From assembly GCA_000827495.1 (NCBI GenBank), contig KN817604.1, positions 106,965-170,964 of the forward strand: a stretch of DNA of 64,000 nt. The letters are read 5' to 3'. The translations under genes were made by a program, and so were the position numbers. Origin of the DNA: Hypholoma sublateritium FD-334 SS-4. Its lineage: Eukaryota; Basidiomycota; Agaricomycetes; Agaricales; Strophariaceae. Below the pieces are notes generated by a model. That model worked only from the letters and a program-made list of their open reading frames with translations, searched no databases and was not told the DNA's origin. Numbering within the stretch: position 1 is the stretch's first letter; every line of letters begins with the position of its first letter. Shown here piece after piece: positions 1 to 64,000 of the stretch.

Positions 1-184
1 CCCGTCCCTTTCCCGAACAAGCGCAGCTCATACCTCCAGCATCCGTCGCCTCAGTACGCGCGGGCTGTCATTCTCCGGCGTCCAGAACGCATAAAAGCGC
101 GTCTCATTGACAAGCGCCCTTCACTCGCAGCCGCGAAATCCGGCCTCTGCCCATACCGCACAGACTACAGTCACTCCTCCCATC

Positions 185-607
185 ATGCTTTTCCAACACC
201 CTGCTATTTTCCTCGCCGCCACTTGCGCCGCAGCGTCGACCGTTCCTGTCGGGCGCGAGGCCGGCGCGCCGGGCACCTGCATCGTCGTGCGGTCCCGTCC
301 ACCACACTTTGATTTACCGTTTATCAAGCACTGACATCCTTCCACAGTCGGGCCCACACCATTTGGCTACAACGCAGGAGATGAGGGCATCGTCGACGCG
401 GTATATTAAGTATCTTCTGCACTCCACTTCCGGTGCTCACGATCACCTATAATAATTAAGGGGCTCATATTCGCCGAGAACCCTGACGGGTCGTACACCG
501 TTACGGGCGTCATCTCTCCCGCGGAGGCGAACATCACGCAATCGGTGGGACAGGTCAGGCCCGGGTTTACCATCGACTGGCTTGTCGAAGGGGCCGTATG
601 CCAATGA
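185..607 (+). CDS. Small secreted protein, hypothetical
   Basis: Three exons join in frame. The first starts at the ATG at 185 and encodes a hydrophobic signal-peptide-like N-terminus (MLFQHPAIFLAATCAAAS). A first intron follows at about 307-349. The second exon contains GPTPFGYNAGDEGIVDA and ends at a GTATAT donor near 400. The third exon starts near 460 with GLIFAENPDGSYTVTG and ends WLVEGAVCQ at the TGA at 605-607. The product would be roughly 100 residues, secreted, with two or three cysteines. I do not recognise the family. Because introns cut the frame, only splicing gives a sensible product. Exon borders are inferred and could shift by a few bases. Confidence 0.5.
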
Positions 608-1302
608 TAGCCCTGTGTCCACAAACGCCTGCAGGGACCCTGCAGTTCAATAGATTACGTTCGGAGACTCGCGGGTTTCTCAGTCATAACGAGCGCCTCT
701 GATTTCTCCTCAAAGATGTTTGTGCTTAGTAAAAATTGGCATACCCATTGTAATATTATGCAGCATTTGTCAATTGATAATCACAGCAGCATGGCGCAGT
801 GGCAGCGCGCGGGGCCCATAACCCCGAGGTCACTCGATCGAAACGAGTTGCTGCTATATATTTTTTGGTTTCTTTTGCATAATAACTCATATGCTGCGGC
901 AGCACTACTGAGTCCTGAAGGCTGAGTCCTGAGTCCTGACCGCTGAGCGGCAACACTGCACAGAATCAGCAATTCGAGTCCCTGGTCGATCGTCGCAGGC
1001 TTCTGAGTCCTGCCTTGCAACTCGGAGGTCCCACTGGCGATTCCGGCCACGATCGAAGAATTCAATTTGATTAGGAGCAATATCACGAAATTTTATCATT
1101 GAGAGATTCATGATCCGTAACCAATCTGTAGCAGCAGTACCAGGCGGACCAGCTTCGACATTGAACCCATCAATAAATGTATTACAAATGCATACTACAT
1201 CGATTAACTTGATAATTGATACAAAATTGGTACGGAAATTATACAAAATCTACAATCCATCGTGTACGTTTGTCAGGGAGTAATTTTGAAAGGAACACAT
1301 TA
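608..1302. other. Intergenic, no gene seen
   Basis: AT-rich spacer between the small secreted gene and the convergent end of the first phosphate transporter. It holds a short direct repetition of GAGTCCTGA near 909-940. Open frames here are short and uncoding in appearance. Confidence 0.6.
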
Positions 1303-3419
1303 TTACTCACCTTGTACAAAACCCTTTTGCTCCTCATTGGAGAGTTCCTCCAATGATTTTCCTTTGGTCTCGGGGAGCAACAGAGTTGACGCGATACCAG
1401 ACATCATGAAGAACGCAAATATTTCGAAGCTACAACCACCGTAATCAGCATTGAAGACGTAGGGTAAATGGACATCAGTCAAAACTAGACTTACACGAGC
1501 TTCAAGGATCCGGGGTGCTTACTGACTATAATCTGAGCGATTATAGAGCCGAGCTTTCCGCTCGCTGCGGAAATACCATGCGAAGTAGAGCGATAGCGAG
1601 TGGGGAAAACCTCTCCCGGTATGACGAAGGTGGTTACATTTGGTCCAAAATTTTCGAAGAACCCGGCTATACAGTAGAAGATGAAGAAGATCCAGGGATG
1701 CGAGGTCAACTTGTTGTATCCAAACCCTGTGTCGGAAGTCAGTGAGCCAAAGGATGCTTAGAAATCCCAAATGTGCGCATATTCTTACCAAGAATAAGAA
1801 AGAGGACTGTCAGAACAATGAACCCCATAAGTTGGATCGGTCTTCGTCCCCAGCTGTCAATGAACCAAAAGGTGACCCAGTAGCCAGGGATGAGAACCGC
1901 GGACAAAATCAAGTTTAGAACGCAAACTTGACGCAAGGTATCATAAATGCTCGTTTGCGGTGACGTGTGCAAGGAGCCTATTCCCTGAAGGATAGTACTG
2001 GCATTTAGGCCGAGACCATAAAACGCAATCTAAATGATAAGTCCAACGTTAGTCACTCTAGATAATTTGAGAAATATCTTGTGTGCACATACGTCTAGGG
2101 CAAACCAAGAATACGACGTGCCAAAGAGTACCTTGAAATTTTGTAGCTTTCCAAAGTATGATACAAAATCCGCCCAGCTGGCCTTGGGTATATTGATGCG
2201 CTGTACGGGAGCGTATCTGTCTGCGCGGGTCGTTTCCCCATGGAATACGGCCCTTATATCAGTCAGGGCCTTGTCCAAATTGCGCTCGATATCCATGGTA
2301 AATCGGGGTGTTTCTGGAATAGTCAGCCTGAAGTAGAGCGCTATGGCTGCAGGGACAGCCCCTAAGCCGATAAAAAGGCGCCACATTAAATCGATCGTAG
2401 CCTGGGCGCTGCCGCCCACGGCCTCGTCGTGAAGTCTGCTTTTGCAAGAAACTGTGATAATTACGGCGACAAGAGAGGAAACTGCCAGCGAAGAGGAATG
2501 AAAGGTGATACTAATGGGACATATAGCTTATTTCACTCACAGAAATTTCCAAAACCTTGAGATGCAAACACGGCCGACATCATGCGACCACGAATATTAG
2601 TGGCAGCAAATTCTGACGAGATGACGGCGCTCAAAGGATAGTCTCCACCTATGCCGAGCCCCATCTAATAGGATAGAACCAACGGTGAATAACACGATAA
2701 TCAAACAAGATGAATAACTTTGACTGACAACAAATCGCCAAGCAATCAAGACACCGAATATGTTCACTGCAAGAGCATGTCCAGCAATCGCTTGGCCGAA
2801 GGTAGCGATTATTATAATGAGCAGCTCAATTCCATCTAAATGTTGATAATTTTTATAGGTTAACTTTGACAAACTCCCTGTCTCGCACTCACACATTTTC
2901 TTACGCCCAAGAATATCTGCCAGCCATCCGAAAAAGAGCTGCCCAAATAAGGTTCCAACCTGTGCTGAAACTTTGACACCGAGGTCCTGATTTGAGGTGA
3001 GTTTGAGACATCTAATATCCTTCATGGTATTTGGCGAGCACTGATTTTGACCGTAAACATAGCCGAGCATCGTAGCAGCAATGTTAATAGCGAAGAGGTC
3101 GTATCTATTTTTGGATCGGCTGACGTCAGAGTCGGAAGGGCAAGTACAGGCGACTTACGCGTCGGTGAAGAAACCAACCCCTGCAACGATACAGACTTTT
3201 GTATGTGACCACCTGCGAAATAGGGGTAAATATGGAGTAGTAAAAATTGTTTGCGGAATACCAGACGTACGACAATTTAGCGTTGTCGACTTCAGCCAGC
3301 GCCACGCGACGATGATTATCCAAGGCATAACCAGAGCTGGCCGGTAGGGTGACGTTCGCTTCGTCGTCCTCTTCACTCTCGCGGCCTAGAAACGCCATCT
3401 CATGGCTGTAGGCCTCCAT
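1303..3419 (-). CDS. PHO84: Inorganic phosphate transporter, PHO84 type (copy 1)
   Basis: A proton-coupled high-affinity phosphate importer of the plasma membrane (major facilitator superfamily, PHS family). About nine exons read from [12 protein letters not shown] at 3419 to FVQGE and a TAA at 1303-1305. Landmarks in order: the N-terminal [13 protein letters not shown], the signature [17 protein letters not shown], the [13 protein letters not shown] segment leading into the central loop, [41 protein letters not shown] and the C-terminal [19 protein letters not shown]. All introns are in frame with GT-AG ends. Compared with the neighbouring copy at 4311-6449, the loop before the last exon is about a dozen residues shorter. 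A second in-frame ATG 21 bp downstream (MAFLG) could be the start. The last donor-like CAAG/GTGAGT could allow a short extra exon. Confidence 0.93.
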
Positions 3420-4310
3420 CCCTGTGATGTATACAGAAGAGCGAGGGGTAATGGCACTGGTTCAAACGGAGTACAGACGTGAGTGTGGTTATGCGTAGTA
3501 ATAATGTGTGCGTTATATGGCAGTGATATGTTAATAGGGATGTAGCGGGCTACGATGGTTGAGTCATAGTACCTATAGACTGAGCGAAGAAACGTTCGAG
3601 GGCAGTGGCCAATAGACGCTAGCAAGATACAATTGTTCCGGTAACGATGCGATGCTATGTGCAGTGTATACACTGTCGACTCGGAGCGCCCATGGCAGTG
3701 CTACGCTGTTGCGGCATCATTTATCCATCAAAGCCTACAAACTGCCAGGAAAGTAACGTTTTCCGGAACAATTACAATGGATAATGCGGGTCATTCGCAT
3801 GATAAGCTACCGTCGGTTTCAACAGTAAACAAGAGGCGGAAAGGAATATTTACATAACACGATGCGGGTGGGGGGCGGAGCGGCCCATGCTTCTTTTATC
3901 TCAGAAGTTTGCATGATTGAACCGCAGACGGAATCAGGGCTTGAATCTATCTATTAGAGTTGTGTGAGATATAACCGCCTACAGAGCGGATCTAAGAGCG
4001 GTACTGCGTGCCGGCTGCATATATATATATATACCTATACTATGTCAGAAAGATTGTGCCCGAAAACTGTGTCGCTTTGGAAACTTCTGAACCTTCCAGA
4101 GCGGTCCAGGTATGTCACCGTACGTGAGTTTCTTCCTTGCGTATAATTACAGACAAAAACGACAATGTATCATTCATTACAAAGCGGCATATACCCGATC
4201 GCAGACATAAATTTCGACAGTGAACGATACAAAGGAAAACAATTAAACAACATCTGTAATCGGGGCTGGGGGCTTGGTTGTGGTACCTGCGGAAAGACAA
4301 CGGAGCTGCA
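3420..4310. other. Intergenic between the two phosphate transporters
   Basis: About 0.9 kb separates the head of copy 1 from the tail of copy 2, and should hold the copy 1 promoter. It contains a short TA dinucleotide run near 4020-4032. No coding exon is convincing. Confidence 0.6.
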
Positions 4311-6449
4311 TCAGGAGGCAATCGAGACACGCAACATATCTGACAACTGACCTTTGACGAAATCTTTTTGATCTTCATTCGAAAGCTCCTCCAACGTCTT
4401 ACCCATCGTCTCGGGGAGTAACAGTGTCGAAAAGATCCCCGTCAGCATGAAGAATGCAAAGATCTCCAGACTAGAATTGGGCGTCAGTCTCAAGAATTTG
4501 TGCTAGTGGGCCAGATTTTACTAACATGTGCTTCACGAAGTGGTTGCTTCCAAATTTACCACCAATATCCTTGAGCTTACTGAACCCAACTTGCGCAACG
4601 ATCGCGCCAAGCTTTCCGCTGGCGGCAGAGATACCATGGGCGGTAGAACGATAGCGTGTCGGGAAAATTTCACCAGGTATCACGAATGTGGTCACGTTGG
4701 GTCCAAAATTTTGGAAGAAATTGGCAAGACAGTAAAAGAAGATGAAGGCCTTAGTGGCAGCTGGGGTGGCAGTCAATTTGTCGTATCCAAAGCCTTGGAC
4801 GTAATGTTAGTATCGGGTATTTTTAGAATTTACGTAACATACCCAGGATACAGAAGATGATTGTCAGCAAAGTGAAGCCCATAAGTTGAATAGGCCTGCG
4901 TCCCCACTTATCGATAAGCAGGAAGCTGGCGTAGTACCCGGGAATGAGTCCGGCCGCGGATAGAATCAAATTTCCGACGCAAATGTTGATCAAATTGTCG
5001 TAGACTTTACGAGTCCCAGATGTAAGGGGAGTACCGAAGCCAATTGCCTGCAGAATAATTCCAGAGTTCAAGCCAAGGCCGTAGAACGCAATCTGAAGCA
5101 TGACCGTCAGCTTCCGCATAAAATGAGAGATAATTGAAGGCTCTAACGTCAAGGGCAAACCAAGAATAAGATGTACCGAACAAGATCTTGAAATTCTCCC
5201 ATTTTCCAAAGTGCGCTTTGAAGTCGGCCAAGGTAGCCTTGGGCGCGTCGATGCGCTGAATAAAAGCGTCTTCGTCTACGTGCGATTGCCTTCCAGCAAG
5301 AACGGCTTGGATGTCGGTAGCGGCTTGATCAAGGTTGCGCTCAATGTCCATGGTGAAGCGCGGTGTTTCGGGGATGGTCAAGCGGAAGTAAAGAGCGACA
5401 ACGGCGGGAACAGCACCGAGGCCGATGAGCAGACGCCACATCTTATCGATGACATGGATGTGTGTGGTGGCCGGCGCTTCAAGGATGCTATTTTTGAAGG
5501 CAGCTGTGATGATGTAGGCAACGAGAGCGGCAGCTGTAACATAATCATGAATTAATCGCTCGTTTAATACGTAGTTTTTGCTCACCAAAATTCCCCCAAC
5601 CCTGCGACGCAAATACGGCCGTCATCATACGTCCACGGATTTTGGTGGACGCAAACTCGGACGAGATAACTGCACTTAAAGGATAGTCACCGCCAATACC
5701 AATCCCCATCTTGGGGGTAGAGTTTTCAGTTAAATTATTATGAGAATAAAAGAAGACACTGACGAGGAAGCGCCATGTAACCAATACTCCAATGATGTTG
5801 ACGGCGGGGGCAGTCCCAGATACAGCCTGGCCGAAGGTAGCCACAATAATGACCAACAATTCGATACCATCTAGGATAAATAGGAATAAGATTTGCTTTT
5901 AGCCATTGAAGCATCGTCTGACTTACACATCTTTTTGCGCCCAAGCACATCCGCCAGCCATCCGAAAAGAAGCTGACCGCATAAAGTTCCAACTGGCGTT
6001 GCAACCTTCACACCGAGATCTGCTTCCGTCGGTAGGCCCGAGGCTAAGCAGAAATGTGAACAGGATTAGGTATTTATGCGTCAAATGGCCCTACTAGTGT
6101 AGTACACGTAAGCGAGCATTGTAGAGGCTATGTTGATAGCGAAGATATCGTATCTGGTAATTCACCTGAGTTAGCCATCTGGGATAGAGCCTATAACTCA
6201 GGAAACTTACGCATCTGTGAAGAATCCTACACCAGCAACTATGCAGACTTTTGCATGGAACCACCTGAGATTGGCGAATAAATGAGGATTAATATACAAA
6301 TGAACAGAGACATACGAAAATTTAGCATTATCGACTTCAGCGAGCGCAGCCCGACGGCGATTGTCTAGGACATAGCCCGAGTTGGACGGGATTTCTTTCT
6401 CGTTGGGGCTGCTGTCGTGGTCGGAACCCTGCTCGTGATAGCTGGCCAT
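4311..6449 (-). CDS. PHO84: Inorganic phosphate transporter, PHO84 type (copy 2)
   Basis: Paralogue and direct tandem neighbour of the 1303-3419 gene, with matching exon structure. The start is [12 protein letters not shown] at 6449; an in-frame ATG 39 bp upstream gives an atypical N-terminus. Key segments: [12 protein letters not shown], the PHS signature [78 protein letters not shown] and [19 protein letters not shown]. All expected MFS helices are present, so it looks functional. The last exon either reads to the TGA at 4311 or is spliced again after FVKG. Same strand and about 0.9 kb spacing point to a local duplication followed by divergence. Confidence 0.93.
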
Positions 6450-6710
6450 GGTTGCGAGATGAGGCACAACGGGAGGTGGAAAGCGCAAGTCCCAAGTGAC
6501 ACATGGGCCTTGCTCTTATAATAAGAGAGCAATGGATGATTGATAGATTGCTATGTATACACCATAAGGCCGATAGCTAACTGCGCGCACGTTCGCTGCC
6601 TGAGTGGCCAATGACGGCAAGATAACTGCACAGTACTATATACTTAGCTCTAACTCATTGCCGTTCCGGCGTCCTCATCATCACCATTTCCCAAGCGGGC
6701 TATTTTTAGA

Positions 6711-7269
6711 TCAATATTTCATTTCACCCATCACCGAAGTGCTCTGAACTGCTGTGAAAAATGCCCCAGGCAAAACCTTTTCAGACACATGCTTCATCCC
6801 GAGATTGGCGTGCACAAATTTAACCTGGCTCGGATGAGAGTCGCGCCAGACTTTGGCAACACCGCGTGTATCGACTTTACCCCAATTATCCGTGCAAGGG
6901 CGGCCAGGAGCTTCGAGGAAGATGCCACGATGCCGGCGCGTTCCAGGTACTTACTTGTAATGTAACCTTATGTATAGATAGTTTGAAGTACACATATCCC
7001 AGTATCCGCGAAAACGAAAGATTAGTCGTCGAGAGTAGTCTTGCATATAATTATGCATTGAAACTGCAGCCCAGTCTCCAAATGCTCATAGCGCCCGGGC
7101 GCAACCAGACCATCCACATGGCAATGGAACGGACCGTTTCCTGAATGTGAATTGGTAGTATTTATATGCAATCCTGTCTACGGAGACTGTGACATGGACC
7201 ATCGTTCGAGATCTGCAAGGGACCTGTATTGGATATGGTCACGTTCACTATTTCTGACAGCATAGTCAT
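6711..7269 (-). CDS. Cryptic multi-exon hypothetical gene
   Basis: A small spliced gene is inferred because three separate stretches look coding but none makes a long open frame. Exon 1 starts MTMLSEIVNVTISNTG at 7269, shortly downstream of a TTTAAA-like element. Exon 2 follows a CAG acceptor near 7144 and reads NGPFHCHVDGLVAPGRYEH. The final exon contains DNWGKVDTRGVAKVWRDSH and NLGMKHVSEKVLPGAFF, ending at the TGA at 6711. The join between exons 2 and 3 (about 6920-7060) is unresolved: a strong GTAAGT donor lies near 6957 and a micro-exon may be needed. I do not recognise the family, and the gene could also be decayed. Confidence 0.35.
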
Positions 7270-8135
7270 TTTTTCTTTGGCGCGACGCTTTAAATACGTA
7301 GCCCCTCAGCACTCAGCTCTCGTGTGGATCTTGGGGAAAACTCATTATGCGTGGGTGTAAAAACTCCGGTTCGGACATGTCATGACTCATCTTGCGTTTA
7401 TTGAATAGGTGCGTATTTACCTTTGGAAGACAATGGGAAGATGGTCAATTGGCATCTCGTTCAATGAATAGTAGCGGATCGAATTGTAAGCCGTGCGTGG
7501 TCCACGAGATTTTCTACTCTAACGATGTGATTACAACGGTGCTGTTTCTAAGTTGGATACCTTCGGCGCTTACGGGCGTCAAGGCTCGCCCAAAGAACCT
7601 CGACGGGCGCTCGGCAATTGCCGTTGCTTAGTCAAGGTATTGCTTTTATTTGTACGTGCTACCTTTGAAAAGAGTAAACAACTACGCATACACACCGCGA
7701 CCCAGTTTGGCACCGCCTCCAGTCTCAACGTCAACTCCCGCAGCTGGGCTTGAGCTAGGCTAGCTTCCCTACCCAGTCTGCTCGTGGCCATTCATCCACC
7801 GTAAATAACTTGGCTTGCTGTGGCCTCTCCAATGAGCTTTAGAGCACCTTGACCCCCAGTAAGTAACCCTGCTTACACTCCCTTCGTCGTATGTTGAACT
7901 CTCGTATTTCTAGGAATTCTCCTACCGGCTGCGCGTACCAATAGTATTACAGACGCATTTTTTCACGCGTGCCCAAATCTCGTCGACGGAACTAGACTAC
8001 TGATGCATGTGAGAATTGACGGACATCATCACCACAATTGGTCTCCTTCGACCGCGAAGCTCTTCCGAATATGTTATAAGTAACTTACCGGCCTTCGCGC
8101 AACGCACGCCGACCTACGCCGACCTAGCCCCAAGT
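7270..8135. other. Intergenic, weak open frames only
   Basis: Divergent spacer between the cryptic minus-strand gene and the NACHT gene, so it should carry both promoters. An upstream non-coding or N-terminal exon of the NACHT gene may lie near 7830-8100, but I cannot fix one. Confidence 0.45.
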
Positions 8136-9997
8136 ATGCGCACCTCCGAAGCATTCGCAAAGTTTAAGAGGTTGTGGAAGGCGAGGACGAGAGCTTCGTT
8201 GCGAAGAGTAGCCAATGTTCAAGGTGCGTCGTTCCTGATCAGTGCTCATGAAAGTGACGTTGAATATTCGAATATGGACGGACTCATCACTCAGATGACC
8301 CCCTCGAAATTCTGGTAGGGGGCATATCTCCAAACTCAACACATTCCTCGAACCATCGGTTCCAATCTCCTAAAGCTCCGCCAGAAACCCAGAATCTGAT
8401 TTTGATAAATGCCATGAACTGGGTGTGCTGCGACCCAGCAGAACTGATCGCGTCTATATTGTGGCTTCACGGACCGCCGGGGTCAGGAAAGTCGTCGTTT
8501 GCCCGAACCATTGCTATGCGATGCGAAGACTCGGGGATTTTCGTCGCTTCGTTCTTCCTACACACCGACCCTGCGGGCACCAATGCGGGATACCTCGTTG
8601 CCACGCTTGTCAACCAGTTCACTCGGCATTTTCCTGGACTTTCAACATTCATCTCCAGAGCAATAGAAGGCGATCCATTTATATTTGGGAGGTCCTTGGA
8701 AGTGCAATTTCGGAGGCTGATATTCGAACCTATGTCCCTTCTCCGAGAAGATAATCTAATCTCCCGGGATTTTTCGCTATCCTTGGTGGTTATCGACGGG
8801 CTCGATCAGTGCGACAACAACACTGTCCAATCCAACATAATCCATGACATCGCCAACATTTTACAGAACTGCCCAATGTCGATTTTATTTCTCATCACGA
8901 GCTGCGCTCATCCACATCTCACGGTGGCATTTTCTACCAGGAATATCAGCAAAATGACGGTGCGTCTCCCGATAGACGACATGTATCTTCCACACGACCG
9001 AATACGCGTCATGCTTAACGATGGCATGAGCAATCTCAAGTCCACCCATTCGAAGAAGGATGAGCTTGCGCCCAGCTGGCCCCCTGCAGATCTCGTCCAT
9101 CAACTCGTGAAACGCGCTTCGGGACATGTTCTCTACGTATCGACGATGATAAAGCATCTCTCGCATTCTCTGGAACATCCAGCGAAACATCTTGATATCC
9201 TCCTAGAAAGCCATACGGTACACAACTACCACCCTTTCTCTGAGCTTGACGCATTGTATTCTCATATCCTATCCACCTCTTCCGACGTGCAAAGGGCCCT
9301 TTTCCTTCTTCACCATAAGATATACGGCGGCTTTTCCTCTGTACATGACTTTGAGTCGCTTATGTATATGGAAGTGGGATCCGTCCAGCATATCTTGTCA
9401 GAGCTCAAGGCAGTTGTAACCTGTGACAATGACACAATAACACTGCATCATTCTTCCTTCGCCGACTTTCTTTTGGACCCATCTCGCTGTGGACCGCTAC
9501 ATATGGATCCCGGGGATATACATGCGCGTTTCGCTCGTATGTGGTTCGAGCAGATTCGGAATTTTGGATGTAAGTTTCCAGATACGTTCACGCCAGGTTT
9601 ACGCGCCCCGTCACCGATAATGATGACAATCTTCCATCAGACGATCGCCCACCAGTGAGGTACAGGGTCAAGTGTTTACTGCACCACCTTAAGCACGCAA
9701 ACGCAACCGCCGAAATTCATGCCGACATCGTCAAATTTCGGGCCAATGTCGCGTTCGAACTGTCCTCGCCGAAAGTCGTGACTGTCACCCAGATGTCCGA
9801 CTTCCTGGGCGCGATTAGACATATGGTGAGCCTCATCGATTACATTGATGAAGCGTACTGATATACTGGCTCAGGACTTTGAAGACAGCCACGAACTTTA
9901 CATCGCTCATCTGCGCATGATGCATCCGATTGTGCAAGTCTATTTCCCAGAATATTATACCTCATTCTCTAGACTTCACCTCATCACATATGTATGA
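8136..9997 (+). CDS. NACHT-type P-loop NTPase, short form
   Basis: Four exons (8136-8223, 8295-9569, 9641-9825, 9875-9997) join in frame to 556 residues. The Walker A motif is WLHGPPGSGKSSFARTIA and the Walker B is SLVVIDGLDQCDN, as in the NACHT/nephrocystin-3-like NTPases expanded in mushrooms. A linker typical of the family (DPLEILVGGISPNSTH) precedes the NTPase. Phases 1, 1 and 0 match across the introns. After the NTPase comes a helical region (HHSSFADFLLDPSRCG) and then the protein stops at LHLITYV, with no WD40, ankyrin or TPR repeats. Such proteins are thought to act in nonself recognition and regulated cell death, but the role of this one is unknown. The start could lie further upstream. 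Confidence 0.82.
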
Positions 9998-10473
9998 GCT
10001 TAGCTCGGTTCGGCAGCTCAAAGCCGCTGATACCTTGAACGGCACTTTATCCGATGCACTGCCTGTCCTGTCTCAGATCAGTTTGACGTTTGATGCAAAG
10101 AATCTGTTTCGAAATATTCGCAGACCATGTTCCGTGGATGGAACGGCCGTTCAGGATAAGGCAGACGAAAGATATGTTCCGATTTGCGTTGCGCCAGTCT
10201 TCCTCCTTCAAATCGATGCGCCACTGCTCTCTACCCTCTCGTATCAAGTTGTGATTTGGGCTGCTACTGGTTCATGATGCTGATGTACGTCGCAATATTT
10301 ATAGCTGTTCATCAGCCGTTTACCAGATTTAACTACAAAGCCCCGCTAAGTAAGGAATATGCATATGGATTGTTAATAATCGTGTTATAAATAACTACGT
10401 ATACAGGAACATCAGCACTATATAAACGGATACCTTGCGCATCTGCTTTCCTGAATCGGCTGGTCCATCCATC
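9998..10473. other. Intergenic and promoter of the micro-exon gene
   Basis: Spacer between the NACHT gene and the next plus-strand gene. A TATA-like string (CACTATATAAACGG) at about 10416-10430 sits about 45 bp before the ATG at 10474 and is a plausible core promoter. Confidence 0.5.
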
Positions 10474-11529
10474 ATGCGCTTCCTCGCTCGAGCTGGTCTC
10501 GCTGTCATCTTTATCGCATCGCTCGTCGTATTCGGAACTGCTGCGCCAGTTCCTAGAAAACACCGATTCTCCGTTGCAGTACAATGCCCTCCGACGCTCT
10601 CTAGCAACCAACAAACATTCTCCGTCAGTGATACCAACAGCTGCGTGGATAGCCATGCGCTGTCCCAGGGTACTGGAACCGTGACTTCGCGGGAGGAACT
10701 GGAAATGGTGGTGCTAGTACGGCGCAAGAGTATTTTTACCAAGATCAAGGAAGCGTTCCAGGTGAGTTGTATTTCTATTGGAGTCTCTCAGATGACATGC
10801 TAATTTGTGCTCGCGAAGAGACTTGGACGTGGTATTAAGCACAGTAAGTCCCACTTTATACTCCCTCAGTGTGAGTGCGTACCGAACGTTGTGCTCCTAT
10901 AAAGTTGCCCAAAAAATTGGCCGAGGTATCAAGAAAGGTATGAACGATTTTAACAAGCTATTAGCCGATAGCTGTTACTCACCCTGTTACAGTGGCGCAA
11001 AAGATCGGACAAGGGATTAAGAAAGGTGTGACCGACTTCGAAAACTGAGTATCCTGACAATAATTACTCGTCTTATTACAGTTGCCCAAAAAATTGGACA
11101 TGGTATCAAGACGGGTACGTGATACTCACGCTATCGTTCCCATAATATATACTCAATTCAATACACTAGTGGCCAAGAAGATCGGACACGGTATTAAAAT
11201 TGGTGATTCCCTACCAAGTCGGTCAGCGCTGCTTAAACTAATTTTACTCGTCCACAATAGCCGCCCAGAGAGTTGGCCACTTCATCAAGACCACAGGAGC
11301 GAAGATCGCCAAAGTTGGCCTCAAAATCATCTCCACCATCGGAAAGACTGTTGGAAAAGTGCTATCATTCATACCCGTTGTTGGAAAAGTTGTTGGAAAG
11401 GCAGTAGAAGGCGTGAGCGAAGGTTTGAACAAGGCGTCAGATGCCATCCATGCCAAGATCGGCGGCAAGTTGGGAAAGGCGATGGATCGGATGAGCAAGG
11501 TGCAGAAGGTCGAAGGCTATATCCCATGA
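10474..11529 (+). CDS. Secreted cationic protein built from repeated 33-nt micro-exons
   Basis: Seven exons: 10474-10761, 10819-10843, 10905-10937, 10993-11025, 11082-11114, 11170-11202 and 11261-11529, giving 237 residues. Exon 1 encodes a signal peptide (MRFLARAGLAVIFIASLVVF, then GTAAPVPRKHR). Exon 2 encodes RLGRGIKH. Exons 3-6 are each exactly 33 nt, start and end in phase 1, and encode IAQKIGRGIKK, VAQKIGQGIKK, VAQKIGHGIKT and VAKKIGHGIKI. Exon 7 opens with a further degenerate unit (AAQRVGHFIKT) and continues as a Lys/Gly/Val-rich amphipathic region containing KVLSFIPVVGKVVGKAVEG. Every intron is 55-61 bp with GT-AG ends. The 11-residue units look like amphipathic cationic helices, as in membrane-active peptides. 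That function is inference; no family was recognised. Confidence 0.8.
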
Positions 11530-11984
11530 GAGTTTTCCGAAGATGGACGCGGCCCTTGGAACTAGATAGACTTTGAAGGCGACTAGTTCTGATGGTCGCT
11601 TCTGATATTATGTCTGCCCAATGCACAAGTATTGGTTTATCTTGTACACGTGAAGTAGGGTAAAAGTATGGACTATGAAGATGGGAAGCTGTAATCAAGA
11701 TACATAATACCTATCGGACCGTAATTGATATCCAGGTATCGGTGTAAGACGGTCAGTGTATCCGCTGGTCATTCCGTTAGATTTATTGTGTATAGTGGAC
11801 GTCCAATGTTCCAGCATTGACGAGACGATATTTACGCTATATATGATCATGATGAATCAATGATGCCTCGACTCCGTTCGGACTGAAACCTAATCAGCGT
11901 TATTTATGTTAGCACCGCGCAAGTCATAATAATGCAATTTCGACAATAAAACAGTATATACACCTGAATCAATGGACTCTAGGC
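11530..11984. other. Convergent intergenic region
   Basis: 3' flanks of the micro-exon gene (plus) and the alpha/beta-hydrolase (minus). AT-rich, with no coding signal seen. Confidence 0.6.
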
Positions 11985-13181
11985 CTAATCGTTGAGAGTT
12001 GATGTATGAAAAAAATTGTACAAACTTTCCATCCTGTAGATTGGCTCCTTATCGAAAGAATGATCTGCTGCTATCTCATAGTACTCGACGTGGGAAGCTG
12101 TGGCCTTGAGCGCGGAGACCACATCTAGTGACTGTCGATGGGCTACCTTGCCATCTTGGTTTCCCGTGATTACGTAGATGGGCGGAGGCTGGAACTTCTC
12201 AGTTCGGAGGGATTGAGCCACGCTAAATGATTCCTCAGGAATACCAGTTCCATCGAGAAGTAGGCCAGAAAGAATTGCTCTAGTTTGTACACGCGTTAGC
12301 AAATTGTTGCTATCTCGTAGGAGAATTGATCTCACTCTTGTATCATATAATGGTAACACATAGCTCGCAATCCGTCGACAGGAGATGAACTGGTTTTGGG
12401 CGCGGAAGGATCAAGGAATGGCGCAACTTCCGCTCTATCAATAACGCGATCCATATATGATACAGGTCGCTGCTTTGTTTTCCAGAACGAGTCGAGGAGG
12501 TCTGTGATTGGATACAAAGCTGCGATGCCTCGCACGGGGCGTGGAATACTCAGCCCACAGGCTTCAAATCCGATGCCGGTACCGGCAAGAAGAGATAACC
12601 ATCCTCCCGCTGAGCTTCCGCTGAGAACCACGCGAGTAATGTCTACACGCTGTTGAGTCGCTTCCTTGAATTCTTCAGTATGAAGAAAATCCAGAGCCGC
12701 CTTCGCGTCAGCGAGTATTCCCGGCATTCTCGTCTGCGGTGCAAGTCGGTAGTCTGGAGAGATCAGGCAGAGATTATGAATTTCAGGGGCCGACAGCATA
12801 TGCGGCGCTATAGCTGTTTATTATAGTTAATATTATGCGCTATTGTCATAAACATGCAGTACACACCTTTCCTCGTTCCCTTCGAAAGCATATTTGGTTA
12901 ATTTACACCCCCCTCGTTGCCAAAGATTCGGCGAACTGGTTGAACGAACCTGAAGTAGTCCCCCACCTGTTATCAAAAAGTTCTAAATCACTCGTAGTCG
13001 CTTCAGAAGGGAGCGCTCTGAGCGTACCGTGCCACCAGAGAAATACAGGGGCTGGATTCTCCTTTGTCGCGGTGGTGGGAATGTATACGTCCATAGTTAT
13101 AGCGAGCCCATCGATGCGCTTGAAGATGAGTTCAATCGGGTCTTTAGAAACTCTGTGGAGAGGATTTGTCTCCATTGCCAA
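11985..13181 (-). CDS. Alpha/beta-hydrolase, esterase/lipase (HSL-like)
   Basis: An intracellular carboxylesterase/lipase-like enzyme of the alpha/beta-hydrolase fold-3 group. The start is MAMETNPLHRVSKDPIEL at 13181 (a second ATG lies 6 bp on). Splicing an intron out after WWHG restores the oxyanion-hole motif HGGGL. Next come CLISPDYRLAPQTRMPG, the nucleophile elbow LSGSSAGGWLS (Ser), VITGNQDGKVAHRQ (Asp) and AADHSFDKEP (His), so the triad is complete. Further introns lie near 12800-12860 and 12280-12340. The stop follows FFHTSTLND at 11985. No signal peptide is visible. The substrate cannot be told from sequence. Neighbours give no operon-like context. Confidence 0.86.
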
Positions 13182-13329
13182 AGCTGTGGGTAGATAATCG
13201 TGCTGCGTGAGCAGTAGTGGATTTTATACATCGATCTATATATATCCATGGAAAAGTAACCTATAAATAGAATACGTTTGTCGTGAATATTCCATCCTAT
13301 GAGTCAACGGTAGAACAGATATCTCATAT

Positions 13330-13605
13330 TTAGGAAAACCTCAAAGCCACAGTGACATAGACCTTTCGATCCTTATACACAAAATTATACCCATCAAAGA
13401 GCAAAAATTGAGTTTTTGGGATCCATGTATAAGTAGTACCATGACGCGGATGTTGCCAGTGGTTGTACGCTAATATGTATCCGTCGCAATTGTCGGGTGG
13501 GAATGCAAAGCGGTGGATGGTTTTGAAGAGTCCCGCCTCTAAACGAATGCGGCCCAGTATTAGGATAATATCGTATCCAGCTAGCCTTGCACTTGTCAGC
13601 CGCAT
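13330..13605 (-). CDS. Possible small single-exon protein
   Basis: A 91-residue open frame (starts MRLTSARLAGYDIILILGR, ends KVYVTVALRFS) rich in aromatic residues, with a TATATA string about 15 bp upstream on its strand. It sits head to head with the ferritin-like gene. No family recognised; it could be chance. Confidence 0.25.
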   Translation of the reverse strand: MRLTSARLAGYDIILILGRIRLEAGLFKTIHRFAFPPDNCDGYILAYNHWQHPRHGTTYTWIPKTQFLLFDGYNFVYKDRKVYVTVALRFS

Positions 13606-13733
13606 TACCTATATAATGGAGTGCGACCTTCGTTCAAAAATCAACACCAATCAGCCTCCTACTCATCTACCGACATTTACAACACTACTATACTCACAAT
13701 CATTTAACCAAGAACACACTATCCTTCAGAACC

Positions 13734-15920
13734 ATGAAAATCACGTACTTCACTTCCTTTGTCACTATCGCGCTGCTATCAGCTGTCGCTTCTGCCAACG
13801 TCATACCAGCCAAGGTTGCTTCGCTCCCAACAATCAAGCGTTCAGGTGACCATCCAACTCTACTACCACCTGAGGAGGAGCAGAGGGCTCACAATCATTT
13901 TTTATTTCTCCAGTTGAACTTTCCAATATCAATGAATTAATTTCCGAGCTCTCGAAGGCTGAGCCCGGTTTGATTTCTTCCAGATCTGACTGTCAGTATT
14001 GCGATTTCGACTGGGAAGTGACATGGACTCTATAACAATTTTTTTACAGTTGGAACCCTCAGTACCTCGGACCCTGCAGGCGAGGTCGAAACAATCGAAG
14101 GCATACTCCCGCGGGGCCAAAGCAATTCCAACGAAGGGGGCGAAAATAAACACCACCACGACAACGACGAAAACGATCGAAGAGGTACGCATCGGACTGC
14201 TCCGCTTGTTCAACCGCTAAAAGCTACTCGTATAATTCTATTGTCTAGATATCCGCTACCTCAACCTCTTTCTCCTACTCGAGGAACTTCTTACTGCGTT
14301 CTTCGAACGTGGGCTTTCCCGGTATAGCCAACAGGATTTCCTGAGGGCTGGCTACCCTGAATGGGTGCGCGGGCGCTACGAGCAAATTTACAAGCACGAG
14401 AAGATCCACAAGGAGTTCATCCAAAGCGCAATCACTGCATCTGGAGGCGAATACGTCCGGCCTTGCAGATATGAATTGTGAGTATCTTCTTCACGTCTGA
14501 GGAAATAAAATCGCCTCAACATCACCCCGCCCAGTAACGACAACGACGTCCACGCATTTGTCGATATGAGTGAAGCTCTGGAGACGATCTCAGCGAGCGC
14601 TTATACTGGGTCCCTGCAGTATATCAGCAACAAGGTAAACATTTCAGTTTCGTTGCACAGAACGTAGCTGACAGTAGACCTTCGAATCAGGCATACATCA
14701 CGACTGGAGCGTCTATTCTTGCGGTCGAGGCTCGCCACGCTGCTTGGATCAACTCTGCTGTACGCAAGCAGAACCCCTGGAACACGGCGTTTGAGGTGAG
14801 AGCTCTACAGCTTATATCCGTATAATTTTCTGACACATCCAATAAGACGCCGCTCACACCCAACGAGGTCATCACCCTCCTCTCCAACTGTTTCGACTTC
14901 CAGTCATGCCCTTCCGAAAATGCAAGGCTCCTCCCCGAGGGACTTCGTCCCGCTCCCCGCCTCTCGCTCGCACCACGGCTCATCCCCGGCCAGGAGGCCG
15001 AGATCTCATTCCCCGACAATGACATAGCGCAGGGTGAGCGTCTATACGCGGCGTTCCTCACGGGCATTGAGACGATCTTCGTCGCGGTCGAGGAGCGTTC
15101 TGGAAACGGTGGCAACCACGACTCGAGCAACGGGAAAAAAGGTTCCGGCAACGGCGAGGAGAACCACGGTGGCAGCACTGGCGGCGGCGAAAATAACGGC
15201 AGCCATGGCTCGGGCTCCAACGGGAACGAGAACCACAGTAGCGGCGGCGGGGGCAGCCAAAACGGTGAGGACCGCGGTTCGAGCAATGGGCGCAATGGTG
15301 GAGGCTCCAGCGAGAACGACAACCACGGCAGCAACAACCATGGCGGTCAAAGCAACGGTGACCACAACGGCAGCAGCAGCGGAAACAGCGGAAACAACCA
15401 CAGCGGCAGCAACGAGGGAAACAGCCGCAACAACGAAGGGAACAACCGCAACGAGGAGAACAACCGCAATGAAGAGAACAACCGCAACAACGAAGGAAAC
15501 AACCGCAACGAAGGGAACAACCGCAACGAGGAGAACAACCGTAATGAGGAGAACAACCGCAACGAGGAGAAAAACCACAACGATGAGGGAAACAACCGCA
15601 ATGGCGAGGGAAACAACCGCAATGGCGAGGGGAACAACCGCAACGGCGAGGGGAACAACCGCAACGGCGAGGGAAACAATGGCAACGACCAAGGAAACAA
15701 CGGCAACAACCACCAGGGAAACAACGACAACAACAACAGCCGTAAACGCTTCTTCGTCGAGATCCCGCGCGACCTGGAAGGACGTGGCACGGTCTTCGTC
15801 CTCATTGTGCGAGGCCCACAGAACATCCGCGAGGTGTCGCTCAACAACGACCACATTGTCGCCGGTCCGGCCATTGCCATGTTCCCCTTCGACTCCAATG
15901 GCAAGTCCATCGGGTGGTAA
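13734..15920 (+). CDS. Rds1-type ferritin-like protein with Asn-rich repeat insert
   Basis: About eight exons. The start MKITYFTSFVTIALLSAVAS at 13734 is a signal peptide. The ferritin-like domain (as in stress-response protein Rds1) includes NLFLLLEELLTAFFERG, KHEKIHKEFIQSAI, YTGSLQYISNKAYIT and LAVEARHAAWINSAVRKQNP, matching the helical E-x-x-H pattern of the family. A C-terminal beta-type segment starts FFVEIPRDLEGRGTVFV and the stop follows NGKSIGW at 15918-15920. Between them lies a hydrophilic insert of about 210 residues (15110-15745), first Gly/Asn/Ser-rich, then near-perfect NNRNE/GE repeats. A His/Asp-rich stretch (HHHDNDENDR) precedes the ferritin domain. It is probably secreted or vacuolar; whether it binds metal is not shown. 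Confidence 0.85.
15110..15745 (+). repeat. In-gene tandem repeat coding Gly/Asn-rich tract
   Basis: Short units (mostly 15-18 nt, variants of AACAACCGCAACGAGGAG) are iterated many times, clearest at 15410-15690. They encode NNRNEE, NNRNEG and NNRNGEG. All units keep the reading frame. The composition also leaves long open frames on the opposite strand, which I regard as by-products. Confidence 0.9.
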
Positions 15921-16154
15921 AGGCCTTCTGCTGGATTCTCTCATTATCTCACCATATACCCATGATACCTGCATATATGCCCATATGACCCCTATGATTG
16001 AATATACCATCCACACTTGATTTTCTATCACTGCGCATCGACGCTGAGGGCTTTATTTGACATCGTAAGCGATCGAAAAAATCGCATCCAGGGAATGAAT
16101 CGGGGGAAAAGACACTTGAGTAATACGACATCCAGCAGGAACAGCACGAACCCG

Positions 16155-16483
16155 ATGTCACAATATCAGTCCACTGACCACCCCAATACATTCCCGTGGG
16201 TGTTCAATCTGTCCAGCACAAGTGAGTCACCAACACGCCGCATGATATTGGCGAGCTTACGGAGGATGATATCGCCCTCATGTGCACTTTCCCAGAGCGC
16301 GATCCACCCGCCCACGCTTATTGGACGTCGTACGTCGACTTCACAGCGGCTGATACGCCAAGTGCGCATGTTCTCTACGGGACAAATCCACGGCGCTGGA
16401 GCATCAGGGACAGCGAGGCGCCACACGGAGGACTCTCAATCCCTGAGAGTACACCGTATAAGACAGATTTCCTTTACATATAG
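16155..16483 (+). CDS. Possible small spliced gene
   Basis: Coding-like text starts MSQYQSTDHPNTFPWVFNLS at 16155 and, in another frame, continues LTEDDIALMCTFPERDPPAH through TPYKTDFLYI to a TAG at 16481-16483. A GTGAGT donor sits between them at about 16220, but the acceptor that would join the frames is not clear and the intron would be unusually short. It may be a small gene of about 95 residues or a decayed one. No family recognised. Confidence 0.3.
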
Positions 16484-17684
16484 TGAGGTGAATCGTCATT
16501 ATGAAGTATTCCAAGACAGATAGGACGCACTTTGGCTCTACGCGCATTGGGCCGCCAGCAGCTGCCGCGCTGCAAGTGTGGCGGCGCGTGCGGGCGTTGC
16601 AAGTGTGGTCGCCGGGATGGGTTGTGCGTGGCGTGGTATGTAGGGGGTATACGACGGCGCTGCTGGGAAGTAGCGCCCGCTGGTTCCGAGGGTTTGCGCC
16701 GCGAAGCGCGTCACCAAGGATGCGCCGGCGGGTCCTGCTGATCGTGCCTGCGCATTGGATCCATTCGGAGAGTCATGTCAACGACAGCTGAGGCTTTGGA
16801 GGCATGAACCAGTGACAGGCATGTTGAGCGGCAAGCTGGTATATTAGAGGACCCAGTATCGTTTTCTCCGTCTTTCATTATCTCAGCGCACGCTTTGAGG
16901 ACTTCGGTAGGCGGCATGGCAGTTGAGAAGCTAAGTAGCACCTTCAGTCTAGGCGAAGTCAGGAGGAACATTCCCTGCCGGTTTCTCTATCAGAAGCAGA
17001 CGATTCGAAATGATGTATGACTGGGGCACGAACCGTGTTGGGTTTTCGCCTCACGCGTGCGGCTCTCCTCTGTTAGCAAAGGGCAGTCCTCGTTCGAATG
17101 TAGCAGCCGGAACCGTCGAGTCGAGCGCTCACAGTACGGATCGGAGGAGGCGAGCACCCGCGCCGTTTATGGGAGGAATGAAGTAGGTGCTGCGCGACCA
17201 CGAGCTAACATGTACGCATTTTGAGTCTGTTCCTTGTCTGGGGTGCTCCACAGTATTCCGTTATGCTGATTTCGCTATCGAAGGCTTTGTTAAGGACCAG
17301 CAGGGCAGGGCGTCGACGGTCGACTTCAGCCATACTGGACGCCCCGGTATGAGCGCAGGGTTCGAGGCGCATCTGCTTTCATCAGCGGAGCACCTTGACC
17401 ACTACCAGCGATTTCCCAAAGGGTGATGTGCTCGGAAATTTGATATGGGGTCATGATGTGCGACTGAACGTAGCTAGACGTATCATTGTAACAATTGTAA
17501 CAAGCGCAAACCTCGAAACGATGTTGTTCGCGTGGGAACGGAGATAACCGGACCGGAATTTTCCGGCTGCCATTTCTATCATCATCGCTGATGTTTGCGG
17601 AAGAAATATCATATGCACAACTTCACGTACTTAGTTGCGGCTTTTATCTTTACTATCCTCTGATTGTCTATGCCAATCGCAAAA
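16484..17684. other. Intergenic with a GC-rich Cys-coding patch
   Basis: Mostly no gene. At 16560-16640 a GC-rich stretch could encode CKCGGACGRCKCG (frame of 16532-16741), metallothionein-like in spacing but with no supporting gene structure. A minus-strand frame at 16711-16971 looks weakly protein-like. Confidence 0.35.
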
Positions 17685-18945
17685 TTAAGAGAAGGATATC
17701 TCCGATTCGTTTGATATTTGTACATCACTGGCTTCGGGGATCGCCTGCGTCTTCGGCAATTCTGGTTGGCTCCAATGTGGAGTGATGTGTATGTCGCCGG
17801 CGTCCATAGAGTAATTTCTAGCCTGACTAGGAAATTTGTGATGGAGCCAACACATTGCGACAAGGACATTGGACGTGAAAATAGACACGGCCTCCTGTGC
17901 GTTGGAAACATTTTATAGTCAATCGAGGAACCGACGAGGAATGCTTTGAACTTCCTCACCGCAACATGACATGACATGAGCCATACTATAAGTCCTCCAG
18001 GGCCCGTGATGAAGCCTCCGTATGATACGACACATAAGGCAATTGATGCCACCAGAGTCAGCATACTAGATGAAAATACGAGGCGCACAAGACGTCGCTC
18101 GCTTGCTCGCCGCTTGATGCACCACACCTGATGCAGAGGGACTGCGACCAGCATCACGTCAGCAACTACATCCACTTTTTGAGATCACGAATAAGCGCGG
18201 TACTCCATGTTAATAATCCGTAATAAATGACTGACACTACAGATCACTCACGAACGGTACTGACAATCGTAATTCGGTATCCGGGCCCACAGATGAGAAT
18301 TTGCGCCCTCGAGAATTGCCATTGGGTGTGAATTGCGCACGTAGTGATCATAGTTGTAAACAGGGCAGCCCAAAAAATCAAAAATATCACCGGCATTGCG
18401 ATCGCGAAAGGGCGAATTCTTGACCAAGCGGGAATGACACGAAGCACGGCGAGTGATATGCTAATCTTTGACCACCTGATAAATAGAGATGTGGCATGAT
18501 GAATTTAATGCGAATATCGGCGTTTAAATGCCTACAAACCAAGCTATGGTGCTGTAAAAAAAAGAACTTGCATAGCTGTATAATATCTTATACTCCATAG
18601 GTACTAAAAGGCCAAATTATTGGCACAGTCATGAATTTCCATCAAAGCACTCACCAGGCTTGTGAGTGATACGTAGCCAGAGTACGGCTATGTTCAAGAC
18701 TTCGATGACAGCAGGAATGATTGTCGCGTAGTCGTCCCACCACAAGCGTCGAGCCCTTCGCCGATGTTCGACACGCAGGCAGGTGGAAATAATTGCAATC
18801 CCGTGAAGCAACGACATGGATACTTCGGACACGATAAAAGACGGAATATCAGTCGCCTAAATATCGTGATTGGGGCTCCGGGCTCCCGCTGAATAGTTCT
18901 CAACGTACCTTTCCACGGCAAAAAGCTTTGTACGCGAATCATTCA
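17685..18945 (-). CDS. Integral membrane protein, fungal rhodopsin-like (PTH11/SAT4-related)
   Basis: Several exons read as hydrophobic helices with the typical first-loop motif RRRARRLWWDDYATIIPAV. They continue with helices in AIAMPVIFLIFWAALF, VADVMLVAVPLHQVW, LTLVASIALCVVSYGG and SIFTSNVLVAMCWLHHKF. The gene ends EASDVQISNESEISFS with a TAA at 17685. Introns lie near 18550-18660, 18190-18260 and 17890-17960. The N-terminus is uncertain: first-exon ATGs lie at about 18940-18950, but the join to VSMSLLHGIAII near 18820 has two options. Relatives form a large fungal group of presumed 7-TM sensors with unknown ligands. Function here is inference from topology. Confidence 0.65.
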
Positions 18946-20170
18946 TGCAAATAAAGTTCCGGCGTAGTAGTTGATTGTTGGCGTCCGGAAGGTTCCACGA
19001 TTATGCTTCAGCGAGAGCTGTAAATTTTAACGGGAGTATACTCAAGGGCGTTCTAAAACATGTTAAAAGAGCGAAATAGTGGGTTTAGGAGTCCGGGGTA
19101 TCCACCGGGAAGGCTTATATAGCAGTCATTTATGAGCACAGAGTGAAGGTCCCCGTTTGGGCCTGGCTCCGCTTCACTAAGTATTCTGTCAATGCATTAC
19201 GGCTGCGGTGGATCGTTGCGCGGCTCGTTGCGGCGGACATTTCAATTGGTAGGATAAGTTTAGCTTGATTATCTACATTCTCAACATTAATAAGTATGCC
19301 GTTCACATTGATTCCAATAGGTGCCATCACAACCAATTGAAAAGTGGAAGTCTAACTATCAATTGCTTGAGACCTTAGTTATTCGGATTTACATACTTCA
19401 GGCACAGATAAGACGCGGAGCTACAGTTTTGTCCATCTTCCCTCCCATAACATGTGTCGCGAACACAATGCAACCAATTACTGTATAGCTAATGCACGAC
19501 TGAACCCAAACTTGATCCTCTAATTACCTATCATAGGAAATATACAGAGTTTACAAGCTGAGGCTCTGTGGCCTTCAGACATTAGGTTTGGGTTTTATTA
19601 CATCGTGGGTATCTAGATAATAGGATTTAAGGCTAAACAAACGCCCACGCACGTGGCTAGCGTTCCTAGAATTTTTTGGCAGATCTTCTAGGCAATTGCC
19701 TTCAAAGCATACCGCCTTCGCGTTATCTAATATTTGCTCGCCAAGTAGCGACGCACCGACGCGGCATGAGTAACTCACAAAAATGCATTGGTATCATCGC
19801 CTCTGGAGTGACTTGTGAGCGACGCTGTGAGCCAAGGAAGGACTCGTCAGGGTTAACGTTAAGTGGACAAATAACACTTCTGCACTTCCCAAAATGAACC
19901 AATTCCGCTTAGGTTCTCAGGCCCGCGCAGGCCCGAAGAGACTGTTGCCGGCTGGCGTTGCCGATTGACGTTGCCCGCTGACAATCCAAGCGCGTTAGGC
20001 GGATGCTGCCGTTATATTAGCCTGCATGTCAGACACTACGTGCAATCACCAATCCCTCCTTTATTCGAAATTCGCTCACTGGAGTCTGGTAGAATCCTTC
20101 GTCGCCCACAAAGGCGGAACAGCGTTGCAGTTTCCAGCCTTTTTGAACTGAATCAGGATATCGACGCGAA
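18946..20170. other. Intergenic, 1.2 kb
   Basis: No convincing gene. A minus-strand frame at 19130-19336 has a protein-like composition but no start context or relatives that I recognise. The segment should hold promoters of both flanking membrane-protein genes. Confidence 0.45.
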
Positions 20171-21406
20171 ATGATAAGCCCTGCCGTGCAATATTCTCTC
20201 TTCCAGGTCGCTGGCGGCCTGTCAAGTGAGCTATTTATGTTCATTAACAGGAAAACTCTGCGCTCATTTTTCGTAGTTAGCGCCCTGGCTGTTCAGACAA
20301 CGGACCTCATTTTGCACTTCAGCGATGAGATCAAGTATCTTTGGAAGTGAGAACGTCTCTGGATAACCATTAATATATAGCTTGAAAGAAACTAACGAAA
20401 CATAGTGGGAGATTGAACCTTGTCACGATTTTGTATATCAACGTGCGGTATCTGATCCTAGCATTCCAGATGTATGTGTCTCTTTGAACGTATTCTGCTC
20501 AGCAACGGAAAGGCTGATAACGCGCTGATCATGAATGCGGTCTTCGTAAAGTGTTAACCAGGTTATGCCAATGGGAATCATCGGCGATCCCCAAGCCTTC
20601 CAGCACTCCAGCGTAGTGCGTATAGTCAAAGCCAACTCAGGCTTAGTATGTATGATCTTCATGAAACTGATCTTACTCCTCCGCGGTGAGTCATTTCCTC
20701 CTCCATTCTGCTGGGTTTGAGGAATAAGCTGACTCTGACGTGTCGACTTAAATAGCGTATGCATTGTATTATCGCAGCTTCGCGGGAAAATGCTTTCTGG
20801 CGGGCATGCTCTTCATAGCACTTACATTAGAGCTAACAGGCCATGCATTCCTCGTCCAAAGTCTGACCACAATCACTGAATGCGGCCAGCATCGTACACC
20901 GAACACCAATGGTCTCATAATGGTCGCGTGAGTCGCGTTCTGTCATGCGTTCTGCGAATTGCTTGACTAATTATTGGCAGTATAAGTGAAACTATTTTTC
21001 ACCTCTCTGTCTTTACTATGAATATCAAAAAGCTCGCGTTTGGTAAGAAGAGGACTCCCCTGATGACGCTGTTGCTCCGCCAGGAATTGTTCATGTTTTT
21101 GGCTATATCCAGTACGTTGACTCTTGCCTGATCAGATACAACTCAATAATTACCGTTATAGCAATTCTGGTCGCTCTTCTCCTCAATGCATGGCTGAACA
21201 CATTGGATTTAGGTTTTGGGCGGGCATGTTTTGCGTATGTTGTCCCTTTAATTGAGGCTGAGGACTGTTCTCATGTTATCCTCGTCCAACATATGCATAG
21301 CTGGTTCCTGGCTTTTGTATCTATGGGAGTACGCATGGCTTCATTCTCCATTATTATTGAGCCAAGACTGAAGCCGACTTCCTACAGGGATCAAATCTGC
21401 TGTTGA
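20171..21406 (+). CDS. DUF6533-type multi-pass membrane protein
   Basis: The first exon starts MISPAVQYSLFQ at 20171 and contains the family hallmark LAVQTTDLILHFSDEIKYLW (first helix, then the acidic loop and Trp). After a 60-bp intron comes GRLNLVTILYINVRYLI. Later exons give AYALYYRSFAGKCFLAGMLF, then SETIFHLSVFTMNIKKLAFG, LLRQELFMFLAISTILVALL and a last exon SWFLAFVSMGVRMASF ending KPTSYRDQICC at 21406. This order (short N-terminus, about seven helices, basic loop before the last pair) is typical of this mushroom-expanded family, presumed sensory or receptor-like. The exon or exons between 20425 and 20755 are not resolved, so a lesion there cannot be excluded. Confidence 0.62.
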
Positions 21407-22946
21407 GTTTGCGAAAATTTGCTGTCAAGGATCACCAACGTCGTATTTTGAGGCATACGGCGTCAGCCATTGCGGACGAGACCCCGGAGCAAAACGTCGA
21501 AAGTTTCGACGATTCCATTTGCTTAACAACATTCTTTGAATAAATTTGGAATAAACCCAAAATAAACCGTGTTTGACTCTAGTATCTACCGCACCTATAC
21601 AATAGTATTCACCTATGTCTGCTTAATAAGTATTCTTGATTGATCCTGATAGCGTGTTATGTCGACGATGCCACCGAAGCGACTGAGGCTTTGATGTCGT
21701 CGATGAATTGATGAAGTACTCGCCGGCACCTTCGGCCCGCCGCACCTCCCTTGCCGAATCTGCTTCATGTATCCTTCATTCTATCCAAATCTGCCGCATG
21801 GACTGCAGTGAAAACAGAGAGCAAAATAGGAAAATGGGGTAGAAGCGTTATATCTGGACGTATACGAGCTTTATATGTATTACGAGAAGCAGCGCATTAC
21901 ATGAAACCCCCGAAGGAGGTAGCTATCAATTTTGCTGAGGAGGGATTTGGGGTTGTCTGTGCAGACGACGGCAGTTATCGCAGTGCTCTATGGCAGCTTT
22001 CAACATCTCCAGACAAGTATAATATACTCATAGTTGTAGGTTTGCCGTCTTTATAAATTAATCCATCATACTCGCGATCAGGTGCGTGGTTCCGTGATGA
22101 TACTTTACCGTTTCGACCGTAAGTTCACACTATGTTACGCGTTACACGCTAAGTTCACTCGGTTGCATGCTAATTTTTGTGCATACATTACTAAAAAAAA
22201 GTTCATTTTGGGTACATGAAGTTTTTGAGTCCATGGAATGTGTCAGAGATGCTCCGCGACCGGGCCAATGTCAAGAATCCTGAAGCTGATTTTCGCACTG
22301 GACAGGTTACAGGAGATATACAGGAGATACAGGAGACACAAAGAGGGCTCTGGCAGCCCTAGGACGCAGTCATAAACTTAAAACGGAGAAAAAACCCTTT
22401 GTCGGCCTTGAAGCGTGGTACGAGTATTGATATGTAACCAATGCCGTCTCAGGCTGTAGAAGCTATAAATTACATATCCGAGCGATTTGGGGGATTTCGG
22501 GGCCAGAAAAAGTCTAATTCAAGGACATGTTCGCTGGTCAAAAATTTGCGTTACAATTTCTCTCATAGATGATAGGTTCATTCTTACTCGGCGTTACGCG
22601 TTACGTGAACCTACGGTCAAAACGGTACAGTACTGGCAGACTGTGTGGATCATCTGAACTGATCGCAACATCTTGAATTAGTTGTGTGCCCTGCCCACTC
22701 ACCTAGACAAGGTACTCGATTCGCATTACACGCAGGTTTGGCCAATGTCCCTGTAGAATCGGCATGCGGCTCCTCAGCATAATCAACCCATCAAGTCTGC
22801 CGTCATTCGGCTGTCCCAAAATGGAAATTTATTCCGTTTATATTTATGCAGAGTATCCGAAAATATGAAGCTATAAACCGTTCTGCATTTGCGATTAATT
22901 CTTGTTCTCGCTCCACTTAACTAAGTGTGCGACGCCACAGTCCCAG
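21407..22946. other. Intergenic, 1.5 kb
   Basis: No gene seen. Holds a GATACAGGAGATACAGGAGACA micro-repeat near 22315-22340, and two copies of GTTACGCGTTAC (about 22134 and 22597) that may mark remnants of a small repeat. A 101-residue plus frame at 21751-22056 is not convincing. Confidence 0.4.
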
Positions 22947-24274
22947 ATGGTCTCACCGCTCACGTTGCCAAATCCCTTTACGCCTATGGCATTTTTGCCT
23001 CCGGACAACGCAGTACAACTTACTGTTTCCGTTTATGTCCTCGTCGCTGCGACTACGGTAAGTGCTGCATTCCAGATGGCTGTCGTTCCCTATTAGAGAG
23101 AGCTACAAATAACGTATATTAATTCTATATTGTATTCCCTTTCCAGGTCTTGGTTTGGGACGTCCTGAGCCAAGCACTGCAAGATTACCGCCTTGTTGTC
23201 AGAAGTAGAATTCGGCTCGGGATGATTGTGTATTTTGTCTCGCGGTATTCGTAACCTCTCCCTAACTTATAGATATGTACTCACCTCAAGACGGTAGTGT
23301 CACGACACTCGTGTACATGCTTGGGTATACAGTATTGAGCAGTAAGTTTACCTCCTGCATGTTTTGCTTCCGACAGCTCTGAAATACCTCCGACTCGGAA
23401 GCATCTCCAATAGGAGCATGCGCACTCAACTATAAAATAATATCCGCCTTCTTCTTGCTTGGAATATCAACCTCCGAGCTTCTATTCCTCCTGCACGTCC
23501 GTGCGATCTACACAGACAGCAAGCCCGCGCGGTACTTCTTCGTGTTCCTCTGGGCCTGCTCAGCCGCAAGCTGCGCAACGCCATTTATCACCGCATTCTT
23601 CACTCCTTTTGTCAATATCGGACCAACGAAATACTGCATTGGCAGCTCGCCGCCCACGTACGTTGGCGCTAGCGTCATCGTTCCTTTCGTCAACGACACG
23701 GTCCTGTTCCTCTCACTTGCGTGGCGCCTCCGGGACACCGCATACATACCTGAGCAGGAAACGGCGGCGTTCAGAGGAGTTAACGTCGTCGCGGGGAGAT
23801 ATCTGCCGCGCCTTTCGAGGGCCCTGTTTCAAAATGGGCAGGCATATTTTTTGTGAGTTGATCAGTTCGCATGGACGATTGAGGTTGAAACGTTGAACGT
23901 TGATGGATAATCATAAAATACGTAGAAGCACTGTTATATTCAACATCACCACCATGATTCTGCTGTACACAAGATCTATCCCTGTCGCATATCGCGATAT
24001 CATGGCGTTCCCCAGCATTGTGATCATCAACATCATGGCCAGCCGGATCTACCGCAACGTCAACTGTCGAGCGTTCCAGACGGAGTCGCAAATGAACGGA
24101 ACGTCGATCGCGACTGACATCAAATTTAGCGGACACCAGGTGGCCTCGGAGGGCACCACTCTGGATGACATAGAAAGTCGGAAACAGGGCGTTTTTTTGC
24201 AAAAGAATATTGACTCCTTCAAGTCTGTTGGGGACGGTCATGACAGGGTACATCAGGAAAGTAGCGTTACCTGA
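22947..24274 (+). CDS. Multi-pass membrane protein, receptor-like, hypothetical
   Basis: The start ATG at 22947 gives MVSPLTLPNPFTPMAFLPP, then a first helix (AVQLTVSVYVLVAAT) interrupted by an intron. Further exons read VLVWDVLSQALQDYRLVV, TTLVYMLGYTVLS, ALNYKIISAFFLLGISTSEL, FFVFLWACSAASCATPFITA and PTYVGASVIVPFVNDTVLFLS. After another intron comes VIFNITTMILLYTRSIPVAY, then a hydrophilic tail ending VHQESSVT at 24274. The topology suggests seven helices with a cytoplasmic tail of about 60 residues. The family is common in mushrooms and uncharacterised. It is distinct in sequence from the neighbouring DUF6533 protein. Confidence 0.68.
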
Positions 24275-24458
24275 AGTGCGTTGCCTTCTATTTAGTCCAC
24301 ATGCTATATGTACTATCAGGCCGGGAACTTCCAGATATAAACAGCTTTGTATCTCTTCAGTCCCATTTATTATATGACGTATCTATTTATTTATTCAGCG
24401 GCCGTGTGATGCTGAAGTAACAGTTCATTCGGACAAACCATAATGCAGCTCAGCGAAA

Positions 24459-24869
24459 TCAAGCGCCTCCCTCACCGGCGCCCGCTGCCCGGTTTTCCGC
24501 CGTCGCCTCCGCCTCGCTGTTCCGTACAAACCGTTCCGCCTCCTGCAGTGAGCCCCAGTACTTATCCGCACCCGGGATCCTCAGCAGCCCTGCGGCATCC
24601 GCACCCGGAGGCGCGCCCCATGTAGTAGCACCCGTGACGCGGTTCACGAGCTCCTTGTCGACGCCGCCCGGGCTCGCCTCGACGATGTACCAGTCCTCTG
24701 GGGTGAACTGGGTCGGCGCTGACTGACGGGATGACAAGGCGTTAGGGAGGAGTTTGGGCAGTTGAAGTGGGGATGTAGTGCGTACCACGTTCAGTGCTGG
24801 GGTCGTATGATAGCGCGGTGCGGGGTTGGGTCTGGGTGCGAGGATTCTGCTCAAGAGGATGCGAAACAT
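24459..24869 (-). CDS. Small, probably mitochondrial protein
   Basis: The start at 24869 gives MFRILLSRILAPRPNPAPRY, an Arg-rich, acid-free N-terminus like a mitochondrial targeting signal. An intron of about 65 bp (near 24723-24787) is likely; without it the frame also stays open. The mature part reads FTPEDWYIVEASPGGVDKEL, VTGATTWGAPPGADAAGL and YWGSLQEAERFVRNSEAEA, ending at 24459. I do not recognise a characterised family. Length is 115 residues spliced or 136 unspliced. Confidence 0.6.
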   Translation of the reverse strand: MFRILLSRILAPRPNPAPRYHTTPALNVVRTTSPLQLPKLLPNALSSRQSAPTQFTPEDWYIVEASPGGVDKELVNRVTGATTWGAPPGADAAGLLRIPGADKYWGSLQEAERFVRNSEAEATAENRAAGAGEGGA

Positions 24870-25529
24870 GCAGATGACGGGGACTTAAGTGGCCATATGG
24901 CCCAAGCACGGCCTTTTATGCACTTCTTCACGATCGATCGCGTGGTAGCTTATGTACAGCCTCAATTCTTGGGCTTGAGCTTGATCTCTGATCTTCTGGA
25001 TACTTGCTATGCTGTGGTGTTCATAGTCTACATGCGAGAATCCAGTCAGTGCACCGCCTTCGCACTAGAGATGAGATGATAATGTTTGGTTTTTGACAAT
25101 ATTGATGTTCAATGCTAATCGAGGGAGGCTGAGTTCGAATGAATTAAGATACGGTGTCCTGGGTAATAGAAACAGATGAACGAGAGTGAGATACAAGTCC
25201 GTGGGCAAATAACAATATTTTTCCGGGGATCAGGGGTAGCACGTCCGGCGGGTGGGGTAGCGTTCACGGTATGCGAATGCAAAAATGATGGTGGTGGTTC
25301 GCAAAGAACACTGAATGCCTGTGATATCGTGTAAGCACGTCAGCTAAAGCGCAGCACTGTAAAGCAGAGCTAACCTAAGATAGAAACGAGGGCGAAGGCG
25401 TCGCTGCGGATGGAGGTGGATAGTCGTAGGATGCGTATGATAGAAAATAGTAGCTGAAGGCCCTGCCCGCTGTCATAGATATAAGAATATCACTCTCGCT
25501 CATCAACACAACCACAACGCACCAGCAGT
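24870..25529. other. Intergenic
   Basis: No convincing gene. Serves as the promoter side of the small mitochondrial-like gene and the 3' flank of the next minus-strand gene. Confidence 0.5.
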
Positions 25530-25862
25530 TCAGTATGACGGATCCACCTCCTCCACAGGGGCGTGCCCCATCCCCATGCCGCCGTCGATCCACAGCGCGC
25601 GGCGCATGCTAAATGCCAGCCAGAACAGAAACGCGATGAAGAGCAGCAGAGCGCCTCGCGCAAGCGGCGACGGTGTGCGCAGACGGAAGCGCGGGTCCGA
25701 GTCGAACGCGGGGATGGGCTCGGGCCTACGGCGCGGGCGGCGCTCGAGGTCGGCGGACTCGTAAGGCGGCGGGTACGTGGGCGATGTCGGACTCGACAAA
25801 GTGGGGCTGTAGAGCTCGTCGGGGAGGGGCGAGGTAGGGAGCGGTTCGTATCTGGCGGCCAT
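25530..25862 (-). CDS. Small single-pass membrane protein
   Basis: An open frame of about 110 residues starting MAARYEPLPTSPLPDELYSP at 25862; an in-frame ATG 30 bp upstream is possible. A Pro/Ser/Thr-rich N-terminal part is followed by an Arg-rich stretch (LERRPRRRPEP) and one clear helix ARGALLLFIAFLFWLAFS near residues 80-97. It ends APVEEVDPSY at 25530. The layout (basic residues before a C-terminal helix) suggests a tail-anchored or type II membrane protein. No family recognised. Confidence 0.6.
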   Translation of the reverse strand: MAARYEPLPTSPLPDELYSPTLSSPTSPTYPPPYESADLERRPRRRPEPIPAFDSDPRFRLRTPSPLARGALLLFIAFLFWLAFSMRRALWIDGGMGMGHAPVEEVDPSY

Positions 25863-26726
25863 TGAGTATAAGGAGGGGACGATGACGGGCAAATGACGGG
25901 GAGGAAAGCAAGTGGAAGGAGTCGCTAAGGTGATGTTATTATTACGTAATTGAACATATTAACAGGGATGTGCCGACGTGCCGCGCGCCTTCCGCCTGCC
26001 CAAGTCCCTCGGAGGGCGGGACGGCCAGGAACAAAGATTATTTGATGCGGCACTCTTCACCTGGCACACGTCACTCATTGTTCACCAGGTTTTATCAAAG
26101 GGAATAAGTATACATGCGCCGTCCATATATTTGTGGCTCAAAACCGACAGCAGATTGACATGACCGAAATCCGTAGCGAACGTGCATCGTTAACTTTCCC
26201 GTGCGACTCCTACTTCGTTAAATCCGCAATCCTAGCCCGGTCCTGACGAGCTAGTCACCCATTTTCATATCTCGGGACGGAGTGCCATTCTCAACTGCAG
26301 ACTGAACGCTGTGGCAACTTGAAGCAGTGTCGACGCCCAGGTCCCCGTGAGGGTTATGAATGTCGCTTTGCTTCGTGCATACGCATGGTAAAGACGAACT
26401 GCTTCGCGCACGAGCCGATAGTCATTGATCATCTTTGAAGAGGTTTTCCAACTCATGACCATGTTCAATGTTGTCATTTTGAAGCTCACAGAATAAACTT
26501 GCAAGCAGGTCCTCGTGTACAGAAAGCGTTCAGAATGTCATCCGTGAACCATGAAGTACGTAAAAGTTCAGGGAGCACAAAATCGCACCGCCACAAGAAA
26601 AAGAGTCCAAGAATGGTCGGTCCCCACAAGGCACACTCGCGCAGCGCAGTCGAAGCATGGGAAGAGGTCGTACGTATCCATCAGCGTCCGTATCGTTCGT
26701 AACACGCATTAATAGCATATCAAGCC
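25863..26726. other. Intergenic
   Basis: Only short, unsupported frames (for example minus 26265-26504 and plus 26499-26702). No gene called. Confidence 0.45.
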
Positions 26727-27629
26727 CTAGGCAAGGACCCCAACGGCAGCCGCAACGCCGGCCGCAAGCAGGCCCATCGCGCAGCCTGCATCACGCACGG
26801 AGACCCCGCGCGACGCCGCTTTGACGGAGGTGGCCACCGGGGCGGCGCTGCCTGTGCCGCTCGCAGTGCCGATGGCAGATGAAGTGACCTGCGCCGGGTA
26901 GGCCGAGCCAACGGGCTTGATCTCAAACTCCTCGGAGGCAGCGAAGACCTGCGTGCAGAATCAGTTAATCATACAGCACGAGCATCACCAATGGGATGTC
27001 AAAGACGAGGCTCGGGAGAAGCAGGACTCGTGGATAATGCTGCGCTCACAGCACAACGTGCCCACTGCGTATACGGGTCGGGAGACGTGGCGAGTTTTTT
27101 TTTGACGGAAGTAGATGCCACAAGCGAAAAAGAAAGAAGAAAATATGGGAGAAAAGGAGTGCATAGAAACGACGTACATCGGTTTCATTGAACGGGTTAG
27201 CAAGTAGCACCTGATACCCACTGCCCACCGCCAGGTTGCCCACGCTCTGGTCGACGAGGATGGAGCAGTCGAAGTTGTTCTGGATGGAGATGATGGCCAT
27301 GGGCGCCTCCAAGACTGTCGGGGAGGTATTAGAGACCCTGAGATACTGTCAGTATATGCACTCGGTATCCAGGCACCATGTCAGAACGCACAAGACGGTA
27401 AAGTTCCCGATTGTAGTATTGTGGCATGTCCACGCAAGGAGATTCTGGGATTGAGCCACTAAAAAAATCGGTCAATCTCGTCTGCCCTTTCTACGAGGTA
27501 ACATGCGACTCACCCCACCAGTTCGCCGCTGACGGCGTGGTGACCTCGAGATCGGCAACCACGCTCCCAACGGAGGCGAGAAGCGCTACGGATGCTGCAA
27601 GGACGTTGCTGAACGAAAATTGGACCATT
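26727..27629 (-). CDS. GPI-anchored wall protein, Kre9/Knh1-like Ig fold (copy 1)
   Basis: The start MVQFSFSNVLAASVALLASV at 27629 is a signal peptide. The Kre9/Knh1-type N-terminal domain (ADLEVTTPSAANWWG, then LLAWTCHNTTIGNFTVL, SIQNNFDCSILVDQ, VGSGYQVLLANPFNETDV) follows over four or five exons. A Ser/Ala/Thr linker (SSAIGTASGTGSAAP) leads to a hydrophobic C-terminus (CAMGLLAAGVAAVGVLA), the layout of a GPI-attachment signal. The stop TAG is at 26727-26729. These proteins are secreted, GPI-anchored and associated with the wall or plasma membrane. A role in beta-1,6-glucan assembly is known for yeast Kre9 but is only a possibility here. A paralogue lies directly upstream. Confidence 0.8.
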
Positions 27630-28075
27630 TCGAGAGTTTTTGCGCTGGGGGACGTCAGAGGTGGTCAGAGGGTGTGGGTTCGTTGCCTGCGACGTCTAGC
27701 GGCAAAGTGTGCTGATAACGAGGCTAGCGAAGCTCAGCGAAGTCTAGAAGTCACCAGGCTCGGGAAAGAATAGCCAGATTGATCCGATGACGCCAGAGCA
27801 AGGCCCACGAGTCTTCGAGTTGACAAGAATAGACCTCGAATGCACATGCACGCCTTGTCGCACAATAAACACAGCAGCGTTCATAAGATCATCGAAGATG
27901 TACGTACAAACGCAAAGATATAGCACACACCGCACCTCTACACAAGAAAAGCATTTCGAGCAAAATATAACATCGCCCCGCGCACGAAACGCACGCGGGG
28001 AGGCACATTATAGAGCAAGCAAGCAATCCGTAAATGTCCGTCAATAGGCTGAATATCCACGGCCCTGCATTGCGC
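27630..28075. other. Intergenic between the two GPI-protein genes
   Basis: Promoter of copy 1 and 3' flank of copy 2. No coding exon seen. Confidence 0.55.
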
Positions 28076-29073
28076 TTAGGCGAAGGCGACGGCAGCAACG
28101 CCCGCCGCGAGCATGCCCATGCCGAGTCCTGCGCCGCGGATGGACATCGCGCTAGACGTCGTGGTAGAAGAAGAAGCGGGTGCAGCACTTCCAGAGGCGG
28201 TACTGCTGGCGGTGCCGACGGCGGACGAGGTGACCTGCGAGGGATAGAGCGAGCCGAGGGGTTTGATCTCGAATGCCTCCGAAGTAGCGTAGACCTGAAG
28301 CAAGTTATTAGCACGGGCTCACATCAGAGCACGTAATAGAAAAGGGGGCGAAATCGATAGCGGGAGAAACAAGGAGTGAAAGATGAAGGAAATCATTATC
28401 CGGCTGCTTGAGAACTAGGCCCGATTGAGCCAATTTCTATGCAGTAAAATCAAGTAGTCGTCGGACCCTGCCCAACAGGCAGACTTCGCGTTGTTAGCGG
28501 ACAATACTGAGGTATTTCGGATGAATGTCTGAGCACAGGGGCCGATAACCCTTCCAAACATGACCACGAAAAAGACACAACAGTCGAAAGGGGAAAGTGA
28601 CTATACGCACGTCGGTGTTGTTGAGGGGGTTAGCGAGAAGAATCTGCCACCCACTACCCGCGGGCTGGTTGGCCTGGTCCTGGGTGATGAGGATGGAGCA
28701 ATCGAAATTATTCTGGATCGCAATGATGGCAATGGGCGCGACGGCGATGGTGGGGCTCGTGTTGGTAACTCTGTTTTTTGTCAGCGAACACTCCCAGAAG
28801 AGCACATAGATAAACGCACAAGACGGTAAAGTTTCCAATGGTAGTGTCCTGGCAGCTCCATTCGAGGAGGTTCTGGGATTGTGCGACTGGGGCACGAAAA
28901 CACAAGCAGAACATACGTCAGTTCCAACTACACCGTCACGAGGCGAGACCACACTCACCCCACCAGATGGACGACGACGGGCTGGTGACTTGGAGGTCGG
29001 CGGCGACGCTCCCGACGGAGGCGAGGACAAGTGCAGAGGCGGCGAAGACTTTATTGAGAGAGAGTCGGACCAT
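28076..29073 (-). CDS. GPI-anchored wall protein, Kre9/Knh1-like Ig fold (copy 2)
   Basis: Tandem paralogue of the 26727-27629 gene with the same exon order. Signal peptide MVRLSLNKVFAASALVLASV at 29073; then ADLQVTSPSSIWW, LLEWSCQDTTIGNFTVL, AIIAIQNNFDCSILITQDQA, GSGWQILLANPLNNTDV, and in the last exon FEIKPLGSLYPSQVTSSAVG. A Ser/Thr-rich linker precedes the hydrophobic tail GLGMGMLAAGVAAVAFA, which fits a GPI signal. Stop at 28076. The long intron before the last exon (about 28304-28610) is unusual for this window and differs in size from copy 1. The product should be secreted and O-glycosylated. Confidence 0.8.
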
Positions 29074-29570
29074 TTCTGATGTTTGCTATATGTCCAGGGG
29101 TCAGAGGTCAGAACGATAGGTTGTATTCCGGATACGAGGGAGAGATACGCACAATAGCGGGGTATATGTCTTGTAAAAGAATGTGGGTGCTGGAAGAGCA
29201 GAAAGACCTGGGCGATGGGAAGGACAAGGGTGACAAGTGTCAGGGCTAGGTTTTCGTAGAAACAACCGGTGATCTCCGGGCACATTTGGTGCCTTGTTAA
29301 ATTGCTTGCTATTGTCCTGAAAGTGAGTTAGTGTCTTTCTGTGCCATCAGCGAAAGGTATACTGTAAGATAGAAAAATTTTGTACCGAATCGTTGGTATT
29401 ATTTCATTACTCCGCAAATAAATCAGTACTTGCCATTCTTCTGAACGCAGCCACTCCCTTTGACTCCCTGTATAGGAGTCGTCAAGTTATGCTAAAATTA
29501 GAATTATCGATCAGTCTTATGTCAGGAATCACCAAATAAAGACTCCGATTTCGAGAACGTCGCGTCCAGC

Positions 29571-30417
29571 GGCCTGGCCCCTGGCCTGTGGCCTGTGGCC
29601 TCGGCAATTCCCAGGCATCACAATATATTTAATCTCCGCTTGTAGGCGCATGTCGCGCCAGTCAAGCTCAGCTGCGCAAGTGGACGCCAGAGCCGCGCGC
29701 GGTAAAATGAAGATAAAATCAATAGTACTTATTTCAAATTCGCAAAATATTACGACTACTGCAACAGGTTACATGAAAAAACAGGCCACTAGCCGTGATA
29801 AAACCCTATACTAGGCTGACGTGGACTAGGGGCGACGACAGACGACGGGCCAGCCGGCGCGCCTGTATGCCGTATAGCAACCTGCAGGGACCAGCGGCGG
29901 AACGAGGGGGGCACACCGGATATCGTCACCGTTGTGCGCTGAGCACCCGTCGTGCCGACTGGCCAATCCAGCCGCTCCTTCCGCGGCGTCAGACGCGTCG
30001 CGCAGAAGCATCTTCATCCCGAGCGCGATGGAGCTCTGTGTGCATGCCGGTATCGTGTCCCCGGGAAGTGGGACTCATATGCCGCGTCGGGAGGGTGGGA
30101 GTTGGGTCCATGGTCGGTGTCTTCAGGTATTGACGTCCAGTTGAGTTCACTGTTCGGGTTCTGTTCCCGTATGCGACAACAGCTGCCGGGTGTGCAAGTG
30201 CAACGTTGCAGCTGGTGGGCATAGCCATTCCCGCCCATAGAGAAACTTTCGCGAATGCGGGTGCCTGGGTCAGCGTTTGGTCAGCGTGAGGGTGAAGGAA
30301 GGCAGCGAGCGCCGTGGTGGGATGTGGTGGTCCTGTTTGGCTAACGCGTGTAAGCTGCCGGGAGAGTGCCGCCCGGCAATGCCGAGGCCATAGGCCACAG
30401 GCCACGGGCCAGCCCGC
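29571..30417. mobile_element. Candidate non-autonomous element with about 50-bp inverted ends
   Basis: The segment at 29571-29620 (GGCCTGGCCCCTGGCCTGTG onward) matches the reverse complement of 30366-30417 at roughly 85% over about 50 bp, by eye. Both contain GGCCTGTGGCC followed by TGGCCTCGGCA. The 0.85 kb between them is GC-rich compared with both flanks and has no recognisable coding exon. No clear target-site duplication was found, so the transposon call is tentative. Confidence 0.45.
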
Positions 30418-31379
30418 CGGATCCGATCTTCACCCGATTTCCATGCAATTTCTATATCGAGATTTTCAACCGCACATGTTCGCCTACTGATTTACCGGCG
30501 CTCGTAAAACACTTGTAAATCAGTGGGTTGATAGACGTACTTATGTTCACCGACCCTTTCAAAAAACTTCCGTTCCCCCCATCTTACGTCCTGCGACATC
30601 CAGCAGTTCTCCCGTCAGGAAAGACTTTTGGAACTGGTAAGTTAAAGATTATTTGGTAGACGAGGGGGCTTGGCTCGAGGGGACCTTCAATCGACACTGG
30701 ACAGTATCGGTCACTACCGTCATTTGTAGGCGGTCCTTAAACAACTACGGTCCCCGATCTCTTGGTCCCCAACTGATTCGTCAATAGTGTCTATCATCTT
30801 GATCCTTTCCTAGTACGTATGTCACTGTGCATCTCCAGCCATTGTTCTATGAGTTGAATACCATCTTCCCCTCCATTTGATCAGAGTTCGGTGCTGCAAT
30901 TACGATCTCCCCTGTGTAAAAGTAGGCGTCAAATGTCTCCCTGATGGTGTAACGCTTGCCAGCGCACGGCGAAGAAGTTACAATCCCATCTAAGGATTCG
31001 AATTAATTTTCCTCCGTCACGTTAAACCCCCATTTCCACAATGATGAGTTCAAAGACGACCCCTGCGGTCTCTTCAAGCGTGGTATCATAGAGAAGTCAG
31101 AGGCTTGCGTCGGTACTCGCTGCTCTAGATGCGGGCGGAACGGCAGCCTGAGCTACATGGTAAAAATCGTATACATAGATAAGACAATCCAAAAATATGA
31201 CTCAGTTGCTTGTTCTTGAAGTAGATCTACGGATTTTTCGTAGTTTAGTTCAACAAAGTTTTGATGGGGATTGTATGCAACAGCGTCTACTTGCAGTGCT
31301 CTCGTCATTCTTTCGATGCGGGAAAAAAAGAAGAACTGGCCATTCCCATGACGTCTACCTAAATCACATGCTAAATAAT

Positions 31380-31760
31380 TGTGATTAACCCGTGGGCCCT
31401 ATGATAACGCGAAGAAGCTTAGAGTAAATAATCGAGCAAGGGTTGTGAATGATATCCCGGAGACAGATACGGTCTTGGGACACCAAGGCTAAAAATATGG
31501 TCTTGGCCCAAGAGACCTTTTTCTCCATAAGGTGTGATTTTATTGTAGATGTGGTCCACCGTGTAGAATCGTTCAGCGCATCCTAGTTTCCTATCCAGTC
31601 CGTGTTGGGCCACTTTTTCGTGAGAACATTGTCCAATGATACACTGGCAGTGGGCTCAAAAGCTACCCAACTCTCGTCTCCCTCTTTCGAAACAATTTCT
31701 GGTTCCTTCCAGCGTAATTGCACTGGGAGTTTAGCGGTATCAGAGTGACAGTAGAATAGA
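31380..31760 (-). pseudogene. Coding remnant, unidentified
   Basis: Reading down the minus strand from about 31760, one frame gives PVQLRWKEPEIVSKEGDESW, then LDNVLTKKWPNTDWIG, an in-frame stop, and in the same frame KTIFLALVSQDRICLRDIIH. The composition is clearly protein-like, but no start, splice pattern or family is evident. A decayed gene or transposon fragment is most likely. Confidence 0.3.
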
Positions 31761-32698
31761 TCATAGGATCAAGGACATTATGCGCATGACCAAAAGTTAT
31801 CGCGCCCAGAAAACCGACGTTAGAAGATAAGATTCATATTGCATTTCAAACGCGGCGCCGCGCCCATAAAAGAATCTTTACCCCAGATGGTTGACTCATA
31901 ATGATTTTAATCACATCGATTGTCCAACCAAATCCGGACTGTTCAATGGTCCAAATTTGCAGTCCAAATGAAGGTATCCGAAGAGAGAGAAAATGATTTT
32001 AGGAATTAGGTAGGTTAAAAGTCCATATTGTAGTCTAATAGTCCGATTCTCTCTCTGTTAGTATACAACCTGTCAAATTCAAGTGGATACGTTTGCAGCT
32101 CCTTGTCCTGTGATGTGGGTCCATCAATCATCGGATGTAAAACGGGTACATTAAACTCCAACACTCACATATATGGTCACAGTTCTTGCATCAAATTCTC
32201 ATGAGTGAAAATGGACGTCCCAGTAGTATCGTAATAGCTTCATTCCCATGATTACAGAACCCCCCATTTTCATAGAAAGTAAATGATCTGCGTTGAATTA
32301 AATCAGTGCTCGAACGCCCATGGCATACGCCCCACATCGTGCAGATATTAGAGGTATACATACATCTTCACTCCAAATATAAGTTTACGGCATTCTCGTT
32401 ATTTACTCCGACATCAGTGGCGCTTCCTTCGTTCCAATGTGCATATGGTGCGATATCTAAATTTGGTACATTGAATTCTATTTTTGTCAGCACCATGAGT
32501 AAACGGTATACGGCCAGCCATACCGAGCAGCAAATACACAGATAACGGAAAGTTCATTCACTTTAGGCATCACAAATCTGCTGCGCCCGTCATCATCCGT
32601 ATCAGCAAAGTAAAGAGTATCCATCAACCCAGCCTGTATTTAAGAGCTATTGTCAACCATAGTATACACAACGTTCACAATTCTTCGTTCGTATTGCC

Positions 32699-33984
32699 AT
32701 GTCGAGCAACAATGCTTCAGTTATTCAGGGAGATACAATCCGTGTGGAGAATGCAACAATCGGTTATGTGTATAATGCTTTTCTTATCAATTTTTTATTG
32801 CTAGGTGTGTTCTACTATCAGGGAGCCTCGTTATGAGGGCAGATATTAACATGATTTATTAGGGATTTACACCACTGTTTACTTCGGAACATTGTACATA
32901 TACTGTAAGTCTCTAAACTGTTTACTACGATATTGTTGGTCCACATAGATTGTTATATGTTGCAGTGACCAGCAAGACGTCGCGCAATCTCGTGGTCCTT
33001 TCAGCAATCACAGTTCAATACCTCCTCAACGTGGAGCAAACTGTGATTGAATGGATCTGGATCAACATCCTCTTCGAAACAATCGGAGAATCAAAATCTG
33101 CCGCCGTCGCATATTCCACCGTTGGCCCAAGTTGGAGCTATCTCCTCACCAACATCAATGCATTTCTGCTAGCAGTAATTGCAGATTCGTTAATGGTAAG
33201 GACCCTTATTCTGCAGCATTTGGGATGCCTCTCATAAATCACTGCCAAGATATGGAGGTGCTACAATGTCTGGAATGGCTCGATTCGTGCCATACTTCTT
33301 CCATCACTGTTACTCCTTGCAGAAATTGGTCAGATATTCCTTCAGGGATGTTGTATTTGACGTAGGCTGATATCTCTAACAGGCGTTGGAATAGCAAATA
33401 TTGTCAAGATATCGGTTGATCGATTCAACTCCATCAAGTATTTCTCTGGTCACAGCCTCTGGACGCAAACTAGCTTAGCGCTTTTCTCCACATTTGCGTT
33501 GACGATGATAACAACCTCTCTGATTGTGTACCGCATCTACAATGTCGCTCGGTATAACAATCTTCCAAACCGGACTAAAACCACCTTCAAAGGGATCGTC
33601 GATTTTATTGTTCAATCCTCTGCCGTCTACTCAGTGGTACTGCTTTTGTATGCGATCTCCTGGACCATCACCGAATCAAGCAGCGCAGCACCCACAATAC
33701 AACAGATTCCGCAAAACTATCTACTTCGCTTTACAGAGCAGGTATCCTTCATATTCGCAGTACGTATCGCGCACGGATCTTTGGGTTATTCTTTTAATCT
33801 TAAGGAGTAGGGAATGGCCCCCACAGTCATGGTGGCCCGGATCGCCCGTGTGTCATCAAAGGACATGGATCGCGAGATTGTCACAGCTCGTATATCTGAT
33901 CTGAGGTTCCAAACGGCTACGAGAGATGCAGCGGCATCCGAGGCTTTTGTAGAAAGTAGCGTGGCTGAAGAAAGCGAGAAATAA
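32699..33984 (+). CDS. Multi-pass membrane protein, mushroom 7-TM-like family
   Basis: Seven exons. The start MSSNNASVIQGDTIRVENAT at 32699 follows a TATTTAAGAG string about 65 bp upstream. Helices: YVYNAFLINFLLLG, TTVYFGTLYIYLLYVAV, LLTNINAFLLAVIADSLMIW, AILLPSLLLLAEIGVG, TSLALFSTFALTMITTSLIV and SSAVYSVVLLLYAISWTI. The motif ADSLMIWRCYNVWNGS is typical of an uncharacterised mushroom family. A hydrophilic tail (ARIARVSSKDMDREIVTARI) ends SSVAEESEK with the TAA at 33982-33984. The last intron must use a GTATCG donor near 33763 to keep frame. The gene converges on a broken F-box gene 14 bp away. Confidence 0.75.
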
Positions 33985-33997
33985 ATCAGGATGACTT

Positions 33998-34603
33998 TCA
34001 TATTGAGGTAAGTAGAATAATTCGCAGGTGACGCCTGCTTCTGCGAGGTGTCTGACCGCAGTTAGCATCGGTTGCTGCTGCAATCGTCCAAATATATTTT
34101 TGAGGAAGGTTGTTTGCGGGGATGGCGGCGATACCAGTCACCACCGCCACTGCATTATATTGGGCATCCTCAAAATCTGATATCTGCGGAATTGGAATGT
34201 GGATTGACGCCCAGAGAGCGGCGCTGTTCAGGGCGATGCGACGCCAGCCGCTGCAAATGCGAGTGAGCAGGATAGGGCTCGCTTCGGGGCTGATCATCGA
34301 TCACCGCGTTGTGTACCGTCGAGAGACTTGCGGGAGACAGTGCAGAAAGATTTCTTGGATGTCATCGACGGGGAGGCGGAGAATGGGAGCCATGAGCGCC
34401 TGATGTCCTTCAACGTAGCGCGAAAGCTCCATATGCTTCCTCATAAGGGAGTCATAGTGGACCTTGATCCGTTCGATCTCGCCTTGTAGTTCATTGACCT
34501 TGGAGATCGGGCCAACGAGGAATTCGGTGAGTTTGGCGATTTCTTCGTGCGTTGCAGCGTTATTAGTCCCCAGGTACGACGCAAAAGGCAAGTGCCTCTT
34601 CAT
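33998..34603 (-). pseudogene. F-box protein with in-frame stop
   Basis: The start MKRHLPFASYLGTNNAATHE at 34603 leads into a coiled coil (ISKVNELQGEIERIKVHYDS) and an F-box-like motif (LRLPVDDIQEIFLHCLP). Mushroom F-box proteins have the same order. A TGA at 34301-34303 interrupts the frame, which then continues in the same phase as SPEASPILLTRICSGWRRIA and LNSAALWASIHIPIP, again as in the family. No intron of plausible length removes the stop. The C-terminal leucine-rich part is missing or scrambled and the frame ends at 33998. A sequencing error at one base would be the main alternative. Confidence 0.6.
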
Positions 34604-34931
34604 TGTCAAGTTTAAGTGAAGTTGGACGGTCAATCGGTGACGTTGCGTGAAAGTTGCGTACGCCGTGTTGATCTGCCCAGTGACGTCCGGCCTCTGAAGG
34701 CATGACACCGTTATGCCATTAAAAAAATGGCTCCTACTGAATCCCAGTTTTGAGGATTCATAAGTACAGCTGGACTCCCTGATGATGCTGCAGGAACTCC
34801 ACTTGACGCAAAACAATTGTCAAAATGGATGGAGTATCGTTGTATGTTATCTATAGGTAACGGGTAATAGAGGGTTTTTCAAGCATCTAATCCGAGTGAC
34901 TAAACAAAAAATGTAGTTGACAAGAGTTGGA

Positions 34932-37900
34932 TCAGACATCATCCTCCCAATTGTCTGGCACATCCCTTTCCGAACTCACAACAGTCGCTGGAGAAACAGC
35001 ACGTAGATTCGCCGGCGACGACGTGCGCGTGTGGGAGGCCAAGGCGGCAGGACCCGCCTGCCGCGAGGCCAGCGCTCCCGCAGACAAGCCAGCCGACGAC
35101 GCCGTCGGCCTAGGTACGGCCACTGAGGTGCTCGAAGCAGCGGTGGCAGGACGTGCGACAACCGAAGTCCATCCGCGTGGGGTCGTCGACGCGGACCCGC
35201 CAACAGTGACTCCAGTGCTGGCCGGTCTAGAAGGCGCGCTACTTCCTGGTGGACCAGCCCTCCACGAAGGCGCCTGGGCTCCTTTTATACTTCGGAAATC
35301 CGCTAGCTTGCCGAGGCTGAGGGGTGGAGTTGCGGAAGCAATGTATGCCGAGAGGAGCGGAGATGGTATGCGTGTATCGAGGCGGCGGAGAAGTTGGACA
35401 CTGTTTGAGAGGTGACATCAGTGATTAGGTAGAAAGGCCACGAGAAAGGCCGTGGTAGGCGAGAAATTTACCTTCGTTTGGGCTCCTGATCTATCATTTG
35501 GGTATCTATCCTATAGACAGCAGCGAGCTGGAGGAGAGAAAAACAGTGTCAGTGGTGGAACGCACAAAATCGAAAAGTCGACGTACATCATGGACAAATT
35601 TCCGTCTTTCTTGAGGCATATGCGGAAGGACCTGAGTCCGTTTTTCGGATGCGAAGAAACTGCCAGACCACAAGTCAGAGGGCATACATTGAAAGCGAAA
35701 ACTAAAAACGAACTCTAAAAAGGCTCGCTCAACAATGGGCAGGAACTTGCTGTTCGCCCTAGCAAAAGCGACAACATCGTCGCTGTACGTCGCCGTAGTT
35801 GACCCCTTGTTCTGCGTGTCGGGGCTAATACCGAGAGCATCCGCCAAGCGTGCGTTGCGCTTTGCGATCTGGCAGTCGGTCGAGCATTTGATCAGCGCCT
35901 GTGTGCTCTCGGACCCGCGCGAGGTGACACTCTTGCCGCAGTGTACGGGTTGCCGGATGCGTCCGCAGGGGCAGCTGAGGGTGATCAGCGCCTCACACGG
36001 CTCCGTCTCGGGGCAGCCGGATGGCGCGTGGCACGGCCGTGTACAAGGGTGATTGTTGGGTAGGCTATCAGATATTACATTTAAGCCAAGCACCAGATGT
36101 GAATGCGATGGAACGCACCATGATTTCCGCGTCTTGCCACACGGCGCCGTACACCCGCCACAGGCATCGCCGTGGCAGAGTCTCTGACAGAGATGGAACC
36201 CACACGCCATGAGCTTGCCACAGACCGTCCCACAAGAGATTTTCTCCGTCTCGAGCGAGCAGCGAACATTGGGGACAACCTTCTTTCCGCACGCGCACTC
36301 TTTGCTCGCGAGATGGACACACGGAGGACATGGTACGGCGTCTGCGTGGCAAGAGTGAGGTGTACTCGCATGCCCGCATGCCGGAGGAGGGCGAGCACAA
36401 GGGTAATGGCATTCCATGCGCGTGCCACAAGGAATAGGGGGCTCGTACACGGTTCGTCCGCAGGGGCATATCAACTACATACATACGTCCATCAATACGA
36501 TTGATCTGTGGACGTTCAATGATTAACTACTCACCTCCTCAAAGGAGCTCTGCAAGCACGGCGGGCACCCGAGGCGATGCTCACGCCGCTCGCAGCGATG
36601 GTTTCCACACGAGAGAAGCTTTCCACACACGAGATCGCATTCATGCAAGCCGCCCTGCTCCTCGCCGATGCCCTGGTTGTCCTCGACAACGACGCGGCGC
36701 TTTCCCTTCTTCGTGGTCACCGCCAGCGATGCCAGCGGGCAGCAGAGCCGGTTGCACCGATGGTTTCCGCACGCGCGCAGCGCCTGGCAAGGCTTGTCGC
36801 ATAAAATCTCTTTCTCCTCTGCGCCGGTAGCAGATTCTAGAAGCACGTCGTGGCATGCCATGCTCTTCGTCGTGGCGCCGCACCGACAAGGGCGGACTAT
36901 CTGGACCGGACACGGAGGGCAAGGTCCCGTGTGGCATCGCGCCGTACACGCGTGCGAGCACGCGGGGTGCGGCTTGGAGCACGTCGACGTGCATGTCAGG
37001 ATGGGGTCGGTACACGCGGTGCGCGTGGGAAACGCATATTGCGAGCGGTCAGCGGAGGAATCGGGCGCGATGGTGTTCTGGCCACAGGGGCAGTGAGTTA
37101 TTTTGGACGGTGAGCGGGGGCAAATGGCTGGCTTGGAAGACGGCGGGTGGCACGACTTTTTGCAGTGATGGAAGCCGCAATCAAATAGCCTGTACAACGC
37201 ATCAGTCACTGGAAACAACGGGATATGCGAATAAGATACCTATCACAGACACTGTCGCAGCTGAATCGACCGATCCACGGCTTCTGGCCTTCAACGAAGC
37301 ACTCGATCGGCCTGCCCTCTCCACAGATAATAAGTCGCGTCTCTTTCCCGCACCAGCACGCGGCTTCCTCCGTCACCTCGCATTTGTCGCACGGGCCATC
37401 GTGGCAGACCTTCTGGCAGACGTGTTTGCCGCATCCTAGAACTCGTGCGCAGATTTTCCCGCACGAGAGGCTCCGAGCCCCCTGTCGGGCATCGATGCCG
37501 CATCGGAAAGTTAGGATATTCTTCTGGGGACAATAGCATTCGGAACGGGTGGTAACTTGACAGGGAGGACAGGGACCAGGGTGGCATTGTAGGGGACATG
37601 GGTGGCCGCATCCACTTTCGCGGGGCCGCGAACACGAATTGCCGCACGAATGTGGAGTGGACAGTCGTAAAGGCTTTGGCTCCGACGTCGAATTGCAGAA
37701 ACACCTACACGTTCATCAGAAATCGGATCAGATGACATAGTTTTAGGATATACATACCAGTAGCCTGAAGGAACGGCTTCGCGTTTCCCCTGGCAGCCTG
37801 GGCATCTCCAATCACCCTTCTTGTTCGGCTCGCCCCTTGCTCGCCATGCTTCCGCGACCTCTTTCACGCTCTTATCCGCCCAAGAGCGAATGCATTTTAC

Positions 37901-38563
37901 GTGGAATGATGACCAGCAATATTGTTGGATTTGGGTTTCGCTCGATGTGATGATTTGGATAGAAGGAGAGCAGGACCAGATAGCGTGGTCAGGACGGATA
38001 GCAGAGAAACATATCGAACAATCGGGATACGGCGGCGTGCTGAGTTGGCGAACCAGGCTCGATGTCAGATCGTCGCCCTGTGGAAGGTGGTTCGCTCTCC
38101 GTTTCTCCTGCGGTCGACGCGAGCCCGCCGTCGCCGTTGTCCCATTTGGATTATCAGCGCGAGGTTGCACGCTCTGCCGCTTCTCCGACGATTTGTTGTC
38201 CACAAGAGCGTCGATGTGCGTTAATCCAGATCCGAAGTTGGCCTTGCGGCGGTTTCCCTCTTTCTTTGGCTGATGATCTGTAGGATCTCTCGGTTGTGCG
38301 TCGGTCGCAGGCGGCGGTGGCCGCGGTCGTCTCGTCGTTCGCGACTTGGACGCATCTCTACTTGGCCCAACAGACGATGTGCTCGCCTCGTTCGACGACG
38401 GTTGACGCCCTGTCCGTCTCGCTGGCTGTGGATGTGTGCCCGTAGGTTGTGCAGTTCCATCCTGGCGGGGATTTCTCCTTCGTGGCGGATTTTTTTTGTT
38501 TGCATTCTCTGCCGGGATCGCGGGGCCTGCAGCAGGATGAAATACAGAAGCCGTCGGATCCAT
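34932..38563 (-). CDS. FAP1: NFX1-type zinc finger protein, FAP1 homologue
   Basis: A nuclear or cytoplasmic regulator of the NF-X1 family (yeast Fap1, human NFX1): RING E3 domain, Cys-rich NF-X1 fingers and R3H. The start MDPTASVFHPAAGPAI at 38563 precedes a disordered basic N-terminus. The RING reads CSICFSAIRPDHAIWSC, then FHVKCIRSW and GDWRCPGCQGK. At least seven NF-X1 fingers follow, such as CGHPCPLQCHPGPCPPC, CGKHVCQKVCHDGPCDKC, CSHACTARCHTGPCPPC and CGFHLCQRLCHGDACGGC. After an intron near 35640 the R3H segment reads FFASEKRTQVLPHMPQERRK, continuing LAAVYRIDTQMIDQEPKRS. The tail ends DVPDNWEDDV at 34932, a C-terminus like other family members. About eight introns, all in frame. The gene looks complete. 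Confidence 0.93.
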
Positions 38564-39377
38564 GGGATCTGAAAAAGGTTGTATGGGCTAGTGTTGGTCG
38601 AGTGACAAGGATATATACCAGAAAAAAGCGAAGCGAGGAAGTTGGGAATAGGGCAAGTGCCAAGCGATGAGGGCAAAATATAACCCTCGGCTCCCCGGGT
38701 GATTCGGCCCGATCGCTAAAGCCAACGGCTGTTGCGGAAATTGACTCGTGCTGCTACCGCCATGATCGTCGGACTGGTCTTTGACTCGATACAACTTGAC
38801 TCCAACTCTCTCGATGTTCTGAGAATGATTTTTCCAGAAATGAGGCATTTTCAACCCCCCTACATGAACTAGAACCATCGCGAAACGCGGGCATCCGTAT
38901 TGGGCGGCTTTACAGTCTGGCTTTTAATTTTTAATTTGAACTTTGAACGTTCGACCAACGTTCGACTCGGCGGAGGTGACTTGAGTCTTGAGGGGGTCAC
39001 TTTTTACATAGTTAGCATATCGCTATAATAACTGAAATGCAGTGTTTTACTATTGTCTGTCTGCGCTATGAGTCCGCATCATGAGGTCAAGGTTATCACA
39101 TTGGCACTTTTGGAGCGAAAATGCTAAACATATCGGACGACTCGGAAGGCCTGTGATTTCGACCTTTTCATAGAAGGGTTCAAACGCCAAAGCTCTTTTG
39201 CGCGAGCAGAAGGAGAACCATGATTGCTCGAGGCGTTACTTTTACATTTGAAAATAGTGTTACATGTGCCCTTGGTTAAATAGCACCACGACATGGCGAC
39301 TTTTATCTACTATCCAGAAATTGCCTTCTTAATCCAAGCTTGAGATGCCGCTGCGTTTGAGCGCTGCGGGTTATGAG
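38564..39377. other. Intergenic
   Basis: Promoter of the NFX1 homologue and 3' flank of the GH5 gene. No coding exon seen. Confidence 0.6.
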
Positions 39378-41260
39378 TTAGCGTGGCTCATATTGAAATT
39401 TGAGGTAATACTCTAGACATATACATACTTTTAGGGATATTGGGTCTGATAGCCTGAGCCCATACCGTCGAGAAGGCACTACAGCAGCGTCAGAAAACAG
39501 AAATTCAATGGAGAAATCTGTAGAATACACACTCAGGCTGTCCCAGATCATTAAGGTTACCAGGTTCGAGACTTCCGGTGTCGGCTCCACAGCAAGGAGA
39601 GGCGGTGCCCCAAACTTGAAAAAGAGACAGCAATGTTAGCTTGAGTGTACAGGCGAGCACAGGTGCCTGCGCTTACTCGGACCCGCAGCCCAGATCGACC
39701 AGCCGATGTACACGTCGTTCGTGGTGAGGTAGTTCAGCATGTCATCGATGAACTATACATTTACATTTAGGGAATCAGATCGCGGTTCGAACGTGTACAA
39801 AGGGGGCCTTACCTGGAAGCAATTTTCGTTATTTCCGCCTCCAAATTCACTGATAACGGCTCTGTAAACGTGGAAGATGAGGAAGTGATTGGCCGAGATA
39901 AAAATAAGGAATACTTTAATTTATTTTGCTGCAGCCAGGATGTCAGTCCTGCAAGGTTCGATGGTCCTGTTTGAGAAGGATTTAGGCGCGCTAGGCGAGA
40001 GAAAAAAGACCAGAGACTTACCTGGCTGAGTGCAGGCATCGTGCGATCCAGAGAAGTCAATATCTGTTGAATACCTTCAATGAAGCTCGTAAACATTCTG
40101 CGCTTTTCGCCCACCCAAGTACTATAATAGATGAGCAGGTCAGCCTCTCACAAAGATTACCCGAAGCAGGTGACAGCACGCACCTCATGAACATCAATAG
40201 CAGTGTTATGCAGCGGGTCGTGCAGCAGATTCAAGAACTCACTGGACGGCGCGTCTCCGTTCCCCGTCGTTTGGTTCCAGGAGTGACCGCCAGTGAAGCC
40301 GTTTCCAGGGGCCAAGATAAGCTGAGCCGCGCCCGCGCTGCGAATAGCATTGATCGCTGCTTGGTTATTCTTCAGCAGTAGGTCAGTCGGCTTGAGAAAG
40401 AAATCGATCCGTGAGAAAGGAAACATTCGGCGGGTGGGCGGGAGGGGCTTACGAGGTCGTGCGGCTCGTTGTTGATCCCAAAGATGACATTGGGGTTCTG
40501 CGCGAAGCGGTGCGCGAGCTCGAACCAGAATTCGGCAAACTGCGCTGTCGTTGCTGCTGTGGGATCACTGCTGTTTCCGATAACCTGGAAAATGTTTTGA
40601 TGTTAGAGGTTGTGCGTGAGGTAGGGTATAAAGGAGCTCACACTACCCGAAAATGGTTGTGATGATGGGTCGCTAGAAGAATGGCGTCATGAGAATATAT
40701 TCTAATAAGGAGATGCGAAAATATACTCACTTGTAGCGCATATAGTTATGCGGGTCGATGAGGGCGTACGCACCTTTTACAATAGTGATATGGTTGATAG
40801 CGTCGGCGTATTCAGCAAAATACTACCTGGCAGTGAGGATAATGACAAACGAAAACGTATATTACTCACTGTTTCGTTGAATTTCGACCCGAGACCGAAT
40901 GCGAGAGGGCTCATTCTCTCCATCAGGAACGTCACTCGAAAGAAGTTGATCTTCTCCTGGTCGACAAAGATGTCCACCGTGGTCTGCCGACTGTAAGCTC
41001 ATGTCTACACAAAGGGGGGCAAGGGAAATAATGGCTTCACCTTGTTGATGAAGGCATAGTCGACACCAAATCGTCCTGGTAGGCCGAATCCCACATTTCC
41101 AGGGGAGAACACTCCGAACTCCCCTCCTGACTAGTATATTGGTCAGTATAAGTGTACATAATGCATTCTAATAAATTACCTCGTTTACTCCTGCATATAT
41201 AATCTTCCCGAACGCTGCGGTGGCGAACGACAGCAAGGTAGCGAGTGAGGACACAAACAT
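39378..41260 (-). CDS. GH5 endo-beta-1,4-glucanase (cellulase)
   Basis: A secreted glycoside hydrolase family 5 enzyme. The start MFVSSLATLLSFATAAFG at 41260 is a signal peptide and the catalytic domain begins at once, with no N-terminal CBM1. About ten exons give FGVFSPGNVGFGLPGRFGVD, INFFRVTFLMERMSP, YALIDPHNYMRYN, FGINNEPHDL (general acid/base Glu), LILAPGNGFTGGHSW, YLDSDFSGSHDAC, VISEFGGGNNENC (nucleophile Glu), DDMLNYLTTNDVYIGWSIWAAG and WGTASPCCGADTGSLEP. All catalytic landmarks are present, so activity on cellulose or beta-glucan is likely. The 3' end is uncertain: the frame after SLEPGNLNDLGQPE stops at 39505, or a further intron leads to a terminal exon ending near 39378. Confidence 0.88.
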
Positions 41261-41888
41261 TGTGATATGGAGTATTTCCTAGTGCGAGCGCTGAACCTTG
41301 CCAACTGAGTGCATCGTCGGCCAGTTGGTTTTAAACAGACCCCGTGAGGTAAACCATCTAAAACAAATGAGGATCCGGTGGCCGTTGCAGCTTCCAATCT
41401 ATACCGGAATTTTGTCGGGCGCCCGACACTGCGAAAAGCACAGTTTGACCACGGTACGCTCCCTTTTGCGGGCTAATTTGTACAATGGTTCCCACCACAT
41501 CCTGATCAGCAGTCGCGCCAGCGTATGCAGTATGTGCTGGCAACGCGGATTCGATAAACATAGGTGAAATTCGCCAGTATTTATAGCACGTAAAGGGGGA
41601 GAGAGTTGTGAGGCCAGATTTCAGCACGAGAAGAGAGCGCGAATAGACCCCGAAAAGTGGTTGTGAAAGCTCTCGAAGGGTCATAAGATCATATTCATGA
41701 ATCGGTACCGTCGAGTAGCAGACTGCGCTTCTGCGAGTCGTTCGTAAAATTGAAGGAGGCAGTCAACATACGTGTGGTCAAGCGTAGGTCCGAGGCTGGG
41801 CGTCGGGAAAGGAAATTTCAGAAATTGAAGCGCCGCCGGGAAAAAGCAGCGTGCTCCGGCGACAATCGCATCTGGACTTTTATGCATT
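41261..41888. other. Divergent intergenic region
   Basis: Shared upstream region of the GH5 gene (minus) and the five-module cysteine protein (plus). A 108-residue minus frame at 41358-41684 lies over the expected promoter and is not supported. Confidence 0.5.
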
Positions 41889-44800
41889 ATGGACGCGTCT
41901 GGTGCCGTATACCCTCTTTTCCCGAATCACGTCAGTCCGGGGATCGAACTTCCAGCGGGCGATGCGACGACAAATGCTAGGCAATGCTCAGTTAGAGGCT
42001 GCACGCTTCTTGTCACTGGTGACTTGGCTCACAAGATGTGCGACACTTGCCGGAGTCGCCACCGCATATATGCGTCCAAGAAGCGGGCTAAACGAAACCT
42101 GGAGAAAGCAAGTGCAATAAGCACTCCTGCCACGGCTTCTGAGTCGGAAACACCTCTGTGTACTGTGGAGTCATCACCGGTTCCTCAAGAATGCGAATGG
42201 GTTGTTACGACAGGCGAGAATTATCAGGTGAGCCCATCACCGTTACTTGTTGGACATGCCGCCGGGAACGCACTTTACGGGCCCGCGTTATTTTCTATGT
42301 TTGTTTGTCGGTGGTCTTCGGTGGTGCACAACGCCAAACCATGGGCCTGTTGCGCATACACCTAGAGTGTATCTATCATATTCTTGGAGCTTTATCACAT
42401 CCACTTCCTTCCTATGGTTTGAAAGAATATATGATTTCTCGGGGTTCAAGCGATGGCTTGCCGCTGCGTCATCGTATCGTCATATTTGTTAGGCTGCGAG
42501 ACGGTATTCTCACACTGTTCTCGCAGGTGCGAGACTTTGCGCATATAGAGTATGCATGATTTGTTGTGATATCATTTATATTTTCCCTCTAAACAACATG
42601 TTTTCAGATCATGTTTTAATTCTTTTTTTTTTTAGGAAAGATTGTCCCCACCATCGTTTTCTCCCGGAGATTCACTCCGTCCAACTCCATGGCAGATTAC
42701 AATCGACCCGCAGCTATCTGACGCACAGTTTACAGGCTCCGGGGGCGCCTTTTTCCACACACTGCATCCTCTGCCCACCAGCTCAACTTCAGCACTTGCG
42801 AATGCGTTAAGCTTTTCCGTTACTGAGAGCGAACTTCAAATTCCGCCAGATACCGTGGAACCCTCTCTTCTATCCGACCCACCATCACAAGGTCAACCGT
42901 CTAGCGTGGTTGATGAAGGGCATGCTACGCAGGGTACGCCACAAGACCCCCGCTTTTGTTCGGTAAAAGGTTGCAAAACCATCATTCCGGGTAAGTTGGT
43001 TTTATTTGTGGTTTTTCCGTAACTTATGTTATAAGTACAGAAACTTATGACTTCAAAATGTGTCCACCGTGTCGGGAGCGATACCGAATATACGGCAACA
43101 CGAAACGCGCGAAATGGAAATACGAACGCGATGCTTTTCAGCGGGAGATGAAGGCTTTACGGGTGGCGGAAGATGAGAAAAGGAAGGCACAGGGACTGGG
43201 TGTATGTCGAATTGCTTCCAAGTTTTCTCCTTCTAATCAGCCGTGATAGCCTCTCTCCGATAACCCCGACGAGCTGCGCGCATGGGAATTATCTATTATC
43301 GACGAAGAGATCCCTTTGCCACCCCCGTCGTCCACGGTGCAGGAGGGTAACGCGTCGATCGCCGTACCGCTGCCAATGCCTAGTGGCCTCCTCGGAGAAG
43401 CGTCACCAACATTTGATAATCCGTACTCCATCCCTCCTCACCCTCATCTTGAAGATCCTTCGCTAGCTGCAACCACACCACCACTACCCGCGCGCATGTG
43501 CACCGTGTCGCATTGCCACAAGATCCTGCCCGGCTCCTACCGATATAAACGCTGCGAGCAACATAGGCTGCAGAACAGACATCATGATCATACCAAGTTA
43601 AAACGCATACGGCGAAAGAAACCCAAGGCTGCCGATGCGGAAGGGCCACATGCGATGGACGATGCTGTGCATGCACAAAGCGAGAGCAGTGATAATGTGA
43701 AAAGAGCGAGTGGCTCTAGGGGCGTCCGGAAACGGAAGGGAAAAGATGTCACGCAGGGAGAAGCAAGTACGGCAGCTGTAGGCGTCGATCCAATGGAGAG
43801 TGCAGCGAGCAAAGAGTTGCCAGCTCCCATGAAGGTACGTCTGTGATATTTTTTACTCGTTGCATTGCTTGCCGACATAAATTTACACAGACTACGAGAG
43901 GACCTAAACATGTCTGCGCGACGACGGGATGCCACAATCTCCTCGTTCCTGATCAGAGATGGCGCACATGCGACGACTGCCGAGACGCGGAACGTCGACG
44001 TCGCTTCGCGGTGCGGGTCGGTCTAAAGGCTGCGGAGAGCGTATACTGGAAGGGCGTTGCGGAGAGCATGAGTACTGCACGAAAGTTAGAGGCAGCGAAC
44101 GCCACTGCCAGCGGGAGCGGGACTGGACACACGGAAAACGTCGCGATCGACGCTGTATCTCACGGAGTGGAATCGTCACATCCTATGGATATAGACGGAG
44201 GCGAGCAGGAAGAAGAGGAGGAGGACACCACTGACGCAGACGCTGAAGGTGATCCCGAGAGCGGTACAGAAGAGGTGGAAGAAGTCCGTGCTGTGCCACC
44301 CGTACTACCCGTGCCTGGGAGCATCCCAGTTGCAGATCCGGGTTCTACCAAGGGACGTGTTTTGGTTTGGAAGGCGGAAGGGAAGTCCGAGCCTTCTACG
44401 GAGATGTGGTCCAACGGATTTTCAAAATTTCGTGTCGCGATGGACCTCCCTACTCCTCCGCCCTCTTCGATGGATGAGCTGCCGAGAACTGAAGTTCTGA
44501 TCGCCCCCGTAATTGTAGGCTTAAGGAACTCTCAGGTTGGTTATTTTCGTCAATGTTCTCGATGCCGTACTTATCTCCTTGCAGTCCAGAGACGGAGCTT
44601 CCAATGAAACACAGGCGAGAACGCCGACTCCAAAACCTATTGCCACGGTCACAATTCCGATTTCAGCACCTTTCGTGTACAAAGTTCCGAAGGAGAAACG
44701 TTTGGCGCCTTCTACAACAAAGAAGGGCAAAGCTAAAGCTAAGGCCGACTCGTTGAGTGCTCCGGCTTCAAAGCCCACCTCCGACATGACTGTTCCTGTG

Positions 44801-45913
44801 ACGCCGCCTTTGACCATGTCCCCGTCATATGCCTCTCTTTACGGTTTCCCGCCTTCTTATCCTTACTACCCATACTACACGCCTGCCCACACAATGCCTC
44901 CCAACGTGCCGCCAAATATGCCGCCCAACATGTATCCTCACATGCCCTTCCTAAATCCCATCGAGCGACCAGGCCTGCAGGGCGCGTCCGCCACCCCACC
45001 CAACTTCTTTCCGTATCCATATCCGCCCAGTGCGTACGGATACCCTCCAGGAGCGCCGCCTGGGATGGCTTTTCTGCCTCCGAGACATACAAGCGCGTCA
45101 GGAATCGGGATGCCTTATAGTCAGCCCTCACCGGGGCCGCCGCCACTCCATGGATTCTCTCCTGTTGCAGGTTCAATTCCAGGGTATCCTTTCTACTCAC
45201 ATGCTGGACTCCCTGCCGCATCTGCCTCCGCAGTGCCTTCAGCGTCGTTATCTCAAGCGCGGGGTCTCCCGATGCCTCATCTCAGCCTCCCTGTACCGGC
45301 TAAATTGGACGCAAAGGGGGACGGTAAAGCGGAGACATCCATGGCTGGTCCATGGCTGGTAGGTCTAATGCTCGTCTTCTATCAACTCCAGTAACTGAGT
45401 ACGTTGCTGTCGATTAGAAACGGAAGCAAAGTGGCGTGGATGACGTAGGGAGCCATGAAACTCAGGCAGTGCCGACTTCCTCCACTGGTGCCAACGGCGT
45501 AACCGGCTCAGACGCAAATACTATTGCGGCAAGCTCAACACCGATACAGACGACCCGCTCACCCGAGGCTATACGTATCATATCTGATGGCATAGATAGG
45601 ACAGTCGCAGCGGTCAACGACGATTCGGACACTCCCTCTGCCACTCAGTTGATCCCAGTACGTGTATTCTCATCATTCCTTGGATGGTTGCTTATCAGTA
45701 TGCGACTGTCCACAGCGCACATGCTCGGCGAGACTATGCCAGCGAAAGCTCCCGCTTGACGTTATGGGTAACATTTGCGAGAAATGCAAACTCAAGTTCA
45801 AAAAGCACCAGGCGAAGACAAAGCAAAGGTTTAAACTGGAGCCGCGCAAATTCTTGCTGGATAACGGTTCGAGCAAAAAGGAAGACGAAGTCATGGCTGA
45901 TGTAGATGATTAA
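41889..45913 (+). CDS. Protein with five C-x4-C-x12-C-x2-C/H modules
   Basis: Eight exons (41889-42227, 42636-42990, 43041-43201, 43250-43834, 43891-44535, 44585-45358, 45418-45661, 45699-45913) join in frame to 1105 residues. Five modules share strict spacing C-x4-C-x12-C-x2-C (His as fourth ligand in module 3), beginning CSVRGC, CSVKGC, CTVSHC, CATTGC and CSARLC and closing CDTC, CPPC, CEQH, CDDC and CEKC. Each is followed by a basic segment (for example YASKKRAKR or KFKKHQAK). Module 2 is split by an intron; module 5 is the C-terminus. Between lie acidic stretches (GGEQEEEEED) and a Pro/Tyr-rich tract (FPPSYPYYPYYTPAH). This suggests a zinc-binding nuclear protein. I do not recognise the family. 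The last intron (37 bp) is short, but the exact module spacing supports it. Confidence 0.78.
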
Positions 45914-46281
45914 TTGGATACTTACTTTACTCGAAGGAAAAGAAACGCGTCTGTATCGTTATTACTGTTATTTTATAATCTGCAAGTATCCGTTTGTTGG
46001 TATATCTTATTATCAGTACACTGATTCCATAGCTAGATGATTTCGAAACGCGTATTGTTTATGCACCATTACATTATAATACAGTGTGGCTAACGCAGCT
46101 GCCTCATTTTGAATTTACCTCGTGGTGACCCCCCCCGGCTAAATGGATTTTCTTTTGGTATATCAGACTCAGAATGCCGATCTCAAGGCCACGCCGTTTC
46201 GACTAGGCACGATAGCGTGCCTTGCATAGCTCTATTTCTTGCAGCTGCTGTAAATATACCTCCACTCACTTCTTTTATACC
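45914..46281. other. Intergenic
   Basis: AT-rich spacer with a run of seven C at about 46130; no coding signal. Confidence 0.6.
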
Positions 46282-47549
46282 ATGACGACTCGCACAAGCA
46301 CAGTCGAGGATCTCGAGTCCGGCAAAGACAAGGAGTTCGAAAGGATCAAACAGAACTTCGCTTCCACACCAAATCGTAACACCTCAGGTGCGATATTTGA
46401 TGTATGGCTATAGATGTGTTCTCATTGGATGCCGACTGCAGCGAACCCTGGAGAGACGCAGCTTGCCTTCCAAAGCCTACAGTCCGAACTTCAAGAATTT
46501 CTGGTGCAGCACCTGTTGAAAATAACATCTTTCCAAGAGGATATCGCAAGAGGAATAACTTCTAACGACACCTTTGATGGGCAAAGGAGTGGTACGTTTT
46601 ACTGACATGCATAACAGATTCAATGTGCATCAGTACTAAAACCGTACCAGCGTTGAGCCCGAGGGCCTCTCAATTATCTAATGGCGGCTCTCACCATGCA
46701 ATGGAGGATGATCATTCTGAACAGAGACCGCCCAAGCTACTTGTCACGGACACCGATAAAGCACTGGTCGACGTACATATGCGTAATCTTCAAGGATTTT
46801 TGGTGTTGCACGTAGAAAACATTCGTCGCCTTCAAGATTTGGGACTTTCACCGTCGGTTCTCCCCGTCAAAGAGCACCTATCAACAACGCATAGTGGTAC
46901 GGAATATATTGACTGCTGTATATGATTAACGCGTGTACTTAATGTGCTTTACAGAAGTTCACAATAATGTTCAAGCGCAAGATTGGAGTATGTACAAGAT
47001 GGCTCAACTAAATATTGGCGTGGTGCGTCAAACTTCCATGGGACGTCAAATTGATCTCGTTAATAAGATCCGTCATAGTCCACTGTCATGGCCATATTGA
47101 TTGTGATGTTCCTTCTCCTGGTCATTTCGATTATTGGATTGAAACACCGGACGCCATTTAGTGTGACTATGTTTTTTGCATTCCTGGCACTTTCTCCGCT
47201 CTTCGTGGCTGTCTTTACTGCGAAGCTAGTGCCCATCCAGTCTCAGCCGAAACCCGCAGAAGTCAACTTCTACCTCCACATCTGCGAGCAACTCCAACTT
47301 GTGGCCACCGGACTATTTGTGATTTCGATCGTCATCGCAATGTTCTTCATATTCGTATCGCTGGCGTTCCCGTTCGTCATCCTAGCGCTATCGGGTATCG
47401 GTGCATTGGTGGTCTTCATGAGTATACATTGGGAGGTGGCCATTACGCTCGGTAATATTCTATACCTGTTGAAAAATATTCGGCGGCTCGGGACGGTCGT
47501 TCATTTCGTTAGGTATAACAGGAAAGCACCTGCTCCTGCCGTTTTATAG
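46282..47549 (+). CDS. Membrane protein with internally duplicated N-terminal segment
   Basis: Five or six exons. The start MTTRTSTVEDLESGKDKEFE at 46282 opens a hydrophilic N-terminal half. Two related segments, LQEFLVQHLLKITSFQED and LQGFLVLHVENIRRLQDLG, lie in different exons and suggest exon duplication. After an intron ending near 47076 the frame runs into STVMAILIVMFLLLVISIIG, then MFFAFLALSPLFVAVF, LVATGLFVISIVIAMFFIF and FPFVILALSGIGALVVFMS: about four helices. It ends RKAPAPAVL at 47549. It resembles other mushroom proteins with a variable head and a compact C-terminal membrane block, function unknown. Small exons could be misjoined. Confidence 0.65.
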
Positions 47550-47724
47550 TACTAATCGTGAGATCGTACACATTGACTGCTATTAGTTCAAATATTCCTG
47601 TATTATTAAAGTTTATTGGCCGTATTCAATACCTTGAATTTCTTGAGCGTAACAATTTGGCTTGTCCACATTGACATGACGAAGGGTTTATTTTAGAACA
47701 GAAGTCCCTACTAAACGTAGACTC

Positions 47725-49100
47725 TCAGAGAGCTCCTCCGAGCTGGGATGACTGCTGGCTTCCAGAATAACCATACAGATATAATATCCTAGAGCATCGC
47801 ATCGTTATTGATTTATAATAGTGGCGCAATTGGTAGGAACCTTACCTTCTGTGTTCCGAACGCTAATATAGCTGCTATTGGGACTAATTTTATGTGATTA
47901 GCTGCGTTTGACATTGATTTTGTGTGATGCTTGGTACTTACTCAATGACACGACTACGTAAGGCCTGTGAGAGCGGCCTTTGGCTGACATGTACATTATT
48001 GTAATCCTGCTCGTCAAAGTTTGATTGTGAGCGCTAGCAGGAAATTGGTGGGCTCGTACGTGTTCGCAATCATGCTCAGGGCAGAAAAGACCAGCACGCG
48101 GATAGTAGTAGACACGGGGTAATTCACTAGCTTTTTAGAGGACCAGTTTCTCGTCAACAGAACGCAGGTCCATGCTGTATGCGTAAAAATGCCAATTAAT
48201 TACATTAGATTGACAAATTGAATCCCAACCAAGCAGCCTACCTCCGAGTACGACTGTCGGTATCATCAGAACCATAACTGTAACGGTAGACGTTTGCGAT
48301 CTTTCAGCAACAAAAAAAATTGTATAAGCGTCAAAGATCTAGTCAACTAGGCTGAAATAACGCTCACGGCACCGCATTCTTCAAGTAGCAGTATCCGCCC
48401 ATCCCACTCTGATATAGGGTGTTATCATCTTCTAAGCCGATCTACAATAAAGTTGATTGTATGCAAGCTTAAACGTAGTAGCAGTGGAAAATGATGAACG
48501 ACCCACAATGATTGTCTCAGTCGCTATAGTGGCGTGGAGCACATATGGTCCTACGAGCATCTGAATGTATAGTGGGCTTTTAATGTGAGGCTTCACAAAA
48601 AATGGTTATCGCCGTTTCTCTTACAAGCCAAATGAGTCGACCACCTCGTTCCCTGGGGCCGAGAGAATTGTGTAGCTTGAAAAATATCTAAGTACAAAAC
48701 TTCAGCCAGTCTTTTACGTAGAACGTCTACCTCGACTCTTACCTGTGTGACGAACGCCAACGTTGTAGCCGCCGTTCTAAATCAGATTCCTACTATCAGA
48801 TAAGCCAGACGTATTAAATTAAAATTGAACCTACAGCGTGGGGGCGGCATACATCAACGCACTTTGAATCAAACAAAGTCCGAAGGGCGCGTTTTCAAGT
48901 CGCCCAGATATGAAAAGGAGAAGATATGATAGCGTGGAAAGCACCCAGGAAAACATGAAGCTAAACCATGCTGTATGTCGCAATGCGCTCTCTGAAAAGA
49001 ATCCAGTAACGAAGATGACGAGGCAGCCTATAAGACCAATCAACTGCAGTGAGATATACGCTCGGAGTTCTGGCCCATTTGCAAGAGTTGGCATTGGCAT
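47725..49100 (-). CDS. Receptor-like 7-TM protein, paralogue A
   Basis: Many short exons. The start MPMPTLANGPELRAYIS at 49100 leads to helices LQLIGLIGCLVIFVTGFF and FSFMFSWVLSTLSYLLLFIS, then CLIQSALMYAAPTLTAATTL. Later exons give FKLHNSLGPRERGGRL, MLVGPYVLHATIATETIIVG, a loop (YQSGMGGYCYLKNAVP), STVTVMVLMIPTVVLGTWTC, IRVLVFSALSMIANT and LVPIAAILAFGTQKDILYLY. It ends QQSSQLGGAL at 47725. Seven helices with a short tail suggest a receptor or sensor. It belongs to one family with the genes at 50420-51951 and 52884-54460, as shown by shared CxIQxAL, FGTQ and extracellular Cys-loop motifs. No ligand or G-protein coupling is shown. Confidence 0.65.
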
Positions 49101-50419
49101 TGAGGAGGTTTTTCCTGATTTTGAACTTCCTTAAGTATGCTCATTAGGTGCGTTGAAGAAAATCGGAGAACGCACTGGAAAAAAGGAAAGCCAACTCATC
49201 ATCAGCCGTTAGGCTTGAGATTGCCGACAGAAGAGACATCACAATATAATTCGAGGCCCTGCCTTCGAGAAAATGATAATGCGATATATCGCCACAGGCC
49301 GCAAAGCCGCGAAGGGCAGCGTGCGGTTGGAAAGGGAAAGGCCGGGGGTGATACCTACCAACATAAACGCCTTCTTATACACATCCGGTCTCTATACTCA
49401 ACAGCGTTGCGAGTATGCACAGCCGGCAGAAGCGTCCAGATGGCACACATTCATATACTAAACTGTCTAAACATGTAAAGAGGCTGTAGATTTACCTGGA
49501 TTCTCCTTCGTTGACCGGGTAATCATCGTCATGAGGACCGGGAATGCCTACTGCTCTCTGTATAGTATGTAGAGGTGGATGCAATATGTAGCATCATCAA
49601 TATAAATCACCGTAAAATATAGCAACACAGCGACCACGTAACTAGCGCCAAGCCTAGATTTGCCTAAATAGGCGCCCATAACCACAACGCTGTCCGGTGC
49701 CCGATAGAAGATATTTCGTCAAGACGTCGTCTTCAAGTTGCTCCCGACTTTCTTTGCGAGAGCACTGGAGTGCATCCCAGACTGATGGATGCGAACCTAT
49801 GCGAACCGGGGAATCTGGATTCTGAAGATCATCTGCCAAAATTCTCATCAACAAGTTGAACAACTGGCATGTGCTTACCGCTCCCGTGGGAGAGTCTGGA
49901 AGAGTGGGGACCGAACTACCTTCGTGGCCCGGGCAGTGGTCAACTGGCCGGTCCATAGCCTCAACGATATCACTAAAAGGTGCTCAATTCTCAATCAATT
50001 CTCCAGGCTTAGCCTACAGCTGGCAATAAATTCCATGCCGAGTGCGACACTCAAGGATGTTCGTTGCAGGTTCCACATAGGTATCTCTAATAGTTTGTAC
50101 AATCGGAAGCTACCACGGCCCAAAATAATAACATATTGGAGAATTCAAAAACAACCACCACTATGAGCTGCCTTGCTGCTGGACAATTAAATTTGGGATT
50201 CGTCATAAAGGTCATAAATTTAAAGTTACAGATACAAGTACAACGCAGCTGTCCGCATGATATCGTCTACGGAATTATCATGCGCAGGTATCGCGAACGA
50301 GGCTACTTCAACTATTTAAGAGTGGTTGTGTGGGCGGAAGTAGGTGCACAAGTCGGGCATACGACTGGTGAACACTTCGTCAGTCATTGCAGCATCAAGC
50401 CACTTGTCCGTTAATTTAT
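49101..50419. other. Intergenic with one coding-like exon on the minus strand
   Basis: Most of this 1.3 kb shows nothing. At 49654-49980 on the minus strand a protein-like exon reads DIVEAMDRPVDHCPGHEG and, further on, QLEDDVLTKYLLSGTGQRCG, preceded by a TTTTTAG acceptor. I could not link it to other exons; it may be a decayed gene. Confidence 0.35.
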
Positions 50420-51951
50420 TTATACCCTATTCAAATCTCGTCCAAAGAAGACTGATCCACGACCTTCCGATTTGTAGGATGTTTTGGATCTCCAGCAGCA
50501 CCATGCTAAGATCATATCCTACAAAGAAATTAGTTATGTAAAGCTTATGATAATTGAGGAGGCAGCCGACCTTTTGAGTACCGAAAACCAGCAGAGCCAG
50601 GAAAGGAACTAAATTTCAGAATAAGATCTCAGTGACGGTTACAGGTGGCCATGGATGACGGCAACTCACATGTTGAAAGTAGAATATCGAACGTTATTTC
50701 ATCATCACTGGTGACTGTAAATATTATTGCAAGTCTGTAGTAGATCCTAGTAAGTGCACGAAAGGAGGGGGGTACGTGAGATCGGGAACAAACATTAAGC
50801 TGATAAGTCCAAGCAGAGTAAATGCAATGCCTCGTATTGTGGTTGATATTGACTGTGGCTTCAGCCTGGAAGACCAGAAGCCGCGGTAAAGCATGATAAC
50901 GAGTCGAGCTTGTATATGTAATTTATTGAGCGTCAGGCCTCAGGCCTCAGGTTGCGCGCCAACTTGCAGAGAACTCACTTTGGACGACGACCGTGATCAC
51001 CGAGATCATGGCCACAATAGAAAATGACACTTTTAACCTGTTGGGAAGCCCTTTAACTGGATAATTCGATAGAGGAGACTACTTCGATGTTGAATCGACG
51101 ACACACCATGCAGGATTTGACGAATCACAGTAAGTCCCTTCGTGAACTTTTTCCAGCGTACTAGGCTTAGTCGTTTGATACTGAATGGGTGATAATATTA
51201 GACAAACCAGAGAAGTCATATAGTCAAGTACATACCAGAGAAACCCCGATGAACAGGACTAGAAATATGGTATATGGAACCATAAGTAGCTAAAGGATCA
51301 ACACGGTCAAGATACAATACAAACATACTGTGATAAGGTACGCACCAGGCATGAAGTTAGTAGACTCAGTTTCTTCCACCGGTCGGAAGGTGGTTCTGGA
51401 AAACTGAGAAGGATCTGATTTTACAAGTACATTAGCCGCCAGTGGAGACAAAGCGGCCAGGAATTATACTTGTAGGAGGAGTGCTAGCGTGGCGGCGCTA
51501 GTGCTGTGGTGTGATGAAGAAGTCCCGGCACCATTCAGTGTATTTCCGCTGTCACAAGAGGCGCGCACTTACGTAGGGGGCATGGAGTAGATAAGCGCTG
51601 CCTGGATGAAACACACAGAGAAAATGGGATGGGGTGTGAATTGCTGGCCCGAGATGAAGAGGAGCGTATATGAAAAAGCAGAGAGCAGCCATGCGATGCA
51701 GAAGCTATACCACGTCGGCAGACGATGCACCCTTGGGGACGCCGCCGCCGTGATGAGCATGACAAGCATGCCCACACCGCCGATGAGATTGAGCATGAGG
51801 TAGACATAGATGCCCGGTTTATTGAGGATCGTCGCTTGTGCGTCGCCTGGAAATGTTATTCGCCGGGTGGGGGCCCGTGTGAGCCTTTTTGGCCGGCGCC
51901 GAGTGATAGTGGGATATACGCACCATCTACGGCCTGCAATCGGTACACCAT
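50420..51951 (-). CDS. Receptor-like 7-TM protein, paralogue B
   Basis: Same family as the genes on either side. The start MVYRLQAVDG at 51951 splices across a 75-bp intron to DAQATILNKPGIYVYLMLNL. Helices include LIGGVGMLVMLITAAAS, YSFCIAWLLSAFSYTLLFIS and CFIQAALIYSMPPT. Further exons read RWKKLSLLTSCLG, LLMVPYTIFLVLFIGVSL, the Cys loop (VHEGTYCDSSNPAW), LKVSFSIVAMISVITVVV, TIRGIAFTLLGLISLMFV and VPFLALLVFGTQK, then a tail with KTSYKSEGRGSVFFG. The stop TAA is at 50420-50422. The exon order mirrors paralogue A. Exons are small and exact borders uncertain. Confidence 0.62.
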
Positions 51952-52883
51952 ATTTCCGGCGGAGGCGTCTCTTCAATAGTGGTGCAGAGGACAAGGCGCA
52001 AAGCGCATCCAACCCGATAGTGCCGACGGTGTAATGGATATGGGGCAGGAATGGGCAGAGGGCAAAGATGGATGAAGCCGTAACAGTTGCCTAGGAAGCC
52101 CAGCTTTGAGGCGGTTTCGAGATGCCCTAGCTGATGTGTTCGCACAGAGGAAGGACATGATGATAGATTCATCAATCGGACGCTGCCGCTGCGTCAGTAT
52201 CAGTCTGAATCTAAAAATAACGCAACGTCGGGCGCAGTATATGGCACTGTACAGCATCTGAACGTGGCCAGCAGCTCGGAAGGAGACGTTTGGCGCTGCC
52301 CTGTTTCGGCTGACGAGCTGCGGTTTCCACTGCGGCGGAGCGTAGCAGTGCATCCACGGTTTGTTTCTATCGATGCCAGTGAGCGTGCTTTCATGAAGAA
52401 ACTTGGGAAAGACAGACAAAATACTGACCATCACGTAGATATGTAGTGGCAACTTTGATTATAGCATGCCTCTCTGCGACTCCGTCCATCACTAGGATCC
52501 GGTGATGGAAAGAGAAGTATTTAAAGACATCTGTTCACCCATCTGCTTGTCTTCGAATACCTGCATACCTGCTTCTTCCGGTGATAGGTGATAAAATGCC
52601 ACTTCCAGCGATACTATGGTGGAATAATCTTTCCTGTCCAAGGTGTACGTAACGTCGTCAGTCATAAGTCGACTGGATATATTCCGATCAACACTAGACA
52701 GCGCTGTAGCCATGGAAAGACTAGGTGCTTGAGCAGAGTAAATATTCATAGCTACATGCATACATGCACATATGTATACATGAACAAGGCGCAGAGCTCA
52801 TTATTTTGGGATTCACTAGGGGTCAGCGAGACAAGGGAGCAACACCGCCCCCTCGTTCATGAGGTGACGGCTACCTTGTATTG
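51952..52883. other. Intergenic between paralogues B and C
   Basis: No gene called. A minus frame at 51973-52452 and its shadows look random. The region should hold the promoter of paralogue B. Confidence 0.5.
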
Positions 52884-54460
52884 TTAACGCCCAGGAACAC
52901 CACGAGACATGTCATTCACCGCCACCATAGTAAGTGGGCGCTCACTAGGGGAAGTGAGGCCCTTGAGGCTCGGGGAGAGCGATATTGACGACCGGCGAGA
53001 CCCCGCGAGGCTCTGTATAGATCCGCTGCGGGAGATGAAATTGACACTAGTCAGCGTGACGAATGTCGCGTCCGGCGCTGCCTGCGCACGCGCTCGCCGG
53101 GGAAGCCATCCCAGCAGTAGGTCCTGCAGCGAGAAAATAAAGCGCATTTAGAATACGAAAATGGATAGCAAAGCAATCACCGACACGCTGGGTCCCAAAT
53201 GCAAGGGCAGCAGCTGGCGGCACTGATCTAAGCATCAGCATGGTAATTTACTGAGCGGACATGCGCGACTTACAGATGGCAAATATGAGATCCCACTGCA
53301 CGGCGCGCGTCTGCGTCACAGTAAAGATGACACCGCAGCTGGGTGCACGGACATGTTAATTATAGTTTCATATACAGCTCCTTTGCACTGGGACACACCT
53401 CAGTGCGCTGACGCCAAGCACTGTGAAGATCAGAATGCGAATGGCCATGTCCATAGACTGGCTGAATTTGTTCATAATGGCGCGATTGCGGTAGAGCAGC
53501 GCGCCAATCGTCACTGCATGACCATCAGCGATTCTGCAATAGACGGCCCTAGTGATGAGAAATTGATATAACTCACGTTCAATTAAAAATACAGCGACCA
53601 GCCCGGTAGTCGTTGCCACAGAAGTCACCTCTGGTCTGGGAAGAAGGGAGGTGCCATGATTAGTGGTGTTACAGCGAAACTTAATGATCCCGCGGAACGT
53701 GGACGTACATTGGACTTTTTTGGATAACACAGTAGATGAGATTGGGGGATATCGTGACGTTTTGTTTGTGTGTGAAGCCAAACTGTGAGACGCGTGAGAT
53801 AAAGCATTCCAGGTGCAGCGATGGTCGGCATACCACGAGAACCGCAATTACAACTCCTGTCCATGCTACCCATGGAATGACAGCAAGCTGGCATGGATAT
53901 GTTATTAAAGGGTGCGTGACAACATACATGAGCACGTACCACGTTCAGGAATGTTGGGTGGGAGTGTTTTTGAGGTGATATCGAAAACGCAGAAAGGACG
54001 TTTAAGAGCAACTACAGCTTCGTCAGTAACCAAAATGTTGAGGATGCAGCGCACATACATGAATTACCAAACCCAATGTTGTAAACATTTCACTAATGTC
54101 GTTTCGCCGATTAGACTAGCAGTGGAGGGAACAGATGTTTGAACCGTACAGAACTGGCGCGCCATAGCACAAAGCAGCTTGAATCGTACAGACGGTCGGA
54201 GCTGGACTCTGAAACGCCTGCCCAGACAGAAGGAGAAGGGAGTACGAGACGCCGAAAACGATCCAAGAAAGGCAAAAGCTGAAAAATATAGGGTGTCGTT
54301 TGGTTTTGCAGAAAAGGCTTGCCGATAGCAGGATAAACACAAAAAGTGCAGCGCCTATGAGCTGCAGTGCGAAAAAGGCGACCACGGTCGCACTGTTTCT
54401 TTCTAAGTAGTATGAGACTTCCGGTTCTGTTGATATGTTGAGAGGTGACTTACTTGGCAT
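52884..54460 (-). CDS. Receptor-like 7-TM protein, paralogue C, long tail
   Basis: Third member of the tandem family. The start MPSKSPLNISTEPEVSYYLE at 54460 precedes AFFALQLIGAALFVFILLSA, FFSFCLSWIVFGVSYSLLLL and CTIQAALCYGAPVL. Later exons give LAVIPWVAWTGVVIAVLVV, HLECFISRVSQFGFTHKQNV, PEVTSVATTTGLVAVFLIE, MAIRILIFTVLGVSAL, CGVIFTVTQTRAVQWDLIFA and SVPPAAALAFGTQRVG. Unlike A and B, it ends with a cytoplasmic tail of about 75 residues rich in Ser and Arg (SIQSLAGSRRSSISLSPSLK) finishing MSRGVPGR at 52884. Such a Ser-rich tail could be phosphorylated, as in GPCR desensitisation; this is inference. The exon after GAPVL is not well resolved. Confidence 0.62.
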
Positions 54461-55469
54461 CTAGAATGCACACCACCGACGAGCGACCAGAGGAGTCCGA
54501 CTGCGAAGAGAAAGAGAGTGCAGCAGTAGGCCGGACGGATAAAAGGAGTGAAGATCGTAGCAGAAGGAGATAGGGAAGAAACCACAAGGGAAGGACGCCC
54601 GAGGGAGGCTGTCCTTTCAGTTATACATACTGTTTCACACTTGGGCAAGGATGGTGGGACTCCTTGAATGAATACACGGTATCAAGGTGTCATACGGTAG
54701 AAAAGAAGAGATGGCACGAACCCGGATCTATTGATGAAAGTCCTGGCGATGGTTCTCACTGGTGACTGACTGATTCGAGGGTGATTTGGCAATGATTTGG
54801 TGAATATTTGGCAGTTCAGTGGGGTTTAGAACAATGTCTAGGCCCTAGGAAGATACAACATATTGGCTTGCGTGATCTCCGGCCGATTCTCTTTGTAGAA
54901 GAGCCCCCAATAGTGTGTGAAGGAAGAAAAACCAGTGGCGTTTGCTGGGCTTTTGCGACAAAGTTAGAGCAGAAGAGGTGTTTGATGGCGAGATCGGTTG
55001 ATACATTGATGACACGTGCAGTTAGCCGCGGCGTTCTCGATTGCAGTAAATCCAGGCAGTGGATATGTACCCTCAAAATATCCTACTTACTGCGAAGCAA
55101 CTGTACTACACGTTCTACGGCCGCATTCAGTGTAGTAAGGCTTAGGCAGCTGGAATGGTAGAACAAACTGAGAACCTGAAGTCGGCTAGAAGATGGCTAG
55201 AAACATAGAGATGTTAATAAGTAGATGAAATCCTTTACCCAATTTTTACATAGCGCCGCATCCTGAGAGAGTCCATATTTTTTTCACATAAGTAACAAAT
55301 GAGAGGAATGATGATAGAAACTTGCCAACTGGAGCTCGCTCACCAAAATTCAAATAAGCACTTGCTTTCTCACGAAACCATCTCATCAGTTACGTAACGC
55401 ACCATATGCTACTTGTGCCAGGCAGCGTTGAACGTTCAACGTTGCGGTTAACCTCCAACGACCTCCGCC
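54461..55469. other. Intergenic, 1 kb
   Basis: Divergent spacer between 7-TM paralogue C and the Mob1 gene. A 117-residue plus frame at 54808-55161 and its minus shadow are not supported by start context or family features. Confidence 0.45.
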
Positions 55470-57536
55470 ATGACCGCCGCCATCCAGCGACCCCTCCGCG
55501 GCTCGCGTATATCTACGTTTTATCCCGTCAAAGATCTCCCCTCGCTTGCATCGTTGGACAGCGCATTCCAACTACAAGAGTACATCTCGCTGCTCATCCG
55601 GTTCGACGTGCACGACGTGGACCGGATTGTGTCGCTTCCCGGCTCTTCGGCGAAGGATAAACAGGAAAGCGCGGAACATGGAGGAAGCTTGAAAGAAGCA
55701 GAGAGGCTCGAGGTCTCGGTGGACGAGGCGTGCTGGATCTACGAGCAACTCAGGTGCGTCTGCGCTATGTGTGCGGCTCGAATATCATCCAGAAGGCTGA
55801 CAGAGATGCAGACGGCTTGCGCAGGACCTCTCGCACCCACTTATAACGACGCTGCAGCAGGAGTGCACGCGTGCGTCGTGCCCTGAGATGAAGGCTGGCG
55901 AATGGCTGTATTTGTGCGTCGCGCATGGGAACGACGGCGCCATGGAGGTGCGCATCTCTTCGCCTTCTGTGGCGAAAACAAACTAATTGGAACTCTAGCA
56001 ATGTTGTGCCATCGACTACATACTGCACACCGTTGACAGCGCGACTGCCCTGCTAAATTCACCACGCACGTTCCCTTCCCGGTACGCCATAATGCCTCTC
56101 CTCCGCTAACTGTGCACTAACTGCTCGACCATAGTCTCCAAATCCCACAGACCTCGCACCGTCACTTTGCGTCGCTCGCACGGCGCCTCGGACGCATCTT
56201 CGCGCATGCATACTTCCATCACCGCGAGGCGTTCGAGCAGGCTGAGGCCGAGTCGTCGCTCTATGCCCGCTTCCTCGCGCTCACCGCGCGTTTCGACCTC
56301 GTCCCCGCCGAGTTCCTTGTCATCCCCGCGGACGGTGCCGACGAGGAGGCCGCGCGCGAGCGCGACGTCCCGCGCGGATTCGCGCATTACCCGCCGCAGC
56401 TGCGCGCAGAGGACCACCGCTTGCTTGCGTTACATCAGCAACAGGCTGCGCGCGCGCAGGGTTCGCCTCCGCTCGCTGATGTGGGCGGGAGCGGTAGCGG
56501 TAGCAGCGGAAACGGCGGCGGCGGCGAGACGGAGGTACGCGTGACGCGCCCGCGCACAGGCACCATGGTGCTCAGCGACCCGGAGGCGAGTGCGGTGGCG
56601 GAGGAGCTCGCGGCACGACGCGCAGAGCCCGAGTACGAATACGCGCCTGCGACGCCCGCCACGGGGCGCCCGCAGGCAGAAGAGGCGTACACGCCGGAGG
56701 AGGAAGAGCTGGCGGAGTTCGAGATTGTGCTGAGCCCTGAGGAGCCCACTGGGGCGGCAGCGGAGGTCCCTGCGGAAGAGCACCCGCCTGCCGGCGCTGT
56801 CCCTGTCCATGCAGTGGAAGCGCCTGCTGCTGAACGTGCGCCAAGTCCTAGCCCGCTTCCTGCAGCAGAGGCGACTGTGGCGGAGGCGGAAAAAGAACCG
56901 GAACCCACTGTATCGGCAGCCGTAGAACCACCAGCCACCGAGGAGGTTGCCGTCTCCGTCCCCGAGGCAGAGGCGGAGACGGCGCCTACGGCAGTCCCAG
57001 AGCCGGTTTGTGAGGCACCACCTACGCCCGCAGAGACGCCACAGGCGCAAGAGCCAGAACCAGAAGCCGTGCCTGACGCGGCGCCCTCCCAACCTGCAAC
57101 CGAACCCGAAGCAGAAATAGAGGCTTCCCCGCCTGGGCCTATCGAAATCGAAATCGAGCCCCCGGCTGCAGAGCCTGCCGCCGCGCCCGAAGAGGACGTG
57201 CCCACCGCGGAGGAGGCGATCGCAGAAGAGCCTCCCGCCGAGTCCGAAAGCTCGCCCGTTGCTGTTGAAAACGCCCCCGTGGACGAGACGGAGGCGACTG
57301 TTGAGGACGACGCCGCGCAGGCCGCGGAACCCGAAACTATCCCAACCCCCGTTGCTGTGGCTGAAGATACCACCACCACCGCCGATACCGAGGTGGCTAC
57401 CGTGACGGCATCTGCTGCGCCGGAGGAAGCTCCTGCGGCTGCAGTTGTGACCAAAAACGAGACGGAGGAACATGCAGGCGCGCCAGATGTGCTGGAGGAG
57501 CCGCACGCGGACACGCAGCCACCTGCGACGTCATAG
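55470..57536 (+). CDS. Mob1/phocein family protein with long acidic tail
   Basis: The start MTAAIQRPLRGSRISTFYP at 55470, then LQEYISLLIRFDVHDVDRIV. After an intron (about 55754-55819) come LSHPLITTLQQECTRASCPE, WLYLCVAHGNDGAMEQCCAI and DYILHTVDSATALLN, and after another RHFASLARRLGRIFAHAYFH and HREAFEQAEAESSLYARFLA. This is the Mob/phocein fold: the Cys and His ligands of the structural zinc site are in the right order (CPEM, H...H). Such proteins are adaptors in STRIPAK or NDR/Hippo-type kinase signalling. From about 56470 the frame continues for some 350 residues of Glu/Ala/Pro-rich sequence (repeated EPEPE, PAAE and TEE) to the TAG near 57536. The tail is disordered and unusual for the family, but open throughout. 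Confidence 0.85.
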
Positions 57537-58329
57537 ACCAGTGTGCGGTGGGCCGCGCGGCTGGATACGTGATAGCTGTATCTCCACGCGCGCCTCTCGC
57601 GAGGGGCCCTTTCGACGGCGGGCGGCGTACGGTGGCAAAAGATCGAGGGCGGCCCTTGGGAGATGAAGCTGAAGCTTTGAAGGGCCGAGAGTATACCCCC
57701 GGGGCGCACTTCATTGTGGTAGACGGCTACGTGTGTTACGATGTTTTTTTTTATTCTGCCAAGGTTCTTGGGATCGAATTTTGGAGTGGTGTATTATTTT
57801 CCTGTTCTTTTTCAGTGGTATTTGCATCGACGACGATACGACGGTGAATGTTACCCTTGTTGATCTGATGTCCCGCTTCATTCGACGGCCTGTGTTGTTT
57901 GAACTTCCCCTTCCAGATTCAAACAAGTGCCACAACGAAGTGGCATGACTCGGATGCAAACATCAAAGGGGAGCTTAAGAGTATAATACGATTATAATAC
58001 ACGACGAGTTGTCTACGGTCCATCATTGTTGGAATATTGTCATTTCTCCTTTCTCCTTCTCCCTTGCGAGATTCCGAATAAAACGAAAAAACGGAAAAAC
58101 GGCATTTATATTCCTAAATACTAACAAGAGGGTATAAGTACATGAAACCACCTCAAAACCACCACTTCGACGATTTAGAGAGCGCTGCAGTCAAAGTTTT
58201 AAGCTGTTTTGAGTTACCTGTCCCCGACTGCGGCCCGTTGCCGTCCGCTTTACTTGCTTGGTGTCACATCAGGAAATTAAGGAGGTTCTTATCTAATCAT
58301 ATGAACACTTAAAATGCATTGCGGATAAT
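57537..58329. other. Intergenic
   Basis: 3' flank of the Mob1 gene followed by AT-rich sequence. No gene seen. Confidence 0.55.
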
Positions 58330-59340
58330 TGTCGACGCTACGAGGAAGGGGTCATATTTTAGATCAATTCACAACGCCAGATATGCGTAGATAGTTGTAG
58401 GTCCGATTAATAACCCAGACGTGATTCTGCGACTTCGTTATAACAACGTTGCACTGCCACGGAATTGATATCACCTCCTGCATGATGATGGAGCGGCTGC
58501 AATATTCTCATTAATTGTCTGCAAGGCATCGGGTTTTCGGAGGTTTACAACACCGCTCTAAAATTGAGTTCACTTCACAACACCAGATATTTGTAGATGG
58601 TTCTAGGTCCGGTTAATAATCTAGATGCGTTGTCGCGCGTTCGGTGACATGATGTTGCGGGGCTACAGAACTAATGTTTTCCTTCCGTATGATGACAAAG
58701 CCTCTGTAAGATTCTCATCAGCTATCTACAGGATATCGGAGGCTCAGAAGCTCACAATGCACTGCAGTTTAAGAGGCTATCAAATACGGACGTCATGAGT
58801 TTGTTATAATAATACTGCATTGATTCGAAATTTACGCCGACCGTCTGAATCGATGACAAAACCATTACTATGTCATGAGCTGTTTTAGGATTTTAATTAA
58901 CTGTCTACAAGATATCAGAGGCTGGGAGACTGACAATACGCAGCAAACCGAGAGACTACTGCATGGGGTGTCATGGGTCTGTCATAATAATGCTGCATCA
59001 CCATGGAGTTCCCCTCGTTCCCCTCGTCTTTATAGAGTAGTAAAATTTCTTTGGTCCGAAGACGGAGCCGCTGTAGGGGTCTCGTCGACTATACACAATA
59101 TATCGGGGGCTCGGGGGCTCACAATACGCTGCAAATTGAGAGGCTATTAGACGAAGTGCGGTGAGTTTGTGATAATAATGTTGAGTACCACAGAATTTAT
59201 GTCGTCCTTTTGAATCGACGACAGAACCGTTGTCAGATTTTGTAACACGCATCCCACCTCTGTATGACGACACAGTACCTGCAGTGCTCTTATCAATTGT
59301 CTGCGAAATTATGGATTCTCCGGAATCCATATTGATTGCG
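58330..59340. repeat. Degenerate tandem repeat, about 160-205 bp units
   Basis: At least five diverged units in direct orientation. A landmark like GTTATAATAATACTGCA recurs near 58438, 58644, 58806, 58984 and 59169. Each is followed by a GATGACAAAACC-like block, then CAATTGTCTGCAAGATATCG and GGAGGCTCACAATACGCTGC-like blocks. On the minus strand two units encode similar peptides (NGSVVDSKGRHKF and NGFVIDSDGRRKF), so the repeat may descend from a duplicated coding exon. A 163-residue minus frame (58998-59489) runs into the array. Confidence 0.7.
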
Positions 59341-60828
59341 GCGATCTGAGTAGCAATCTGAGCTCGACGTGATGATGTTGCTTGAGGATCGCGCCAAAAA
59401 TAAAAGGCAGTCAATGCGTTACAAATTGTACAGACAGCTACTACACGACGACGGGAGCTAAAATATTGATGGGGCTCTCGCATATCCATCCTGATCCTCT
59501 GACTGAACAGTCATTCTGTCCAACTGACTCGCGAGGAATCATCGCCTTCTGCGATTCCGGTCCAGTGCCAGTGCTAGACCACTATTCAAGAGCGCACCCT
59601 GCGCAGCATGCTAAGGATGTCACGAGGCGGCGCTCGGTCGACGCACGATGTGGACGGAGCCTGTGCAAAGGGTAGAGTGAAGCCTTGAGTGCAGCAGATG
59701 GGTTAGAGGCTCACCGAACGGCCTTTTCCCTGTCTTTTTCTTCGGCGAGACCCGCAGCGAGCTATGGCTAGAGGCGCGCGGCATATGCGTGCTCATGAGT
59801 TAGCCACTACCCTCATCTGCTGGCCGCGGTATTTCAAGACGCGAGGTAGCACGGGAATGGGCACGCACCAAACAATGCTATAGAGGTGGCATGAACCTGA
59901 GAAAAATTCATGTTCCAAAGGGTGCCAGTTGAAAGACTCACCCCCCATAAGCGCTAGGTTGAGTAAGAGGAAGCAATGCAAGTAGTATTCCCTACATCAG
60001 TGCTCGCAGAGGACCAGGGCATCAACAATCAGTCAAGTCTTGCCTACCTGCACAATTGGGCTTTGATTGAAGTGGTCTTGCCTTTGTCGTCGGCAAGGTT
60101 GTAAGGTCGGAACGTCTCTATCAGCCTCAGTTCAACGTGGAACGCTATCGTGCGGCATCAGGTAGGATGATATGAAGTACTTTAATTCACTTGCCTAATT
60201 TACTGGAGGGCTTGAGGTGGGAGGTATCGACGTATACGAGCTGGGGTTGTCAATTCGGAGGGAGCGGGTATAGGCATTAAGTGGGGTAGAAATTGAGCAG
60301 GGGGGTCATGCTTATATACCTACATACCTGTGGAGCTTCTCCACCTTTGCGCGCCCTAAACAACAATAAATGATTCATTGGAAAGTCAGCTTCCCAAGCT
60401 ATTCGCCGAATGCTCCACAGCAGGCCACGGCACCTCTAGATCTGTTTAGATGATAATAGTAAGCGAGGTATAGAATGGTGCAGTGTACAGACTGCGGCGA
60501 CAGCGAGCGCGTTGATGAGTCTGACGGCGCATCAGATTGGCCCACGCAAGGTATGTTACTTTGACAAGGAACAAAGAGTCATAGGACTCTCTCCTGCTCT
60601 CTCCAGCGAACTTAAATGCATATAGAGATACTGAAATGGATGGTAGTATACAAGGAGTAGCACAGCCAGTAAGTAGTCGACCAGAGGCAAGTAATCGGCA
60701 AGTAATCAGACAACAAGGTACAGAAGCTTGAAAATCGTACAAAAACAGTTACACTCGATTCTGGGAGTTACAGCAGACAAAGAAAGACGACAGAAAAAAA
60801 TGCGTACTAATCGAGCAAAATCATTCAG
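59341..60828. other. Gene-poor region with a membrane-protein fragment
   Basis: No intact gene. The only coding-like part is the minus-strand fragment at 59793-60115, listed separately. A minus frame at 60446-60742 is not supported. Confidence 0.45.
59793..60115 (-). pseudogene. Fragment resembling the C-terminus of a DUF6533-like membrane protein
   Basis: Three short coding-like pieces with GT-AG borders on the minus strand: ETFRPYNLADDKGKTTSIKA, then YYLHCFLLLNLALMGG after a CAG/GTAGGC donor, and SCHLYSIVWCVPIPVLPRVL to a stop at 59793. The order (charged loop, then a helix after a 'REYYLH'-like turn) resembles the last cytoplasmic loop and helix of mushroom 7-TM proteins. No upstream helices were found within 600 bp, so it is probably truncated. 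Confidence 0.3.
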
Positions 60829-61333
60829 CTAGTCTGATTCTTCAGAGACAGCCCTAGCCCGTTTGCTAGGGCCTGCTTCCTGTGAACGACTTCGCTTCTG
60901 CACCTTGTTCGACTCCTCCAAGTCCGGGCTACCAATATATTTAAGGTCGTTGAATTCTTTCTGTTCATCAAAATCTGCCTCTGTCCACTTTCGCTTCCCC
61001 TCAGTACCTTCGGCATCCGCATCGAGCTGCAGTTCAAAGCTTTCCAAAATGATTTCAACGATGGTGGCATAGGGTATATCAAGGTAAACACCGTTGGGGT
61101 TTTGAGTTGCGACGCTGTAGACGTGCTTATTTAGTATTTTGATAGAGCCGTCTGCGATATTTCCATTGCTGTCATATATCTAGAAGTGATGGACATTGTA
61201 GGCAGACTATTAGACGATGGACAACAATATCTGATATCACTCACTTCTTCCGTCTTCCTGCTAACCTTCCACGTAACAACCTCTCGACCCCATACAACAC
61301 TGAATGTATATTCAAGTGAAATAGAGGGGTCAT

Positions 61334-61524
61334 CGTCGCTGGAACCATCAGTCCGTCGTAAGATGTAGCACTCTTCATGAGTAGTGTTAGTGTCAGGCCG
61401 GAGGTATTTCGAGACCGTCCACAGGGAGNCGTCGCTGGAACCATCAGTCCGTCGTAAGATGTAGCACTCTTCATGAGTAGTGTTAGTGTCAGGCCGGAGG
61501 TATTTCGAGACCGTCCACAGGGAG
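61334..61524. repeat. Perfect 95-bp duplication around an N (assembly join)
   Basis: Bases 61334-61428 and 61430-61524 are identical, separated by a single N at 61429. Both copies end with ACAGGGAG, the base before the hAT terminus. This is what an unmerged contig overlap looks like, so the real sequence probably has one copy. Confidence 0.85.
61517..61524. repeat. Putative 8-bp hAT target site (ACAGGGAG)
   Basis: hAT elements duplicate 8 bp on insertion. These are the 8 bp directly before the TAGTGATG terminus. The partner copy would lie beyond the window end. Confidence 0.5.
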
Positions 61525-64000
61525 TAGTGATGTGCGGGCTCGGGCTTGGCCTGAAAGCCCGGGCTTTGGCCTGAAAGCCACGGCTTAGGCTCCACGGGAA
61601 GGCAGGCCAAGCCCGAAGCCCAATAGAAGGCCTGGCCCAGTCAGGCTCGGGCTCCAAGCCCGGGCCTAGGTCACATGTCCGTCATTTTCACCAAAGCTCG
61701 CGAAAAGTTGTTTTGGACATGATAGAGCACAATATGTACCATACTACATGTAGATATCATCGTCGTTGTACTCGGTATCTTCTGGAGCATCCACGTCAAT
61801 AACAAGACCATCCCAGCCTTTGGGATCTGCTACGTCTTCCCAAGCGTCATCACCATCGTCATCAAACACCTCAAGGTCAGCCTCGAGTACGGAGCAGGGT
61901 GCGCGCTCACGGAACACCAAGTCCTTTCGAACAAGGCATTTCAGGAACTGCAACGCCTCGACGATGTCACCCTTCAGCCGGTTGCGGCGCTTACTAATAG
62001 TAATACCCGCCGACGAGAATGCGCGCTCACTCGAGACTGACGAAGCCATGATGGCCAAGTAGTCACGGGCAAGGGCAGACCAAACAGGAAAGCGCGAAGA
62101 ATTTACCTGTGAAAATATCAGCAATATATCACTGGTCAAAGTAAAATGTACGTACCCCCCACCACTGGATAGTGGTCATACCATCCGGTACTTCATCAAT
62201 ACCATTGAGGTATTGATGAAATTCTGTAAGCCAAGGTTTTGCGGCAGCATTGCTATCAGCAGTCGATGATGATGACGAGGCAGTGGGACTACTGGTAGGC
62301 TCGTCGGTGTTGTACCGAGCTATAAGACTTGCGAGCCTACCAGTGCTGCCTTTCTTCGAGGTCTTTGGTGGACCTCTACTTCCCGGTCCGTACATTTCAA
62401 GATAACGTTCTTTGAACTATGTACTGCCTTTAGAATTGTGGATATATGAAATTAGGAAATGTACCGTCTCTTCCGCAGCATCTAGAACACGCTGCTGGAG
62501 GTCAGCAGACCAGTGTCGCTTGAAGTGGTCCATCTTGGTTTCAGGGTCAAGAACTACATCACAAAGTTATCAGGAAAAGTGTAGACGACATACAAAACAA
62601 AATGACTTACGCATTGCAAAGGTATAAGCATGGCTAGTAGATGTTTTCTCGTAATAATCTGCGATCTTGGCCAGTGCCGCCTCAAGACCATCTTCGAAGA
62701 CAGCATATTCATCGAGCTCTGAATAGTGCGTCCAGAAATTGTGAAGGGCCTCGAGAGCTGGAAGTGCGTTGTGGAGAGTAGGCGCGTTCTCGTATGAGAA
62801 GGCTTGCTGAGCTTCATCAGACCCCTACGGGAACGAGTTAGAATTAGTGGCTATCAAAGTCGCGGAATGTACCACATACCGTAAGGAGCTCAATAAGTAG
62901 ATTGACGCGCACCCATTCCTCTCGACTGAGAACTAAGGCATCGATCTTGGCGCGCTTAGCTGTATCAGACTCTTCTCGACCAGTCTGATATATAAACTCG
63001 TTCAAAAACTGTACAAATAATTAGTCAGTCTGAGGTAAACGAAGTTAATATAATTGATAACATACCGGTTTTAATTCAACAGCACGGCGAAGCATAACAT
63101 AAGTCGATGACCATCGAACCTTCATATCCAGAAGAAGGGCGCGTGCTTCACGATCTGCGGCAATTTGGAGTTGATTAAGGATCTCTTTCCTCTTTGCTGA
63201 AGAACGAGCCTTAGATGATTTGATGTTAATATAATATGTTATCGGAAAAGAGGCCTGGACTTACCTTCACTGTAATACCTCGGATGAGTCCCACTTCATC
63301 TCGAATAGCACCGGCAACATCCGCTTCGTACGTGGAGGGATCTGCAGGATCAAAATGTTTTGCTTTACTGTACGTGCCAAGCAAGGCCTGGGTAGCGAGA
63401 TTGATGACATGGGCAAGGCACCTACCAATGACATTGAGAGGTGAAAAAGAGATATATGTAAATAAAAGGCATACCGTATATGAAAGACAGTCCAATCCCA
63501 ACGTTTTTTGCACGACACGCGCATTTTCGAAGAGTTCAGAAGTATATCAAAGTGTTTGAGCATCGTAATATTATTCGATGCATTATCGCACGTTATCCAT
63601 CCAACCTAAGGTACAGTTTATATCAGCGGTTAAGAAGCAGCAACAAACAGTAAACATACCTTATGTCCAAACCCAAGGCGCTTCACAATCTTGAACAGAG
63701 CACGGCCAAGCGTCACTCCGTCATGGGAACTGTTCAGCTGAACGAATCCAAGCAGCGCGTTCTCGCGCCGCCAAAGCCCATCCGGCCCAATCTCACTCCA
63801 ATGCCCCGTTACTGCAAAATATGCATCTGCGTTACTGGCCTGCCATGCATCGCAGGTCATACTGACAAGCCCAGTACGGTTGCTCTAGAATATATTAGAG
63901 TTAGACATGATATAGTAATCACGATATATCAGATACTCACGGATAGTTTCTCACGAAGATTATTGACGTTCGACTGGAAGAGATCGATGATATGTTTACG
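61525..64000 (-). mobile_element. hAT-family DNA transposon, truncated by the window end
   Basis: The visible end starts TAGTGATGTGCGGGCTCGGG at 61525, matching the TAGNGATG terminal inverted repeat of hAT elements. A GC-rich subterminal block with repeated GCCCGGGC and GGCCTGAAAGCC motifs follows (61540-61675), as is usual for hAT termini. The transposase gene lies inside on the minus strand. The element interrupts the hypothetical gene at 60829-61524. Confidence 0.85.
61744..64000 (-). CDS. hAT transposase, 5' end outside the window
   Basis: A cut-and-paste transposase with an RNase H-like core and a C-terminal hAT dimerisation domain. From the window end the exons read MTCDAWQASNADAYFAVTGH (first catalytic Asp region, TCDAW), LGFGHK/VGWITCDNASNNITML (second Asp, CDNASNN), RCLAHVINLATQALLG (conserved CxxHxxNL) and REARALLLDMKVRWSSTYVM (RW-S-T-Y). 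After several more exons comes the dimerisation motif FPVWSALARDYLAIMASSVS, with SSERAFSSAGITISKRRNRL. The stop follows YNDDDIYM at 61744. Introns of 50-70 bp keep the frame and no stop codon breaks the visible exons, so the element may be recent and active. Confidence 0.88.

Follow-up and report, generated by a model that had tools for sequence, protein, structure and literature searches.

Repeated 33-nt Micro-Exons in a Mushroom Gene Family Match Three Turns of a Predicted Amphipathic Helix

Introduction

What holds the size of an exon at exactly 33 nt four times in succession? The question is raised by a locus in a 64,000-nt stretch of the Hypholoma sublateritium genome (here called the window), for which a first-pass annotation had proposed a secreted protein assembled from micro-exons of identical size, each encoding one cationic amphipathic unit of 11 residues. 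It had further proposed that the repeat number could vary, by splicing or by recombination, and that the product might be a membrane-active peptide. The gene (W) is described here together with its relatives in the same genome, and explanations for its exon structure are weighed.

Materials and Methods

The genome searched comprises 46.1 Mb in 281 contigs, and the window lies on contig C87. It yields 38 matches to hydrophobins, as fits a mushroom-type fungus. Because the search scores the best candidates only, the size of the family is at least seven loci; a weak match on contig C45 (E 2.48) was left out of this count. Gene structure, coding constraint, family membership, differences in exon number and periodicity were all computed. 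The chain scan looked on both strands of the window for four open exons of 33 nt, each preceded by AG and followed by GT, with introns of 45–75 nt. Splice parses were enumerated as all in-frame, open parses joining exon 1 with the last exon (exons of 15–60 nt, introns of 45–80 nt). Hydrophobic moments were computed for the six intact proteins over the region that starts where exon 1 ends and stops at the first IP/VP break. The last-exon alignment (exon 7 of W) took in the six intact members, and exon 1 was aligned for three members. Hairpins were sought by base-pair scan alone.

Results and Discussion

Structure of Gene W

W was read from the sequence as a seven-exon gene (nt 10474–11529, plus strand) specifying a product of 237 residues (Table 1). 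Introns 1 to 6 measure 57, 61, 55, 56, 55 and 58 nt, and all six have GT..AG ends. The four 33-nt exons, in phase 1 at both ends, were reproduced exactly where the first-pass annotation had placed them, and its introns (55–61 bp, GT..AG) and flanking exons were also recovered unchanged. Exon 2 had been taken to carry a partial unit, but exon 1 ends in AFQ, which together with the RLGRGIKH of exon 2 forms a whole unit of 11 residues. The supposed symmetry of all units holds for the four 33-nt exons and fails for exon 2 (25 nt, phase 0 to 1), which cannot be skipped in frame, so that only the 33-nt exons could be. The 11-residue periodicity continues in exon 7 for about two units past the first, uninterrupted by introns. 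The neighbouring genes specify a piece of an NLR-like NTPase upstream and an alpha/beta hydrolase downstream.

Table 1. Gene W and its neighbours in the window (nt positions), and loci of the W family in the genome.
Feature	Location	Strand	Description
Upstream neighbour	8264–9655	+	NPHP3_N above cut-off, NACHT just below
GGCTGGTCC leader element	10458–10466	+	5' leader, 7 nt before ATG of W
GAGCTGGTCTC 11-mer	10490–10500	+	Signal-peptide coding region, nt +17 to +27; CUGGU-loop hairpin candidate
Exon 1	10474–10761	+	288 nt, ends in phase 0; signal peptide (by eye), pro-region, first helix turns
Dibasic site RR of exon 1	residues 83–84 of W		
Exon 2	10819–10843	+	25 nt, phase 0 to 1; residues 4–11 of the first 11-residue unit
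Exon 3	10905–10937	+	33 nt, phase 1-1, (I)AQKIGRGIKK
Exon 4	10993–11025	+	33 nt, phase 1-1, VAQKIGQGIKK
Exon 5	11082–11114	+	33 nt, phase 1-1, VAQKIGHGIKT
Exon 6	11170–11202	+	33 nt, phase 1-1, VAKKIGHGIKI
Exon 7	11261–11529	+	269 nt; diverged unit AAQRVGHFIKT, two-helix C-terminal part, end YIP-stop
Downstream neighbour	12335–12817	-	Abhydrolase_3
W	C87 (window)		Internal exons 25, 33, 33, 33, 33 nt
PA (L003)	C132		Internal exons 25, 33 nt
PB (L004)	C132		Internal exon 33 nt
PC (L005)	C132, about 85.2–85.9 kb		Broken copy adjoining intact PB
PD (L012)	C8		Internal exons 33, 33, 33 nt (phase 0)
PE (L014)	C40		Internal exons 25, 33, 33, 21 nt
PF (L015)	C40		Internal exons 25, 33 nt

The Gene Family

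Whether queried with exon 7 of W or with the last exon of one of three paralogues, the genome returned the same seven loci each time. Exon 1 of PA, used as query, found six of the seven, with PD missed and PF matched only at E 0.055. PC, as judged by eye, has an interrupted reading frame and shows no micro-exon between its first and last exons. Weak matches on contigs C35 and C51 proved, when read, to hold no such gene.

Of the 17 internal exons in the six intact members, twelve measure 33 nt, four measure 25 nt and one measures 21 nt. The 25-nt exons are always exon 2 and run from phase 0 to phase 1 (W, PA, PE and PF). Micro-exon sizes are thus kept among the same-genome paralogues with which they were compared, a 25-nt exon 2 occurring in four of the six members and at least one 33-nt exon in every one. 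Identity to the last exon of W is 43–66% among the five intact paralogues, and all last-exon pairs except PA/PB (n = 14) are saturated or nearly so at silent sites (pS 0.68–0.90, dN 0.29–0.56). The PA/PB pair is younger (pS 0.29, dN 0.07). PA, PB and PE carry an extra, acidic-rich C-terminal tail past YIP (FIP in PE); W, PD and PF end at YIP.

Elements around the Start Codon

Two short elements flank the start codon of W. The first, the leader element GGCTGGTCC, recurs in the form GGCTGGYCC 3–9 nt 5' of the ATG in six of the seven family loci and is absent in PF. The second, GAGCTGGTCTC, is invariant at the same position in all seven loci, silent sites included; for its codons GCT, GGT and CTC the joint chance under family codon usage is about 0.023 per gene. 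The genome holds 21 exact copies of GAGCTGGTCTC, seven of them in the family (reversed control, 15), and the other 14 all lack both the leader element and an ATG placed as in the family loci. Around a CUGGU loop the 11-mer can form a stem of 3 bp in PF and of 4 bp in the remaining six loci; W, PA, PB and PC have C-G as the outermost pair, PD and PE have A-U. A stem around CUGGY can also be formed by the leader element, with 3 or 4 bp in PA, PB, PD and PE and only 2 bp in W and PC. The consensus loop of Smaug/Vts1 is given as CNGGN0-3 (PMC4053848), and the CUGGY-loop candidates of the family fit it. These candidate hairpins suggest that the whole family may be under post-transcriptional control.

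Coding Constraint and Gene Models

The chain scan found a single chain in the window, which corresponds to exons 3–6 of W. It is open in phase 1 and also in phase 0, where its peptides resemble one another poorly. The phase-1 peptides agree pairwise at 7 or more of 10 residues. In 60 first-order Markov shuffles of the window a mean of 0.30 chains was found (maximum 4), with pairwise peptide agreement of at most 1 in 10. Differences among the four 33-nt exons of W number 3, 8 and 37 of 60 at codon positions 1, 2 and 3, and across nine phase-1 33-nt exons from five members the corresponding figures are 90, 116 and 222 of 360. Pooled values for the 33-nt exons of W are pS 0.83 and pN 0.11. Five of their six pairs have a pS of 0.73–1.04, and exons 3 and 5 are the closest (0.36). 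The micro-exons of W thus differ mainly at silent sites with the peptide kept, which argues that they are translated and that the copies are mostly old. A chance origin of the array was rejected by this silent-site pattern together with the shuffle test. In the micro-exons of PD the third-position excess is absent (10, 14 and 10 of 30).

The amphipathicity of micro-exons depends in part on the gene model chosen, a dependence that is limited by ranking the models among all parses by helix moment. The model ranked first in PA (of 4), PB (of 4), PE (of 128) and PF (of 7), and second in W (of 51) and PD (of 127). In W, a parse with exon 6 shortened to 21 nt has a moment slightly above that of the model, and in PD one rival parse has a higher moment; PD is the weakest gene model of the family. 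From these sequence comparisons we infer that the exon structure of W reflects a real gene and its splicing pattern.

Helix Period and Exon Size

In all six intact proteins the hydrophobic moment peaks at 98.0–99.0 degrees per residue, and in each case none of 500 shuffles gave a peak as strong. Three turns per 11 residues correspond to exactly 98.2 degrees. The moments of eight successive units of W point within 30–83 degrees, across the exon junctions and into exon 7; the direction is not kept in the ninth unit, which lies at the proline break. Because the peak has the value of an 11/3 helix, a step of 11 residues (33 nt) keeps both the reading frame and the hydrophobic face. A step of 7 residues, as in the 21-nt exon of PE, likewise amounts to whole turns and is, by arithmetic, about 33 degrees off. 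The net charge of the helix region is +24 in 102 residues in W and +9 to +16 in the other members, so the cationic amphipathic character first proposed for W is borne out across the family by both the moment peak (six of six) and the charge.

Splicing and Length Control

Short introns are read by intron definition, and exon skipping is uncommon among genes of this kind. Since the introns of W are short and of this type, its splicing is probably constitutive. It is conceivable, as in schistosome micro-exon genes (MEGs), that splicing sets the length, the 33-nt exons being skipped or shortened so that one gene yields helices of various lengths. Several features would permit this: the four 33-nt exons of W are all multiples of three and in phase 1-1, three of its six donors depart from GTRNGT (GTATGA, GTGTGA and GTGATT), and for both W and PA the parse enumeration includes in-frame variants with one 33-nt exon trimmed to 21 nt (7 residues, two turns), the size of an exon that PE carries. 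The intron lengths of 55–61 bp, which are of the intron-definition kind, and an exon 2 that cannot be left out in frame speak against it, and we regard control of length by splicing as unlikely, though not implausible. The cut to 21 nt occurs at an internal GT within a GGT glycine codon (exons 5 and 6 of W and exon 3 of PA) and leaves a unit that is four residues shorter and still in frame.

Growth of the Arrays

The repeat array had been proposed to be able to vary, and between loci this stands: 33-nt exons number four in W, three in PD, two in PE, one each in PA, PB and PF, and, as judged by eye, none in the broken copy PC. Ongoing change in W is not supported, because its units are far apart at silent sites and its introns have almost wholly diverged, and this divergence of units and introns speaks against recent turnover of the array. 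Tandem Repeats Finder reported no 88-bp array, as fits an old duplication, and only a 12-bp repeat at nt 11377–11399.

Relative to the 11-residue unit there are two intron sites: a phase-0 site, which separates residues 3 and 4, and a phase-1 site, which separates one unit from the next. The phase-0 site is that of intron 1 in W, PA, PE and PF, and it bounds the three 33-nt exons of PD; the phase-1 site bounds the 33-nt exons of W, PA, PB, PE and PF. Since the 33-nt exons of PD are in phase 0, arrays probably arose twice. From its sequence the first micro-exon of PD looks chimaeric, as its last 21 nt match the end of PD exon 1 at 16 of 21 positions and its first 8 nt are those of the start of W exon 2. 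The first 12 nt of PD micro-exons 2 and 3 match exon 2 of W, PA, PE and PF at 2–7 of 12 positions, and since their 5' parts lack this likeness the pattern is confined to the first micro-exon. In the last-exon tree W and PD are joined at 94/90, which is below the tool's own threshold. Exon 6 of W has its closest match in PA's only 33-nt exon (28 of 33 nt), and exon 3 is nearest to exon 5 of the same gene (28 of 33 nt). Among 253 intron pairs compared, introns 3 and 4 of W rank highest (z 3.28, near what multiple testing allows), and the other pairs have no clear common sequence.

The arrays probably lengthened by in-register duplication or unequal crossing-over of 11-residue coding repeats together with their short introns. 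Growth would have started from the phase-1 intron in W and four relatives and, separately, from the phase-0 intron in PD; 33-nt exons on both sites would be the expected outcome of either in-register unequal crossing-over or the duplication of an exon with its intron. Alternatively, the array could have begun as one exon with a coding 33-bp repeat, into each copy of which an intron was later inserted by an introner-like gain. Such an origin could account for the one fixed intron site in every unit, for the intron-free units of like periodicity in exon 7 and for the likeness of introns 3 and 4 of W. Beyond that pair, however, the introns share no clear sequence, different members repeat different sites, one in phase 0 and one in phase 1, and duplication of exon plus intron takes fewer steps, all of which make later intron insertion a doubtful explanation.

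The Protein and Its Possible Role

W would be made as a secreted precursor of 237 residues, in which a signal peptide and a pro-region ending in RR precede one long cationic amphipathic helix of 11-residue repeats and then a helical hairpin. The signal peptide was called by eye (RAGL..., ending AAP) and the pro-region extends over about 60 residues. An RR directly before the helix is found in W, PA, PB and PD and is absent in PE and PF; its presence in four of six members is consistent with Kex2 cleavage at this point. Single-sequence AlphaFold2 modelling of exon 7 returned helices at residues 2–34 and 37–84 (mean pLDDT 77.7, pTM 0.33, a weak model).

Pfam returned no family at cut-off for the window protein, Apolipoprotein (PF01442) scoring 15.9 bits against a cut-off of 90, and none above cut-off for the last exon of the first family member. 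A match to HCV_core in the last exon of another member (E 0.00035) was judged compositional. A weak match to Ponericin (E 0.013) occurred in one of the six last exons. The best hits of the PDB sequence searches had E values of 0.13 and 0.009.

Adding or losing one 33-nt exon would amount to three turns of an 11/3 helix and would leave both frame and hydrophobic face unchanged. The product would most likely lie along anionic membranes or other interfaces, with the length of the helix setting the length of contact; killing, coating and signalling are all conceivable roles there. Secretion, Kex2 cleavage, the recombination route and membrane action are what we infer from these features. Taken as a whole, the reading of W as a signal peptide, a pro-region to RR, a cationic helix of 11-residue repeats and a helical hairpin, with in-register growth of the array and a role at membranes or interfaces, is a reasonably probable one.

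The same layout might instead belong to a precursor that is cut into 11-residue peptides, either a Kex2-processed repeat protein or a multi-peptide antimicrobial precursor. The signal peptide (by eye), the KK that ends two of the six units of W and the RR that directly precedes the helix in four of six members would suit such processing. KR and RR are absent inside the W array, however, KK ends some units only, and the helix register is held over all junctions, which single peptides would not need; a peptide precursor is therefore improbable. That the W region is chance or decayed sequence and holds no gene is contradicted by the coding constraint, the chain-scan shuffles and the conserved paralogue models, and can be set aside with near certainty. 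The long helix with in-register repeats remains the reading preferred here.

Comparison with Known Systems

Amphipathic repeats of 11 residues and three turns that bind lipid surfaces are present in alpha-synuclein and the apolipoproteins, whose repeats are not known to be encoded one per exon. The family shares this 11-residue, three-turn period (six of six members) but has no sequence match to these proteins and is far more cationic.

Schistosome MEGs are described as having long flanking exons, the 5' one of which mostly carries the signal peptide, around central exons of <36 bp that are mostly symmetric; some of these genes encode amphipathic helices (PMC4671649). In all six family models a signal peptide (by eye) likewise lies in a long 5' exon and the 3' exon is long, and all 17 internal exons measure 21–33 nt, 13 of them being divisible by 3. 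Very small symmetrical exons are reported to make up most of the coding region of MEGs (PMC4350168); here, in contrast, micro-exons account for 22% of the coding sequence in W, 15% in PD and PE, 9% in PF, 8% in PA and 5% in PB. The family is therefore built like a MEG and yet is not filed as one, since its micro-exon share is 5–22%. It also differs in its fungal host, and in that a single 11-residue helix unit is repeated across its micro-exons.

Among fungi, the nank (NACHT-ANK) genes of Tuber melanosporum are cited as having micro-exons of 3 bp (PMC4986451, PMC10197012). Going by these citations, they share with the present family the use of frame-neutral micro-exons within a fungal gene family, but their exons are of 3 bp and their products are intracellular receptors, in contrast to the 33-nt repeat exons and signal peptide seen here. 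The transcription factor Xlr2 of Trichoderma virens is reported to use a micro-exon as a switch, and its authors describe research on fungal micro-exons as limited (PMC11121469). As reported there, Xlr2 is a further case of a micro-exon in a filamentous fungus, though a single exon without a repeat array. Kex2-processed repeat proteins (KEPs) of Agaricomycetes are characterised by a signal sequence and tandem peptide repeats flanked by Kex2 sites (PMC9769878). The family resembles them in its signal sequence (by eye) and short tandem repeats. Unlike KEPs, W has one RR (residue 83), placed before the array, and no KR or RR within it, and its repeats lie in separate exons. Other dibasic sites are RR at 98 and 107 in PD, and RR at 117 and KR at 183 in PF; PE has none. 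Among the matches listed from the open-licence literature, titles and the starts of abstracts mention no fungal secreted protein made from repeat micro-exons, which is weak evidence of absence.

Implications

More tentatively, these may be fungal micro-exon genes that arose independently of those in flatworms, in which the exon acts as a quantum of protein, 33 nt giving three helical turns and 21 nt two. With arrays born twice, in different intron phases but at one and the same size of 33 nt, the gene could then serve as a ruler of helix length in steps of whole turns, adjusted by recombination in the course of evolution and perhaps by splicing within an individual.

Exon size and a structural period of the protein are seldom locked together so plainly. 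If the reading is right, the family would be a clean case of exon-repeat evolution bound by reading frame and helix register together, and an independent fungal counterpart of the schistosome MEGs. It would also provide a natural length series in which the length of an amphipathic helix can be tested against membrane activity. A further implication would be that standard gene prediction may overlook or mangle small secreted mushroom proteins of this sort.
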